Assembly: GCA_021801265.1 (NCBI GenBank)
Contig: JAJYYE010000001.1
Span: 434,001 to 498,000 of the forward strand
Reading direction: 5' to 3'
DNA: 64,000 nucleotides
DNA from: Pseudomonadota bacterium
GTDB taxonomy: Bacteria > Pseudomonadota > Gammaproteobacteria > Halothiobacillales > Halothiobacillaceae
In this document: piece by piece, positions 1 to 64,000 of the stretch
How positions within the stretch are numbered: position 1 is the first letter of the stretch
Layout of the letters: every line of letters begins with the position of its first letter
The notes under the pieces: generated by a model
The model's input: only the letters and a program-made list of their open reading frames with translations
What the model was told of the DNA's origin: nothing
The model's database searches: none
Translations under genes and position numbers: made by a program

Positions 1-1
1 G

Positions 2-358
2 GCCGTACAAATTTTGGCGTATGAACTGCATGTCGCCCAGCAAGCGGCCCCAGAGCCCAGAGACGTCGTCAATGAAGCCAATCCGTTGGCGACACTGGCC
101 GAATGGCAATCCTTTGAACAGCGCTTGGCAGATTTGCTGGATCAAACACCGTTTTTTGTGCGCGGCGCGACGACTCCAAACGACGTGGCAGACAACCGGG
201 AGCGACTGATGAGCAAACTGCGGATACTGTGCCGACGGGCGCAACCATTGCGCAATGAACTGGCCATTATGCAAGGCATGTTGCGCGCCTTGGCCACTGA
301 GCCCCGCGAACCGCGCTTGGCTTTGACGAATAAACCTGCCGCAGGAATTCAGCCATGA
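2..358 (+). CDS. trmJ: tRNA (cytidine/uridine-2'-O-)-methyltransferase TrmJ, C-terminal part (5' end outside window)
   Basis: The reading frame is open from the left edge and starts before the window, so only about the last 118 residues are seen. TrmJ methylates the ribose at position 32 of tRNA anticodon loops. The visible part matches the family's C-terminal region: an AVQILAYEL helix just after the SPOUT fold, then a helical tail with the LRRLxxRAxxxxNE-type pattern, here [19 protein letters not shown]. In many gammaproteobacteria trmJ directly precedes cysE and iscR, as here. Its stop codon overlaps the cysE start (ATGA), which suggests translational coupling. The name rests on this tail plus synteny. 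Confidence 0.8.
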
Positions 359-1236
359 GCCCTTGGCAACGCGTCAAAGAAGACATCGACAGCGTGTTTA
401 CCCGTGATCCCGCCGCGCGTAACCGATTGGAAATCGCACTGACATATCCTGGCATTCACGCCATTTGGTGGCATCGGCTGGCGCACCAGTTGTGGTTTTG
501 GCGGTTGCGTTTACTGGCACGCGTGGTCGCCAACGTCAGCCGCTGGCTTACCGGCATTGAGATTCATCCAGCCGCAAAAATTGGCCGGCGCTGCTTTATT
601 GATCACGGCATGGGCGTGGTCATTGGGGAAACAGCGGAAATCGGCGATGATTGCACGCTCTATCACGGGGTGACCTTGGGCGGCACCCAATGGTCGGCAG
701 GCAAGCGCCACCCCACGCTGGGTAATGGCGTGGTTGTCGGCGCGGGGGCCAAGGTGCTGGGCCCCATCACACTGGGTGACGGGGTGCGCGTGGGCAGTAA
801 TGCCGTGTTATTAAAAGATGCCCCCCCCGGCACCACCTTGGTCGGTATTCCCGCCCGGATCGTTGGCCAACGGCCAGAAATTAGTGAACAGCAAGCGCGG
901 ATTGCCCAGCGCTTAGGCTTTGATGCCTACGGAGTGGCTCAAGACATGCCCGATCCGGTCGCCGAAGTGATTGATCGATTACTCAATCACGTTCAGGCCG
1001 GCGATGATCGTTTAGCCAGCCTCGCGGCGCGAGTACGGCAGATGCAAGCGCAAATGGCTGGTACACCCGATGACTCGGCGCCCTCAGAAGACCCCCCATT
1101 GCCGAGCCTGGCAGGCTGCCATCTGGCCAGTGCACCAAGCCCTGTGACGGGTCCTGTGGCCGATGTGGTAGGTTGCCCACCCGATGCGGAATTGGGCCGC
1201 ACGCCATCGCAGGATTCAACATCCCGCCCGCGCTAA
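355..1236 (+). CDS. cysE: serine O-acetyltransferase CysE
   Basis: CysE acetylates L-serine with acetyl-CoA, the first step of cysteine synthesis in the cytosol. Residues 1-65 form the helical N-terminal SAT domain. About residues 65-195 form the left-handed beta helix of hexapeptide repeats, with the conserved [12 protein letters not shown] and YHGVTLGGT segments that carry the catalytic histidines. It is the short SAT form. After about residue 225 the protein carries an unusual Pro/Ser/Ala-rich tail of some 65 residues that looks disordered. The start overlaps the trmJ stop and has AGGAA about 8 bases upstream. It lies between trmJ and iscR as in related genomes, linking cysteine supply with Fe-S control. 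Confidence 0.93.
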
Positions 1237-1374
1237 TCGCAAATTAGACTTGTATTGCACGATGACTTAACCAAGAATCAGCCTCAGCAATTGTGAGGCA
1301 TGCACTCGATCAATCGACTCGGATGTATTGGAATTGGAACTGGAATTGCGCGGCGCTAACCACAGGATTTTGCC

Positions 1375-1878
1375 ATGAGACTAACCACCAAAGGTCGCTA
1401 CGCCGTCACGGCAATGCTGGATCTCGCCCTGCATGATCACGGCGAGCCGACCGCGTTAGCGGACATTGCGGATCGCCAGGATTTATCGTTGTCGTACCTT
1501 GAGCAGTTATTCGCCCAACTGCGTCGCGCAGATTTAATTAAAAGCGTTCGCGGCCCCGGCGGCGGGTATCAGCTCGCCCGAATGTCTTCGGAAATCAATG
1601 TGGCGCAAATCGTCATCGCCGTCGATGAAGAAGTGGATGTCGCCCGCTGCGCAGGCAAAGGCAATTGCCAGAATGGGCATAAATGCTTGGCACACAATTT
1701 GTGGATGGCGCTTTCAACTCAGATTCGGGAATTTCTCACGGGGATTTCCCTGGCGGACCTGATTTCAAACCCCGAACTGATTGGCATAGCACTCACGCAA
1801 GATCGCGCCCTGCACGCCGCCCGTGAGCGTGAACAGGATGCCGGTCTTCGGGGCGCGGGGCTGCGGCACAAGAATTAA
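1375..1878 (+). CDS. iscR: Rrf2-family [2Fe-2S] transcriptional regulator IscR
   Basis: IscR senses Fe-S status through a bound [2Fe-2S] cluster and regulates Fe-S assembly genes. The protein has an N-terminal winged helix (MRLTTKGRYAVTAMLDLA start, typical of the family) and a cluster loop with three cysteines spaced C-x5-C-x5-C in RCAGKGNCQNGHKCLAH, followed by the histidine that acts as fourth ligand in E. coli IscR. The length, 167 residues, is normal. What is odd is the context: the iscS-iscU-iscA-hscB-hscA-fdx genes that normally follow are missing, and a perfect hairpin and then ndk come next. I saw no clear IscR type 1 operator upstream. Confidence 0.94.
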   Translation: MRLTTKGRYAVTAMLDLALHDHGEPTALADIADRQDLSLSYLEQLFAQLRRADLIKSVRGPGGGYQLARMSSEINVAQIVIAVDEEVDVARCAGKGNCQNGHKCLAHNLWMALSTQIREFLTGISLADLISNPELIGIALTQDRALHAAREREQDAGLRGAGLRHKN

Positions 1879-1885
1879 TACCCAA

Positions 1886-1911
1886 GGATTAACATGGATC
1901 TCTGTTAATCC
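1886..1911. repeat. perfect 9-bp inverted repeat after iscR
   Basis: The arms GGATTAACA (1886-1894) and TGTTAATCC (1903-1911) are exact reverse complements around an 8-base loop. The hairpin begins 8 bases after the iscR stop codon. No T-run follows, so it is not a textbook intrinsic terminator. It could be a factor-dependent terminator, an mRNA 3'-end stabiliser or a dimeric protein-binding site. A weaker hairpin, CCACC/GGTGG, lies at 1925-1941, with a T-rich stretch after 1950. Confidence 0.6.
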
Positions 1912-2112
1912 CGATAGAGTTCCGCCACCATGACACGGTGGAGCGCGCCTTTAATTTTTACACTATTTTCAGCCTGGCCCGATTGATTCCCCCGGCGGAC
2001 GGCCCGCAGGTATTCGGCTGTCATGGATTGTTATCGCGCAAGGCGTTAAACTCTCGTTTCTTCGATTTTTAACAAACTTCCCTTTAATTAATGTGTTTTG
2101 AGGAGATACCCC

Positions 2113-2541
2113 GTGGCCGTTGAACGTACTTTATCGATTATTAAGCCAGATGCTGTTGCCAAAAATGTCATCGGTAAAATTATTACCCGTTTTGAAGATG
2201 CCGGTTTGGCTGTGGTGGCTGCGCGCATGATGCAGTTAACCCGCGAGCAAGCGGAAGGTTTCTATGCCGTTCACCGCGAGCGCCCGTTCTTTGGTGAACT
2301 CGTCAGCTTCATGATTTCAGGCCCCGTGTTTGTGCAAGCATTGGAAGGCGACGATGCGATCACGAAAAACCGGGATCTGATGGGCGCGACCGATCCGAAA
2401 AAAGCAGCTCCGGGCACCATTCGCGCAGACTTTGCGGATTCAATCGACGCCAATGCCGTCCACGGTTCAGATAGTGCCGAAAATGCCGCCATTGAAATTG
2501 CTTATTTCTTCAAGCCTGAAGAAGTGACTGCTCGGCGTTAA
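2113..2541 (+). CDS. ndk: nucleoside diphosphate kinase
   Basis: Ndk moves the gamma-phosphate of ATP onto other (d)NDPs through a phospho-histidine and so balances nucleotide pools. The protein shows the [12 protein letters not shown] start, the RPFF segment and the active-site stretch NAVHGSDS containing the catalytic histidine. I start it at GTG 2113 because GAGGAG lies at 2100-2105, seven bases upstream. The in-frame TTG at 2098 would add five residues and would precede the Shine-Dalgarno site. The resulting 142 residues match the normal family length. It is followed at once by rlmN, in the usual ndk-rlmN order. Confidence 0.95.
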
Positions 2542-2565
2542 TTGATGGAGCTCGAGGTCAGCCTA

Positions 2566-3756
2566 GTGTCTAGTGAGAAACCATCTGCCGTTGAAGCCGT
2601 TGCACCCGCATCTGCGGGGATCAATCCGGGCGCCGACGGCAAGATCAATCTACTGGGTTTAAGTCCGCAACACCTGCGGGACTGGTTCACCGAACTCGGT
2701 GAAAAGCCATTTCGCGCCACTCAAGTGCTTAAATGGGTGCATCAGCGGCGCGTGGCTGACTTCGACGAAATGACGGATCTGGCCAAGAGCCTGCGCGATA
2801 AGCTCAAAGCCTTGGCCTGTATTCGTGCCCCGATCGTACGGCTGGATCAACAATCCAGCGATGGTACCCGCAAATTTCTGCTTGAATTAGAGGGCGGCGG
2901 TTCGGTCGAGATGGTGTACATCCCCGAGGAAGACCGTGCCACCTTATGTATTTCTTCTCAGGTCGGCTGTGCGCTGGCCTGTACGTTTTGCTCTACCGGT
3001 CGACAAGGCTTTAACCGCAACCTCACCACCGCCGAGATCGTGGGGCAATTGTGGCTGGCGGAGCGAATGGTCGAGCGGGCGGTCAATCACAATCGCGCCA
3101 TCAGCAATGTCGTATTCATGGGCATGGGTGAACCCTTGCTCAACTTTGAGGCGGTGGTGAACGCGGCGACCTTGATGCTCGATGACAATGCCTATGGGCT
3201 GTCGCGACGGCGGGTCACCGTTTCCACCTCGGGCATTGTCCCGGCAATTGATCGACTGGCGGAACGGCTGCCCGTAGCGTTGGCTATTTCTCTTCATGCC
3301 CCGGATGATGCGTTGCGTGATGTACTGGTGCCGATCAACCAGAAATACCCGCTCAAAGACTTGATGGCCGCCTGTGACCGCTATGCCGAAGTCGTGCCGC
3401 ATGGTGCCATTATTTACGAATACGTCATGCTCGAAGGTGTGAATGATGAGCCCGTCCATGCCGAGGCGCTGATTCGCTTGCTGGGCCCACGCAGAGACGC
3501 GGTTAAAATTAATTTGATTCCTTTTAACCCCTTTCCCGAATCGGGGTATCAGCGCTCATCGCGCAATCGGATTGAACGGTTCCGCACGGCGCTCAAGGCC
3601 GCAGGCCTTAACACCGTACCGCGTAAAACGCGTGGGGATGATATTGATGCGGCCTGCGGCCAATTAGTGGGGCAGTTTGAAGACAAGGCGCGGCGCTCGG
3701 AACGTCTGGCGCAGATGGGATTGGCAGAAATCAAGATCACTTTGGAGAATCGTTGA
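2566..3756 (+). CDS. rlmN: dual-specificity RNA methyltransferase RlmN (23S rRNA A2503 / tRNA A37, m2A)
   Basis: RlmN is a radical-SAM enzyme that makes 2-methyladenosine in 23S rRNA and in some tRNAs. The radical-SAM cluster motif C-x3-C-x2-C is present in [12 protein letters not shown], and the C-terminal cysteine that forms the methyl-carrying intermediate is seen in [10 protein letters not shown]. Two starts are possible. GTG 2566 has GAGG eight bases upstream and gives 396 residues. ATG 2545 lies just after the ndk stop but has no visible ribosome site. I prefer 2566. The gene is the second of the ndk-rlmN-pilF-rodZ-ispG-hisS run. Confidence 0.93.
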
Positions 3757-4565
3757 TGCATCAGGGTGTTCGTCGCTTAAATTTGGCTGCCACACGAGCC
3801 CTGCTCGTCTTGGCAACCCTTGTGTTGTTCTCCGGTTGCGCGAGCGTCGGGCAAAATCCACCCGGTAATGCAAATAACCTACCCACCAATCCGAACGAGA
3901 ATCAGCGCGCCGCGCAAATCAACACCGAGCTGGGTGTCGGTTATATGAACGAAGGCCATATGGATGTCGCCGTCGAAAAAATCAAACGGGCGATTTATTT
4001 TGATGATAATTTCGCCCCCGCGCACCATGCGTACGCCTTGATGTTGGATCGCTTGGGGGAAACCCAAAAAGCCGGTGTGGAATTTGAGAAAGCGTACACA
4101 CTCGATTCGAATAGTTCGGATTTAGATAACAATTACGGCACGTATCTGTGTGGGCAGAAAAATTACACGCGCGCCCAAATGCTCTTTGCCCGCGCCTACA
4201 GCGACCCCTTGTATAAAACGCCGGAGTTCGCGTTGACCAACTCGGGCGTGTGTTACGAAGCCGAAGGCAACGGGGCGCAGTCCTTGGCGCAATATCAAGC
4301 CGCTTTGGACAAATCACCCGGCTATGGCCCCGCGCTGATTGGTTTGGCGCGTCTTAATTTCGAGCAGGGGCACTTCCCCGCCGCCGCCGCCGCCATGAAA
4401 ACCTTTGAGGCCAACAACCGCAATTCGCCAGACACCTTGCAGTTAGCCATTCGCATTGACCGTGCAACGGGCGACCAATCGGCACTGGCCAATCATGTAT
4501 TGATTTTGAAAGGCCGCTTCCCCGATTCGGCCGTCACAAAGTGGTATGACAGCGGAGCGAAATAA
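3756..4565 (+). CDS. pilF: type IV pilus biogenesis/stability lipoprotein PilF (PilW)
   Basis: PilF is the outer-membrane lipoprotein pilotin that guides assembly of the type IV pilus secretin. A signal peptide ends in a lipobox, LFSGC, with the lipid-bearing cysteine at residue 28. The rest is built of tetratricopeptide repeats, about residues 50-250, with typical AxxxYAxxLDRLGExxKA spacing. The start ATG overlaps the rlmN stop (TGATG) and has GGAG eight bases upstream, and the end overlaps the rodZ start. No other pilus genes are visible here, so the role in pili is inferred from the family and from its usual place between rlmN and rodZ. Confidence 0.88.
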   Translation: MHQGVRRLNLAATRALLVLATLVLFSGCASVGQNPPGNANNLPTNPNENQRAAQINTELGVGYMNEGHMDVAVEKIKRAIYFDDNFAPAHHAYALMLDRLGETQKAGVEFEKAYTLDSNSSDLDNNYGTYLCGQKNYTRAQMLFARAYSDPLYKTPEFALTNSGVCYEAEGNGAQSLAQYQAALDKSPGYGPALIGLARLNFEQGHFPAAAAAMKTFEANNRNSPDTLQLAIRIDRATGDQSALANHVLILKGRFPDSAVTKWYDSGAK

Positions 4566-5761
4566 TGAGTCCAGACAAAGCGTCGGCCAAAGATCAAATC
4601 CAAGCGCACGAACCGAGCTCGGCGCCATTGGCATTTAATCGCCCGGCGGCAATCGAGCCCGCCCGATCGGAGGCGTCAAGCAACAAAAATCTGGGTGTAC
4701 TCATCCGGGAGGCACGCACGGCGAAAGGGTTAACCCCAGCTGATTTGGCGCAATCGCTCAATTTGAGCCTCAGGATTGTCGAATTAATCGAAGCCAATCG
4801 CCTGGATGAAGCACCGGAGCCGATTTATATTCGTGCCTACCTCAAGCATTGGGCAGGGCTTTTAGATGCCGACCTCGTACTCTGGCTGGCCGCCTTCGAA
4901 GCGCAACGTAGCGTGAACCCCAAGACAGACATACTCAAAACGCCGGCACGCGCACCGTTGGAGATCATGTCAACCCGCAAAGCAAGCCACTCACCTCATC
5001 GCCCACGAGCGCGAAGTGGGCGTGTATGGGGCTGGCTTGTAACACTACTCATTGTCGCAGGCTTATTGACCGTGGCGGCCCTGGCGCTACCCAACCCTTG
5101 GCGGCAATGGATAAGTGGCTTATTGTTGGGCGGCCATTCAGTCCAAAGCGCGACATTGAATGCCACCATCCCATTGCATGCCGACGCACCAATCCCGATC
5201 AGTATTCCGATTCAGTCCGCAGCCGAAGCATCGAAAACGCAGCCACTGGGATTAACCACACACCCTTCTGAGCCCGAAAATGCCCAAGATGGCGCAGTGG
5301 CAGCGCCTTCACCCACGAATCCCTTAGAAAATGCCAAGCCACTCGCTGGCTTGCCCCCCCCACCGTCACTCGTCGCGCCCGCAACGACAAACCCACAGAC
5401 ACCGGATGCTCAAACGCTGGCCCATACGGCCGTATCCAGCGGCGTGCAAGGGGAATCCGCGAGCACTGCGGTTACCGCAGTGGCACCCTACGATACCAAA
5501 CCAGCCAACGGCCCCGCAGATAACCTCGTCATCAAAGCCAACACAGCCGATTGCTGGGTAGAAGTGCGAGATGCTGCGGGCAAACGGCTGGTATACGACG
5601 TATTGAAAAAAGGCAGCGAGCGCAGCGTGTCCGGCGCAGGTCCGTTTTCTGTGATTTTGGGTAATGCGGCGGCGGTCTCGGTGACGTGGAAGGGCGAGCC
5701 CGTTAAATTGGGCACATCAAATGCAACCACCGGTGTTGCACGCACTCAAGTAGGTGGTTAA
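4565..5761 (+). CDS. rodZ: cytoskeletal membrane protein RodZ
   Basis: RodZ links the MreB cytoskeleton to the cell-wall elongation machinery and helps keep rod shape. Domains in order are: a Cro/CI-type helix-turn-helix (about residues 43-110, with LGVLIREAR and the [10 protein letters not shown] segment typical of RodZ), one transmembrane helix (about 157-178), a long Pro/Ala/Thr-rich periplasmic linker, and a C-terminal beta domain (about 315-395, with CWVEVRDA). The 398 residues are slightly longer than the E. coli protein because of the linker. It overlaps pilF upstream and ispG downstream by one to four bases, so the three are probably translated together. Confidence 0.92.
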
Positions 5762-6873
5762 TGAGCCACATTCCTTCTCCCACAATTCGGCGCTTATCAC
5801 GGAAAATTCATGTGGGCCGAGTCGCTGTTGGAGGGGATGCCCCCATTGCCGTGCAAAGCATGACCAACACGGATACCTGCGATGTGGCCGCCACCGTCGC
5901 GCAGATTCAGGCGCTAGCCAAAGCCGGGGCTGATCTGGTTCGTGTTTCCGTACCAACAATGGAAGCTGCCGAGGCCTTCGGTAAAATTCACCGCGAAGTC
6001 GATATCCCGCTGATCACCGATATTCATTTCGACTACCGCATTGCCCTGCGGGTGGCGGAGCTGGGTGCTGATTGCCTGCGCATCAATCCCGGCAACATTG
6101 GCCGAGAAGATCGGGTACGCGCCGTGATTGATTGCGCCCGCGACAAAGGCATTCCGCTGCGCATCGGCGTCAATGCCGGATCGCTGGAAAAAGACCTGCA
6201 ACAAAAATATGGCGAGCCCACGCCAGCCGCGATGGTCGAATCCGCCTTACGACATATCGATATCTTGGATCGACTCAATTACCCCGAATTTAAAGTCTCG
6301 CTCAAGGCATCAGATGTCTGGATGACCGTATTGGCTTATCGTCAATTGGCCAGCCAAATCGAACAACCCCTGCACCTGGGCATTACCGAAGCGGGGGGCT
6401 TGCGTTCGGGCTCGGTTAAATCGGCCGTGGGCTTGGGCATGCTCTTGGCTGAAGGGATTGGCGACACCATTCGCATCTCTTTGGCCGCCGATCCGGTGGA
6501 AGAAATCAAAGTCGGCTGGGATATTCTCAAATCCCTGCGCCTGCGGAATCGCGGGATTAATTTGATTGCCTGCCCGTCGTGTTCACGGCAGGAATTCGAC
6601 GTCATCAAGGCAGTCAACGCGCTCGAAAGCCGGATTGAAGACATTGACACGGCGATGGATGTTGCCGTGATTGGTTGCGTCGTCAATGGCCCTGGGGAAG
6701 CGCGCGAGGCGGCGATTGGCCTCACCGGCGGCCAGCCCAGTTTGCTGTATGTTGACGGCAAACCGGTCGGGAAATTATCAGAAGCCAATTTAGTGGATGG
6801 TGTCGAGCATGCCATTCGTGACCATATTGCCGCGCGTGCATTCGCGGCTGAACCGATGACCAATAAAAAATAA
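5761..6873 (+). CDS. ispG: 4-hydroxy-3-methylbut-2-enyl diphosphate synthase IspG
   Basis: IspG reduces MEcPP to HMBPP in the MEP isoprenoid pathway and carries a [4Fe-4S] cluster. The protein shows the N-terminal TIM-barrel segments ([27 protein letters not shown]) and the C-terminal cluster domain with ligands in [10 protein letters not shown] and [11 protein letters not shown]. It is the bacterial short form (370 residues). The ATG overlaps the rodZ stop, and hisS starts directly after its stop, as in E. coli. An Fe-S enzyme here still needs an assembly system although the isc block next to iscR is gone. Confidence 0.96.
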
Positions 6874-8190
6874 ATGAGTAAAATTCTGCAAACACTGCGC
6901 GGCATGCACGATGTGCTGCCCGCTCAGACGCTTGGCTGGTCACACCTGGAAGCCATATTGGCCAACACGGCCCGTCGATATGGGTATCAGGAAATCCGCA
7001 TGCCCCTGGTGGAGCATACGATGCTGTTTTCACGTGGCATCGGTGAAGTCACCGACATCGTCGAAAAGGAAATGTACACCTTCGCCGACCGCAATGGCGA
7101 TTCACTCACACTGCGCCCAGAAGGCACAGCCAGCTGCGTGCGCGCCTGCCTTGAGCACGGCCTGATTCACAACCAGCAGCGCAAACTCTGGTACATCGGC
7201 CCCATGTTTCGGCACGAGCGGCCGCAAAAGGGCCGGTATCGTCAGTTCCATCAATTTGGTGTTGAAGTGTTTGGCGTGAATGGCGCGGAGCTGGACGTCG
7301 AATTGATGCTCATGGCCGCACGCATTTGGCAGCAGCTCGGCATCACCGATGTGCAATTGCAGATCAATACCTTAGGCAGCTCAGCGGCGCGGACGGCACA
7401 TCGCGCGGTGCTTATTGATTATTTGCAAGCCAATGCCGAACATCTGGATGACGAAGCCCGCGCACGGTTACAAACCAACCCCCTGCGGATCCTCGACAGT
7501 AAAAATCCAGCCGTGCAGGCCATTGTCGCCAACGCCCCCGCGCTCCACGATTATCTCGACGAAGCCGACCGAGAAAACTTCGCTGAAGTCCAGGCACTGC
7601 TCTCGGCAGCCCGGGTCTCGTTTGTCGTTAATCCCCGATTGGTACGTGGGCTGGATTATTACAACCGCACGGTGTTTGAGTGGGTGACCCAATCACTGGG
7701 CGCTCAGGGTACGATTTGTGCTGGTGGCCGGTATGACGGGCTCGTGGCGCAACTGGGCGGTAAAGCCACCCCCGCCGCTGGGTTCGCCATGGGACTGGAG
7801 CGCTTAGTAGAATTACTGCAATTTCCCGACGATGAGACCACCGCGGATATTTATGTGCTGTGGGCGGAACCCGGCAGCAAAGGCTGGGCACTTAGCGCTG
7901 CCGATACCTTGCGCAATAGTTTGCCACATGCGCGGGTGCAATGCGCATTGGATGGTGGCGGCATCAAAAACCAATTACGTCGAGCCGATCGCAGTGGCGC
8001 AGCATTTGTGGTAATAGTTGATGCGCCAAGCACCCCACCGACGGAAGCGCCACTTGCCCAGATGCCCACCTGGACGATCAAAGCATTGCGTGATGAGCCG
8101 ACCTCGGCAATCATCCCGGATATAAGCGTGAACCCCGAAGTGGGCACGGCGTGGCTGACCGTAGCGTTAAGCACTAAATCACGGCGCTAA
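6874..8190 (+). CDS. hisS: histidyl-tRNA synthetase
   Basis: HisS charges tRNA-His and acts as a class II dimer. Recognisable parts are the N-terminal LRGMHDVLP, motif 2 (FRHERPQKGRYRQFHQFG), the histidine-specific loop RGLDYYNRTVFEW and the glycine-rich GGRYDGLVAQLGG of the active site, followed by the anticodon-binding domain from about residue 325. The start follows the ispG stop without a gap. The protein is complete (438 residues), and the tail beyond the anticodon-binding domain is somewhat longer than usual. It is part of the housekeeping run towards der. Confidence 0.97.
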   Translation: MSKILQTLRGMHDVLPAQTLGWSHLEAILANTARRYGYQEIRMPLVEHTMLFSRGIGEVTDIVEKEMYTFADRNGDSLTLRPEGTASCVRACLEHGLIHNQQRKLWYIGPMFRHERPQKGRYRQFHQFGVEVFGVNGAELDVELMLMAARIWQQLGITDVQLQINTLGSSAARTAHRAVLIDYLQANAEHLDDEARARLQTNPLRILDSKNPAVQAIVANAPALHDYLDEADRENFAEVQALLSAARVSFVVNPRLVRGLDYYNRTVFEWVTQSLGAQGTICAGGRYDGLVAQLGGKATPAAGFAMGLERLVELLQFPDDETTADIYVLWAEPGSKGWALSAADTLRNSLPHARVQCALDGGGIKNQLRRADRSGAAFVVIVDAPSTPPTEAPLAQMPTWTIKALRDEPTSAIIPDISVNPEVGTAWLTVALSTKSRR

Positions 8191-8245
8191 CACTCTGTTT
8201 CTTATTTTGTATTTAAATTTTTATGACTAACCCCATAGGTGCCCT

Positions 8246-8935
8246 GTGACGACAACAGACGACGAGCAACTCGATAGAATCAAGGAATTTTGGGGGCAAT
8301 ACGGTACAACGATCGTGATGGGTATCACTTTCGGTGTGGTTATGTTGGCCGGCTGGTTTGGCTGGCAAAACTGGCAAGCCCAACGTCACGCCCAATCCGC
8401 ATTAGCTTTTCACCAAATTGAACAGCTTAGCGCTGCCCATCAGCCCGAACAGGCCATGGAAGCCGCACGCAAATTGGCAGCCAGCGATCAGGGTTCGGTC
8501 TACGCAACCCTGGCACTCCTGCTTGGCGCACATGAAGCCATGAGCCAAAACGACGACGCCAAAGCACAGATTTATCTGCAGGATGCCATGAAAAGTACCA
8601 CCCAGCCTGCACTGGCTGCCTTGGCACGACTGCGTTTGGCACGCGTGCAGTGGGCGCAAAATCAACCCGCCGCCGCGCTGGCCACGCTGCAAGCCCCCCC
8701 CCCTGCTGCGTATATGGCGCTCTATGCTGATCTAACCGGCGATATTCAGGCCAGCCAGAAAAACTGGGTCGCTGCGCGCGCCGCGTATGAGCTGGCACTG
8801 CGCGACCCCGCAACCGTCGGCGGTTTGGTTCAGATTAAACTCGACAATTTACCCGCGGCGGACGCAACAAACGCGCCCTCAGCGACCGAAAAACCAGCGA
8901 CTGAACTGCCCGTATCAGGAAAACCCCACTCATGA
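8246..8935 (+). CDS. yfgM: YfgM-family membrane-anchored TPR protein (ancillary SecYEG/chaperone factor)
   Basis: YfgM is an inner-membrane protein with a periplasmic TPR domain that associates with SecYEG and periplasmic chaperones. The protein has a short cytosolic N-terminus, one membrane helix (about residues 26-46, around TIVMGITFGVVMLAGWFGW) and a helical repeat domain to about residue 205, then a polar tail. It starts at GTG 8246, with AGG about six bases upstream. Its last codon overlaps the bamB start (ATGA). The order hisS-yfgM-bamB-der is the conserved E. coli order and supports the name. Confidence 0.9.
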   Translation: MTTTDDEQLDRIKEFWGQYGTTIVMGITFGVVMLAGWFGWQNWQAQRHAQSALAFHQIEQLSAAHQPEQAMEAARKLAASDQGSVYATLALLLGAHEAMSQNDDAKAQIYLQDAMKSTTQPALAALARLRLARVQWAQNQPAAALATLQAPPPAAYMALYADLTGDIQASQKNWVAARAAYELALRDPATVGGLVQIKLDNLPAADATNAPSATEKPATELPVSGKPHS

Positions 8936-10149
8936 ACAGCACACCCAAAAAGCCCGCGACACACGCACACGCCACGCCGCGCCATCAGGGTTTATCCCGC
9001 CAGAATGGGTGGCGACGTGTAGCGAGCCTACTGCTTTTACCCGTGGCGCTGTCCTTTTTAGCGGGCTGCTCTGAAACGCGCGAGCTCGTCAAGCCCACAC
9101 CATTAACGCAAATTGATAATCATTTCCCGCCTAAAATTTTATGGCAAGCCTCTGCGGGTGCAGGTCAAAAAAGCGATCTGTTACGCATTGCACCGGTGGA
9201 ATCGGGTGGCCGGGTCATCGTTGCCGACGCACGGGGGCAAGTGTTTGCCTATGATTTGAAGTCGGGCAAACGGTTGTGGGAAACCAATTTAAAAGCCAAT
9301 TTAAGCGTGGGTGGTGGCGCCAGTGATTCGATGGTCGTTTTTGGTTCGGATACCGGCAAGGTATTCGCGCTGGCCGCCGACACGGGCAAACCCTTATGGC
9401 AGGCGCAGGTATCGACTGCGGTTGAAGCCGCGCCATCGGTGGGTAATAAGGAAGTGGTGGTACGGGCCAAGGATGGTTCCGTCAGCCTGCTTAAAGCCAG
9501 TGATGGCAGTGCAGCCTGGGCGGTGAATCACGCCGAACCCAATATGACCTTGCAAGGCCAAAGCCGCGCGCTTCTGTTTCCCGATGCGGTCGCCATCGGC
9601 TACGACGATGGCGAATTTGCCGTGCTTTCGCGCGCCGATGGCCGCCCCCTGTGGAAAAATCAAATCGCCCTACCCATGGGGCGCACCGATATTGACCGGA
9701 TGGTCGATATTGATGCCACACCGTTATTCGCGGATGCCATGTTCTATGTTGTGACCTACCAAGGCCGATTGGCTGCTGTGAGTGCGCAAGGTGGTCAAAC
9801 TCTGTGGAGCCGTAAATTCTCCGGCTATACCGATATGAGTCTCGATGCGCACGCCTTGTATGTTACCGATGCCAGCGGCATTGTCTGGGCGCTGGATCGC
9901 CGCACCGGCGAACCTCTCTGGCGGCAGGCAGCACTGGCCTACCGCGGTGTTACAGGCCCCGCATTGGAAAATAACAAACTCATTGTCGGGGATCAGGAAG
10001 GCTACCTGCATGTACTGAACACCGAAACCGGTGCCTTGGTTGGCCGGAGCCGCGTGAGCGGTGGCCTCATCGATCCCATGCGGGTTGAGGGCGATTCTGT
10101 GGCGGCCACAACACGTGGCGGCGATTTAGTGGTGTTCCAGATTCCTTAA
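8932..10149 (+). CDS. bamB: outer membrane protein assembly factor BamB
   Basis: BamB is the lipoprotein beta-propeller of the BAM complex that inserts beta-barrel proteins into the outer membrane. A long, basic N-terminus of about 30 residues precedes the signal helix and the lipobox FLAGC (cysteine 46). Alternative internal starts would shorten this. The mature part is an eight-bladed propeller with repeated VFAYDLKSGKxLW-type PQQ-like motifs (for example KVFALAADTGKPLW and WALDRRTGEPLW). It overlaps yfgM, which indicates coupled translation. Confidence 0.93.
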   Translation: MNSTPKKPATHAHATPRHQGLSRQNGWRRVASLLLLPVALSFLAGCSETRELVKPTPLTQIDNHFPPKILWQASAGAGQKSDLLRIAPVESGGRVIVADARGQVFAYDLKSGKRLWETNLKANLSVGGGASDSMVVFGSDTGKVFALAADTGKPLWQAQVSTAVEAAPSVGNKEVVVRAKDGSVSLLKASDGSAAWAVNHAEPNMTLQGQSRALLFPDAVAIGYDDGEFAVLSRADGRPLWKNQIALPMGRTDIDRMVDIDATPLFADAMFYVVTYQGRLAAVSAQGGQTLWSRKFSGYTDMSLDAHALYVTDASGIVWALDRRTGEPLWRQAALAYRGVTGPALENNKLIVGDQEGYLHVLNTETGALVGRSRVSGGLIDPMRVEGDSVAATTRGGDLVVFQIP

Positions 10150-10264
10150 CCACCTCAAACCGTCAACCGGCGGGCTATTGGGGCAGATTAATTCATGTGG
10201 ATCGCTTCGGCGGTCCATTTTTATGGACACCTGATTAATGAGCACCTCGCTAACGCCATGAGTG

Positions 10265-11542
10265 ATGAATAACTTCCCGCAATTGACCCGCCCACGACGT
10301 TGGTCGTGGCGCATGGCCGCGCTCCTGCTGCTATTGGCTGCGTTGTGGGGGTATGTCATCCCCTATCAGTCCGGCGTTCGACTCGATAAAGCCTTGGCCT
10401 CTTGGGCGGCGATGCACCCCGACTGGCAACTCGTTCGGCTGGCGCAAAGCCCCTACCAGCGTGACTACCAGCTGATACGGCAGTCGCGTTCGAGCAATGC
10501 GGTACTGACACTGGATATCTGTCTGAAATCGCAGCCACCGGGTTGGCCGAATGTGATGGGAAACCAATGGGGATGGGCAGGGTTTGAGCTCATGCTGGAT
10601 CCCGAAAGCCGGGTACAAATCCAGTCTTTACCCATCACCCCACGCGCCTCTCCCTTGCGCGTGAGTGGCCTCGTCGATTGGCTGGGACGGCTCCATTTTT
10701 ATTTGGCCGACTCGCCCCATGCGGGATCGCTCATACTCAACACGGTGCAGAACTCAGGGCAAGGTTCACTCGATGTACCCGGCTGGACATTGCGTATCGG
10801 CACGGCAGACTACCTATTTGGTCGCACGGCACTGGATGTCGATGTTCAGACGCACACAGAGCAGGGTGTCATGGCCTGGCGGGGGTTGGACGGTGAAATC
10901 GGCATCGATATCCGTCGATTGGGCTGGGTGGCGAGCGGGCAGCGGGGGTTGATTGATCGCATTCAACTGCGGCTGCGCCAAACGCCCTCCGATAACGGTA
11001 AACAACGCACGATCACCGGTTCCTGCACGTTAGATTCGGTGCAGGTGAATCAACAACCTTGGGGTGGCGGGCAACTGGCGTTTGCCATTGACGCCGCAGA
11101 ACCGGAATTCATCGGCCATCTGGCGACACTCATCACCGATATGCAAACCCAACTCGCGCAGCACGCCGCCGCATCGACCAAGATGCCCGATACACGCCAC
11201 CTGGCGCACATGCTCCGCGCCTTGCCACAAGATACGCTGCCTGCGGTATTGGTCGCCTTGCGCGCGGCCGAGGTTCGCCTGGGTGCATTACGCTGGCATG
11301 GTCCATCCGGTCAGTTTGAATTATCCGGACAGGCTTTTGGTCCCCGTTTTGCGGCAGATACCGCACCGCGGGTTGAGGGGAAAATTGCCGGGCCCACTCA
11401 GCTCATCTGGCAAGTACACGCGCAGCTTCGCGAGGCGACGACATCCGGCCTGCCATCGGGTGCGCCCGTGAATATCAGCTATTCGGCAGATGGCTGGCAA
11501 ATCAATGGTCGCCCCGTCGATAGTTCGGCAATCTTCCCCTAA
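10265..11542 (+). CDS. DUF945 (YdgA-like) family protein
   Basis: This protein of 425 residues has a single N-terminal membrane helix (about residues 15-34) and a large, probably periplasmic, beta-rich domain. The region after the helix (VIPYQSGVRLDKALASW) resembles the YdgA/DUF945 family, whose members often carry a GxxxE/D segment there and whose function is unresolved. The assignment is by overall pattern and is moderate. It starts at ATG 10265; a GTG three bases earlier is less likely. It lies between bamB and der, two genes usually adjacent, so it is an insertion in that conserved pair and may have an envelope role. Confidence 0.65.
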   Translation: MNNFPQLTRPRRWSWRMAALLLLLAALWGYVIPYQSGVRLDKALASWAAMHPDWQLVRLAQSPYQRDYQLIRQSRSSNAVLTLDICLKSQPPGWPNVMGNQWGWAGFELMLDPESRVQIQSLPITPRASPLRVSGLVDWLGRLHFYLADSPHAGSLILNTVQNSGQGSLDVPGWTLRIGTADYLFGRTALDVDVQTHTEQGVMAWRGLDGEIGIDIRRLGWVASGQRGLIDRIQLRLRQTPSDNGKQRTITGSCTLDSVQVNQQPWGGGQLAFAIDAAEPEFIGHLATLITDMQTQLAQHAAASTKMPDTRHLAHMLRALPQDTLPAVLVALRAAEVRLGALRWHGPSGQFELSGQAFGPRFAADTAPRVEGKIAGPTQLIWQVHAQLREATTSGLPSGAPVNISYSADGWQINGRPVDSSAIFP

Positions 11543-11626
11543 GACTGCGATAATCGCGCGCAATATGCGCCGCGTCATAACGCGGCGCGCCTTGATTTTC
11601 TGTATAGCGTCTCCTTGGAAACCCGC

Positions 11627-13315
11627 ATGAAACCTGTTATTGCTTTAGTTGGCCGTCCGAATGTCGGCAAATCCACCATGTTCAACCAAATGACCCGCTC
11701 GCGCGCGGCCTTGGTCGCTGATTACGCCGGTTTAACCCGTGACCGGCAATACGGCTCTGCCCAATATGAAGGTCGCGATTTTATCGTGATTGATACCGGC
11801 GGCCTCACCGGCGAGCGCGGCGGTATTGAGGCGCTCATGCAAGATCAAGCGTGGGCCGCCATTGAAGAGGCCGATTGCGTGGTATTTTTGGTGGATGCCC
11901 GCGCAGGGTTAACCATGGCCGATCAAGAAATTGCTGAAAAACTGCGGCGCACCAGCAAAATCATGCAACTGGTCGTGAATAAAGTTGATGGCGTCGATGA
12001 ATCCTTGGTACAAGCCGAATTTTCTCGACTGGGCATTGGCGAACCCGTATTCACCACCGCCTCGCACGGGCGCGGCATCAGTACCTTGTGGGAAGCCGTA
12101 GAGCTGAAACTCGCCGCGAAATTCCCCATCACCGATGCAGAACCCGAATACGACGAAAAAACCATCCGCGTCGCGCTGATTGGCCGACCCAATGTCGGTA
12201 AATCCACGCTCACCAATCGCTTGCTTGGCGAAGAGCGGGTGCTGGCCTTCGATCAACCGGGCACCACGCGCGACAGTATTTACATCCCGTTCGAGCAAAA
12301 CGGCAAGTTTTACACCCTCATCGACACCGCGGGCGTGCGGCGGCGCGCGCGGGTTAATGAGATGATCGAAAAGTTCAGTATTGTCAAAACCCTGCAAGCG
12401 ATTGAAGCCGCAAATGTGGTGATTCTGGTCTGCGACGCACATGAAGGCGTGAGCGAACAAGACCAGCATTTGCTGGGCTTTATCCATGATCGTGGCCGCG
12501 CGCTTGTCATCGCCATTAACAAATGGGACAACATGACCGATTATGCCCGTGCGGAAGTCAAACGACAAATCGACCTCAAGCTCGATTTCATCAATTACGC
12601 CGAGATGCACTATATTTCGGCGCTGCATGGGACCGGCGTGGGTAACTTGTTTGAAAGTGTCGATACCGCCTATGCCGCCGCGATGCGTGACATCAGTACG
12701 AACGTGCTCACCCGCTCGCTCGAAGCCGCTGTATTTGCGCATCAACCGCCGCTGGTGCATGGCCGCCGGATTAAGCTGCGCTACGCCCACCAAGGGGGCA
12801 GCAATCCGCCGATTATTGTGATTCACGGTAAACAAACCGACCGCCTACCGGGCAACTATTCCCGCTATTTGGAAGGCTGGTTTCGGCGCGAATTTCAACT
12901 GATGGGCACGCCAATTCGACTCGAATTCAAAACCGACAGCAACCCCTTTGAAGGCAAGTTTGATAACCGCACCCCGTTGCAACGCTACAAAGAGAAAAAG
13001 GAAGAGCGCCAAATTGCCGGCATGAAACGCAAATCTGCCGCCAAGGCCGAACGCAGCGCGCGCATGGAAGCCGCATCCGGCCAAGCCCCCAATAAAGCCA
13101 GCGGAACCCCAGCGGCTAAAGCCGTGAAACCCGGCACTAAAACACCAGCACGTCCTGTGGCAAAAACAGGCACAAAAACCACCAGCAAACCCGGCGGACG
13201 CAAAAGCGCGCTCACCGCACGGCCAGCAGCCAAACCCGCGACCCGTGCCAGCGCCAAACCAACCGCCGGGCGCAAACCTACGGGCGGGCAAAGTGGACGC
13301 AAAACCGATCGTTAA
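11627..13315 (+). CDS. der: ribosome biogenesis GTPase Der
   Basis: Der (EngA) is an essential double GTPase in 50S subunit maturation. Two G domains are clear: G1 motifs [13 protein letters not shown] (about residue 9) and [13 protein letters not shown] (about residue 185), with DTGG and DTAG G3 motifs and NKVD and NKWD G4 motifs. A KH-like domain follows to about residue 445. The ATG at 11627 has GGAA six bases upstream. At 562 residues it is about 70 longer than E. coli Der. The excess is a Lys/Arg/Ala/Pro/Thr-rich low-complexity tail from about residue 455, probably disordered and RNA-binding. Confidence 0.96.
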
Positions 13316-13414
13316 TGTCTGAAGCGCGCTTGCTGGCAGCAAGACTGTGTTAGATTGGGATTGGGACTGGATTAAATAGCCATCCCACGGCCGTACTCAC
13401 TTGGAGCGTGTGAC

Positions 13415-13636
13415 ATGAATACGATGAGAATTATTGCCATTGTCTTGATTATTGGCGGCACTGCCGGTCTGGTTTATGGCGGCTTCAGCTACACCAAAGA
13501 AACCAATCAAGCCAAAATTGGCCCCATTGAGCTGAATGTGACAGAAAAACAAACCGTAAGCATTCCCGTTTGGGCCGGTGTTGGTGCGATCGTATTGGGC
13601 GGTTTGATGTTATTAGCCAGCGCCAGAAAGGTCTAA
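13415..13636 (+). CDS. small two-helix membrane protein
   Basis: The 73-residue product has two hydrophobic helices (about residues 4-24 and 49-68) joined by a polar loop containing AKIGPIELNVTEKQTVSIP. It resembles short conserved hypothetical membrane proteins of proteobacteria, for which I know no function. The ATG has GGAG eight bases upstream, and the codon use matches the neighbours, so I take it as a real gene. It stands alone between der and the convergent cysZ. Confidence 0.7.
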   Translation: MNTMRIIAIVLIIGGTAGLVYGGFSYTKETNQAKIGPIELNVTEKQTVSIPVWAGVGAIVLGGLMLLASARKV

Positions 13637-13880
13637 GCAACGCGCTTAAATCCAATCCACACACCCATATGCCCCCTCGGTTGGGGCACTTGAAGCGCCT
13701 CAACACTGTCCAATGGCCGGGATGCTTGGCATCAAACACCACCTTCTCCAAGGTATCAGTCGCGGCGGTTACCATGCTGGGCAGCAGCAAGGCCGTAGTA
13801 CCTGCCCCACGGCCGTGGCAATCAAATTATGACGTCCCACCGGGTCACCGCTCAATTCAGTATCCAGATACCCCAGACTA
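13637..13880 (-). pseudogene. possible remnant of a protein gene (one frameshift), unidentified
   Basis: On the - strand this 300-bp gap reads as protein-like sequence with one break. About 25 codons beginning ISLGYLDTELSGDPVGRHN run from 13880. After a one-base shift near 13806 a second stretch (ALLLPSMVTAATDTLEK, then FDAKHPGHWTVLRRFKCP) runs to about 13640 and on over the small + strand gene. The sequence looks like part of a folded protein rather than a chance ORF, but I do not recognise the family. No start codon or Shine-Dalgarno site fits. The rest of the gap, to 13943, is AT-rich with nothing recognised. It could still be chance. Confidence 0.3.
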
Positions 13881-13943
13881 ATTTAATACCAAGGCAATCT
13901 ATTTGCCAAATTAATTAATTTACCCATGAGTAGCACTGTTTTG

Positions 13944-14654
13944 TTACGACGGCATGGCCGGCCGACGATCAACCCAAAACTGCGTCGCCGCGCACACGCC
14001 GACCGGCAGGGCGAGGAAATTAAGTACAGGCACGAGCGTCATAGCCGTCATCGCGGCACCAAAACTTAAACTCGTTATAGGTTGGGTACGCAGCCAGCGG
14101 CGTTGATCTTCAAATGTCATGAAATGGTTGCCCGCTGGAGCATCGACATACTGCAGGGTCATCATCCAAGCCGAAAACGCGAACCATAAAAACGGTGCGG
14201 CCAAATTCACCACGGGAACCAAGGATACGATCACCAGTGGCATTGCCCATAGAATGGAATATGTGAGCTTTCGCCATTCGGCGGCCAAGCTTTTGCGTGT
14301 GAGTTGCCACAGCGGCGTTGTGTCCTCTGGCGTGGGCAGGCCGGTGAGCTGCATCTCGAGTTTTTGCGCAAGCAAGGCATTAAAGGGTGCGGCGATGAAG
14401 TTGGCGATCATCGTGAAACTAAAATAAGCCACCAACATCAGGCTGACAAACAACAACGGCAGAATCAACCCGCTGAGCCAATCGAGCCAGCGGGGCAATA
14501 GGCCATCCAGCCATTGATGCGCGTAATGCACCGCGCCCCAAGTACCCAAGCCAAATAAAGTGATATTAATAGCCAAGGGGATCAGGGTGAATCGCCGAAT
14601 ACCGGGGCGCCACATCAGGGCCAGGCCGCGTAACACATACGAAAATCCATTCAT
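13944..14654 (-). CDS. cysZ: CysZ/EI24-family membrane protein (sulfate uptake)
   Basis: CysZ-family proteins are inner-membrane channels that move sulfate into the cell for cysteine synthesis. The 236-residue protein has the family's N-terminal GFSYVLRGLALMWRPGIRRF segment and about four to six hydrophobic helices. The segment FIAAPFNALLAQKLE after the third helix is typical of the EI24/CysZ fold. The ATG at 14654 has AGGAG about nine bases upstream; the in-frame GTG at 14663 overlaps that site and is less likely. It follows rlmJ on the same strand with a 22-base gap. A link to cysE at the left end is functional, not positional. Confidence 0.82.
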   Translation of the reverse strand: MNGFSYVLRGLALMWRPGIRRFTLIPLAINITLFGLGTWGAVHYAHQWLDGLLPRWLDWLSGLILPLLFVSLMLVAYFSFTMIANFIAAPFNALLAQKLEMQLTGLPTPEDTTPLWQLTRKSLAAEWRKLTYSILWAMPLVIVSLVPVVNLAAPFLWFAFSAWMMTLQYVDAPAGNHFMTFEDQRRWLRTQPITSLSFGAAMTAMTLVPVLNFLALPVGVCAATQFWVDRRPAMPS

Positions 14655-14676
14655 CCTGAGCACTCCTTTTGCGTGC

Positions 14677-15558
14677 TTATTTTGGTGGGTTCAACCAGCG
14701 TAGGGTGCAAGGTGCGGCGGTATCCTCACGCAGCGCGCTATTGAGAGACGCCAACACCGGACGCATCAAGGTATCAAACTGCCAGGGCGGGTTAATCACC
14801 AGCAACCCGGAGCCGGTGAGCCGGTTGCCCGATTCATCCGGTACGATGGAATTCTCGATCGTCAATACGGGTCGATCGGTGAGGCGGGCAATCCGGTTCA
14901 ACCAGCGGCTTAAATAGGGGCGTTGCTTAATCGGATACCACAGCACAAAAACGCCGGTTTCAAAGCGCATCAAACCCGCCTCGAGTGCGGCTACAATCTC
15001 GTCACGCTCACGGGTTTGCTCATAGGGTGGGTCGATCAAAATCAAACCGCGCCGCTCCAGTGGGGGCAAATCAGCCTTCAGCGCGCCCAATCCGTCACCA
15101 CTGCGGGCTACCGCGCGACGATCGGAAACACCATCCTCACCCCGGGGGCATAAATCTAAATTCCGACCCAGCTCGCGTGCGACTTTAGGTACCAGCTCCA
15201 CGCCCAAAAACCGATCCTGCGACCGCAAGGCCCCTACAGCGAGTAAAGGCGAACCCGGATAATGATTACGCCCGAAGGTATCGACCCGCTTCAGATAATC
15301 GAGAATCACGTTGGGCACGCCGGGCGCTGATTGGGGCGATGAATGTACTGCGGCGCGCAACCGCTCTATTCCTCCGCGCGCTTCATCCCCACGACGGGCT
15401 TCGTCGGCATTCAAATCATACAAACCCGCCCCCGCATGGGTATCCAGCAACAGAAACCCGCCGGGCTTTTGCTGCATTAATTCAATCAGTTGGAGCAATG
15501 CCAGATGTTTAAGCACGTCGGCATGGTTGCCGGCATGAAAATGATGTTGATAGTTCAT
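14677..15558 (-). CDS. rlmJ: 23S rRNA (adenine-2030-N6)-methyltransferase RlmJ
   Basis: RlmJ methylates A2030 of 23S rRNA using S-adenosylmethionine. The protein begins with the family signature MNYQHHFHAGNHADVLKH. It has the class I methyltransferase fold with LLLDTHAGAGLYDL (SAM binding) and the catalytic motif IDPPYEQ. I start it at ATG 15558 because that gives the conserved N-terminus; the open frame continues upstream to 15618. From this start it is 293 residues, close to the usual length. It probably shares a transcript with cysZ. Confidence 0.93.
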   Translation of the reverse strand: MNYQHHFHAGNHADVLKHLALLQLIELMQQKPGGFLLLDTHAGAGLYDLNADEARRGDEARGGIERLRAAVHSSPQSAPGVPNVILDYLKRVDTFGRNHYPGSPLLAVGALRSQDRFLGVELVPKVARELGRNLDLCPRGEDGVSDRRAVARSGDGLGALKADLPPLERRGLILIDPPYEQTRERDEIVAALEAGLMRFETGVFVLWYPIKQRPYLSRWLNRIARLTDRPVLTIENSIVPDESGNRLTGSGLLVINPPWQFDTLMRPVLASLNSALREDTAAPCTLRWLNPPK

Positions 15559-15868
15559 AAACCCTGCGCCCCTAAAATACGCTGACGGCAACCTGCCGTG
15601 CCATTGAATGTTGGTCATGATACGTGCCTTATGCTGACTTGGCGCGGTTCAATGAGTGGCATCCCATCAATGGACGTCGCGGCAAGCGCAACCAGAAATA
15701 CACGAAAGATGACAGATATCACGCCACCCAACATACTACGAACCTGATGCAGGGCATTCGGTGACCTCGCTCGGGGAACGCCAACACAATAACGAGGTCC
15801 CATGACACGATCGCCGAACGCTTTTACTGCAGAAATGCGGACATAACAACGTGTACAGAGGAGGGAAT
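15559..15868. other. divergent intergenic region rlmJ / phosphoesterase
   Basis: These 310 bases separate rlmJ (-) from the phosphoesterase gene (+) and should hold promoters for both. Short open frames exist on the - strand, one of which ends overlapping the upstream ATG of the rlmJ frame. None has a convincing ribosome site or a recognisable product. I see no RNA gene or repeat. Confidence 0.4.
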
Positions 15869-16417
15869 GTGGATCTTGAATCACAGGCATCGGTTTGCGT
15901 CGGAATCATTTCCGATACACATGGTGCGATTGAGAATCCCATCCTCGTGCTGATGCAGCAGTGCGATGTCATCGTGCATGCGGGGGATATTTTGGACCCC
16001 GATATTTTGCGCCGCGCCACCCCGAAATCGGGCCACATTATTGCGGTGCGCGGAAATAACGATACGGCCGAACAGTGGCCGCGGGGCACGGCGCGTTTGC
16101 TCGAATCCCTCCCCGAAACTGCCCTGCTGAAGTTGCCGGGGGGCGTACTTGTGGTTGAGCATGGCCATCGCGTCAATCCCGCCCATCAGCGCCATGAAAA
16201 ACTTCGCGCGCGACACCCCAATGCGCGCGTGATCGTGTACGGCCATACCCATCATCGTGTTGTTGACACCCAAGAGCCCATTTGGGTGCTCAATCCGGGG
16301 GCGGCAGGCAAAGTGCGTGCGTATGGAGGGGCGGGTTGCCTTGTGCTTCATGCCACAGCAGCGCACTGGTGGGTGGAAGAAAAAACCCTCTCCACACACG
16401 GCTCGAATTCGGCATAA
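15869..16417 (+). CDS. YfcE/MJ0936-type metallophosphoesterase
   Basis: This is a small calcineurin-like phosphoesterase. The metal-binding motifs are complete and in order: IISDTHG, HAGDILD, VRGNND, VEHGH and YGHTHH. Members of this family act as phosphodiesterases on small substrates; the true substrate is not predictable here. GTG 15869 is preferred because AGGAGG lies at 15859-15864, giving 182 residues. GTG 15851 upstream would place the ribosome site inside the gene. The ketohexokinase-Rieske gene starts 47 bases downstream on the same strand, so the two may be co-transcribed. Confidence 0.87.
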   Translation: MDLESQASVCVGIISDTHGAIENPILVLMQQCDVIVHAGDILDPDILRRATPKSGHIIAVRGNNDTAEQWPRGTARLLESLPETALLKLPGGVLVVEHGHRVNPAHQRHEKLRARHPNARVIVYGHTHHRVVDTQEPIWVLNPGAAGKVRAYGGAGCLVLHATAAHWWVEEKTLSTHGSNSA

Positions 16418-16464
16418 TCGTCCCCCTCTGCACGTTACGGCACCGGTTGGAGCGAACAAACGCT

Positions 16465-17736
16465 ATGGCAATTATTTTGGGCATCGGCATTGCCACCCTC
16501 GATATCATCAATGAAGTGGATCACTATCCGAGCGAGGACAGCGAGCAACGCGCCCTCGCACAGAGGCGGCGCACGGGCGGCAATGTCACCAACACGCTCA
16601 CCGTGCTGCGCCAATTTAACCACCACTGCGCGCTGGCCGCCGTACTCACCCAAGATACCAATGGCCAGCTGATTCAAGAAAAACTCAGCCAGCGTGGATT
16701 GGATCTATCATCCAGCCACCGCATCGGCTTTGGTCACGCGCCGACCTCCTATATCACACTCAACCGCAGCAACGGCAGCCGAACCATTTTGCACTATCGG
16801 GATTTACCTGAACTCGACCTCAATGCCTTCCTCAAAATTGACCTGACACCCTTTGATTGGCTGCATTTTGAAGGGCGTCACTGCATGGATACCGCCGCAA
16901 TGCTGGCCCTGGCCCGCAGCATGAGTGGCACGCGAACCTTGTCACTGGAAATTGAGAAAGAACGCCCCTTTCTGGCGCAGTTATTTACGTTCCCCGATGT
17001 GATTTTTTTCTCCCGCGCATTTGCTGAAGGCCGAAACTTTACCGATCCTGAGGCCTTTTTAACCCAGGCACATCGTTGGGCACCGCAGGCCGTGCTGGTA
17101 TTAGGCTGGGGAGACGCCGGTGCGCATTGGCTTGAACCGCAAAACGCCATCGTGCAAACCCTGCCCAGCCAGCCCATCGCGCACGTGGTGGATAGTATTG
17201 GCGCGGGCGACACCCTGATTGCAGGGATTATTCACGCACGGCTGCATCAAACCGACCCACATACCGACTGGTCACACGCGGTTGAGTTCGGCGTGCGCTT
17301 GGCTGAACGCAAAATCCAACAAATCGGCTTTGATGGCCTGGCACAGACCGAAGATACTGCCGCAAAGCCCCTCTGCCATTTAGATGACTTAGGCCCGGCA
17401 GATGCCTTGGGTGTGCTGCCGGTCAATGGCGTGCCCAGCATGATTTTGGTCCGTACGGGCAAAACGCTACGCGCATTTCGCAATGTTTGCCCACATAATG
17501 GCTCGCCACTGGCAAAAACCCAGCGCGGTTATCTCGTGAATAAACTCGATGACATTGAGCTGCGCTGTGCCGTGCATAATGCGCACTTCGAGCTGGCGGC
17601 GGGAGCGTGCACACAAGGCCCTTGTCCCGGCACCCATCTTCAGGCGGTACCCATCCGCGTCACAGGTGAGCATGTTTTTTTAGATGCCACACCTGAAAAA
17701 CAAGAAAGGGCAAAAGCAGAAAATCCTGGGGCCTAA
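16465..17736 (+). CDS. ketohexokinase-like PfkB sugar kinase fused to a Rieske [2Fe-2S] domain
   Basis: Residues 1 to about 295 form a PfkB-family kinase. The pattern is specifically like animal ketohexokinase: VDHYPSEDSEQRALAQ followed by GGN, the SNGSRTI strand, DWLHFEGRH, LEIEKERP and the catalytic signature DSIGAGDT, then a closing GFDG. Residues about 300-420 form a Rieske domain with both ligand pairs, C-x-H in CPHNGSPL and C-x2-H in CAVHNAHFE, 23 residues apart. So a kinase that would phosphorylate fructose or a similar ketose carries a potential redox cluster. ATG 16465 gives the normal kinase N-terminus; GGAG lies 12 bases upstream. The combination is unusual. The substrate and the purpose of the cluster are unknown. 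Confidence 0.88.
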   Translation: MAIILGIGIATLDIINEVDHYPSEDSEQRALAQRRRTGGNVTNTLTVLRQFNHHCALAAVLTQDTNGQLIQEKLSQRGLDLSSSHRIGFGHAPTSYITLNRSNGSRTILHYRDLPELDLNAFLKIDLTPFDWLHFEGRHCMDTAAMLALARSMSGTRTLSLEIEKERPFLAQLFTFPDVIFFSRAFAEGRNFTDPEAFLTQAHRWAPQAVLVLGWGDAGAHWLEPQNAIVQTLPSQPIAHVVDSIGAGDTLIAGIIHARLHQTDPHTDWSHAVEFGVRLAERKIQQIGFDGLAQTEDTAAKPLCHLDDLGPADALGVLPVNGVPSMILVRTGKTLRAFRNVCPHNGSPLAKTQRGYLVNKLDDIELRCAVHNAHFELAAGACTQGPCPGTHLQAVPIRVTGEHVFLDATPEKQERAKAENPGA

Positions 17737-17770
17737 TTTCATGAAATTGAAATATACCCCAGCAGATTAA

Positions 17771-17799
17771 TTGGCTATGCTTCGTTACATGAGAATAAT
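17771..17799 (+). promoter_or_regulatory. candidate sigma-70 promoter for the GGDEF-EAL gene
   Basis: TTGGCT (-35, 17771-17776) and AATAAT (-10, 17794-17799) are separated by exactly 17 bases. They match the consensus hexamers at four and five of six positions. Transcription would start near 17806, giving a leader of about 28 bases before the short upstream ORF at 17834. Confidence 0.5.
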
Positions 17800-17833
17800 T
17801 ATTACAACCGACAATAAAAAAGGATTTACACAC

Positions 17834-17875
17834 ATGTTGTCTGACCGTTTTAAATTCCCGCATCCATCCAGATGA
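17834..17875 (+). CDS. 13-codon leader ORF, coupled to the GGDEF-EAL gene
   Basis: A short frame MLSDRFKFPHPSR runs from ATG 17834 to TGA 17873-17875. AGGA at 17821-17824, preceded by an A-run, lies nine bases before its ATG and is the best ribosome site in the region. Its stop overlaps the ATG of the long gene (ATGA). The long gene itself has no Shine-Dalgarno site before its start. The arrangement suggests that ribosomes enter on the leader and reinitiate. It is too short for homology to help, so its function is inferred from position only. Confidence 0.5.
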   Translation: MLSDRFKFPHPSR

Positions 17876-20238
17876 ATTCAATCCATGAGCCTAACGCCCC
17901 GCAAACTTCGATTCCAACGCATCCAGACTATACCGAGGCCTGGGTTTGGCTTGATCTGGATTCTGTTGGGCGGATTGAACACTCGCGGGTGCTCGCGACG
18001 CAGGGCGAGTTAAGCCAACTCGACCTCATTCTGGGCACGATTGCGGGGGAACCCGGTTGGCCACAGACCACGGGGCGTGCAGGCCCTTCGGAAAGTCTAA
18101 CCGGCTGGATATGGCGCGCCCGCTGGCTGGCCTCCGAGCAAATTCGCCCCTTGGTGGCCGAGCACCTCACGGCGAAGCTGCCGAGCGGATCGCAGCGTTT
18201 GCTGCATATTTCGGCCTACCCACGGGTATCTCCCGATGCGATGGGCTGGCTGGACCGTCTACCCGATTGCGTGGTTGGCCGCGATGCATCTCAAGCCGTT
18301 GTTTTTCTCAATCAGGCTGCTCAAAAATTAAGCGATCCCTCACTGTTAGAACAACTTGTCCACAACGCGTCATTCGAAGCCGGCCAGCACGCCTTAAATG
18401 AGCAGTCCGCCTGCGACAGGCAAGGGCGCCGCCGAATTTTCCAACGCATGGTCGTGCAAGCGCCGCCCGCCGCCGCCCTGCACGATTTTATTCTGCTCCA
18501 TGAAATTACCCAGATAAAAGCGCTGGAATATGCCCTCGGCGACAACGAACAACTGATGCGTAACTTAATTGATGCCACCCCCGATATCATCATTATCAAG
18601 GATGGCGACGGACGCTGGCTACTCGCCAACGCGGCAGGGCTAGCGCTTTACCACTTGCAAGGGAAAATTTGGTGGGGTAAAACCGATGCAGAACTTGCCA
18701 AGTTAACGCCCCTCTTATATCACGAAGGGCTTGAGACCTGCATCGCATCCGATAATCACGCATGGGAAGCACGGCAATTAACCCGCGCACTGGAGACGGT
18801 GCCACGACCCGATGGCAGCATGCGTATTTTCGATGTACTCAAACTGCCTTCCTTCAATGAGGATGGGCGGCGCAAGGTATTAATTATAATCGGCCGAGAT
18901 GTCACCGAGCGACACGTGGCGCAACAGCGCTACGAAACCTTGGCGAGCCAGGACGAGCTCACTGGCCTGCTGAATCGACATTTTTTCCACATTGAAGCCC
19001 AACGCTGGATGGACGAACTGGGCGCTGACAGCAACCAAAAACTGGCACTCATCGAATTTGATCTCGACTATTTCCGCTCAATTAATGATAGCTACGGCCA
19101 CCCGCGTGGCGATCAACTCCTCCAGCAAATGGCCTTACGCCTGCGGGATGAATGCTCAGTGGAACGCATTTTAATCGCGCGGCTCGGCGGCGATGAGTTT
19201 GCGCTGCTACTACCGACTGATGGATCACCCGCCGCCTTGAATGCGTTAGGTTCTCGTGTGAAGGCACTGGCCGCCAGCCCCTTTCATATTGAACACCTCA
19301 CCCTGCTGACTACCGCCAGCACTGGCATTGTGATCTGGCCCGATCATGGCCAAACAATCCAGGAACTATTGCATCAGGCTGATTCCGCCATGTATGCCGC
19401 CAAAGAACAAGGGCGCAATGGCCACGCAGTATTCTCACCCGCCATCGCCGCGCAACAAAACTGGCGCGCCATGTTGCTCACGGCACTGCGGCAAGGCCAA
19501 GCGGAGCGCCGGTTTTTTCTGGTTTATCAAGTGCAGCAAAATGCCAACAGCCTCGCTATTACGGGGGTTGAGGCTTTATTGCGCTGGACACCGCACACAC
19601 CCGATCTTGCGGCAGGGCCCGATCAATTCGTGCCCTTACTGGAGCAATCAGGGCTCATTATTGACGTCGGCGGCTGGGTGCTCCTGGAAGCCTGCCTGCA
19701 AATTGCCCGCTGGCGAGAGCCGCTCGGCGAGTGCATCACCGTGGCGGTGAATGTATCCAGCATTCAGCTTCACGCCCCGTGTTTTGTAGGCCGCGTGCGC
19801 GCCGCACTGGCGCAGTCGGGGATCAACCCTTCTCTGCTTGAGCTGGAACTGACGGAATCGGCACTCGTCAACGATCCCCACACGGCCGCCAGCACACTCG
19901 CCGAACTCAAAGCGCTGGGCGTACAATTGGCACTGGATGATTTTGGCACCGGTTATTCATCCTTAAGCTATCTCACACAGTTCGCTTTTGATCGACTGAA
20001 AATTGATCAAAGTTTTGTGCGCGACATTCTCGACGACCCCAAAGACCTCGAAATTGTTAAGGCGATTATTGCCATGGGGCACGCTTTGGGGCTGGAAGTG
20101 GTGGCCGAAGGCGTAGAAACTGTGGCCGAACGTGATCTACTTGAAGCGCTCGGCTGTGATTCTTTTCAAGGGTATCTCGTGGGCCGCCCCGGCAAACCAG
20201 AAGAAATTTACCCCATGCTGGGGGTTGGGTTGTTATGA
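17872..20238 (+). CDS. PAS-GGDEF-EAL protein (cyclic-di-GMP synthesis/breakdown)
   Basis: This 788-residue signalling protein controls cyclic-di-GMP. An N-terminal region of about 220 residues is not recognised. It is followed by a PAS-type sensor (about 220-345), a GGDEF domain (about 350-515) with an intact GGDEF motif in RLGGDEFALLLP, and an EAL domain (about 530-780) with VEALLRW, DDFGTGYSS, KIDQSFV and VVAEGVET. Both catalytic domains keep their signature residues, so it could make and degrade the messenger. No signal peptide or membrane helix is evident, so it is probably cytosolic. Translation may depend on the overlapping leader ORF. Confidence 0.93.
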   Translation: MNSIHEPNAPQTSIPTHPDYTEAWVWLDLDSVGRIEHSRVLATQGELSQLDLILGTIAGEPGWPQTTGRAGPSESLTGWIWRARWLASEQIRPLVAEHLTAKLPSGSQRLLHISAYPRVSPDAMGWLDRLPDCVVGRDASQAVVFLNQAAQKLSDPSLLEQLVHNASFEAGQHALNEQSACDRQGRRRIFQRMVVQAPPAAALHDFILLHEITQIKALEYALGDNEQLMRNLIDATPDIIIIKDGDGRWLLANAAGLALYHLQGKIWWGKTDAELAKLTPLLYHEGLETCIASDNHAWEARQLTRALETVPRPDGSMRIFDVLKLPSFNEDGRRKVLIIIGRDVTERHVAQQRYETLASQDELTGLLNRHFFHIEAQRWMDELGADSNQKLALIEFDLDYFRSINDSYGHPRGDQLLQQMALRLRDECSVERILIARLGGDEFALLLPTDGSPAALNALGSRVKALAASPFHIEHLTLLTTASTGIVIWPDHGQTIQELLHQADSAMYAAKEQGRNGHAVFSPAIAAQQNWRAMLLTALRQGQAERRFFLVYQVQQNANSLAITGVEALLRWTPHTPDLAAGPDQFVPLLEQSGLIIDVGGWVLLEACLQIARWREPLGECITVAVNVSSIQLHAPCFVGRVRAALAQSGINPSLLELELTESALVNDPHTAASTLAELKALGVQLALDDFGTGYSSLSYLTQFAFDRLKIDQSFVRDILDDPKDLEIVKAIIAMGHALGLEVVAEGVETVAERDLLEALGCDSFQGYLVGRPGKPEEIYPMLGVGLL

Positions 20239-20269
20239 TTCATCAATAACATTAAGCATGGGTTACTGA

Positions 20270-20578
20270 ATGATGTCCCGAGCTGAACGTATCCAAACCC
20301 TTCTCGAATCGGCATTGATGCCCACGCATCTTGAAATCGATAATGAGTCCCATCTTCATGTCGGCACACGAGAAGAGACGCATTTTCGCCTCGTGATCGT
20401 GAGCGAATCATTCGCGGGGGAAGGTCTATTGGCGCGCCATCGCCGCGTACAAAGCCTTCTTCAAGCGGAACGCGATACCGGCATGCACGCCTTATCACTG
20501 CACACCTTTACCACTGCCGAGTGGGCGCACAAAGGTACGGCCCCCGCCTCCCCGGACTGCGCTGGGCACAATCACTAA
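20270..20578 (+). CDS. bolA: BolA-family protein
   Basis: BolA-type proteins pair with monothiol glutaredoxins to handle [2Fe-2S] clusters, and some regulate genes. The protein (102 residues) has the family pattern NESHLHVG, ETHFRLVIVSESFAG, RHRRVQSLLQAE and HALSLHT(F). It has a short extra tail after EW. Two ATG codons in a row (20270, 20273) could serve as start, and no strong ribosome site is visible. It lies 31 bases after the GGDEF-EAL gene and just before the HDOD gene. BolA and IbaG are hard to separate by eye. Confidence 0.88.
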   Translation: MMSRAERIQTLLESALMPTHLEIDNESHLHVGTREETHFRLVIVSESFAGEGLLARHRRVQSLLQAERDTGMHALSLHTFTTAEWAHKGTAPASPDCAGHNH

Positions 20579-20598
20579 CCTTAAGGGGTAAACGCGGC

Positions 20599-21648
20599 AT
20601 GTGGCACTGGCTAACCGCATTATGGGCACCAAAAAAAACCCACTCGGTCACGCATAGCGCGCCAGCGCTTAAATCGTCGGGCGATCCCGTTGAACCCCAA
20701 CCAGCGCCCCAGTTCCCGAGCGCCGAACAAGTCTCCCTGTTGTTTTATCAAAAACTGCTGAATGCGCCAGCACATCTGCCGAACATGGCCGATCACCTCA
20801 GTGCCGAAGAGGCATGCTGGCTCAATGATCGCACCGAAGACCTCAAACAAACACCCACCCAGCTCACCCAGCTGGTGCCCCGATTACCCAGCGTGCTGCC
20901 TAAATTAATGACAGTGCTCAATGATTCTGATACGCCAATACGCACCCTCACCGAATTAATCGAGTCTGACCCCATTATCTCGACCCAAGTGCTTCGGCTG
21001 ACCAACAGCCCGGCGATGCGGGTGCGACGCGAAAACATCACCTCACTTGAGCAAGCGGTCATGTTGCTCGGCTTCTCTGGTATGCGAGAAGTGGTGTCGG
21101 CGGCCATGTTCAGCCCCATTTCGCAGCTTAATCAGATTGAAGGCGTCCATCCCTTACTGATTCACGATATTTGGCCCATCAGTCTGCGTGCTGCCAACGC
21201 GTTACGCCAAGGACTTAAATATAAAACCGCGCAATCACAAAACCAGCAAGTCGCTGAAATCGATGCCAACTTGGGTTTTGAGTTGTATTTATCGCTGCTG
21301 ATTGAACATACCGGCTTGATCGCGCTGATTCGGCAAAAACCCCTCACCGGTGCCACGGTTAGTGCGACTTATCTAATGCAATTTCGGGCACTGGTTCCCG
21401 CGTACAGCGCACGCATCGCCGAGGCTTGGGCGCTGTCGACAAACACCATCGAGCTGATGCGCAATCCGCCGTCCGCACTCAATGCACGGCGAGAAGAAGC
21501 GCGGTATTTCTCGATGGCTTGCGCCCTGAATCGACGGGGCTATCTTGATCAAGCACAGTTTCTGCACCTGTGCCGCGCCCTGCCGACACACACCAACGGC
21601 TGGTACACCCAATGCGTTCCTGCTGGCGACAGCCAAGAAGCCGATTAA
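20599..21648 (+). CDS. HDOD domain protein
   Basis: The 349-residue product carries an HDOD domain, about residues 105-300, with the typical LPRLPSVLPKLMTVLNDSD, DPIISTQVLRLTNSP and EQAVMLLGFSGMREVV stretches. HDOD proteins resemble HD hydrolases but usually lack the metal site and serve signalling roles. ATG 20599 has AAGGGG about ten bases upstream; the open frame runs further back but would overlap bolA. Next to a c-di-GMP gene and bolA it may belong to a stress or motility signalling group, but that is inference. Confidence 0.85.
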   Translation: MWHWLTALWAPKKTHSVTHSAPALKSSGDPVEPQPAPQFPSAEQVSLLFYQKLLNAPAHLPNMADHLSAEEACWLNDRTEDLKQTPTQLTQLVPRLPSVLPKLMTVLNDSDTPIRTLTELIESDPIISTQVLRLTNSPAMRVRRENITSLEQAVMLLGFSGMREVVSAAMFSPISQLNQIEGVHPLLIHDIWPISLRAANALRQGLKYKTAQSQNQQVAEIDANLGFELYLSLLIEHTGLIALIRQKPLTGATVSATYLMQFRALVPAYSARIAEAWALSTNTIELMRNPPSALNARREEARYFSMACALNRRGYLDQAQFLHLCRALPTHTNGWYTQCVPAGDSQEAD

Positions 21649-21957
21649 ATTTTCAGCCATTGATCTTGAATTTTGCGGTTATGCTGTTGATGTCACACAA
21701 GGGGCGGTGGGCTTTCAGCACGAAGGCCCTGGGTACCGCTACCTTTTGGCCATTTTGATTGATCGACGAATAAACCAACTCGCATATCTTGGGTTTTCTT
21801 TCACCCCTCGGCCATGTTAACCGGGGCCATCTTGTGGGTGAGCGGACTGACATCGGCACCTTGCGCATGGGCAGAGCCCCGCACCGTTGACTGACCTGGC
21901 CGACACGCAAAACATCAGTCAATAGGGCTTATCAGTTCAAATCGCCGTGCGCCAAAG
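21649..21957. other. intergenic region between HDOD gene and ridA
   Basis: These 309 bases lie between two convergent genes. Short frames exist on both strands, the longest being 89 codons on the - strand. None shows a ribosome site, a domain or balanced protein-like composition. I see no terminator with a T-run and no RNA gene. Confidence 0.4.
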
Positions 21958-22344
21958 TTAATCCAGCACCAGCACACCATCCATCTCAATCCGAGCGCCA
22001 CGGGGCAATTGTGCCACGCCGATGGCGGCGCGGGCGGGGTAGGGCTCCTGCAAAAACTCGGCCATGAGGCTGTTGACGCTGGCAAAATGCGCTAAATCCG
22101 TCAGATACACTTGAAGTTTCACTACATCGGCCAGTGATCCGCCCGCTGCCGCGCACACGGACGCAAGGTTCTCTAACACTTGGCGAATCTCTTGCTCAAT
22201 GGTGTCATTCACCATATTCATGGTGAGCGGATCGAGCGCAATTTGCCCGGATAGATACACCGTTTGGCCACAGCGAACCGCTTGTGAATAGGTGCCAATC
22301 GCGCGCGGTGCGCGGTCGGTATGAATGATGGTTTTGGTTGACAT
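21958..22344 (-). CDS. ridA: RidA (YjgF/YER057c/UK114) family enamine/imine deaminase
   Basis: RidA removes reactive enamine/imine intermediates such as 2-aminoacrylate formed by PLP enzymes. The 128-residue protein shows the [13 protein letters not shown] start, [11 protein letters not shown], the arginine of [14 protein letters not shown] and the closing IEMDGVLV, all family hallmarks. ATG 22344 has GAGG seven bases upstream; the GTG just before it is less likely. It lies 34 bases downstream of spoT on the same strand, as in many gammaproteobacteria, and is probably the last gene of the gmk-rpoZ-spoT transcript. Confidence 0.94.
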
Positions 22345-22378
22345 CACACAGCCTCAATGAAATAAAAACTCAAAAAAC

Positions 22379-24502
22379 TCAAGGTCGAATCACTTTAACC
22401 ACGTCGGGAACCTGCTTGATTCGCCTCATCACCCGCGCCAAATGAATGCGATCGGCAACCCGCAAGGTAATCGTGATAATCGTGAGATTCACATCCCGAT
22501 CATCAAAACGGACATCATCGATATCTGCCCCGGTCTCTGCCACCGAACCTGCAATGCGCGCCAAGCCGCCGCGCACATTTTTCGCATGCACAATGACCAG
22601 CGCCTGATACTCGCCCATCGGCGCGCTGGACCAATTCACCGCCAACCAACGCTCAGGGTGAATACCCGCATCAGCCGCATTACTACAATCGCAGCGATGC
22701 ACCACAATGCCACGGCCCGTGCTGAGGAAACCCACCACCGCGTCCCCGGGAATGGGGTGGCAGCATTTGGCGAAATCAACCACCAGCCCTTCGGTGCCAC
22801 TAATAATCATCGGCGCTTGGGCTGAATTGACGCTAGGCGCGCCATTGGCTTGCACGGTCACATCCAGGTTATCCATCACCAATAAGCGGGCCACCAAGGG
22901 TGCCATCCGGTTGCCCAAGCCAATCTCACGCAACAAATCCGGCAGTCCTTCAAAGTGGTATTCCGCCAACAACTGCGTCATTCGCTCCGCGCGCACGGCT
23001 TCCAGCTCGATATTTTCGGCATTTAACGCTTTAACCAGCAGGCGATGACCTAGCTTAATTGCCTCAGTATCTTGCAGATTTTTCAGATAATTTCGGATAT
23101 TGGCGCGTGCTTTGGCCGTCACCACAAACGAGAGCCAATTGGGATTCGGCTCGGCACCGGCGGCGGTAATAATCTCAATGGTCTGGCCATTTTCCAGCGG
23201 GGTGGAAAGCGGCGCGAACCGGCGATCAATTTTGCACGCGACGCTCCGGTTACCCACATCGGTGTGAATGGCATAGGCAAAATCCACCACCGTCGCACGG
23301 CGAGGCAGCTCGATAATTTCGCCCATCGGCGTAAAGACATACACCTCATCGGGAAAGAGATCGACCTTCACCGATTCAAGGAACTCTTGCGGATTGCCGG
23401 CTTTTTGCTGAATTTCCAGCAAATCACGCAGCCATTCGCGCGCACGGGCCTGAGTCACGGTGCCTTGATCGCCACTCGATTTATAGAGCCAATGCGCCGC
23501 AATGCCGCTTTCGGCAAACTGATGCATCTCGTTGGTACGAATTTGCACTTCAAGCGGAATACCGTGCGGGCCAAACAAAATGGTGTGCAGCGATTGATAG
23601 CCGTTGGCTTTCGGGATGGCAATATAGTCTTTAAATCGCCCCGGCAAAGGCTTATACAAATTATGCACAATGCCCAGCGCGCGATAGCACTCATCGACAT
23701 TTTGCACCACGATACGCACCGCAAACACATCAAACACTTCTTTGAAGCTGAGATGTTTTTGCAGCATTTTGCGGTAAATTGAATAGGGGCGTTTTTCTCG
23801 CGCATCGATTTGCGCGCGCAACGCCTCCTCGCCGAACCGCCGCACAAAACGCTCCTCAATGCCGGCGACGATTTCTTTACGATTGCCACGCGCTTTGCGC
23901 ACCGACTCGCTCAACACGCGATAGCGCGTCGGATATAGAGCGGCAAAGCCCATGTCTTCCAACTCGTGCCGTAGCGAATTCAGACCTAGACGGCTCGCAA
24001 TCGGCGTATAAATGTCCAAGGTTTCGCGGGCAATGCGGCGGCGTTTATCCGGCCGCATCACTCCAAGGGTACGCATGTTGTGCAGCCGATCCGCCAGCTT
24101 AATCAGAATGACGCGCACGTCTTCGACCATCGCCATCATCATTTTACGGAAATTGGCCGCCTGTGCTTCGGCCTTGGATTTAAAGCGGATTTGCGTCAGC
24201 TTGGAAACACCATCAACCAAACGCGCCACTTCTTCCCCAAATCGCGCCACAATCTCTTCGCGCACCACGGCGGTATCTTCAATCACATCATGTAAAATGG
24301 CGGCAACCAAGGTCGCCTCATCCATGTGCAAGCCAGCCAAAATTTCCGCCACCGCCACCGGATGACTGATATACGGCTCGCCACTTTGCCGCGACTGCCC
24401 CACATGCGCATTCGCACCAAAAATAAAGGCATCCCGCACATGCTGGATGCCTTCTGAATCGATGTAGGGAGAAAGCGTCATCGCCAACGGCGCGAAATAC
24501 AT
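22379..24502 (-). CDS. spoT: bifunctional (p)ppGpp synthetase/hydrolase SpoT
   Basis: SpoT makes and degrades the alarmone (p)ppGpp in response to starvation. Domains in order are: HD hydrolase (about 30-190, with LHDVIEDTAV and the HNMRTLG helix), synthetase (about 230-340, with GRFKDYIAIPKANGYQS, the RxKD form found in bifunctional enzymes), TGS (about 390-450) and a C-terminal ACT domain. I start it at ATG 24502 because it aligns with the start of E. coli SpoT and gives 707 residues. The frame is open upstream across rpoZ, but that part is rpoZ read in another frame. The rpoZ-spoT-ridA order is conserved. Confidence 0.95.
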   Translation of the reverse strand: MYFAPLAMTLSPYIDSEGIQHVRDAFIFGANAHVGQSRQSGEPYISHPVAVAEILAGLHMDEATLVAAILHDVIEDTAVVREEIVARFGEEVARLVDGVSKLTQIRFKSKAEAQAANFRKMMMAMVEDVRVILIKLADRLHNMRTLGVMRPDKRRRIARETLDIYTPIASRLGLNSLRHELEDMGFAALYPTRYRVLSESVRKARGNRKEIVAGIEERFVRRFGEEALRAQIDAREKRPYSIYRKMLQKHLSFKEVFDVFAVRIVVQNVDECYRALGIVHNLYKPLPGRFKDYIAIPKANGYQSLHTILFGPHGIPLEVQIRTNEMHQFAESGIAAHWLYKSSGDQGTVTQARAREWLRDLLEIQQKAGNPQEFLESVKVDLFPDEVYVFTPMGEIIELPRRATVVDFAYAIHTDVGNRSVACKIDRRFAPLSTPLENGQTIEIITAAGAEPNPNWLSFVVTAKARANIRNYLKNLQDTEAIKLGHRLLVKALNAENIELEAVRAERMTQLLAEYHFEGLPDLLREIGLGNRMAPLVARLLVMDNLDVTVQANGAPSVNSAQAPMIISGTEGLVVDFAKCCHPIPGDAVVGFLSTGRGIVVHRCDCSNAADAGIHPERWLAVNWSSAPMGEYQALVIVHAKNVRGGLARIAGSVAETGADIDDVRFDDRDVNLTIITITLRVADRIHLARVMRRIKQVPDVVKVIRP

Positions 24503-24596
24503 TTCCGCATCGGCCGCATCGGCGACCAGTACCAGTTTCGACTGGAGCACTCCCCGCGTCGCGCTCAGGGGTGCCGAAGGCAAAACCTCGGGCAAC

Positions 24597-24926
24597 TTAA
24601 CCCTCGTCGCTTGTGGTCGCCACCGGGCGACGAACACTGCCGCCTTCATCCTCATCCGCAAACTGGGCGAGTTCTGCGCGAATCTCAGCTTCAGAAATTT
24701 GTGAACGCAATACCACCATGTTGGACTGAATTTCTTCAATACGGGCCAGGTCGATCTTACCCTCGCCAATTTCTCGCAAGGCAATAACGACGGGTTTTTC
24801 TTTACCCATCGGCACGAGTGGCTCGGCACCCTGCTCAATCTGGCGGGCGCGGCGGGCGGCCATTAATACCAGCTCAAAGCGGTTCGGAATCTTTGCAAGA
24901 CAATCTTCTACGGTGACACGCGCCAT
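24597..24926 (-). CDS. rpoZ: RNA polymerase omega subunit
   Basis: Omega helps fold and stabilise the beta' subunit and, with it, binds ppGpp. The protein begins [20 protein letters not shown] and contains [11 protein letters not shown] and the [10 protein letters not shown] segment, all diagnostic. At 109 residues it is longer than the E. coli protein because of an acidic tail. It stands between gmk and spoT, the usual order, so the alarmone enzyme and a subunit of its target site are made from one transcript. Confidence 0.96.
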
Positions 24927-24965
24927 GATGATTTTACCCAGTGAAAGTGAAACTGACCTGACAGT

Positions 24966-25595
24966 TTACGGCTTTTTGGGGGCAATCAGCAAATTTTCTA
25001 AGCGAAAAGACTCAATCTGGACTTGTCGCGGGGTGCGAAGGCGCTCACTTTCGAAAACACAACGTAACTGGCTGAGTGCCCGAGAAAAATCATCGTTGAT
25101 AATCAGGTAGTCGTAGTGCGGATATTCCTGCATTTCGCGGGTGGCTTCTGCCAACCGTCGGGCAATCACATGCGCATTATCTTGCGCGCGCGTCGCTAAT
25201 CGCACCGCCAGGTCATCTAGGCTAGGGGGCAGGATAAAAATACTGAGCACATCAGGAAACAAGCGCCGAACTTGCGCCGCACCTTGCCAATCAATTTCCA
25301 GAATCAGATCGCGTCCCTGCGCCAGTACGTCATCAATTGCCGCCTTAGAGGTGCCGTAATAATTGTCAAATACCCGGGCATGCTCAACAAACGCATCGGC
25401 GGCGACTAACGCCTCGAACTGCGCCACGCTGACAAAATGATAATGCTGCCCATCAATTTCGCCCGTCCTCATGGGGCGGGTGGTGTGTGACACCGACAAG
25501 CCCAAATCGGGCATTTGCGCCCGCAGCGCCTTGATTAAACTGGTTTTACCCGCACCCGATGGCGCAGAAATAATAAACAACTGACCCAACAACAC
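24966..25595 (-). CDS. gmk: guanylate kinase
   Basis: Gmk phosphorylates GMP to GDP and feeds GTP and (p)ppGpp synthesis. The P-loop SAPSGAGKTSL is at the N-terminus, the GMP-binding part includes SHTTRPMRTGEIDGQHY, and the lid follows with the LILEIDWQGA strand. The 209 residues match the family. It is the first gene of the gmk-rpoZ-spoT-ridA group; rpoZ follows after 39 bases. Confidence 0.96.
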   Translation of the reverse strand: MLLGQLFIISAPSGAGKTSLIKALRAQMPDLGLSVSHTTRPMRTGEIDGQHYHFVSVAQFEALVAADAFVEHARVFDNYYGTSKAAIDDVLAQGRDLILEIDWQGAAQVRRLFPDVLSIFILPPSLDDLAVRLATRAQDNAHVIARRLAEATREMQEYPHYDYLIINDDFSRALSQLRCVFESERLRTPRQVQIESFRLENLLIAPKKP

Positions 25596-25630
25596 CGCTC
25601 ATCTCCTCAACCCATATACGCTACCCGGGT

Positions 25631-26230
25631 TTATTCTTGGCGCGCCGCCCGTGCTAACCGAGCCGCACGTCGCTGATTCCAGAGCCAAATACCGATCCCA
25701 ACCACCAAAATCACGACTGCGCCCACGTAAAACACATAATGCCCCCAGTGATTAATTTGGGTGAGCACCTGCTCGGCGGCCTGGCCAAACACCCAACCCA
25801 AGCCAATAAAGAGCACCGCCCAAATTATTGCACCAATGGCGTTGTACAGCATGAATTTCCAGGGGCATAACCCACTATGGCCGATCAGGACGGGCCCCGC
25901 AGCGCGCAAGCCGTACATAAAACGCACCATGATTACGACCGGCGCGTGATATTTGTGAATCCACCTATCCAAACGCGGTTTTCGTCGCGCCCAACGGGGG
26001 AAGCGCAGCAAAATGGCATCGCCTTTCCAGCGCCCGAGCCAAAAAAAAATCTGATCGCCCATCCACCCGAACACCATGGCGACAATCAGCACTTCGGGCA
26101 ACCCGAGCAAGCCTTGATGCGCCGCCAGGCCAGCCAACACCAGAACCGTTTCGCCTTCCAGCAAACAGCCAATGGCTAAAAACAACAGGCCGTATTGCGC
26201 CAATAAGGCGGCGATATCAATGCCAAACAC
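25631..26230 (-). CDS. DedA-family membrane protein
   Basis: DedA proteins are inner-membrane proteins, several of which act as lipid-carrier flippases. The 199-residue protein has the family's re-entrant segment with LLEGETVLVLAG and the conserved GWMGDQIFFWLGRWKG and RFMYGLRAAGPVLIGHSG stretches, plus four to five hydrophobic helices. GTG 26230 is chosen because AGGGGGG lies six bases upstream; the TTG at 26251 would put that site inside the gene. It lies 35 bases upstream of gmk on the same strand. The substrate is not known. Confidence 0.9.
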   Translation of the reverse strand: MFGIDIAALLAQYGLLFLAIGCLLEGETVLVLAGLAAHQGLLGLPEVLIVAMVFGWMGDQIFFWLGRWKGDAILLRFPRWARRKPRLDRWIHKYHAPVVIMVRFMYGLRAAGPVLIGHSGLCPWKFMLYNAIGAIIWAVLFIGLGWVFGQAAEQVLTQINHWGHYVFYVGAVVILVVGIGIWLWNQRRAARLARAARQE

Positions 26231-26269
26231 GCGACGCCCCCCTGTGGGCAAACTGAGTGATACGCATCA

Positions 26270-26737
26270 TTAACCTGCAGTAACCCGACTCGTACCGTCG
26301 GGTGCCGTCACAACCTGTACGCGCTGACCCAATGAAAACATTTGTGCACCCACTGCCTGGACAATCGAGACGGTGCGCCCATTGTCCAATCGCACGATGA
26401 TTTCCACACCATTTTGCTGTGTCACACCTTCCTGGATGGCTGAGCCCGCGACACCACCAGCAATCACACCACCAACGGTGGCCAGATCACGCCCCCGACC
26501 GCCCCCCACGCTGTTGCCGAGCAAACCGCCAACCACCGCACCGCCGATCATACCCAACGGGGACTGGGTTCCGGCAATTTGCACCCCGCGCAAACTTTCA
26601 ATGGTGCCGTACTGCACCGTCTGCATCTGCATGGCGGCGTTGCGGCCATACACATCACTCGACAGGGGGGTGACACACCCACCCAAGAGCACACTCACCA
26701 CGCCGAGCACACTCAGCAACATTAATCGTAAAAACAT
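26270..26737 (-). CDS. glycine-zipper outer-membrane lipoprotein (SlyB-like)
   Basis: The 155-residue precursor has a signal peptide ending in the lipobox LLGGC (cysteine 21). Two glycine-zipper helices, around GMIGGAVVGGLLGNSVGGGRG and VGGVIAGGVAGSAIQEG, are typical of SlyB/PcP-type lipoproteins, and a small C-terminal beta domain follows. Such proteins stabilise the outer membrane. ATG 26737 has GGAGA about seven bases upstream; the ATG 15 bases earlier overlaps that site. It is on the same strand as the DedA gene, with a 39-base gap. Confidence 0.88.
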   Translation of the reverse strand: MFLRLMLLSVLGVVSVLLGGCVTPLSSDVYGRNAAMQMQTVQYGTIESLRGVQIAGTQSPLGMIGGAVVGGLLGNSVGGGRGRDLATVGGVIAGGVAGSAIQEGVTQQNGVEIIVRLDNGRTVSIVQAVGAQMFSLGQRVQVVTAPDGTSRVTAG

Positions 26738-26922
26738 GATTTTTCTCTCCATGGTAAAAAACGCAATGACTCAGTATACGAAACTATTACACAAAACATG
26801 CCCCCCTCGACCAAGATAACCTCATGGTCATCCGCCACGGTAAAACTTCTTAAATACCGCCCGTGATGCTAAATTGCCTGCGAAATCCCCCTTAAAATCC
26901 TGAGTAATACAAAAGGTTCGTC

Positions 26923-27672
26923 ATGCTAGAGCTGCTTTATTTACCCGAAACCTGGATCGCGTTCGTCACCTTAACGGCGCTCGAAATCGTCCTCGGCATC
27001 GACAATATTATTGTTATCGCAATTCTTGTCTCCAAACTCCCCGCCCACCAACGGTCGGCGGGACGCTTCTTCGGTCTGGCACTGGCCATGGTGACGCGTA
27101 TTGGACTGTTATTCTCGCTGGTATGGTTGATGGGGCTGACTAAACCATTCCTTCATATTGGCGCTCTCGCGTTTTCGGGACGAGATGTGATCCTGCTCAT
27201 CGGGGGCTTGTTCCTTGTGTACAAAGCCGTCACCGAAATGCACGACACGATGGAGTCCGGTGGGCACGTGGAAACCAGCGCGGGCCCCACGTTGAAAAAA
27301 GTCGCGCTCTGGACCGTGGTGATGCAAATCGCCCTGATCGACATCGTATTCTCGCTCGATTCTGTCATCACCGCCATCGGCTTGGTAAAACACATCGAGA
27401 TCATGGTCGCGGCGATTGTCGTTGCCGTGCTGGTGATGATGGTGGCTGCAAAATCCATCAGTGAATTCGTTGAAAAACACCCCACCATCAAAATGTTAGC
27501 ACTATCGTTTTTGATCTTGGTCGGCGTGTTCTTAATCGCCGAATCCTTTGGCCAACATGTACCCAAAGGGTACATTTATGCGGCGATGGCGTTCTCGCTT
27601 GTGGTTGAATCGCTCAATATCCGCATGCGGAAAAAGCGCGCGCAACTCACCGCGCAAGGGCTGGATGTTTAA
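26923..27672 (+). CDS. TerC-family integral membrane protein
   Basis: TerC proteins are polytopic membrane proteins that export manganese or related metals or help metalate exported enzymes. The 249-residue protein has about seven helices and the paired acidic motifs LEIVLGIDNIIVIAIL and IALIDIVFSLDSVITAIG, which are diagnostic. A short cytosolic loop (EMHDTMESGGHVE) lies in the middle. It starts at ATG 26923 and ends overlapping the convergent xthA by four bases. I saw no yybP-ykoY-type manganese riboswitch in the 185-base upstream gap. Confidence 0.93.
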   Translation: MLELLYLPETWIAFVTLTALEIVLGIDNIIVIAILVSKLPAHQRSAGRFFGLALAMVTRIGLLFSLVWLMGLTKPFLHIGALAFSGRDVILLIGGLFLVYKAVTEMHDTMESGGHVETSAGPTLKKVALWTVVMQIALIDIVFSLDSVITAIGLVKHIEIMVAAIVVAVLVMMVAAKSISEFVEKHPTIKMLALSFLILVGVFLIAESFGQHVPKGYIYAAMAFSLVVESLNIRMRKKRAQLTAQGLDV

Positions 27673-28439
27673 TCCCGATAATCAATCGTCAGGGGTGCGT
27701 GGTCGGAAAATTTCTCGCCGCGATACACGGACGCTTGTTCCACCCGCGCAGCCAAATCCGGGGTGATAATCTGGTAATCAATCCGCCAGCCCACATTGTT
27801 TTCCCACGCATTGGCGCGGTTTGACCACCAGGTATAAATCGCCTGGTTGGGTGCCACTACCCGGTGGGCGTCCACGTAACCCAGCGCATCAAACACCTCA
27901 TCCAGCCACGCGCGTTCATGCGGTAAAAAGCCAGAATTTTTCTGGTTGCTGCGCCAGTTTTTCAAATCCAATTCTTTATGGGCGATGTTCCAATCGCCAC
28001 ACAAAATCAGGGGTTTTGTTTGCGCCTGCCGATAGGCCGCCAGCAACGGCAAATAAGCCGCCAAAAAACGATCTTTCGATTCCTGACGATGATCACCCGC
28101 TGAGCCCGAGGGCAAATACAGCGAGACCACAATCAAATCAGGATATTCAAACGCACAATAGCGGCCTTCGGCATCAAACTCGGGTAGGCCGAGCTCGGTC
28201 ATAATCCGATCCGGCGTGCGGCGCGCATAAATGGCCACGCCGCTATAGCCTTTCTTTTCCGCAGAAACATACTGGCAGGTATATCCGGCGGGATGAAATT
28301 CAGCATCGATCAGTTGATCGGGTTGCGCCTTGGTTTCCTGAATGCACACAAAATCGGCATCTTGCGTGGCAAGCCATTTGAAAAAACCTTTCTTGGCCGC
28401 TGAGCGAATGCCGTTCGCATTGAATGAAATCACCCGCAT
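27669..28439 (-). CDS. xthA: exodeoxyribonuclease III (AP endonuclease), copy 1
   Basis: ExoIII cuts DNA at abasic sites and degrades 3' ends during base-excision repair. The endonuclease/exonuclease/phosphatase fold is complete: ISFNANGIR, CIQETKAQ, the LCGDWNIAH core, GWRIDYQ and the terminal SDHAPL. The length, 256 residues, is normal. ATG 28439 directly follows an in-frame GTG and gives the usual MRVISFN start. A second ExoIII-like gene lies at 47.4-48.2 kb, so the genome has at least two. This copy overlaps terC at the 3' end by four bases. Confidence 0.92.
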   Translation of the reverse strand: MRVISFNANGIRSAAKKGFFKWLATQDADFVCIQETKAQPDQLIDAEFHPAGYTCQYVSAEKKGYSGVAIYARRTPDRIMTELGLPEFDAEGRYCAFEYPDLIVVSLYLPSGSAGDHRQESKDRFLAAYLPLLAAYRQAQTKPLILCGDWNIAHKELDLKNWRSNQKNSGFLPHERAWLDEVFDALGYVDAHRVVAPNQAIYTWWSNRANAWENNVGWRIDYQIITPDLAARVEQASVYRGEKFSDHAPLTIDYRD

Positions 28440-28526
28440 CACAATTCACCACATAAAAATGAACGCGGAGTTTATCAGCCGCCGGCTCTACTGAAAAATC
28501 TCAGACAAAAGTCTTATCGCACAGAC

Positions 28527-28553
28527 AAAAAAAAGCCCCGTATCATTCGGGGC
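28527..28553 (-). terminator. rho-independent terminator of the DegP-type protease gene
   Basis: Read on the - strand, GCCCCG (28553-28548) pairs with CGGGGC (28540-28535) around a 7-base loop and is followed by eight T residues (28534-28527). It lies about 150 bases after the stop codon of the protease gene on the same strand. Confidence 0.85.
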
Positions 28554-28700
28554 AATGGTTCATCCTTGAGGAGCCGTTTGATGAGATTGGCCGCCTGGCT
28601 AAAAGTTCACGCATCCATTCAAATAAATCAATGCGCGATACTAAAAAATCTCCTCAAATAATCAGCCCCTTCCATTCAGTGACTTTCCCCCGAACAATCA

Positions 28701-30137
28701 TCATTTGGCGAGCTGAACCGCCAAGAACAACGGCTGACCATCACGTAGCAAGCGAATGGCAATGGGCCGATCTTTCGGGGCACTATCCAGGGCTTTTTTC
28801 AGGTCTTCGGTGGTTTTCATCGCCATCCGATTCACCTCAAGCAACACATCTCCTGGTGCCAGCACGGTGGCAAAGGGCGAATCATTGCCCACGGCATCCA
28901 CTTTCACACCGTATTGCACATTGAGTTGCTGTAAATCATTGGCGCTCAGTGCGGATACCTTCAGGCCCATTTTTTCGATGGCCGCACTGGTGCCGCCTTC
29001 AGCCTCCATCGCCGCCTTATCGAGTTTTTCGACAGTGACCGTCATCTCGCGCTCAGTGCCATCGCGTAATACCGTCAAGGTCGCAGGTTTGCCGATGGCC
29101 GACATGCCGACCATGATGGGCAGCTCACCGGAGCGGTTAATCTCTTTGCCGTTGAATTTTAAAATTACATCGCCCGATTTAAGCCCCGCCTTGGCCGCCG
29201 GGGTGTTCGCGTCTACCTTAGCCACCAGCGCGCCCTTGGTATTCGTCATACCGAAGGATTTAGCCAGCTCATTCGTAACCGGTTGAATCAACACACCCAG
29301 ATAACCCCGCGTCACCGAGCCTGTCGCTTTGAGTTGATCGACAATATTCATCGCCACATTAATCGGGATGGCAAACGAAATACCCATAAATCCGCCCGAT
29401 TTGGTGTAAATCTGCGAATTAATCCCAATGACCTTGCCGTTAGCATCAATCAACGGCCCCCCCGAATTACCCGGGTTCACCGGCGCATCGGTTTGGATAA
29501 AGGGCACATAACTTTCATCCGGCAAATCGCGACCAATCGCCGAGACAATCCCGTGGGTCGCGGTGTGATCAAGCCCAAATGGCTCACCAATGGCGAGCAC
29601 CCATTCACCCACTTGGATATTGTCGGAATTACCCATCGGCGCGATGGGGAGATGGGTTGCATCAATTTTAATCAGTGCAATGTCGGTCCGCTTATCTTTA
29701 CCAATCACCTTGGCGGTGTACTCTTGCCGATCAGGCATCCGCACCGTGATTTTATCTGCGCCATCAATCACATGTGCGTTGGTTAAAATATACCCATCGG
29801 CGGAAATAATAAATCCGGAACCCAATGAGCGCACCGGCTCACTTTTTTGATGCTGCGGCATTTGCTCAAAAAAGCGGCGCAACATATCGCCGGTGGGGCC
29901 AGGCGGGAAATCGGGCGTATTGCTGCCATGATCAAAGGTTTGCTGCTGCTTGGGCTTGGACACCGTGCTGATGTTCACCACCCACGGGCTGGACTGTTTG
30001 ACGAGCTGCACGTAATCCGGCATCACCGAATTGGCAAAACTCGTGGTGGGTGTCATGGCCATTAACGGCGCCGCAATCAAAGCCACCGCCACCAAAACAC
30101 GCCCACGAATCGTCTGAGCAAGAATCTGAGTTCGCAT
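28701..30137 (-). CDS. degP: DegP/HtrA-family periplasmic serine endoprotease (Do)
   Basis: This protease clears and refolds damaged periplasmic proteins. A signal peptide (about residues 1-35) is followed by the trypsin-like domain with the full triad: His122 in LTNAHVIDGAD, Asp152 in RTDIALIKID and Ser225 in NPGNSGGPL. Two PDZ domains follow (about 275-370 and 385-475). The 478-residue length fits MucD/DegP-type members. ATG 30137 has GAGG six bases upstream. It is a single gene with its own terminator. Whether it is DegP, DegQ or MucD in the strict sense cannot be decided by eye. Confidence 0.93.
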   Translation of the reverse strand: MRTQILAQTIRGRVLVAVALIAAPLMAMTPTTSFANSVMPDYVQLVKQSSPWVVNISTVSKPKQQQTFDHGSNTPDFPPGPTGDMLRRFFEQMPQHQKSEPVRSLGSGFIISADGYILTNAHVIDGADKITVRMPDRQEYTAKVIGKDKRTDIALIKIDATHLPIAPMGNSDNIQVGEWVLAIGEPFGLDHTATHGIVSAIGRDLPDESYVPFIQTDAPVNPGNSGGPLIDANGKVIGINSQIYTKSGGFMGISFAIPINVAMNIVDQLKATGSVTRGYLGVLIQPVTNELAKSFGMTNTKGALVAKVDANTPAAKAGLKSGDVILKFNGKEINRSGELPIMVGMSAIGKPATLTVLRDGTEREMTVTVEKLDKAAMEAEGGTSAAIEKMGLKVSALSANDLQQLNVQYGVKVDAVGNDSPFATVLAPGDVLLEVNRMAMKTTEDLKKALDSAPKDRPIAIRLLRDGQPLFLAVQLAK

Positions 30138-30367
30138 ACGTTACCTCTGCTGAATAAAACAAGGGATCATTCCGATCGACGCAACGAGCGGCGGGTACAA
30201 GCACACCAACAATGCGGCTCAGCAACCCGTTGCATGATGTTTCTGACGGATATCGTCAAGATTAGTTCATTGGCCGCTGACATGGGCGTTTAACCGCAGT
30301 CAAATGGGTATTGAGCCATAAGAAAGACACTCGTTGCGAGCCCTTGCGCCATCATTGAACCCAAAGG

Positions 30368-30457
30368 GTAGCCCGGATGCGGCCTTGGCACAATCCGGGC
30401 GCAGGTTTGAATCCATTGGCCGCCTTCCCGGTTTCCACTGCGTTTCATCCGGGCTAC
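30368..30457. repeat. pair of inverted REP-like repeats (GTAGCCCGGATG type)
   Basis: Two copies of a GTAGCCCGGATG-type palindromic element face each other. Copy A on + is 30368-30400, ending in ATCCGGGC. Copy B on - is 30457-30423, running on to an ACCGGG arm. Each can form a hairpin on its own, and the shared ends TAGCCCGGATG and CATCCGGGCTA pair with each other. This element type is widespread in intergenic DNA of gammaproteobacteria. It fills the middle of a 465-base gap between the protease and HAD genes. Nothing else is recognised in that gap. Confidence 0.75.
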
Positions 30458-30602
30458 TGGCTGATTTGTCAGCTCAATCAAGTGGAACCGAGCAGTACAA
30501 CCACAATATTTGAATCATATCAGTCATTTTCGGCCGACCATGGACTAAAAAATACCTGTCTACCCACTCAACCGAACAGTCGGTGGCACCACAACACGGT
30601 CA

Positions 30603-31421
30603 TCAACCCGTTAAAATTTGGTCTACAGCGGTCATCACATCCGCAGCCAACATGGCACCGAGCGGTAATTGGTCGGCGTCGCTGGGTTGATATTTGCCGG
30701 TTTGGACCAGAATGGTTTGTAGCCCGGCGGCAGAGGCGCCGAGAACATCGCTGTGGAGGTCATCGCCAACCAAGGTGATGTGTGCCGCTGCGATGCCAAG
30801 TTGCGCGATGGCCTGCTGAAAAAACCCCGCGCCCGGTTTGCCCAAGGCAATCGAGGTGACGCCCGCCGCCACTTCGAGCAGGCGCACAAAAGGACCGGCA
30901 TCCAGAGATAGTCCGCCCAGCGTGTGAAAGTAGCGGCTGTCGGATAGCGATAGCAAGGCCGCACCTGCCATCAGGGCACGAAACGCCGCAGTGAGCGCGT
31001 GATAGGTGAAAAATTCGCCCGCATCACCTACGACGACGGCCCATTGAGGGTGATGGGTTGATGCACTGCTGAACGCCATATCGACACTTTGACCGATGGG
31101 CTGCGCATCGACTTCAGCAAAATCAGCCATAAGCCCCGGATGAACCAGCAGCAAGCCACGGGCGTGATGTGCCGCCAGCCAAGCCGCCGCCGCGCGGGCG
31201 GGTGTGAGCAATTGCGCTGACGAAATATCCAGCCCCGCACGCTGTAATGCCAGGTGCAAATCCGCATGGCTGCGGCGGGTGGTATTAGTGAGTAGCAAGA
31301 ACGGGATATTGGCACGATGACACCGTGCCAGCGCGGCCACGGCACCGGGCATGGGCGCATCGCCGTCCAGCAGCACACCGCCAATATCAAAAATCACAGC
31401 TTGAGTTGATGGACCTGGCAT
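30603..31421 (-). CDS. HAD-IIA family phosphatase (LHPP-like)
   Basis: The protein of 272 residues is a haloacid-dehalogenase hydrolase with a C2 cap. Motif I reads FDIGGVLLDGD, so the second aspartate of the usual DxD is a glycine. A small residue there is also seen in LHPP-type relatives (DISGVL). Motif II is LLTNTTRRS, and motifs III and IV are seen in GKPGAGFF and VGDDLHSDVLGA. Relatives hydrolyse phosphohistidine, phospholysine or pyrophosphate, but the substrate here is not known. ATG 31421 has GGAGG eight bases upstream. It is probably expressed with the hemH and CinA-like genes on the same strand. Confidence 0.85.
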   Translation of the reverse strand: MPGPSTQAVIFDIGGVLLDGDAPMPGAVAALARCHRANIPFLLLTNTTRRSHADLHLALQRAGLDISSAQLLTPARAAAAWLAAHHARGLLLVHPGLMADFAEVDAQPIGQSVDMAFSSASTHHPQWAVVVGDAGEFFTYHALTAAFRALMAGAALLSLSDSRYFHTLGGLSLDAGPFVRLLEVAAGVTSIALGKPGAGFFQQAIAQLGIAAAHITLVGDDLHSDVLGASAAGLQTILVQTGKYQPSDADQLPLGAMLAADVMTAVDQILTG

Positions 31422-31473
31422 GGAAATTTCCTCCCAAATCACTTTGGAACACCCGGCCTTGGAAAGGCGCTTT

Positions 31474-32244
31474 TCACGAACTGATGGGCTGCGGCCTTTC
31501 TGCTTGATACTGAACTTTGAGCCCTTCCAATTGATTCTGCAACGCGGTCATCGCTTCACCTACCCGAGGTGCAGCCCCCTTGAAGCCCAATTCAATCAAG
31601 CGTTGCTCGCCCTGCCCGGTGGGCAGGCTAAAAAACTTGAGATCCGAAAATTCTGCGCAGAGGCGGATCATGATCGGCAATAAATCGTTTTCCGATACAC
31701 CCACCGTCCAAACCGCCTGCTCGCGGTAATGCAAACTGCCGAGGGTTTGCAAGGGGTTAGCCAAAACCCAGTCGAGCATCGGATGCGCCATCTGCGGGAA
31801 GCCGGGCATGAAAAAGTGGTTTTCCAGATAAAAACCGGCCACGTTATTCACTGGATTCGGGATTAATTCAACCTGTTCGGGGAAATCGGCCATAGAGACG
31901 CGGTGCGGAAACGCGGTCTCGGCAAATTGGGCGATGATGCGGCGTTCGGCTTCGGGGTGGCGGGCGAGCCTGCGGTCGAAGGCGTTGGCCGCACAAGCCC
32001 GGGTGAGGTCATCGGGCGTTGCGCCAATGCCGCCGAAGCAAAAGGTGATTGCGCCTGCCTGCCGACTGTCGCGCAAGGTTTTTTCGATGCGGCTTGCGTC
32101 ATCCCCGATCACCTGCGCCCAAGTCGGTTGCAGCCCACGCGGTGCCAATCGCTCAATCACCGCCGCCAGATGCGTGTCTTTACGCCGCCCCGAGAGGATT
32201 TCATCGCCGATAATCAACACGCCGACTTGAGGTGGTGCACTCAT
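31474..32244 (-). CDS. CinA N-terminal/MoaB-like (MoCF) domain protein
   Basis: The 256-residue protein has a molybdopterin-binding/CinA-type fold: IIGDEILSGRRKDTH at the start, then GGIGATPDDLT, and the PNPVNNVAGFYLENH-FMPGFP segment typical of CinA N-terminal domains. It lacks the C-terminal amidase (PncC) part of full CinA. Such stand-alone proteins are often annotated as competence/damage-inducible protein A homologues; some act as nucleotide pyrophosphatases. Its start overlaps the hemH stop (ATGA), so the two are likely coupled. Confidence 0.85.
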   Translation of the reverse strand: MSAPPQVGVLIIGDEILSGRRKDTHLAAVIERLAPRGLQPTWAQVIGDDASRIEKTLRDSRQAGAITFCFGGIGATPDDLTRACAANAFDRRLARHPEAERRIIAQFAETAFPHRVSMADFPEQVELIPNPVNNVAGFYLENHFFMPGFPQMAHPMLDWVLANPLQTLGSLHYREQAVWTVGVSENDLLPIMIRLCAEFSDLKFFSLPTGQGEQRLIELGFKGAAPRVGEAMTALQNQLEGLKVQYQAERPQPISS

Positions 32245-33353
32245 TGCGCCGCACCCATCGTGAACGCATGGGCGCGGACTTTGGCACGTTCCTGCTCATC
32301 GGCCCAGGCGTCAAAGTCGGTATCTTCACTCCAGCCTTGGGTATGGCGACGAATCAGGCGGGCCAGGCCATCCAGGTGATCGTCCCGTTCATTGAGCGCG
32401 GGGATGTAGTGATAGGTTTCACCCCCCGCATGCTCAAAGTATTCCCGATTTTCCTGACCAATTTCTTCAATGGTTTCCAGGCAATCGGCCGAAAACCCGG
32501 GACAGATGACGGCGATATGTTTGATGCCTTGGCCGGGCAGGATTTTCATGGTCTCGTCGGTATAAGGCCGGAGCCATTCCTCACGACCGAAGCGCGACTG
32601 AAATGTGACCATCCATTGATCTGGGGTCAGCCCCAGTCGCTCGGCCAAAAGCCGACCGGTGACCTGGCATTCACAGTGATAGGGGTCGCCCGATAACAAA
32701 TAGCGTTGGGGCACGCCATGAAAACTCATCAACAATTTTTGCGGCATGCCATGTTCGGCAATGTGTTCGCGCACGCACGCAGCCAGTGCATTGAGATAGT
32801 TTTCATCACGGTGATAATGATTAATCAGGCGCAATTCGGGCATCCAGCGCCAGGTTTTCAGCTCATCGAACACCGCATCAAAGGAGGATGCGGTGGTCGC
32901 CGCAGCGTATTGCGGATAAAGTGGCACCACCACGATGCGCCGCGCCCCGGCATCGCGGAGTTCGGCAAGCGCACTCGCCACGGATGGGTTGCCATACCGC
33001 ATACCGAGCGCCACCGACACGGGCCCAGCCATCTGTTGGGACAATCGTTTCTGCAGGCCGCGTTGTTGCGCGCGGGCAATGGTCAGAAGCGGCGAGCCTT
33101 CGTCATAACGGCTCCACACTGCCCGATACGCCGCCGCAGACTTCGCAGGACGCGTGTTGAGAATGATGAGGTTCAAAATCGGCCACCACAAAAATTTGTT
33201 CACCTCGATCACGCGGGGATCAGATAAAAACTGCTTCAAATACCGCCGTAACGCGGGCGTGGTCGGTTCATCGGGTGTGCCCAAATTCAGTAATAAAACG
33301 CCCATACGCTCGGCGCTGCCGTGGGCATAATGGGGTTCGCCTTGATAAGTCAT
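32241..33353 (-). CDS. hemH: ferrochelatase
   Basis: HemH inserts iron into protoporphyrin IX, the last step of haem synthesis, at the inner face of the membrane. The protein shows GVLLLNLGTPDEP, MRYGNPSV, LYPQYAA, LMSFHGVPQRY (with the metal-binding histidine), CPGFSADCLETIEEI and the C-terminal region. ATG 33353 has AAGGA seven bases upstream and gives 370 residues. The frame is open 26 codons further upstream but without a ribosome site. It is divergent to trxB and followed by the overlapping CinA-like gene. Confidence 0.94.
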   Translation of the reverse strand: MTYQGEPHYAHGSAERMGVLLLNLGTPDEPTTPALRRYLKQFLSDPRVIEVNKFLWWPILNLIILNTRPAKSAAAYRAVWSRYDEGSPLLTIARAQQRGLQKRLSQQMAGPVSVALGMRYGNPSVASALAELRDAGARRIVVVPLYPQYAAATTASSFDAVFDELKTWRWMPELRLINHYHRDENYLNALAACVREHIAEHGMPQKLLMSFHGVPQRYLLSGDPYHCECQVTGRLLAERLGLTPDQWMVTFQSRFGREEWLRPYTDETMKILPGQGIKHIAVICPGFSADCLETIEEIGQENREYFEHAGGETYHYIPALNERDDHLDGLARLIRRHTQGWSEDTDFDAWADEQERAKVRAHAFTMGAAQ

Positions 33354-33433
33354 GCGGGTGTCCTTAAATACTTTGAACTGGTTCTGAATCATGGGTTGTG
33401 TGTGCCGACTGGGGCTTCGGCTGATTTTCAACG

Positions 33434-33439
33434 TATAAT
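33434..33439 (+). promoter_or_regulatory. -10 element upstream of trxB
   Basis: A perfect TATAAT lies 47 bases before the trxB ATG in the hemH-trxB divergent gap. No good -35 hexamer lies 16-18 bases upstream (the region reads TGGGGCTTCGG), so either an activator is needed or the match is accidental. Confidence 0.4.
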
Positions 33440-33444
33440 TGTAG

Positions 33445-34449
<1,005 letters not shown>

Positions 34450-34506
34450 AGGCAGCGAACCACTGAAATACCCCACGCGGGAAGGCCCGCACACAGGAGC
34501 AAGTTG

Positions 34507-34905
34507 ATGGATCCCGTGATTGCCCTTTACACCGTGTTGCTGGCTGTTGCGCTGGGGTTGAGCGGTTTTGTACGCGGCGATGCCCGCAGGCGCGGACGCA
34601 GTCTCTTGCTGGCCGCTGCTTTGGCTGGCTTTATTCTCGTGGCGGCCACCAGCGCGCTCGTCAATTGCACCACCGTTGCCGGCATGATTTTAACCGCGCT
34701 GGCGGTTCTGTTCGCGGCACAAGCGGCAACCACCGCTTTTTCACTGTTGTGGCGTGAAATCTGTTGCGCTCCCGCCGCACGAATTCCGCAACCCGGAACT
34801 GCCCCCATCACCCCGCGCAACGCTGTTTCGCCAGAGACATCCCCACCGGGTCACTCTTCACCGGAAAACGCTACGCAGCCCAATCCCACCGAGGCACGTC
34901 CATGA
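34507..34905 (+). CDS. small membrane protein, possibly PntA membrane-part-like
   Basis: The 132-residue product has three hydrophobic helices (about residues 3-20, 32-52 and 58-80) and a Pro/Thr/Ser-rich tail of about 45 residues. ATG 34507 has AGGAG eight bases upstream. Its stop overlaps the start of the next membrane gene (ATGA), so both products are probably made together. The pattern ALYTVLLAVALG and the third helix recall the short membrane subunit (PntA part II) of proton-translocating transhydrogenase. The resemblance is weak and is inference only. I do not assign a function. Confidence 0.65.
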   Translation: MDPVIALYTVLLAVALGLSGFVRGDARRRGRSLLLAAALAGFILVAATSALVNCTTVAGMILTALAVLFAAQAATTAFSLLWREICCAPAARIPQPGTAPITPRNAVSPETSPPGHSSPENATQPNPTEARP

Positions 34906-35744
34906 ATGTCGGCCTGCAAATTGATCTCGTCGGCTGGTTCGCACTGATTGCCATTCTCACGGCAGTGCATGGATTAAGTGGCCAAAAATCGGGCCACGCG
35001 CCGTGGCCAAGGGGTGCCGTCGGGCTACTGGTGTTTGCACTAATACTGATGCTGAGCTCGGTACTCTGGACTTCAGATGGCAGTAATACGCTGTTGGCCT
35101 GCATCATGATTTTACTCGGCAGCTCGGTTGCGCCGTTCACTGCTCGTCATCATTCGCGCAATAAAGCGGCGACATCACCCCAAGGCAATCAAGACAGCAT
35201 TTTGAGCGGGCTGGCGCTCATTACGATTGGGGGTGGCGTATCGGTCGCACTGCTCGGCTTGACCGGCTGGTATGAAACTGATCACAGTTTTTACACTTGG
35301 GATTTACGGTTAATTGCAGTCACTAGTCTGTTTATCGGTGTATGGACTTTCGCAGCAGGGCTGATGTTATGGCTCAGGCTCAACGAGTATCTGCCCAAGT
35401 CCACGCCGACCCAAACCCAGCAACGCGTCGTTATTGCGGTGTTGACGCTGGCGCTTGGGCTGGGGGCATTGACGGTGGTTTATCCGGCATACGCCAATAT
35501 TTTGATGGGATTGATGGTCTTGCTCGCGTTGGAGTTGGGGGCACTATCAGCGCTCGGTATTGTGATTACGCGTGCCACCTGCGTTCTGGGGCGACACTTG
35601 GGCATGATCGGTGCCGCAATTGCGATGCTGGGTTACGTGCAGGCGAGTTTATTTCTGTTGGCGCTGGGCGGCTTGATTGTGGCCGGAGCCGTGCATTATT
35701 TACGCGGCACAGTGGATTTTTATCAAACCAATTCAACCGATTAA
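34902..35744 (+). CDS. multi-pass membrane protein resembling the PntB membrane domain, without NADP-binding domain
   Basis: The 280-residue protein is almost entirely membrane-embedded, with eight or nine helices. Helix order and several stretches resemble the membrane domain of transhydrogenase subunit PntB: DLVGWFALIAILTAVHGLSG at the start, GLALITIGGGVSVALLGLTGW, a helix ending in LRLNEYL, and near the end RHLGMIGAAIAML followed by LGGLIVAGAVHYL. The soluble NADP-binding domain that makes up the last 200 residues of PntB is absent. ATG 34902 has GAGG seven bases upstream and overlaps the preceding gene. The link to transhydrogenase is inference. It could be an unrelated small transporter. 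Confidence 0.7.
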   Translation: MNVGLQIDLVGWFALIAILTAVHGLSGQKSGHAPWPRGAVGLLVFALILMLSSVLWTSDGSNTLLACIMILLGSSVAPFTARHHSRNKAATSPQGNQDSILSGLALITIGGGVSVALLGLTGWYETDHSFYTWDLRLIAVTSLFIGVWTFAAGLMLWLRLNEYLPKSTPTQTQQRVVIAVLTLALGLGALTVVYPAYANILMGLMVLLALELGALSALGIVITRATCVLGRHLGMIGAAIAMLGYVQASLFLLALGGLIVAGAVHYLRGTVDFYQTNSTD

Positions 35745-35780
35745 CCGGGTGGTAACAAACGTCATGAGCACAGGCAAGGC

Positions 35781-35840
35781 AAAAACGGGCGAAAACCCGG
35801 AGTTTACACCGCATAAAGTAAGGATTTTGAGCCCGTTTTT
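35781..35840. terminator. inverted repeat between convergent genes, possible bidirectional terminator
   Basis: AAAAACGGGC (35781-35790) and GCCCGTTTTT (35831-35840) are perfect 10-base reverse complements separated by 40 bases, giving a T5 run on either strand. A smaller hairpin, GGG/CCC, lies inside. It sits between the membrane gene ending at 35744 (+) and yfbR ending at 35881 (-), where a two-way terminator would be expected. The loop is long for an intrinsic terminator, so this is tentative. Confidence 0.45.
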
Positions 35841-35880
35841 AACGCCGGATGGGCAAGCGCAATAGTTTTTCACTACCCTG

Positions 35881-36507
35881 TTAATCGTGACTTAAATCAT
35901 CGAGGGTAAGCTCAAAACCTGCCACAAAATGTGTCCGGAAATACCCTACGGCAGGCATCGTAATCTGCATGGTTTCGAGCTTTTCGAGCAAATAGCGCTC
36001 CGCCTTTTTAAACTCCAAATTCCCGGCAAAGCCTTCCTCCAGGCATTTAAGATAAGCCGACAGCGAATCGGCGGCTTTAACCACCCGTGCCACCTCGGGC
36101 TCGATCTGCTCGCTTTCAATCACCGAGCCAAAGGCCTGGCGCAATTGGGCCGGTAAAAGCCCCACCAATTTGCGCTCGGCATGGGCTTCCAGCGCCTTGT
36201 AGGAATCGAGAATATCCTGGCGGAAGTATTTAATCGGCGTCGGCAAATCCCCGGTAATGATCTCCGGGGCATCGTGATAGAGCGCCACGGTGACAATCCG
36301 ACCAATATCGTTGTGTTCACCAAACAAATCATTGCCAATCACGGCCAGCGCATGGGCAATCATCGCCACTTGCAGACTATGTTCCTGAATATTCTCGGCA
36401 CGGGTATTGCGCATCAACCCCCAGCGCACGATATATTTCATCCGGGCTAAATACGCGAAAAAGTGGCTCTGCGGGGCGGACGATTCGGGCGGTGGGGACA
36501 CACTCAC
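35881..36507 (-). CDS. yfbR: 5'-deoxynucleotidase YfbR
   Basis: YfbR is an HD-domain enzyme that removes phosphate from deoxyribonucleoside 5'-monophosphates. The match to the E. coli protein is strong: FFAYLARMKYIVRWGLMRN, ENIQEHSLQVAMIAHALA, the metal site in ALYHDAPEIITGDLPTPIKYF, and KAADSLSAYLKCLEE. The 208-residue length is normal. It overlaps the upstream dgt gene by four bases (ATGA). Two dNTP/dNMP-degrading enzymes are therefore encoded as a coupled pair, which suggests joint control of the deoxynucleotide pool. Confidence 0.95.
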   Translation of the reverse strand: MSVSPPPESSAPQSHFFAYLARMKYIVRWGLMRNTRAENIQEHSLQVAMIAHALAVIGNDLFGEHNDIGRIVTVALYHDAPEIITGDLPTPIKYFRQDILDSYKALEAHAERKLVGLLPAQLRQAFGSVIESEQIEPEVARVVKAADSLSAYLKCLEEGFAGNLEFKKAERYLLEKLETMQITMPAVGYFRTHFVAGFELTLDDLSHD

Positions 36508-38000
36508 GCGCTAACTCCTTGCTTCATATGTGAACGAAACCCGGCTTCCTGGATTTGCTGCCAGGAGCGTACCGCAAAGCTATCCGTCATGCCGGACAGC
36601 ATATCGGTTAACAGCTGCGCTTCGCGATACCTCAGGGGCATGGGATTATGGGGTGATTCAAACACGCGGCGATAATTTTCGGAGATGAGCTGGTACAAAT
36701 AACTCGCCAAGGGTGTGCGGCGCGAGCTGGCAGGATCAAGCGGATCGACACGATCGGTAATGGCATACCAGAATGCATCCATCAAGCCGTGAATCACCGC
36801 AAACCCCGTCAGTTCGACTTTCAGCACCGATTTATGCCGGTACACATGCTGCCAATTGCACTCCTTGAGCGCGTGCAATAACGCTCGAGCGGGGGAGGCT
36901 GTAATCAATTCCTGATTAAATTCCCCACGGGTAATTGCGGGGGTGTGAGCCAGAAAAGTATCTGCGATCGCTTGCATCAACGCGCCAATAGCCCGGATAC
37001 GGAAGGTTTGCATCGAAATATCATTCAATTCCGCCGGAGAAAGCCCGGCTTGGCGATAGCGCCGATGCTCCGATTGCGCCGCTTCACATACCTGCGCCAC
37101 CACCGGATCATCCCCAGCCGCATGACGTAAAAACGCAATAATGTCCGAAAAAGACAGCAGACCTTTTTTCACTGCATCTTCAGCATCCAGTACAGAATAG
37201 GCGATGTCGTCACAGGCTTCTAAAATCCAGGTGAGCGGATGCCGCTGCCATGACACCAAACCACAGCGCGCCTGAACATCCGCCACCAGCATCCGCTCTG
37301 ATTGAAAAAAACCATGTTTTTTTCGCGCCACGAAGGTCTTGTCAATCGCATCGCTACCCACCGGATATTTAATCAGCGCGGCCAATGTCGCCACAGTTAA
37401 ATTTAGGCCGTAATCATCATTAATTAATTGCAGTTTGGTGAGCAAACGCAGGGTTTGTGCATTGCCCTCAAAGCGTAAAAAATCCTGGCGCATGGCTTCC
37501 GTGAGTTCAGGCGCATCCCCAAAAACATCCGCACGATTTAGGGCGAACCAGTGCCCAATCGCCTCTTCCCCTTGATGACCAAACGGCGGATTGCCTAAAT
37601 CATGCGCCAGCCCGATGGTGGCCAAAAGCGCGGGCACATCACGCAGTGCTTGGGGTAACCCCGTCGCCAATCCCCGATTGAACACCAAATCCAGCCCCAC
37701 TGATCTCGCTAAATTCGCCACTTCATGTGAGTGGGTGAGCCGAGTGCGCACGCTGTCGGATCGATCCAGCGGAAACACCTGGGTTTTATCCGCCAGGCGT
37801 CGCACCGGGGTCGAAAACAATACGCGGTCATAATCGCGCTCAATTTCGGCACGAGTTTCCGTGTGAAATAACGCCGGCGCGGTTTGACTCAAGCGGCGGC
37901 GCTGCGAATTGAGCCACACCGCCCAAGGATTTTGATGGGATGGTTGGGAAGGATAGAAGTTAGGCAAATCGGATTCCTGTTGTGGCGGCGTTTCAGGCAT
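36504..38000 (-). CDS. dgt: deoxyguanosinetriphosphate triphosphohydrolase (dGTPase family)
   Basis: Dgt-type enzymes split dNTPs into deoxynucleoside and triphosphate. The HD-domain metal motifs are present: RTRLTHSHEVANLARSVG, LAHDLGNPPFGHQGEEAIG and EACDDIAYSVLDAEDAVKKG. ATG 38000 gives 498 residues, near the size of E. coli Dgt. The frame is open for 27 further codons upstream, but that part would run into the promoter of the divergent dehydrogenase gene. Only 37 bases separate the two divergent starts, so their promoters must overlap. Confidence 0.92.
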   Translation of the reverse strand: MPETPPQQESDLPNFYPSQPSHQNPWAVWLNSQRRRLSQTAPALFHTETRAEIERDYDRVLFSTPVRRLADKTQVFPLDRSDSVRTRLTHSHEVANLARSVGLDLVFNRGLATGLPQALRDVPALLATIGLAHDLGNPPFGHQGEEAIGHWFALNRADVFGDAPELTEAMRQDFLRFEGNAQTLRLLTKLQLINDDYGLNLTVATLAALIKYPVGSDAIDKTFVARKKHGFFQSERMLVADVQARCGLVSWQRHPLTWILEACDDIAYSVLDAEDAVKKGLLSFSDIIAFLRHAAGDDPVVAQVCEAAQSEHRRYRQAGLSPAELNDISMQTFRIRAIGALMQAIADTFLAHTPAITRGEFNQELITASPARALLHALKECNWQHVYRHKSVLKVELTGFAVIHGLMDAFWYAITDRVDPLDPASSRRTPLASYLYQLISENYRRVFESPHNPMPLRYREAQLLTDMLSGMTDSFAVRSWQQIQEAGFRSHMKQGVSA

Positions 38001-38037
38001 TATCGGTGTTCCGCGAAATTGATGAAGGGGATGAACG

Positions 38038-38889
38038 ATGAATATTGCCATATTGGGTTTGGGATTAATGGGGCGTGCCATCGCACAGCGGATCGCGGGG
38101 TTCGGCTTGACGGTGCGGGGCTACAATCGCAGCCCGATCACTGATGGGCCGGTAGGCGTCGTCGTCTCGCACACACTGGACGAGGCCGTAGCACCCGCCC
38201 ACATTATTTGGGTGATGTTAGCGGATTTTGCCGCCTGCGAGGCGGTGTTATTGGCAGAGGAAAACCAACCCCTGTGGCGCAATCGGCTGGTGATTAACGG
38301 GGCAACCATTTCGCCTGATCAATCCCGCACGCTGGCGCACGCCATCCATACGCTCGGTGGGCGCTATCTTGAGGCCCCCGTGCTCGGCTCCACCCCGCAG
38401 GCGGAAACGGGCACGCTCCAAATCCTCTTGGGCGGCGATGCGGCAGATATTAAACGGGCTGAATCCATCTTGCAGGCGCTCGGCACACCCACGCACTTTG
38501 GCGAAGTGGGGCAAGGCGCAGCCGTCAAACTTGCAATGAATCAATTAATTGGTTCGCTCACGGCGGCATTTTCAATGAGCGTGGGCCTCGTGCAACGCGA
38601 AGGCGTGGATATAACCCAATTTATGGAAACGTTGCGGGCGAGCGCGCTTTATGCGCCCACCTTCGATAAAAAACTCCAAAAAATGCTGGACCGCGATTTT
38701 GCATCCGCCAACTTTCCGCTAAAACACTTATTAAAAGATCTGCAGTTATTTACGACGGCGGCCGAAAGCCGCCAGATCAACACGCAGATGGTGCACAGCT
38801 TGACGGACATCCTAACGCACGCCACCACCACCGGGGCAAGCGACGCCGATTACAGCGCGCTCTTTGCAGAGATTGTACCGCCTCAATAA
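38038..38889 (+). CDS. NAD(P)-dependent beta-hydroxyacid dehydrogenase (HIBADH/GLYR family)
   Basis: This 283-residue oxidoreductase has the Rossmann motif GLGLMGRAIAQRI at the N-terminus. The family's substrate-binding region follows in YLEAPVLGSTPQAETGTL, then the catalytic-lysine helix GAAVKLAMNQLIG and a second lysine in FPLKHLLKDLQL. Members include 3-hydroxyisobutyrate, tartronate semialdehyde and succinic semialdehyde reductases, and the substrate cannot be told from sequence by eye. It starts at ATG 38038, directly divergent from dgt. Confidence 0.9.
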   Translation: MNIAILGLGLMGRAIAQRIAGFGLTVRGYNRSPITDGPVGVVVSHTLDEAVAPAHIIWVMLADFAACEAVLLAEENQPLWRNRLVINGATISPDQSRTLAHAIHTLGGRYLEAPVLGSTPQAETGTLQILLGGDAADIKRAESILQALGTPTHFGEVGQGAAVKLAMNQLIGSLTAAFSMSVGLVQREGVDITQFMETLRASALYAPTFDKKLQKMLDRDFASANFPLKHLLKDLQLFTTAAESRQINTQMVHSLTDILTHATTTGASDADYSALFAEIVPPQ

Positions 38890-38981
38890 GCGCGATTTTT
38901 CGTCAAAAACGCCGGGTTGCCGTGTAAAATGCCCCCCTGTTTTTCACGCGCCACACTCTTCGGCCCCGCATAGGATTTCCC

Positions 38982-40544
38982 ATGATCGATCATCGCACCA
39001 CCCCGCGCCGCGCTTTGCTGAGCGTTTCAGATAAAACCGGTTTACTCGCCTTTGCGCAAGGCTTGAACCGGCATGGGGTGGCATTGATTTCCACGGGCGG
39101 TACCGCCCAGATACTGCGCGAAGCAGGTTTGCCGGTGGTGGAGGTGGCGGACATGACAGGCTTCCCCGAAATGATGGCGGGACGCGTAAAAACCCTAAAC
39201 CCAAAAATTCATGGCGGCATTCTGGCGCGGCGCGGCGTTGACGAGGCCGTGATGGCCGAACACGGCATTGAACCGATCGACCTTGTCGTGGTGAATTTAT
39301 ACCCGTTCGCACAAACCGTCGCCGCGCCCGATTGCCCCTTCGATGAGGCGGTCGAAAACATCGACATTGGTGGGCCAGCCATGGTACGTGCGGCAGCGAA
39401 AAATCATCAAGATGTCACAATTATCGTCAATCCCGCCCATTACGCGCGTATTCTGGCCGAGATCGATGCGGGCGGCATCGAAGGAAAAACCCGTTTTGAG
39501 CTGGCCGTACACGCCTTTGAACACACCGCACAATACGATGGCGTCATTGCGGATTATTTCGGCAAAATGGTCAGTGGCAATACCTTTGCCCCAACCTTCA
39601 ACCTTCAATTAATCAAGACACAAGATTTACGGTACGGCGAAAACCCTCATCAAGCCGCCGCGTTTTACGTGGAACACAACGCCCCCGCAGGCAGCATTGC
39701 TGCAGCTCAAATGATTCAAGGCAAGGCGCTGTCCTATAACAATATTGCCGATGCCGATGCCGCACTTGAATGCGTGAAACAGTTCCATGAGCCGGCCTGC
39801 GTGATCGTGAAGCACGCCAACCCCTGCGGCGTGGCCATCGGCGCGGATTTGACCATCGCCTACGATCGCGCATACGCCACCGATCCCACCTCCGCCTTCG
39901 GTGGAATTATTGCGTTTAACCGCCCACTTGATGCGCACACCGCCCGCAGCATCATCGAACGTCAGTTTGTTGAAGTGGTCATTGCGCCCGAAATCACCGC
40001 CGAAGCGCGGATTGAATTGGCCGCCAAACCAAATGTCCGCGTGCTCACCACCGGCCACTGGCCAGAACATAACCCACCGCGTTTGGATTTCAAACGGGTT
40101 CATGGCGGCCTGTTGGTACAAGAGAATGACGATGCGCCGATTGTAACCGCCGATTTATCCATCGTGACCCGGCGCCAACCAACCGTGGCCGAATTGCAGG
40201 ATTTGCGCTTCGCATGGCAAGTCGCCAACTATGTGAAATCCAACGCAATCATCTACGCCAGTGGTGAGCAAACCATCGGCGTGGGCGCCGGGCAAATGAG
40301 CCGCGTCTATTCCGCCCGCATTGCTGCCATTAAAGCGGCGGATGCGGGTTTACCCGTGGCCGGCTCCGTGATGGCTTCCGATGCATTTTTCCCCTTCCGT
40401 GATGGCATTGATGCCGCTGCTGCGGTCGGCATCACCGCTGTCATTCAACCCGGAGGCTCACTGCGCGATCAGGAAGTCATTGATGCCGCCAATGAACACA
40501 ACATCGCCATGGTCTTCACCGGCATTCGGCATTTCCGCCATTAA
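38982..40544 (+). CDS. purH: bifunctional AICAR formyltransferase/IMP cyclohydrolase
   Basis: PurH performs the last two steps of IMP synthesis. The N-terminal cyclohydrolase (MGS-like) domain (about 1-195) shows [24 protein letters not shown] and [19 protein letters not shown]. The transformylase domain (about 200-520) shows [37 protein letters not shown] and [10 protein letters not shown]. The 520 residues are standard. ATG 38982 has AGGA about six bases upstream. purD does not follow; the next gene is rmuC. Confidence 0.96.
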
Positions 40545-40601
40545 TATCCTGCGGCAAATTTTCGCTCGGGCACGCACCCCGGCAAACACAAGGGCAACGC
40601 A

Positions 40602-42200
40602 ATGGATATATTCTTCAACGATCTGCCTGCCGTAGCACCCCTCTGGGCTTGGCTGGGATTACTGACCAACCTTGGGTTGCTGTTTATCGGCACGCTGTTT
40701 TTGCTGTTGATGCGACAAAAAAACACCCAAACCCAACAAGAGCTGGCGCGTTTGCAGCATGAGCTCAACGAATACCAAGCGCACGCAAATAGCCAGACCC
40801 AAGCCATGGCCAATCTGCAGCACTTGGCCGAAACCCGGGGTACTGATTTAGCCAGTAGCCAAGCCACGCTTGCCGCACTCAGCCAACGGCTGGATGCGCT
40901 GCACGCCGAACGCCAAACTGAGCGCGTAGTCGCAAGCCAAACCATTGAGCAACTCACCCGACAGGTACAAAAACAATCCGCTGAACAAGCCGAATTGCAC
41001 GAGCGACTCACTCAAGAACGCCGCGCATCCAGTGAAAAACTCGCCTTGCTTGATCAAGCAAAAACGCAATTGCAGCAAGCGTTTCAGGCCCTTTCAGCGG
41101 ATGCCTTGCGCGCCAATAACGAATCCTTTTTAAAATTAGCGCAGGAAAACTTAAGCCGCTTTCAAACCGGAGCTGCGCAGGATTTAACCCAGCGCCAAGA
41201 GGCGATTGTGCAACTGACCCAACCCATTCGGGAACGGCTCGATCAGTTCGACGTCAAACTCAACACGCTTGAGCAAGTCAGAACAGGCGCTTATAGCGCG
41301 ATGACTCAGCAAATTAACGACCTGCTGCAAATTCACTTGCCGCAATTGCACCGTGAAACCGCCGATCTCGTCCGCGCGTTGCGCCAACCACAAACCCGGG
41401 GTCGCTGGGGCGAGGTACAACTCAAGCGGGTCGTCGAACTGGCGGGGATGCTGGAACATTGCGATTTCGACGAGCAAGTCAGCCAGACCGATTCAGGCAG
41501 TCGCTTACGCCCCGATATGATTGTGCATTTACCCGGTGGACGGCGCGTCATCGTCGATGCCAAGGCGCCGTTGAATGCGTACTTGCACGCGATGGAAGCC
41601 ACGACAGACGAGGCGCGGGCGCTCGCCCTGCAAGACCATGCCCGCCAAGTGCGTACCCACATTACCCAGCTCAGCAAGAAGGAATATTTCGATCAATTCG
41701 ACCCCACTCCCGAATTTGTGGTGCTGTTCGTACCGGGTGAGGTATTTTTCTCCGCAGCCCTAATGCAAGACCCGACTTTGATTGAATATGGCGCTGAAAA
41801 GCGGGTTATTCCTGCCAGCCCGACCACCTTGATTGCCTTGCTCAAAGCGGTGGCCTACGGTTGGCGGCAAGAGGCACTGGCAAAAAATGCCCAGGAAATG
41901 GCCGAATTAGGCCGAGATTTATATGAACGGATTGGTACCTTGGCTACCCACTGGCAAAAAGTCGGAAGGCATCTTGATCAGGCCGTCGGCGCGTTCAACC
42001 AGTCGGTCGGCACACTCGAAGGTCGGGTACTGCCCACCGCGCGTAAATTTCAAGCACTGGGCGCGGTGCGCAGTGACCGGGATGATCTGCCCAATTTGGC
42101 CCCACTCACCACAGAAACCCGACCACTCACCGCACTGGAGTTGACGGTTGGGCAACATGCGTCACCGGCGCCCAGCAATCCGATCAAACAAACGGATTAA
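40602..42200 (+). CDS. rmuC: DNA recombination protein RmuC
   Basis: RmuC limits recombination at inverted repeats and has a predicted nuclease-like core. The protein (532 residues) has an N-terminal membrane helix (about 13-33), a long Gln/Ala/Leu-rich coiled coil (about 40-180) and the conserved RmuC domain (about 195-500), with RGRWGEVQLKRVVELAGML, RLRPDMIVHLPGGRRVIVDAK and EFVVLFVPGE. The ATG has AGGG about seven bases upstream. Its last 17 bases overlap a small open frame on the opposite strand. Confidence 0.94.
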   Translation: MDIFFNDLPAVAPLWAWLGLLTNLGLLFIGTLFLLLMRQKNTQTQQELARLQHELNEYQAHANSQTQAMANLQHLAETRGTDLASSQATLAALSQRLDALHAERQTERVVASQTIEQLTRQVQKQSAEQAELHERLTQERRASSEKLALLDQAKTQLQQAFQALSADALRANNESFLKLAQENLSRFQTGAAQDLTQRQEAIVQLTQPIRERLDQFDVKLNTLEQVRTGAYSAMTQQINDLLQIHLPQLHRETADLVRALRQPQTRGRWGEVQLKRVVELAGMLEHCDFDEQVSQTDSGSRLRPDMIVHLPGGRRVIVDAKAPLNAYLHAMEATTDEARALALQDHARQVRTHITQLSKKEYFDQFDPTPEFVVLFVPGEVFFSAALMQDPTLIEYGAEKRVIPASPTTLIALLKAVAYGWRQEALAKNAQEMAELGRDLYERIGTLATHWQKVGRHLDQAVGAFNQSVGTLEGRVLPTARKFQALGAVRSDRDDLPNLAPLTTETRPLTALELTVGQHASPAPSNPIKQTD

Positions 42201-42390
42201 AAACCTCATCCTTTTGCTTACGATGCCGTTTGAGCTCAAAAGAAAGCACCTGGGCAAATTCTTCCGCATCAAGCGGCTTGGCGGGCTGCTGGGTGCTGCG
42301 CACCGTTAATTCGGAGGCAATCGCCTGGATTAACTGCTCGAGCTCGGTAGTTGATAGGGCATTCAATTCAGTGGTCAGTGTCGTGTTCAA
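42184..42390 (-). CDS. small hypothetical protein
   Basis: A 68-codon frame begins at TTG 42390, eight bases after the stop of the phosphatase gene on the same strand, and ends inside the 3' end of convergent rmuC. The product (MNTTLTTELNALSTTELEQL start) looks like two short amphipathic helices followed by a basic stretch (LKRHRKQK). Its protein-like helix pattern and operon-like spacing favour a real gene. The TTG start, the lack of a ribosome site and the overlap with rmuC argue against it. I do not recognise it. Confidence 0.4.
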   Translation of the reverse strand: MNTTLTTELNALSTTELEQLIQAIASELTVRSTQQPAKPLDAEEFAQVLSFELKRHRKQKDEVFNPFV

Positions 42391-42397
42391 AGGAAAA

Positions 42398-43252
42398 TCA
42401 ACTCATCAAAACGGAATGAAAACGGGGCTGAAGATTCAAATTAAATCGCTCGGTACGAATGCGCAAATCTCGGAAGTGGGTCGTCACTGTTAACGTGGGG
42501 GCAATTTCAACAATGGATAATCCGCGATCCGGCTGATTTTCATAGGCACCGGTGTCAATCCAAATTCGGTTACCGGCCCGCCGGGGTGAGCTCAAAATAC
42601 TGTGACCGTAAATAACCCACGCAATGCCGCTAATCGTGCGGTCACGATGCTCACCGCGCATTAACGATTGAAACTGTGTTCGTCCCCACAAAATCGGCTC
42701 AATACTGGGGTCATCACGAGGCTGATCCCAGAATTTAACTTTCTTGATGCGCTCCAGACGGGCTACATTACGGTTCCAATCCCAATCGGGGAGTTCCGCG
42801 TGCACCACGCCCACCGCATTGGCTCCATTACCAATTTGAATCATTAACGGCATTTGGCCGATCAAATTCATGATTTCCGTGATGAGATCCGCCCACTTGT
42901 CCTCATTGAGCGAATCATACCCATCCAATAACCATTGGGCGCCAGCCGCCTCGAGGCGCTTGCGGGCGGAGGGATCCAGCTGACGCTGCGTCAGGGCTTG
43001 GCGGTATTGACTCAATAACCGCTCATGATTACCCGCCACGGAAAAAAACCATGGCTCAGATAATAACCGTAAGGTATTCATCGAATCAGTCCCGCGGTCA
43101 ATCAAATCCCCCACCGAAATTACGCGATCGCGATCCGGTTTGAATTGATGATATTCGAGCACTTTTTCCAAGCGGGTTAAATTACCGTGCAGGTCGCCCA
43201 CGACAAAATCCCGTCCGCCGGAATTAATCAGGAGTTGCTTAAATAGTGTCAT
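42398..43252 (-). CDS. calcineurin-like Ser/Thr protein phosphatase family protein
   Basis: The 284-residue protein shows the metallophosphatase signature in full: VVGDLHGN, SVGDLIDRG and VAGNHERLL, with later metal-ligand histidines in GVVHAELP and IYGHSI. This pattern is that of PPP-type phosphatases such as PrpA/PrpB and lambda phosphatase, though it is somewhat longer. The substrate may be a phosphoprotein or a dinucleotide (ApaH-like enzymes share the motifs). The start ATG 43252 has no clear ribosome site. A small ORF follows eight bases downstream. Confidence 0.87.
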   Translation of the reverse strand: MTLFKQLLINSGGRDFVVGDLHGNLTRLEKVLEYHQFKPDRDRVISVGDLIDRGTDSMNTLRLLSEPWFFSVAGNHERLLSQYRQALTQRQLDPSARKRLEAAGAQWLLDGYDSLNEDKWADLITEIMNLIGQMPLMIQIGNGANAVGVVHAELPDWDWNRNVARLERIKKVKFWDQPRDDPSIEPILWGRTQFQSLMRGEHRDRTISGIAWVIYGHSILSSPRRAGNRIWIDTGAYENQPDRGLSIVEIAPTLTVTTHFRDLRIRTERFNLNLQPRFHSVLMS

Positions 43253-43615
43253 TAATGCAGATCAATCGTTCGATAAATTAAAAAACCCGTTCCGCGAACC
43301 TAATGGCGACATAAACAGGCGGAAAGCGCATAAGCACTGCGTGAATCACACAATTCATGGGCAGTATGAAGATAAGTTTTTTTGAGTATGGCGCCTGGAT
43401 AAATTTTCGTCAAGAACCAGATAAAATCACCTAAACACATGATGTCAAAAATGGTTTTAAGCACTCGTCGGCCACTTCGGCAAATCCAAACCATGCTCAG
43501 ATTAAAAACCTTGATAAGCACTTGGGCATTGCGACGCTTAAACTGCACGCCGCTTATTAAAAATTCGTCATCGCAACAGAATCCAGAGACACCCAATCCA
43601 CCCAAGGAGCTCGCT
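43253..43615. other. divergent intergenic region, phosphatase / DsrE-like gene
   Basis: This 363-base gap should contain promoters in both directions. Open frames cross it (a 136-codon - strand frame and an N-terminal extension of the DsrE frame on +), but both lack ribosome sites and would destroy the clear signal peptide start at 43616. The DNA is AT-richer than the flanking genes. I could not place a promoter with confidence. Confidence 0.4.
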
Positions 43616-44092
43616 ATGTTTATGTCCCGTTTGTTCCAATCCGTTCTGCTCATCTTCGCACTCGGCATGAGTGGCCTATTAACAGCCCAAACCGCAAATG
43701 CCGATGACAAGGCAATTGATGCCGTCGGCGGAAACTCTTTAGCAAAGCATCACATCGTGCTGCAGGAAACCGAGGACGATCCCCAGCGCCAAACCTTGTT
43801 ATTAAACGTGGCCAGCAATCTCCTCCAAGCCTATGGAGATAATGTCGATATTGAGGTGGTTACCTTCGGCCCGGGCATCAGCTTACTCTTTGCAAATAAT
43901 GAACATGCCAAACGTATTGAGTCCCTTGCACAAGAAGGTGTTCGGTTCTCCGCCTGCATGAATGCGCTGAAAAATGCGACCGAGCGACTCGGACACGAAC
44001 CGGCACTCAATCCCGTCGCAAAGAAAGTCCCAGCCGGTATTGTGCGGGTGATTGAACTGGTTGACGCGGGTTATATCCTTGTTCGCCCCTAA
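43616..44092 (+). CDS. periplasmic DsrE/F-like family protein
   Basis: The 158-residue precursor has a signal peptide (about residues 1-29, ending in TANA) and a DsrE-type alpha/beta domain. Recognisable parts are the HHIVLQETEDDPQRQTLLLNVASNLL strand-helix, IEVVTFGPGISLL and a conserved cysteine in GVRFSACMNALKN. DsrE-fold proteins bind or carry sulfur as persulfide. Exported members of this kind occur in sulfur-oxidising bacteria, but their role is not established. ATG 43616 has AAGGAG about six bases upstream. The frame is open 59 codons upstream but has no start signals there. Confidence 0.85.
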   Translation: MFMSRLFQSVLLIFALGMSGLLTAQTANADDKAIDAVGGNSLAKHHIVLQETEDDPQRQTLLLNVASNLLQAYGDNVDIEVVTFGPGISLLFANNEHAKRIESLAQEGVRFSACMNALKNATERLGHEPALNPVAKKVPAGIVRVIELVDAGYILVRP

Positions 44093-44183
44093 GCACACCA
44101 ACCCGATTCACCGGGGGTTTTAGTGGCTCGCTCATCCATCGTCTTGCTCGAAGAAAAGCAGGTAAAATTAATCGACAATTAAC

Positions 44184-44588
44184 ATGAATCCCTTAAAAAA
44201 TACCGCCGCTGAGTCCCAAATGAGCCCAGAGGATGTGGCCCAGTTTATTCATCAAGAACAGCAAGATCGCCGAGGTGGGTTCACGCCCAGGGCGGTTTTC
44301 GTTCAGAAACTGGATAAATTTGGCTCTCCGAGCTTGGCCGTACTCACCTTCGAGCACGCGGCATCGTTAACCATCGCGGGATTGCTCAACGTCGCGCCCG
44401 ATGATCAAGTTATCGTCTACGATGATAATGCACCTGCGGGTGCTCAATATTTTTATGGCACCGTCGGAGAAATACGTGAAGCACACCGTCCAGCCGATGC
44501 CATACGAGGTATGCGATTGATTTATATCAATAAAAAATCATCTGATGCGGTGATCAATGAATCGAATGCCGGGGTTAACCGCTCATAA
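44184..44588 (+). CDS. hypothetical protein
   Basis: The 134-residue product is not recognised. It is soluble, with no signal peptide or membrane helix, and has a mixed alpha/beta pattern: an acidic helix (SPEDVAQFIHQEQQ), then strands in RAVFVQKLDKFG, LAVLTFEHAAS and QVIVYDDNAPAGAQYFYG. The start could be ATG 44184 or ATG 44220, and neither has a good ribosome site. It lies 25 bases before glnE on the same strand and may be co-transcribed with it. Confidence 0.6.
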   Translation: MNPLKNTAAESQMSPEDVAQFIHQEQQDRRGGFTPRAVFVQKLDKFGSPSLAVLTFEHAASLTIAGLLNVAPDDQVIVYDDNAPAGAQYFYGTVGEIREAHRPADAIRGMRLIYINKKSSDAVINESNAGVNRS

Positions 44589-44612
44589 ATTGGTGACAGC
44601 CTGCTTTTTGAT

Positions 44613-47486
44613 ATGACCCAGGAATTCACTGCCCTCCTTGAACCTATCGAGCCAAAGCCCATGCGTGATTTGATTGAACCCGAGGAGTTATCTCTCATTG
44701 AACATGCGGCACGGCAGGCCGATGCGACCAGAGCGCAACTCGACCAATTAAGGTTACTGGTTCGTGTGAGTCCTTTTGTAGCCCACAGTCTGCAGATTCA
44801 ACCCGATATTTGGCCCTTTCTTCTGGCTCATGTCGGCGTGCCAAATGGAACAAAACCACTCGCGGAACGTATCCACGCGCAACTCGACCCGAGTTCGCTT
44901 GAAGATTTTGATCGGCGCTTGCGGCATATTCGACGCGCTGAAATGGTTCGTATTGCTTGGCGTGATGTCAATGGGTTAGCCCCGACCCACGAAACGCTGA
45001 ATGATCTCTCCGATCTTGCCGATATCTGTGTTCAGCACGCGTTAACCGCGCATGAACGTGTGCTGATCATGCGCCACGGCACCCCCCGCGGCATCGATGG
45101 TGATGAACAGCAACTCATTGTTTTAGGCATGGGAAAACTCGGCGGACATGAGCTGAATTATTCATCAGACATTGATTTGATTTTTGCCTTTGAACAAGAG
45201 GGAGAAACGGATGGCGCCCGCACGATTTCCAACAGCGAATTTTTCATTAAGTTGGGCCAACGGATGATTAAATCGCTGAATGAAGTCACACGCGATGGCT
45301 TTGTTTTTCGAGTGGATATGCGTCTTCGTCCCCATGGCGATGAAGGGGGGCTCGCCCTGAGTTTTGATGCAATTGAGCAATATTACACCACGCTTGGCCG
45401 CGAATGGGAGCGGTATGCGTTAATTAAAGCGCGGGTAATTGCCGGGGATTTCGCTGCGGGTGCGCGTTTACTCCAATTACTTAAGCCCTTTGTGTACCGT
45501 AAATATTTGGATTTTGGCGCCTTTGCCCAATTACGGGAGATGAAAAAGGCGATTGAACAGGAAATGTGTCGCAAGGGACTGATCGAAAACATCAAATTAG
45601 GTCCCGGCGGCATTCGGGAGGTCGAATTTATTGGTCAGCTTTTTCAGTTACTGCGCGGTGGCCGTGAACCCCAATTGCAAACACGCCGCATTCTCACCAC
45701 ATTAACAGTGCTGCTTGATCTCAAAGAACTGCCTTCATCCATGGTTGATGATCTCAAAGCGGGCTATGATTTTTTGCGACGCGCCGAGAATCGTTTGCAA
45801 ATGATGCGCGATCAGCAAACCCAAACCTTACCCACAGATGAAACAGATCGTGCCCGACTATCCCTGGCCATGGGTTACCCGACGTGGACAGCCTTTCTCG
45901 ATGTTTTAAATGAACATCGCCAACGTATTCATCGCCATTTTGGTGCCGTCCTTCAAACCAGTCGTGATGAAGTCCCCGATAACGATCCACTATCCCGCCT
46001 CTGGCATAAAGACCTATCGGGTGAATCCGCAATTGAAGCACTGCGACAGGCTGGCTTTAGTGCACCTGAAACCACCTTAAATGTCCTGAGAGATTGGCAG
46101 GACGACTTGCGCGCCCATATCACCGATACCGTGCAGCAACGGCTTGATTTACTCATCCCCAAACTCCTGCACCAAGTCGCTGATACTGATGCGCGCGCCG
46201 AAACGCTCCGCGCGATCTTTGAACTCATTAGTGCGGTACTCAGTCGTTCGGTTTATTTGGCCTTACTGATTGAGCAACCCCAAGCCCTAAAACAGCTGGT
46301 TCAACTGTGCGCAGCGAGTCCCTGGATTGCCGACCTGTTACGACAGCAGCCCATTTTGCTTGATGAATTAATTGATGCGCAAAGCCTCTATCTTCAACCG
46401 AGTGCAGATGAATTAAGGGCGGAATTGGCCGGATTTTTAGCGCGATTTCCCGATGACGAAGAGCGGCAATTCGACGAATTGCGGCGTTTTCGCCAACTCG
46501 CTGTGTTACGGGTTGCGGCGGCTGATGTGATGGGAATTTTACCTGTCATGCGCGTATCCGATCAACTCACCTGGATTGCAGAAGTTGTGCTCGAAACCGT
46601 TGTTTGGCGTGCTTATCAGCAATTAGTTGAGCGACATGGCGAACCGCAGGCAACCAAGCCCGATGGCACTCGCTATACGCCCGGTTTTGCAGTCATTGCT
46701 TATGGGAAATTCGGTGGAATTGAGCTGGGTTATGGCTCGGATCTGGATTTGGTTTTCTTGCATGACTCAACGGATACAGATGCCCTGACTTTGGGCGCGA
46801 AAGCCATCGACAATCAAGTATTTTTTGCCCGACTGACCCAGAAAATCATTCATATTTTAAGTATCCGAACCCCTGCAGGTGTCCTGTACGAGGTGGATAC
46901 CAGATTGCGGCCCGACGGAGCGAGCGGACTCATCGTTTCCAGCCTGCATGGGTTCGCGCAGTATCAAAACGAACATGCTTGGCTGTGGGAAACCCAAGCG
47001 CTTTGTCGCGCTCGCTTCATCACCGGCAGTCCCGCCATTGCGGATAGGTTCGCTGAAACACGGCTCGCCTGTTTGGGTAAATCGCGGGATGCTGCCGCGC
47101 TCAGAAGTGCCGTGTTAGCTATGCGCGAGAAAATGCGTCACGAACATGAACACACCAAACCCGATGAATTTCATCTAAAAATGGGATTGGGCGGTATTAC
47201 GGACATTGAGTTTATTGTGCAGTATCTTTTACTCCGCCACGCCAATCTACACCCCAGGATTACGGCACACACCGACAATATCCGACAGCTGCGTGCCTTA
47301 TCTCAAGATGGCCTCTTGGACGAACGACTCAGTGAGACGCTGGTGACGGCATATCAAAACTTGCGCAATGCCACGCATCGTCGCACGCTACACCAAGAGC
47401 CACTGATCACCGCATGCGCCGAATTTGTCGAGGAGCGCACTGCGGTTATTCGTGCCTGGAATCAGGTATTTGAAGTGTCAGCATGA
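44613..47486 (+). CDS. glnE: glutamine synthetase adenylyltransferase/adenylyl-removing enzyme
   Basis: GlnE adds AMP to or removes it from glutamine synthetase in response to PII and glutamine, so it tunes nitrogen assimilation. Both nucleotidyltransferase domains are intact. The N-terminal removing domain has GMGKLGGHELNYSSDIDLIFAF (about residues 170-190) and the C-terminal adenylylating domain has AYGKFGGIELGYGSDLDLVF (about 690-710). Each is followed by RPHGxxG or RPDGASG motifs and a helical linker domain. The 957 residues match E. coli GlnE. Its last 41 bases overlap the convergent ExoIII gene. Confidence 0.96.
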   Translation: MTQEFTALLEPIEPKPMRDLIEPEELSLIEHAARQADATRAQLDQLRLLVRVSPFVAHSLQIQPDIWPFLLAHVGVPNGTKPLAERIHAQLDPSSLEDFDRRLRHIRRAEMVRIAWRDVNGLAPTHETLNDLSDLADICVQHALTAHERVLIMRHGTPRGIDGDEQQLIVLGMGKLGGHELNYSSDIDLIFAFEQEGETDGARTISNSEFFIKLGQRMIKSLNEVTRDGFVFRVDMRLRPHGDEGGLALSFDAIEQYYTTLGREWERYALIKARVIAGDFAAGARLLQLLKPFVYRKYLDFGAFAQLREMKKAIEQEMCRKGLIENIKLGPGGIREVEFIGQLFQLLRGGREPQLQTRRILTTLTVLLDLKELPSSMVDDLKAGYDFLRRAENRLQMMRDQQTQTLPTDETDRARLSLAMGYPTWTAFLDVLNEHRQRIHRHFGAVLQTSRDEVPDNDPLSRLWHKDLSGESAIEALRQAGFSAPETTLNVLRDWQDDLRAHITDTVQQRLDLLIPKLLHQVADTDARAETLRAIFELISAVLSRSVYLALLIEQPQALKQLVQLCAASPWIADLLRQQPILLDELIDAQSLYLQPSADELRAELAGFLARFPDDEERQFDELRRFRQLAVLRVAAADVMGILPVMRVSDQLTWIAEVVLETVVWRAYQQLVERHGEPQATKPDGTRYTPGFAVIAYGKFGGIELGYGSDLDLVFLHDSTDTDALTLGAKAIDNQVFFARLTQKIIHILSIRTPAGVLYEVDTRLRPDGASGLIVSSLHGFAQYQNEHAWLWETQALCRARFITGSPAIADRFAETRLACLGKSRDAAALRSAVLAMREKMRHEHEHTKPDEFHLKMGLGGITDIEFIVQYLLLRHANLHPRITAHTDNIRQLRALSQDGLLDERLSETLVTAYQNLRNATHRRTLHQEPLITACAEFVEERTAVIRAWNQVFEVSA

Positions 47487-48240
47487 CGGGCGTGTGATCA
47501 GAAGGCCGTTCCCAGCCGCGTGGCTCTGAATCCACGACACAGGCCGTGACATTTGGCGCCAATGGTTCACTCGTCAGAAGATGATCAATGCGCAAACCAT
47601 GATTTCGCCGAAAACCCCCGCCACGATAATCCCACCACGTATAGCAACCCGCCCCGGGTTCAAACCTGCGAAGTGTGTCAACCAACCCCAAATCGAGAAA
47701 ACCGGTAAAGAATGCGCGTTCGCGATCACTACACAGAACTTGGCCTTGAAATTTTTTGGGATCATAGACATCGTCATCGGTCGGAGCAATATTGAAATCG
47801 CCCAGTACAATTAACTTGGGGTAGCGGATAATTTCAGCCACCAACCACGCGTGAAATGCAGCCAACCATGTTAATTTGTATTCAAATTTTTCCGACTCCG
47901 TGGATTCTCCGTTGACCACATAGATATTAATGATCCGCAGATCACCGAATGCCGCCGCCACCACCCGACGCTGCATATCTCCAAGCCCTGGAATGTCATA
48001 CACAATATCCTGGGGCTCGCCCAGGGCACTTTGATAAATCAAGGCGACGCCATTATAGGTTTTTTGGCCATTGAGGATCACTCGGTAACCCAATGCTTCA
48101 ATTGCTGCAGAATTAACGGCTTCATTGACCTGTTTTAGCTCCTGCAGCCCTAAAATCGCCGGCCGATGGTGTGTTAGCCAATCCAGTACCTGGGGAAGCC
48201 GAACATTCAGTGAATTCACATTCCACGTTGCAATTTTCAA
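47446..48240 (-). CDS. exodeoxyribonuclease III (AP endonuclease), copy 2
   Basis: This is a second EEP-fold AP endonuclease, of the subfamily that starts KIATWNVNSLNVRLPQV. Catalytic residues are seen in LGLQELK, NIYVVNGES, VLGDFNIAPTDDDVYD, GLRIDHLL and SDHTPV. TTG 48240 is preferred because it gives the conserved N-terminus and has GAGG eight bases upstream. GTG 48258, overlapping the stop of the upstream GIDE gene (GTGA), is the alternative. The product is 264 residues. It resembles the first ExoIII (27.7 kb) only in the fold motifs, so the two are distant paralogues. Confidence 0.92.
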   Translation of the reverse strand: MKIATWNVNSLNVRLPQVLDWLTHHRPAILGLQELKQVNEAVNSAAIEALGYRVILNGQKTYNGVALIYQSALGEPQDIVYDIPGLGDMQRRVVAAAFGDLRIINIYVVNGESTESEKFEYKLTWLAAFHAWLVAEIIRYPKLIVLGDFNIAPTDDDVYDPKKFQGQVLCSDRERAFFTGFLDLGLVDTLRRFEPGAGCYTWWDYRGGGFRRNHGLRIDHLLTSEPLAPNVTACVVDSEPRGWERPSDHTPVMLTLQIPDSRHE

Positions 48241-48254
48241 TCCAGTGGCCTCGT

Positions 48255-49178
48255 TCACGGGCGAACATAATAAGCATTCATGAGTAGGGAAAAACTGAGC
48301 ACGCTCAGCCCCCAGAGCGAATAACCCCATCGGCGGAACCGCCGCGCGAGGGTTGTTTGATCAACGGCTGAAATCAAATATGGCCGACGACTTTGGCAGT
48401 TTGCGCCGATTACATGCGTGTGATTCGGCTCGTAGGTTTCTGTGATGCGCTGTTCTTGCGTGATTTTCTGCGCCAGAAGACGAGCCTGATGCCACTCTTG
48501 ACCATCAATCACCCCATTACCATCCTGGTCAAAGGATTTCATTTTGGCGGGGTCTGACTTCCATTCGCTCAAAAGCGCCTTAACCGACTCGTGTTCTGCC
48601 TGATAGGCATCATGGGTAATTGTTTTAAACCAACCCAATACATAGATCGGATGATCCGCTAATAGCAATTTCTCGGTATAACGATAGTTTGCAAACAACC
48701 GGGCGCCAGCCCCCATGAGGCCACCCACCGGACGCTCTGAATCACCATACCAATTCCGTACTAATCCTGGATGAATATGGGCAAGATCGGGATCCACTAA
48801 ACAGGTACCGCTCTCGTCTTGCACCGATATCAATTGATCGCTTTGATGAGAATAAACACGCCGCCACGTACTCTGACTTGAATCACCGAATTTATTCTCC
48901 TTTTGCGCGACTTCAACCCAAAACCAAACACAGGCATCACCGGAAAGCGGTGAGGCGAGTGGTGCAGAATCGATCTGCTTGGCCACGCCTTCGATTTCAA
49001 TATAACCTTGGTGCGCCGATGCGATTTTTGATGTCGGTGTATTGATAATCCAATACGTGCGGCGGATAAAATAAACCCCGGCAATGAGTAGCGCCAGGGT
49101 AATAAACAGCACGACCAACAGATAGTTTCTATAGCCCCCAACACTTAAATGTTCAACCCAGGCAAGATAGGACGACAT
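48255..49178 (-). CDS. GIDE-domain membrane protein with an EF-hand-type calcium loop
   Basis: The 307-residue protein has an N-terminal membrane helix (about 20-40), a GIDE-like domain with IEGVAKQIDSAPLASPLSGDACVWFWVEV and GTCLVDPD, and a C-terminal membrane helix (about 285-303). GIDE domains are known from mitochondrial MUL1/MAPL-type proteins and from bacterial proteins next to LemA. Between them lies a perfect 12-residue EF-hand loop, DQDGNGVIDGQE (about residue 222), which should bind calcium. lemA is directly upstream with a 15-base gap. The function of the bacterial pair is not settled. Confidence 0.82.
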   Translation of the reverse strand: MSSYLAWVEHLSVGGYRNYLLVVLFITLALLIAGVYFIRRTYWIINTPTSKIASAHQGYIEIEGVAKQIDSAPLASPLSGDACVWFWVEVAQKENKFGDSSQSTWRRVYSHQSDQLISVQDESGTCLVDPDLAHIHPGLVRNWYGDSERPVGGLMGAGARLFANYRYTEKLLLADHPIYVLGWFKTITHDAYQAEHESVKALLSEWKSDPAKMKSFDQDGNGVIDGQEWHQARLLAQKITQEQRITETYEPNHTHVIGANCQSRRPYLISAVDQTTLARRFRRWGYSLWGLSVLSFSLLMNAYYVRP

Positions 49179-49193
49179 ATCACAAACGCAACG

Positions 49194-49769
49194 TTAGGGC
49201 TGAAACAGAGACTTAAGATTCACATCCTTGATTTCGTCATTGTGAAAAGTCAATAGCTTAAAAGGGCGGAAACGAAACAGTTGCGCAATCAACACATCCG
49301 GAAATTGTTCAATACGAACATTATTGATATTCACAGAGGCATTATAGAATTCTCGCCGATCCGCAATCATATTTTCCAAGCCTGAAATCCGCTGCTGTAA
49401 ATGCTGGAAACTCGCATTAGCCATCAGTTCTGGATACGCCTCTGCCACCGCGTAAAATCCGACCAACCCCGCGCGCAATTGGTTTTCCGCCGCGCCCAAG
49501 CCCTCGATATCGCCCCGATCCTGTGCGCCCCGCACGGCAGATCGCGCATGCATGACCTTCTCTAGCGTCTCTTGCTCATATTGCATGTATTGCTTCGCCG
49601 TCTCAACCAGCTTTGGCAGCTCATCGTGACGCTGCTTCAACAACACATCAATATTCGACCATGCCTGTGAAACATTATGTTTTAGGACAACCAGCCCGTT
49701 ATACATAATGATCGCCCATACCACGATCAAACCAACCAAAAATAAAAGTACCGAAATCGTTACGCCCAT
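49194..49769 (-). CDS. lemA: LemA family protein
   Basis: LemA proteins have an N-terminal membrane anchor and a long helical bundle; their function is unclear. The 191-residue protein has the anchor (about 5-25), then the family's NGLVVLKHNVSQAWSNIDVLLKQRHDELPKLV stretch and the AYPELMANASFQHLQQRISGLE and FYNASVNINN segments. ATG 49769 has AAGGAG about seven bases upstream. It is followed by the GIDE gene, a recurrent bacterial pairing, and lies just downstream of gyrB. Confidence 0.93.
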   Translation of the reverse strand: MGVTISVLLFLVGLIVVWAIIMYNGLVVLKHNVSQAWSNIDVLLKQRHDELPKLVETAKQYMQYEQETLEKVMHARSAVRGAQDRGDIEGLGAAENQLRAGLVGFYAVAEAYPELMANASFQHLQQRISGLENMIADRREFYNASVNINNVRIEQFPDVLIAQLFRFRPFKLLTFHNDEIKDVNLKSLFQP

Positions 49770-49818
49770 TTTCGCTCTCCTTATCCTTAATTCATGCGTT
49801 CCTCTAAGGCTTCATTTT

Positions 49819-53332
<3,514 letters not shown>

Positions 53333-53338
53333 ACAGAA

Positions 53339-54451
53339 TTACAGCTTCATTGGCATTAAAACATACTTGGTACTAATACCGCTCGAGCTTTCTGGCGTGA
53401 TTAAAACACTTGACTCTGGCGCCTCGAGCGCCATATAAACACGCTCAGAATCTATCACTGCTAAAATATTAAGCAAATAAGCAATATTAAATGAAATCTT
53501 TAGGTCGTCGGCCGTATATTCCACAACCATTGTCTCTTTTGAAGACTCATGCTCTGAATTACTCGATTCGATCATGAGCTGATTAAGGGTTAGGTGAAAA
53601 TAAGCACCTGCGAAACGCTCATTAGACAGAATACTCGCCCGCTGCAAAACAAGCTTTAAATCATATTTAGGAGAAATCAATACCTTACTGTTAGCCTGTG
53701 GAATTACCCGCGTATAATCAGGATATTTGCCATCAATGAGCTTGCTAATCAAGTAATTATCGCCTATTAATAATTCTATCTGGTTATCCCGTAAAGAAAC
53801 ATCAACAAGAACCTCACTGTCTCTGGTTAATGATTTAAGCATTTCGCCAATCATCTTTCTGGGAATAATGACCTGGCGTTTTTCTTGATCCGGGCAATCG
53901 TGGATCAATTGGGCATAAGCAAGACGATGACCGTCCGTCGCAACTGCAATAATCTCTGTGGGATTCACCTCAAGAAGCAATCCATTTAAAAAATAGCGGA
54001 CATCTTGCTGGGCCATAGAAAATTGAGTTTTTTCAATCAGCGTGTACAGATTTTTTTCTGAGATGGCGATCGTGCTTTGATGCGTCGCATCAATCGACAT
54101 TTGCGGGAAATTTGCCGCGTCAATGGTGGCCAAGCGAAACTTACCTGTACCAATATCAATATCGAGCCAGCCCTCTTGGTGACTTAATTTGATATCCGCA
54201 TCTGCTGGAGCCGCCTTAACAATTTCGGCCAATTTGCGCGCATTGACCGTAGACGCGCCGGGTACAAGGACACTGACATCAATGGAGGTGCGCAATTGGA
54301 TTTCAAGGTCGGTGGCGACTAAATTTAACCGGCTTTCGGTCACATCAAGCAGCAGGTTACTTAATATTTGCATCGTTTGACGCTTTTCAACACCCCCAAT
54401 AACTTGGGTGATCGCCGCGTTAAACTTTTCCCGATTGACAACAAATTGCAT
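53339..54451 (-). CDS. dnaN: DNA polymerase III beta subunit (sliding clamp)
   Basis: DnaN is the ring clamp that keeps DNA polymerase III on its template. The three repeated clamp domains cover 370 residues. Recognisable parts are the start QFVVNREKFNAAITQVIGGVEKRQTMQILSN, the central SMAQQDVRYFLNGLL, and the C-terminal VLMPMKL close to the usual MPMRL end. It lies 36 bases downstream of dnaA and is probably transcribed with it. Confidence 0.96.
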   Translation of the reverse strand: MQFVVNREKFNAAITQVIGGVEKRQTMQILSNLLLDVTESRLNLVATDLEIQLRTSIDVSVLVPGASTVNARKLAEIVKAAPADADIKLSHQEGWLDIDIGTGKFRLATIDAANFPQMSIDATHQSTIAISEKNLYTLIEKTQFSMAQQDVRYFLNGLLLEVNPTEIIAVATDGHRLAYAQLIHDCPDQEKRQVIIPRKMIGEMLKSLTRDSEVLVDVSLRDNQIELLIGDNYLISKLIDGKYPDYTRVIPQANSKVLISPKYDLKLVLQRASILSNERFAGAYFHLTLNQLMIESSNSEHESSKETMVVEYTADDLKISFNIAYLLNILAVIDSERVYMALEAPESSVLITPESSSGISTKYVLMPMKL

Positions 54452-54487
54452 TATTTACAGCCCCAAGTTAGTTCATTAGTTCGATTA

Positions 54488-55888
54488 TCAAACATTCAAT
54501 GTATGCCGAAGCAAATTGTAATCATCATTAAGTTTTGTTTCTATTTCACGCAGTTCTTCAATTTTTTTACAGGCGTGAATGACCGTCGTATGATCCCGTC
54601 CGCCAAATGCTTCGCCAATTTCGGGCAAGCTATGATTGGTTAATTCTTTTGCCAGGCTCATCGCAACCTGACGCGGTCTTGCAATAGAGCGGGAACGCCG
54701 AATACCTGTCAAATCCGTCACTTTCAGATTATAAAATTTGGCCACCGTACGCTGAATATTTTCTAGTGTAATCAGCTTTGCCTGCGCGGCGATTAAATCT
54801 TTCAACGCCTCTTTGGTTGACTCCACCGTGATCGGTCGACCCGTAAATTGCGCTGTCGCGATAACCCGCCGTAACGAACCCTCAAGCTCTCGGATATTGG
54901 CGCGAATGCGTTTCGCGATGAAGAAAGCCACATCGGTACTTAAGGATATTTGCGACAACTCGGCCTTGCTTTGCAAAATAGCGACACGTGTCTCAAGATC
55001 GGGGGGTTCTACCGCAACGGTAAGCCCCCAACCAAAGCGTGATTTTAACCGCTCTTCAAGCCCTTCAATTTCTTTCGGGTAGCGATCGCAGGTCATGATA
55101 ATTTGCTGCCCTTGCTCGATCAGGGCATTAAAGGTGTGAAAGAACTCTTCTTGGCTGCGATTTTTACCCGCAAAAAACTGTATATCATCAATCAGCAACG
55201 CATTGACAGAGCGATAATAATTCTTAAAGTCTTCAATAGTATTGTTTTTAATCGAGCTAACCATTTGTTGTACATAGCGCTCACTGTGCAAATACACCAC
55301 TTTAGCGTTTGGCGAGTGCTCAAGAATCGCATTGCCTACCGCTTGCATTAAATGCGTTTTACCTAAACCGACCCCGCCATAAATAAACAAGGGGTTATAG
55401 CCGCCCCCCGGATTCTGTGCCACCTGTTGTGATGCGGCACGCGCCAACTGGTTGGATTTACCTTCGACAAAATTTTCAAAGTTAAATTTACTATTGATAT
55501 GGCTAATGAATTCTTTGTGGCCATTGCCGCCTGCCGCCGCCAGATGAGTCGCCTCCCCAGAGGCAATTTTTTCCGGTGCGGGGGGCGGCAACATTCTTGG
55601 ATTTGTGGCAGTTTGTGCGGCAGGCGCCGATTGCGCACTACCAACTTGCAAGCTTATTTCCAACATCGGGCGGTGCAATAAAATTTGCGCCTGATCTAAA
55701 ATTTTTGCCCGAAGTTGCTGGGCCACCATATCCAGGACAAAGCGGTTCGGTGCCCACAGAACCAAGTGGTTTTCATCCTTAAATTCTGGCTGCAGGGGAC
55801 GAACCCACATATTAATCTGCTGTGACGAAAGCTCATGAGACAATCGCTCAATACATTGCTGCCAAAGGTCTGAAGTGATTGTCGACAT
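54488..55888 (-). CDS. dnaA: chromosomal replication initiator DnaA
   Basis: DnaA binds origin boxes and opens the duplex. Domain I (about 1-90) is the [25 protein letters not shown] part, and domain II is a Pro/Ala-rich linker. Domain III is the AAA+ core with Walker [17 protein letters not shown] and Walker [15 protein letters not shown]. Domain IV is the DNA-binding helix-turn-helix with [18 protein letters not shown]. The 466 residues are complete. It is the first gene of the leftward replication operon and is divergent from rpmH. Confidence 0.97.
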
Positions 55889-56192
55889 ATCGGGGAAAAC
55901 GAACCTACGCGAAAGATCTCTAGTGTATCACCGACACGGGCCGAAGCGCAGCCTTGCCCGTTCGCAGTTTTAGTCCTCTTAACATCACACCAAAACGGGG
56001 AAGCCATTGGTTCAATGTGGATTCTTGGTTGACATCGGTCCATTTTTTCAGTCTAATGTTTGGCCTTTTGGCATACCGCGTTCGATCGCTTTTCACATTG
56101 GGTTTGTCTCGCTGGTTTTGTGGGATGACGTTTGTAGAATTTTTTGTTTTCGCACAATTCGGTACGCTGGTTTTTCGATAGGAATTTTTAGC
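55889..56192. other. dnaA-rpmH divergent region (possible origin/regulatory region)
   Basis: This 304-base gap is where transcription switches from leftward to rightward, which in many gammaproteobacteria marks or adjoins oriC. It contains one near-match to a DnaA box, TGTGGATTC at 56016-56024 (two mismatches), but no cluster of good boxes and no strongly AT-rich block. On the - strand an extended -10-like TGATACACT (-10 at 55927-55922) could be the dnaA promoter, about 35 bases before its ATG. So it is a promoter region for certain genes but unproven as the origin. Confidence 0.5.
56029..56057 (+). promoter_or_regulatory. sigma-70 promoter for rpmH-rnpA-yidD-yidC
   Basis: TTGACA (-35, a perfect match, 56029-56034) and TCTAAT (-10, one mismatch, 56052-56057) are separated by 17 bases. 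This is the best consensus promoter seen in the window and fits a strongly expressed ribosomal protein gene. The predicted leader before rpmH is about 130 bases. Confidence 0.75.
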
Positions 56193-56327
56193 ATGAAAAG
56201 AACATACCAACCCAGCATCATTCACCGCGCCCGAACCCACGGTTTTCGCGCCCGCATGGCGACTCGGGGTGGCCGCGCTGTGATTAATGCACGTCGCGCC
56301 AAAGGCCGTAAGCGCCTCGCCGTCTGA
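56193..56327 (+). CDS. rpmH: 50S ribosomal protein L34
   Basis: L34 is a small basic protein of the large ribosomal subunit. The 44-residue product begins [20 protein letters not shown] and contains the conserved [22 protein letters not shown], all diagnostic. ATG 56193 has AGGAA about eight bases upstream. It is followed by rnpA after 36 bases, the universal order. Confidence 0.97.
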
Positions 56328-56363
56328 TTCGGCCATCTGATCGATCTGCCCCTTAACCGAACC

Positions 56364-56735
56364 ATGTTGGCCTCGCCCAAACGGTTTGGTTTTTCGGTCG
56401 AGGCGCGTTTAATTCGTCCCGATGAATTTAAGCGCGTCCTACAATCTGGTAAACGAATTCACCACGACCATTTAATGGCCGTGGTTGGCTCTGTTGCGGG
56501 GGATTCGCCGCGATTGGGTTTGGCTATTGCGAAAAGGCAGGCGCGCCATGCGCATGATCGAAACCGGATTAAGCGCGCTGCTCGGGAGTATTTTCGTCTT
56601 CATCGTGCGCAATTACCGACTTTAGACTACGTAATCATGGCGAAATCCGGTGCCGATAAACTATCACCCCCGGCCCTTAACCACATGATGCATCAGTTAT
56701 TTGAAAAGGTGGCCGCGCGATGCGTTGGCTCCTAA
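56364..56735 (+). CDS. rnpA: ribonuclease P protein component
   Basis: RnpA is the protein partner of the catalytic RNase P RNA, which trims tRNA 5' ends. The 123-residue protein has the RNA-binding RNR motif in [17 protein letters not shown] and the earlier [13 protein letters not shown] strand. It begins [11 protein letters not shown], typical of the family. Its 3' end overlaps yidD by 16 bases, which implies coupled translation. Confidence 0.95.
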
Positions 56736-57112
56736 TTAAACTGGTACGGGGTTATCAGTTGCTGATCAGCCCCGTTTTGCCACCGAGCTGTCGTTTTGAA
56801 CCGACTTGCTCCAGTTATGCCATTGAAGCAATTCAAATCCATGGCGCATGGCGCGGCGGTTGGTTGGCGATTAAACGGCTTGGCCGCTGCCAACCTTTTT
56901 GTGCGGGCGGTTATGATCCCGTACCCGGTTCTCCATGCACTTGTCATGATCCTCAGGCACACTTACCTGCCGATACGCAAAATAGACATTCCTCAACGCC
57001 TTGTGCGCAAGTGGAACCGGATTTCATTTTGCCTGTCAACGAGAACCCGTGTGATCAGGGGGCATCAACGTCCACCGATCCGGCTTCACCTGTTATAAAC
57101 CCCCACAAATGA
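56720..57112 (+). CDS. yidD: membrane protein insertion efficiency factor YidD
   Basis: YidD assists YidC-dependent membrane insertion. The conserved core is complete: [29 protein letters not shown], then [22 protein letters not shown], with the conserved cysteines. The core ends at about residue 75. Here a polar tail of about 55 residues, rich in Pro, Asp, Thr and Ser, with several cysteines, is added; most YidD proteins lack it. It overlaps rnpA and lies 13 bases before yidC. Confidence 0.93.
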
Positions 57113-57125
57113 TTGAGTCTTAAAG

Positions 57126-58805
57126 ATGGATAATCGTCGCCTGATTTTGGTTGTAGCCCTTGGTTTTGTATTGATTCTGCTCTGGCAAGCCTGGACAAAA
57201 GATCAGCAACAGGCCATGAATGTCGCCACAACACAAGCTCAATCAATACCGACGTCGGCTATTCCAGAGCACGCAAAAGATCTTCCTAATGCGGCACCGT
57301 CTGTGGCAAGCCAACCAGCCAACGTCGAAACCAGCGCCGTGTCTGTATCAAAAATTTCCGTACAAACCGATGTACTGTCTCTAAAAATCAACCCTCGCGG
57401 CGGCGTGATTGATGAAGCGGACTTACTGAAATACCCTGAAGAGCAAAATAAAGCTGAACCCGTGCACTTGCTCACAGACAGCAATGGCTTTGTATATGTC
57501 GCGCAGTCGGGTTTGCTTGGAGAGAAAGGCTCACCCGCACCAGACCATTACGCCGAATTTCAGTCACAACAATCCCAATACCGACTCCAACCCGGGCAAA
57601 ATGAGCTTCGCATCCCGCTCAGTTGGGAAAAAGATGGCATTAAAATCACCAAATGGTTCATTGTAAAACGTGGTGATTACACGATTAAAGTCGAATACCA
57701 GATCAATAACACCACAGGGCAACCGTGGAGCGCCAGTCAATATCGGCAACTCACCCGCCTTGGTACCACGCCCGGTACGCAGTTGGTTCACACTTACACC
57801 GGTGGGGTGTATGCCGGGGATGTATCCGGCAGTAAAGATCGCCTCGCCTATCAAAAAGTGACTTTTGAAGATATGGCGAAAACCAACTTATCCAAAGCGC
57901 TGAGCAATGGTTGGGTGGCGATCATCCAGCATTACTTCATGAGCGCTTGGGTACCAACTGATCGGCAACAGGTCAATAATTTCTACACCCTGGTTTCATC
58001 CAAAAACAATCAAACACTGTATACGATTGGCATGTCATCGCCCGTTGACTCCATCGCGGCTGGCAGTAAAGGTGAGCTCAGTTCGAGCTTGTATGTTGGG
58101 CCTAAAATTCAATCCAATCTCGCCCCACTGGCGCAAGGCCTAAACCTCACCATTGATTTCGGCATTTTCACCGTCATTGCCGATCCCATTTTTTGGTTGC
58201 TCAAACAGTTCTATGACTGGGTGGGCAACTGGGGCTGGTCGATTGTGCTCGTGACCATGGTCATCAAATTGTTTTTCTTATGGCCGTCTGCCATCAGCTA
58301 TCGGTCCATGGCGAAAATGCGGGCCGTCACCCCGAAAATGCAACAGCTGAAAGAACGGTTTGGCGATGATCGCCAAAAACTTTCTCAAGAAATGATGAAG
58401 CTGTACCAGAAAGAAAAAATCAATCCTTTGGGCGGCTGCCTGCCGATTGTGATTCAAATTCCGGTATTTATTTCACTGTATTGGGTACTAGCTGAATCGG
58501 TTGAGCTACGTCAGGCACCTTGGATTTTTTGGATTCACGATTTATCCCAAAAAGACCCTTATTTTGTGCTGCCATTGCTGATGGGTATTTCCATGTTTAT
58601 TCAGCAAAAACTCAATCCTGCACCGGTTGACCCGATGCAACAGAAAATCTTCGCGTGGTTGCCGGTGATCTTTACCGTGTTTTTCTCCTTCTTCCCGTCG
58701 GGTTTGGTGCTGTACTGGTTCGTGAACAACCTGCTTTCCATCGCGCAGCAATACACCATTACCCGGCAAATCGAAAAACAAATGGCATTGACTAAAACCG
58801 AATAA
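57126..58805 (+). CDS. yidC: membrane protein insertase YidC
   Basis: YidC inserts and folds inner-membrane proteins alone or with SecYEG. It has the N-terminal signal anchor (MDNRRLILVVALGFVLILLW), the large periplasmic beta domain (about 60-340), and the five-helix insertase core. The core contains GNWGWSIVLVTMVIKLFFLW, the cytosolic KMRAVTPKMQQLKERFGDD loop and GGCLPIVIQIPVFISLYW. The 559 residues are the gammaproteobacterial length. It belongs to the rpmH-rnpA-yidD-yidC run and is followed by mnmE. Confidence 0.96.
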   Translation: MDNRRLILVVALGFVLILLWQAWTKDQQQAMNVATTQAQSIPTSAIPEHAKDLPNAAPSVASQPANVETSAVSVSKISVQTDVLSLKINPRGGVIDEADLLKYPEEQNKAEPVHLLTDSNGFVYVAQSGLLGEKGSPAPDHYAEFQSQQSQYRLQPGQNELRIPLSWEKDGIKITKWFIVKRGDYTIKVEYQINNTTGQPWSASQYRQLTRLGTTPGTQLVHTYTGGVYAGDVSGSKDRLAYQKVTFEDMAKTNLSKALSNGWVAIIQHYFMSAWVPTDRQQVNNFYTLVSSKNNQTLYTIGMSSPVDSIAAGSKGELSSSLYVGPKIQSNLAPLAQGLNLTIDFGIFTVIADPIFWLLKQFYDWVGNWGWSIVLVTMVIKLFFLWPSAISYRSMAKMRAVTPKMQQLKERFGDDRQKLSQEMMKLYQKEKINPLGGCLPIVIQIPVFISLYWVLAESVELRQAPWIFWIHDLSQKDPYFVLPLLMGISMFIQQKLNPAPVDPMQQKIFAWLPVIFTVFFSFFPSGLVLYWFVNNLLSIAQQYTITRQIEKQMALTKTE

Positions 58806-58855
58806 GGCGGGTGAAATTTACGATGTGCACCCTGTAACGCGATAGAGCTGCGCCC

Positions 58856-60199
58856 ATGAGTCAACGCGATACCATTGTTGCCATCGCCACTGCTCCGGGG
58901 CGCGGTGGGGTCGGTATTATTCGTTTATCGGGTGCTGAAGCCCACCGAATTGCCCGTCAAGTCGTACCCGAACTCCCCCCCGTACGTTATGCACGTCATG
59001 TCCCGTTTTTAGATGCTCAAGCAAACGACAGTATTGATGATGGCCTCTGCATCGTCTTTGTCGCACCCCATTCGTATACCGGCGAAGATGTGGTGGAATT
59101 ACAGGGTCACGGCGGCCCGGTTGTTTTAGATCGACTACTCAACATATTACTTAAACTGGGTGCGCGGTTAGCCCGCCCGGGGGAATTTACTGAGCGGGCC
59201 TTTCTGAATGGCCGGATCGATCTTGCGCAAGCCGAAGCGGTGGCTGATTTGATCGATGCGAGTAGCCAGGCGGCGGCCCACGCGGCCAGTCGGGCATTGC
59301 GCGGAATATTCTCAGAACGCGTGACCGCAATCACCACAGCACTCATTGAATTACGTGTCTATATCGAATCCGCTTTAGATTTTCCTGAAGAGGAAATCGA
59401 TTTTTTATCCGACAGCCGACTTTGGGAGAGAAATCAGCAACTTCTGCATGATTTAGCAACACTCCTTGCCCAAACGCAGCAAGGGGTATTGCTACGCGAA
59501 GGGATGCGCATCGCCATCATCGGCCAACCCAATGCGGGAAAATCCAGCCTTTTAAATCAATTGGCGGGTGAAGACCGTGCCATTGTGACGGATATCCCTG
59601 GCACCACACGCGATGTATTACGCGCCGAAATTCAAATTGATGGCCTACCCATTCACATCATTGACACGGCAGGTCTTCGCCACAGCGATGATCCCATTGA
59701 GCAAGAAGGAATTCGGCGCGCCTGGTTAGAAATTGATCAGGCAGATGCCATTGTGCTCTTGCGTGATGATCGGGATCATTTCAGCTTGGACGATCAAAAA
59801 CTCCTGGCACAAATGCCGCAAAAACCCATGGTGGAAGTCCATAATAAAATCGATCTTACCGGCAATACAGCCGGTTTAAATCCCGCCAATAACACGATCA
59901 ATATCAGTGCCAAAACTGGTGCAGGCCTACCTGAATTACGCAACCACCTGAAGCAACTCATGGGCTATCAATCCACCGATGGGGGACAATTTATTGCCCG
60001 CCGTCGCCATCTGGATGCGCTAACCGCCGCACAAACAGAAATTGCCGCTGCGCTTACCGCACTCACCCAGACACAAGCGGGTGAACTGGCCGCTGAATCA
60101 TTACGCCGAGCTCAAATTGCATTGGATCAAATTACCGGAAAATTTACTGCGGATGACCTGCTCGGAGAGATTTTCAGTAATTTTTGTATTGGAAAATAA
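58856..60199 (+). CDS. mnmE: tRNA modification GTPase MnmE
   Basis: MnmE works with MnmG to place a (carboxymethyl)aminomethyl group at position 5 of wobble uridine 34. Residues about 1-120 form the folate-binding domain (TIVAIATAPGRGGVGIIRLSG). A helical domain holds the G domain with GQPNAGKSSLLNQLAGEDRAIV, DIPGTTRD and DTAGLRHSDD. The C-terminal FCIGK is the catalytic hallmark. All 447 residues are in place. The genes that follow (selD, mnmH) act on the same wobble uridine. Confidence 0.96.
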   Translation: MSQRDTIVAIATAPGRGGVGIIRLSGAEAHRIARQVVPELPPVRYARHVPFLDAQANDSIDDGLCIVFVAPHSYTGEDVVELQGHGGPVVLDRLLNILLKLGARLARPGEFTERAFLNGRIDLAQAEAVADLIDASSQAAAHAASRALRGIFSERVTAITTALIELRVYIESALDFPEEEIDFLSDSRLWERNQQLLHDLATLLAQTQQGVLLREGMRIAIIGQPNAGKSSLLNQLAGEDRAIVTDIPGTTRDVLRAEIQIDGLPIHIIDTAGLRHSDDPIEQEGIRRAWLEIDQADAIVLLRDDRDHFSLDDQKLLAQMPQKPMVEVHNKIDLTGNTAGLNPANNTINISAKTGAGLPELRNHLKQLMGYQSTDGGQFIARRRHLDALTAAQTEIAAALTALTQTQAGELAAESLRRAQIALDQITGKFTADDLLGEIFSNFCIGK

Positions 60200-60202
60200 T
60201 AG

Positions 60203-60254
60203 CTTAGGTTTATAAATTCGGTTTTTCGTTAAAAATCGAATCGATTGACCTAAG
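60203..60254. other. two-tier stem-loop after mnmE
   Basis: The outer arms CTTAGGT (60203-60209) and ACCTAAG (60248-60254) are perfect complements. Inside them, ATTCGGTTTTT (60216-60226) pairs with AAAAATCGAAT (60231-60241) over 11 positions, one being a G-U pair in RNA, around a 4-base loop. It begins four bases after the mnmE stop. There is no T-run after the outer stem, so it may be an mRNA 3'-end structure rather than a standard terminator. Confidence 0.6.
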
Positions 60255-60322
60255 GTCTGACTTATCACGCCAACATGAAGGAAAACACGGGGATTAACTG
60301 GGTACAATTAAAAACCACGAAG

Positions 60323-60331
60323 TTATCCACA
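60323..60331 (+). promoter_or_regulatory. consensus DnaA box in the mnmE-selD gap
   Basis: TTATCCACA matches the DnaA box consensus exactly. It lies in the 313-base gap between mnmE and selD. The rest of this gap is AT-rich, with A-runs around 60400-60415 and 60465-60488, and holds the stem-loop at 60203-60254. No open frame in the gap is convincing. The box may take part in origin function or in DnaA control of selD-mnmH. Confidence 0.6.
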
Positions 60332-60512
60332 GATTGACATCGTTCACACACAGAGTTTAATGAAAAATACCCACCGGTTCGGATGAATGCAAGCCACGAA
60401 AAAAGAAAAAGAATTGCGACTTTGATCGAAAATACCCCGTCTCTAATCATCATCAATAACAACAGAATAAAAACACTATTAAATTAAACACCCCCAACTC
60501 AATGGATACCGC

Positions 60513-61568
60513 ATGAACCCACCCTTACCCATCCGTTTAACGCAATACAGTCATGGTGCAGGTTGTGGTTGCAAAATATCGCCTGCGTTGCTGGATGAAA
60601 TTTTGCAAAAAAGTAAAGTGATCGGCGCAATCAATAGCAAACTCCTTGTTGGAAACGAATCTCGGGATGATGCCGCGGTTTTTGATTTAGGTGATGGCAC
60701 CGCCATCATCAGTACCACTGATTTTTTTATGCCCATTGTCGATGATCCCTTCACCTTTGGTCGAATTGCCGCAACCAATGCCATCAGCGATATTTACGCC
60801 ATGGGAGGCGAACCGATGTTGGCCATCGCAATTTTTGGTTGGCCTATCGATAAACTATCGGCAGAAATAGCGACACGGGTCATCGATGGCGGCAAACAAG
60901 CCTGTTTGGATGCCGGTATTCCTTTAGCAGGCGGTCACTCGATTGATACCCCTGAACCGATATTTGGGCTTGCGGTAACAGGCCGAGTCCCACTCAGTGC
61001 GTTAAAACGCAACGACACGGCTCAAGCAGGTGATATTTTATTTCTCACCAAACCCTTGGGTATTGGAATTTTAACTACCGCACAGAAATCGGGATCGTTA
61101 CGGCCTGAAGATAGCCAACGTGCCCCAGAATTAATGTGTCAACTCAATAAAATTGGCAGTAAATTAGGCCAGCTTCAGCAAGTTACGGCGATGACGGATG
61201 TCACAGGATTTGGTTTAGGTGGCCACTTATTGGAAATGTGTCGCGGAAGCCAGACACGTGCAGAACTGAAAATCAATCAAATACCGACCATTAAATCGCT
61301 TGATTTCTATTTGGCAGAAAATCAGATTCCTGGCGGTACCCGTCGTAATTTTGCCAGTTATGGGTTACAAATCGCAGCGATGACCAAGGATTTGCAAGCT
61401 ATTGTCTGCGACCCGCAAACATCGGGGGGTTTACTCATTGCTGTTCGCCCAGATGCTGCTGACGAAGTCCAGAAACTGCTAAAAAAAGAACATTGCTACG
61501 ATCGGCCCATTGGAAAAATGCTTGAAGCCAATGAAAATCATCATCTAATTACATTTAACACTCACTAA
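60513..61568 (+). CDS. selD: selenide, water dikinase (selenophosphate synthase) SelD
   Basis: SelD makes selenophosphate, the selenium donor for selenocysteine and selenouridine. The match to E. coli SelD is strong: [18 protein letters not shown] with the active-site cysteine (as Cys, not Sec) and lysine, [50 protein letters not shown] and [10 protein letters not shown]. The 351 residues are normal. Its stop overlaps the mnmH start. No selA or selB is in the window, so the visible use of selenium is tRNA modification. Confidence 0.96.
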
Positions 61569-62683
61569 TGTCTCAGGAATTACCGAAAGAATCAGATTTC
61601 GCCCGCATTTTCATCGAACAAATTCCTCTGCTCGATGTTCGTGCGCCAATTGAATTTCACGCAGGTGCTTTTCCAGGGAGTCAAAATATCCCCTTGCTGA
61701 ATGATGAAGAACGGCATCTGGTCGGTATCCGTTACAAACATCATGGCCAAGATGCCGCAATTGCGTTGGGATATACCCTAGTGGATGCGGAAAAACGACA
61801 ACAACGCATCACACAATGGCAGAAGTTTTTTTCAGAACACCCTCATGGAATGCTGTATTGTTTTAGAGGTGGCCTAAGATCACGCCTCACTCAATCAATG
61901 CTATCCACCGAGGCCGGTATCAGCGTACCGCGCATTGTGGGTGGATATAAGGCAATGCGGCGGTTTTTAATCAATAGCCTTGAACATGAATCAAACCGAG
62001 CGAAATTGATTATTCTCGGCGGTCGAACCGGGAGTGGAAAAACCCCATTCATTCAAACCTATTCAAAAATGATGGATCTTGAAGGAATTGCGAATCATAA
62101 AGGGTCGGCGTTTGGACAAGAGATTGATCCACAACCGAGTCAAATCGACATTGATCACCAAGTAGCAATCCAATTACTCCGCATGAATACAAGGGGCGTA
62201 GCTACGCCCATTTTGATCGAAGATGAAGGGGCCAATATTGGCGCACGACGCGTCCCTGATTCGCTGTGGCAACATATGCACAAATCACCAATAATTATTC
62301 TGGAAATGCCAATAGAACAACGAATTAGCCAAGTTTTTAATGATTACATCCTGTCAAAGCGGCAGCAATTATCTCAACGCTTAGCCAATGAACAAACGAT
62401 ACAAATCCATATGCGGGATGAGTTGCTTCAAAGCCTGACACAAATTCAACGCAGACTCGGGGATGAACGCTTTCGATCACTGAACATTTTGGCCGGTACC
62501 GGCATGACCGAATACTTCGAACAAGGCAGGACGGAAATACTTAAGCTATTGATTAAAAGAATGTTAGTTGAATACTATGACCCAATGTATGACTACCAAA
62601 TTAGCAAAAAGAACGAACGAATCCTATTTAGTGGCAATGAGCAAAGTGTACGTGAATGGCTAGTGGCACAATCTTTGGTATAA
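61568..62683 (+). CDS. mnmH: tRNA 2-selenouridine synthase MnmH (SelU)
   Basis: MnmH replaces sulfur by selenium in 2-thiouridine at wobble position 34 via a geranylated intermediate. The N-terminal rhodanese domain has LLDVRAPIEFHAGAFPGS and the active cysteine in YCFRGGLRSRLTQ. The C-terminal part has a P-loop, LGGRTGSGKTPFIQ, in place of the usual GYTGSGKT. The 371 residues match the family. Start and selD stop overlap by one base, and the two form an obvious selenium operon right after mnmE. Confidence 0.95.
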   Translation: MSQELPKESDFARIFIEQIPLLDVRAPIEFHAGAFPGSQNIPLLNDEERHLVGIRYKHHGQDAAIALGYTLVDAEKRQQRITQWQKFFSEHPHGMLYCFRGGLRSRLTQSMLSTEAGISVPRIVGGYKAMRRFLINSLEHESNRAKLIILGGRTGSGKTPFIQTYSKMMDLEGIANHKGSAFGQEIDPQPSQIDIDHQVAIQLLRMNTRGVATPILIEDEGANIGARRVPDSLWQHMHKSPIIILEMPIEQRISQVFNDYILSKRQQLSQRLANEQTIQIHMRDELLQSLTQIQRRLGDERFRSLNILAGTGMTEYFEQGRTEILKLLIKRMLVEYYDPMYDYQISKKNERILFSGNEQSVREWLVAQSLV

Positions 62684-62880
62684 AATTCTGTCTTCCTGTG
62701 GATGGAATAAAATGTCAAAACAGTCCACAGTTACGCTCGTGTTATCCACAAGTAAAAACAAACATCACAAACACCTTAAAATTATTATATCTTAATGAAT
62801 TATATAGGTAATTATCAATTTTAACCGTTTTAGCCAATCACTAACTATCAACAATATCAACTGAATAAAAACATATTTAT
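62684..62880. promoter_or_regulatory. AT-rich gap with DnaA boxes (origin candidate)
   Basis: This 197-base gap holds a perfect DnaA box TTATCCACA at 62742-62750. Two weaker half-sites lie before it: TGTGGATGG at 62697-62705 (two mismatches on the other strand) and a TCCACAG at 62724-62730 that forms a perfect inverted repeat with CTGTGGA at 62696-62702. A markedly AT-rich stretch follows (about 62774-62820, then to 62880), as expected of an unwinding element. No gene is visible in it. It must also contain signals for cmoA. Confidence 0.5.
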
Positions 62881-63636
62881 ATGAATCAAGAAATATCCAG
62901 CACCCGCGATCGGCTTTTTAACACCCTTGAAAAACCTCAAGCTTTTTGTTTTAACGAAGCGGTTGCCGCCGTATTTCCCGATATGATTGCCCGATCGGTG
63001 CCCGGCTACACGTTTTGTCTTGAAGTGATTAAAGATGCGACCCAGCTCCTTGTTCAACCCAATTCGAATATTTATGATCTCGGCTGCTCGTCGGGAACAA
63101 TTACCTTAGCCTTGCGGGCAGGGGTACTCGCAGCAGGTATGGAGAATAGCAATGTCGTTATTCACGGTATTGATTCTTCAGCCGCAATGATTGACCGCGC
63201 TCAAGCACATATTTCAGCTTTTCAAGCACAAGTTCCGATTACATTCGCTTGTCAGGATATTAACGAGACCACACTGAATAACGCATCAATTATCGTTTTA
63301 GCGTACACGTTACAATTTATTTCACTTGAACGCAGAATGGAACTCATTAAAAAAATATACGCAGGCCTTAACTACGGTGGTGGTTTAATCCTGATTGAAA
63401 AAATTCATGAAGATAACCTTAAAATGCAAACATTAATTACTGAACTACATCATGAATTCAAACGACGAAATGGCTACTCCGAGTTGGAAATTTCACAAAA
63501 AAGACAGGCACTCGAAAATGTTTTAATTACAGAAACAGAATCAGCTCATCTTCAGAGATTCAATCAAGCCGGGTTTAAACAGGTATCATTAGTTGCCAAA
63601 AACTATGCCTTTGCTGCTTGGTTAGCGGTAAAATAA
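62881..63636 (+). CDS. cmoA: carboxy-S-adenosyl-L-methionine synthase CmoA
   Basis: CmoA makes carboxy-SAM from SAM and prephenate, the donor for cmo5U34 in tRNA. The protein follows E. coli CmoA closely: FNEAVAAVFPDMIARSVPGY, the SAM motif YDLGCSSGTITLALR, TLQFISLERR, GGGLILIEK and HHEFKRRNGYSELEISQKR. It is 251 residues. No ribosome site is visible before ATG 62881. Its stop overlaps the cmoB start. The DNA is clearly more AT-rich than genes on the left. Confidence 0.95.
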   Translation: MNQEISSTRDRLFNTLEKPQAFCFNEAVAAVFPDMIARSVPGYTFCLEVIKDATQLLVQPNSNIYDLGCSSGTITLALRAGVLAAGMENSNVVIHGIDSSAAMIDRAQAHISAFQAQVPITFACQDINETTLNNASIIVLAYTLQFISLERRMELIKKIYAGLNYGGGLILIEKIHEDNLKMQTLITELHHEFKRRNGYSELEISQKRQALENVLITETESAHLQRFNQAGFKQVSLVAKNYAFAAWLAVK

Positions 63637-64000
63637 TGGTTATTAAAAACCAGATCGATCAATTTTTTCAGGTGATAAATTCGGATATAAATAATGAATT
63701 TATTAGTTGGTTAATATTAAATTTAAGAACTTTTGATCAAATAACCCATGGACACTGGGCTGAATGGCTTAAGTTGTTGGCAACGATGCCAAAAATTCCT
63801 GATCAACGGGTTATCACAATAAATCAAGCCATCGTTGAAGTACACAGTCCTGATTTTTTTGATAAAGAGTCACTTAATCAGTTATTAAAAAAATTATCTC
63901 CTTGGCGAAAAGGACCTTTCTCACTTTATGGGATTTCGATTGATACAGAATGGCGATCAGATCTTAAATGGGATCGTTTGGCGTTACATATTACACCCTT
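63636..64000 (+). CDS. cmoB: tRNA U34 carboxymethyltransferase CmoB, N-terminal part (3' end outside window)
   Basis: CmoB transfers the carboxymethyl group from carboxy-SAM to 5-hydroxyuridine 34. The frame opens at ATG 63636, overlapping the cmoA stop, and runs out of the window after about 121 codons. It contains the family signature PWRKGPFSLYGISIDTEWR followed by SDLKWDR, which is nearly identical to E. coli CmoB. The first 80 residues are poorly conserved and very Asn/Ile/Leu-rich, reflecting strongly AT-rich DNA. The methyltransferase domain lies beyond the edge. Confidence 0.95.
   Translation, partial: MVIKNQIDQFFQVINSDINNEFISWLILNLRTFDQITHGHWAEWLKLLATMPKIPDQRVITINQAIVEVHSPDFFDKESLNQLLKKLSPWRKGPFSLYGISIDTEWRSDLKWDRLALHITP

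Follow-up and report, generated by a model that had tools for sequence, protein, structure and literature searches.

In human ketohexokinase the fructose hydroxyls are hydrogen-bonded by Asp15, Gly41, Asn42, Asn45 and Asp258 (PMC2651755). Alanine at Asp15, Asn42 or Asn45 inactivates the enzyme, and changes at Arg141 and Lys174 weaken it (PMC11332825). The protein described here has a kinase half that aligns with the human and mouse enzymes at full length and has the same fold and the same fructose-contact and catalytic residues, but the solved animal chains stop at the end of the kinase domain without a Rieske domain, whereas the fused protein carries one. E. coli sulfofructose kinase YihV and ribokinase also have the PfkB fold in common with this half, at an identity of only 15–22%, a much weaker resemblance than that to ketohexokinase. 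For the other half, the closest described systems are NirD and the Rieske ferredoxins of ring-hydroxylating dioxygenases (BphA3, CarAc), which have CxH...CxxH ligands and a small ferredoxin fold in common with it at only about 20–25% identity. The kinase-partner Rieske group sets itself apart from them by the cysteines of a GxCxxGPC motif and by its position, attached to or beside a kinase. To our knowledge, no described small-molecule kinase carries a Rieske cluster.

The fused gene lies on the + strand at positions 16465–17736 of the window (the whole 64,000-nucleotide stretch of DNA that was analysed). It is a single open reading frame of 423 amino acids, from the ATG at 16465 to the last stop base at 17736, in which a ketohexokinase-type PfkB kinase is followed by a Rieske [2Fe-2S] domain. 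The initial annotation had claimed this single-chain architecture and had called for a search for PF00294 and PF00355 in one chain. Both domains were found above their gathering cut-offs: PfkB at residues 7–288 (E 3.3e-21, 76.4 bits against 25.8) and Rieske at residues 302–390 (E 4.2e-11, 43 bits against 20.3). The AlphaFold model of the fused protein has a mean pLDDT of 93.6 and a pTM of 0.81. Tested against NCBIfam, the protein scored under the cut-off for every named PfkB subfamily and for NirD, including FruK TIGR03828 (37.9 bits, cut-off 292) and the NirD equivalog TIGR02378 (26.5 bits, cut-off 74.65), so automatic annotation would probably give it a generic name.

The kinase domain, delimited by alignment to ketohexokinase, spans residues 4–292 (16474–17340, + strand). 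Over these residues it matches mouse ketohexokinase among solved structures with an E-value of 8e-47 and the human enzyme with about 1e-44, while ribokinase, the next family, reaches only 1e-4; the family assigned at first reading is thus borne out. The modelled kinase half superimposes on human ketohexokinase 2hqq with a TM-score of 0.93, and Foldseek ranks 1–21 for the modelled fold are all ketohexokinase. Residues D13, G39, N40, N43 and D249 correspond to human D15, G41, N42, N45 and D258 of the fructose site, R138 and K165 correspond to human R141 and K174, and the anion-hole motif GAGD lies at residues 246–249. All seven residues are invariant in the 38 fused kinases checked, with glycine or alanine at G246 of the GAGD motif, and the same active-site residues are nearly invariant in 49 tandem and 95 unlinked kinases.

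The Rieske domain (residues 302–390; 17368–17634, + strand) was assigned to the Rieske ferredoxin/NirD type from PF00355, a profile match to Rieske ferredoxins and Foldseek. Modelled alone (pLDDT 94.6) it resembles Rieske ferredoxins and NirD, and Foldseek returned the NirD and BphA3 ferredoxin folds; its scores fall under the NCBIfam NirD and ferredoxin cut-offs. The ligand set is complete, as had been predicted. On the + strand, the first cluster-binding box, CPH (17488–17496), supplies Cys342 (codon 17488–17490) and His344 (17494–17496), and the second, CAVH (17566–17577), supplies Cys368 (17566–17568) and His371 (17575–17577). Both boxes are invariant in a 54-row alignment of fused and separate Rieske partners. 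So is the GxCxxGPC motif 3' of the second box (17602–17625, + strand), whose two extra cysteines, Cys382 and Cys387, are kept in 54/54 rows; judged from this alignment, it is a hallmark of the kinase-partner Rieske group. The full CxH...CxxH set is present in 87 of the 89 distinct Rieske partners, the other two being cut by contig ends. On this pattern, the Rieske half probably assembles a [2Fe-2S] cluster. Besides the fusion, the same genome encodes four further Rieske-domain proteins (C3, C5, C7 and C9).

The fused frame was present in all 10 genomes of the same genus that were searched, the nine others at 62–74% identity. Searched genomes from the rest of the family had it too, with a single exception. 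Because the frame is kept so widely, a sequencing frameshift joining two genes could be ruled out. Two same-family matches contain an internal TGA, one at full length (G010) and one in a contig-limited match covering residues 1–318 (G026). Halothiobacillus and Guyparkeria are among the named relatives that carry the fusion, and the source of the window is very probably a Halothiobacillus-like bacterium. For a within-genus comparison (L002/L003), Ka was 0.056 and Ks 0.443 in the kinase half, and 0.078 and 0.725 in the Rieske half. Both halves are under purifying selection, with Ka far below Ks.

To count the architecture across genomes, as had been proposed, 369 genomes of the Gammaproteobacteria were sampled and flanks of about 9 kb were fetched where contigs allowed. 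The kinase is encoded in 102 of the 369, so a family described at first as best known from animals is in fact common in this class. Four of the 102 loci were left out of the linkage count because their flanks could not be judged. The flanks of the other 98 could be read: the kinase is fused to the Rieske in 9, followed directly by a Rieske gene in 30, directly preceded by one in 1 and without any in 58. In the 30 tandem loci the Rieske domain begins 11–98 bp past the kinase domain on the same strand. Rieske matches of the partner group in the fetched flanks are nearly all adjacent to the kinase, the exceptions being one 726 bp away (L106) and a trivial low-scoring match (L086). On the kinase tree, which counts label changes only, gain and loss alike, the fused label needs 5 changes, of which well-supported branches force at least two. 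Fusions occupy about four places: Halothiobacillaceae, the Thiomicrospira/Hydrogenovibrio/Thiomicrorhabdus group, L079 and L198. Kinase and Rieske form a recurrent unit of two genes, and the fusion is one version of it; this is new here. In the literature library searched, no paper dealt with the pair or used the phrase "bacterial ketohexokinase".

Kinase and Rieske occur together in 59 genomes (odds ratio 3.4) and are fused or adjacent in 39 of these. The genome-wide association is due to the linked cases, as unlinked kinases did not co-occur with the Rieske more often than expected (odds ratio 1.2, p 0.54). Neither protein needs the other, since no Rieske lies near 58/98 kinases and a Rieske of the partner group occurs in 76/267 genomes that lack the kinase. 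The pair is favoured, not obligatory. Stand-alone kinases of the same clade (L016–L019, L044) are 42–50% identical to the fused kinase and have the same active-site residues but, unlike the fused gene, have no Rieske nearby. At an E-value of 1e-25, 94 genomes sampled from the phylum gave no match except the source genome's own. The search of named genomes turned up one candidate labelled Thiobacillus (L107) and one labelled Spirochaetaceae MAG (L113), neither with a Rieske nearby.

A YfcE-type metallophosphoesterase gene (15851–16417, + strand; TIGR00040 above cut-off, PF12850) ends 47 bp upstream of the fused gene on the same strand, and the two genes are likely co-transcribed. The initial annotation had pointed to this close neighbour, which might act on the kinase product, and it holds the upstream place in 11 loci. 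All 11 are in Halothiobacillaceae, and YfcE was therefore rejected as a general partner of the kinase. Outside this family, kinase and Rieske are found side by side in many unrelated settings. There adk lies upstream in 10 loci, and in 32 the upstream gene encodes, by clustering, a large protein of the cyclic-nucleotide-binding/rhodanese/FGE-sulfatase kind. Three of these large proteins were run against Pfam, which found cyclic-nucleotide-binding and rhodanese domains in 3/3 and FGE-sulfatase in 2/3. No single upstream partner is common to all kinase loci, different genes recurring in different groups; the constant feature of the neighbourhoods is the kinase-Rieske pair itself.

The giant upstream proteins (L152, L176, L181 and other tandem loci; for example L176:10155–15209) are about 1600–1880 amino acids long where whole. 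Each has a pair of cyclic-nucleotide-binding domains and one rhodanese domain, and an FGE-sulfatase domain often follows at the C-terminus; many are from sulfur oxidisers. By eye, a similar giant gene adjoins a solo Rieske in L236 and L243. The presence of such a gene before many tandem pairs hints at a regulatory operon. Unlinked kinases have a different recurrent neighbour, a protein of about 100 amino acids with CxxC motifs encoded just upstream in 29 loci; among the 58 unlinked loci of the sample, 18 have it. These proteins (L017:5448–5750, L018:7047–7346 and 27 other loci) have CPRC and CxxC motifs and hydrophobic segments, and the two examples tested matched no Pfam family.

Fused or as neighbours, the two genes turn up repeatedly in CO2-fixing and methylotrophic Gammaproteobacteria, suggesting that sugar phosphorylation may be tied to redox state. 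The best explanation, which we hold tentatively and at somewhat less than even confidence, is a ketohexokinase-type kinase with a redox-modulating Rieske module, seen here in the fused form of the pair. We prefer it because both domains are complete and under purifying selection, the linkage recurs, 87/87 untruncated partners keep the cluster ligands and the kinase is associated with RuBisCO. Weighing against it are the frequent occurrence of kinase and Rieske apart from each other, the lack of excess co-occurrence beyond direct linkage and the uncertainty of the fructose assignment set out below. The substrate of the kinase half would be a small ketose, most likely D-fructose, phosphorylated at C1, and the Rieske-ferredoxin-type [2Fe-2S] module would sit C-terminal to it via a short linker. 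Some redox partner would set the oxidation state of the cluster, which would in turn modulate the attached kinase, so that ketose phosphorylation would be tied to the redox state of the cell.

Of the single purposes that the fusion might have, redox control would be the likeliest, with a tethered electron carrier close behind. Under this second reading, a possible though doubtful one, the Rieske half would be a ferredoxin for a separate oxygenase or reductase and the kinase would have no redox control, the two being fused or co-transcribed since they serve the same pathway. The closest folds and sequences, those of dioxygenase Rieske ferredoxins and NirD, do belong to carriers or redox subunits. 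Many genomes also keep the Rieske though they lack the kinase, at times in seemingly the same place, beside the same scaffold-type gene or adk; in L236 and L243 it stands, as judged by eye, beside the same kind of upstream gene with the kinase missing between. However, the recurrent neighbours of the pair included no conspicuous oxygenase or reductase gene, and repeated fusion to the kinase itself exceeds what co-transcription needs.

Genome content was examined for the metabolic setting of the kinase. A RuBisCO-family gene is present in 94/102 kinase genomes (odds ratio 26), sucrose-phosphate synthase in 61/102 (odds ratio 11) and sucrose synthase in 37/102 (odds ratio 7), statistics that are only partly corrected for shared ancestry. 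RuBisCO and sucrose synthesis each retain an effect on kinase presence with the other held fixed, and in genomes that have RuBisCO the kinase is still predicted by sucrose-phosphate synthase (odds ratio 3.7). The link to sucrose-phosphate synthase also survives when families are counted instead of genomes (39/55 versus 14/127 families). The source genome itself has sucrose-phosphate synthase, sucrose-phosphatase and neutral invertase genes, which lie on the window's own contig about 90 kb ahead of the window, so free fructose should arise. In this region (L267:5808–10403) sucrose-phosphate synthase is fused to a phosphatase domain, and a second sucrose-phosphatase and a GH100 neutral invertase lie side by side with it. 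Matches to sucrose synthase in this genome were below cut-off only, the best being sucrose-phosphate synthase.

The residues and gene content point to D-fructose, phosphorylated at C1, as the most likely substrate. This assignment is uncertain because of two features of the source genome. It encodes no second protein above the PfkB cut-off, so a 1-phosphofructokinase of the PfkB type that could use fructose 1-phosphate is missing, and its one ROK kinase close to bacterial fructokinase could handle fructose instead. For these reasons the substrate may be another ketose. We consider it rather unlikely that the kinase acts on a non-fructose ketose from CO2 fixation, in Calvin-cycle salvage of, for example, ribulose, xylulose or sedoheptulose released by phosphatases, a reading that fits any hypothesis for the Rieske half. 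The missing 1-phosphofructokinase and the tighter link of the kinase to RuBisCO than to sucrose-phosphate synthase argue for it, whereas the exact conservation of the fructose-contact residues, the predictive value of sucrose-phosphate synthase within RuBisCO-positive genomes and the fructose that neutral invertase would release argue against it. Sucrose recycling as the sole explanation is weakened by the stronger correlation with RuBisCO and by the ROK kinase.

It is improbable that kinase and Rieske are merely co-regulated in an operon without functional coupling and that their fusion is a neutral outcome of adjacency. Kinases and Rieskes are each often found alone, and in G028 the Rieske start follows the kinase stop immediately and in frame (TAA ATG), so that losing this one stop codon would be enough to join the genes. 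Against this, the linkage persists across widely differing neighbourhoods and the fusion throughout whole families, and neutral fusions would be expected to be lost again. That the fusion is a frameshift, misassembly or chance motif can be dismissed almost entirely, given identical architecture in independent assemblies from many species and several genera, the Pfam E-values of both domains and the low Ka in each half.

Since the fusion is conserved and recurs beside two-gene forms, regulation of a sugar kinase by an Fe-S cluster is now cleanly testable. If redox modulation is true, the cluster would be a switch whose state turns ketose phosphorylation up or down in chemoautotrophs. The broader proposal, that such a switch couples electron supply to sugar-phosphate metabolism in chemoautotrophs and that kinase and Rieske, sometimes with the cyclic-nucleotide/rhodanese scaffold, form a general module, is speculative and on balance unlikely. 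The kinase belongs to a so far uncharacterised ketohexokinase clade that marks CO2-fixing Gammaproteobacteria, and it may thereby expose a missing step of carbon metabolism in sulfur oxidisers. Elsewhere in the window, a 566-amino-acid open reading frame (11615–13315) looks like a double GTPase of the Der type, with a long C-terminal tail rich in Lys, Ala and Pro.
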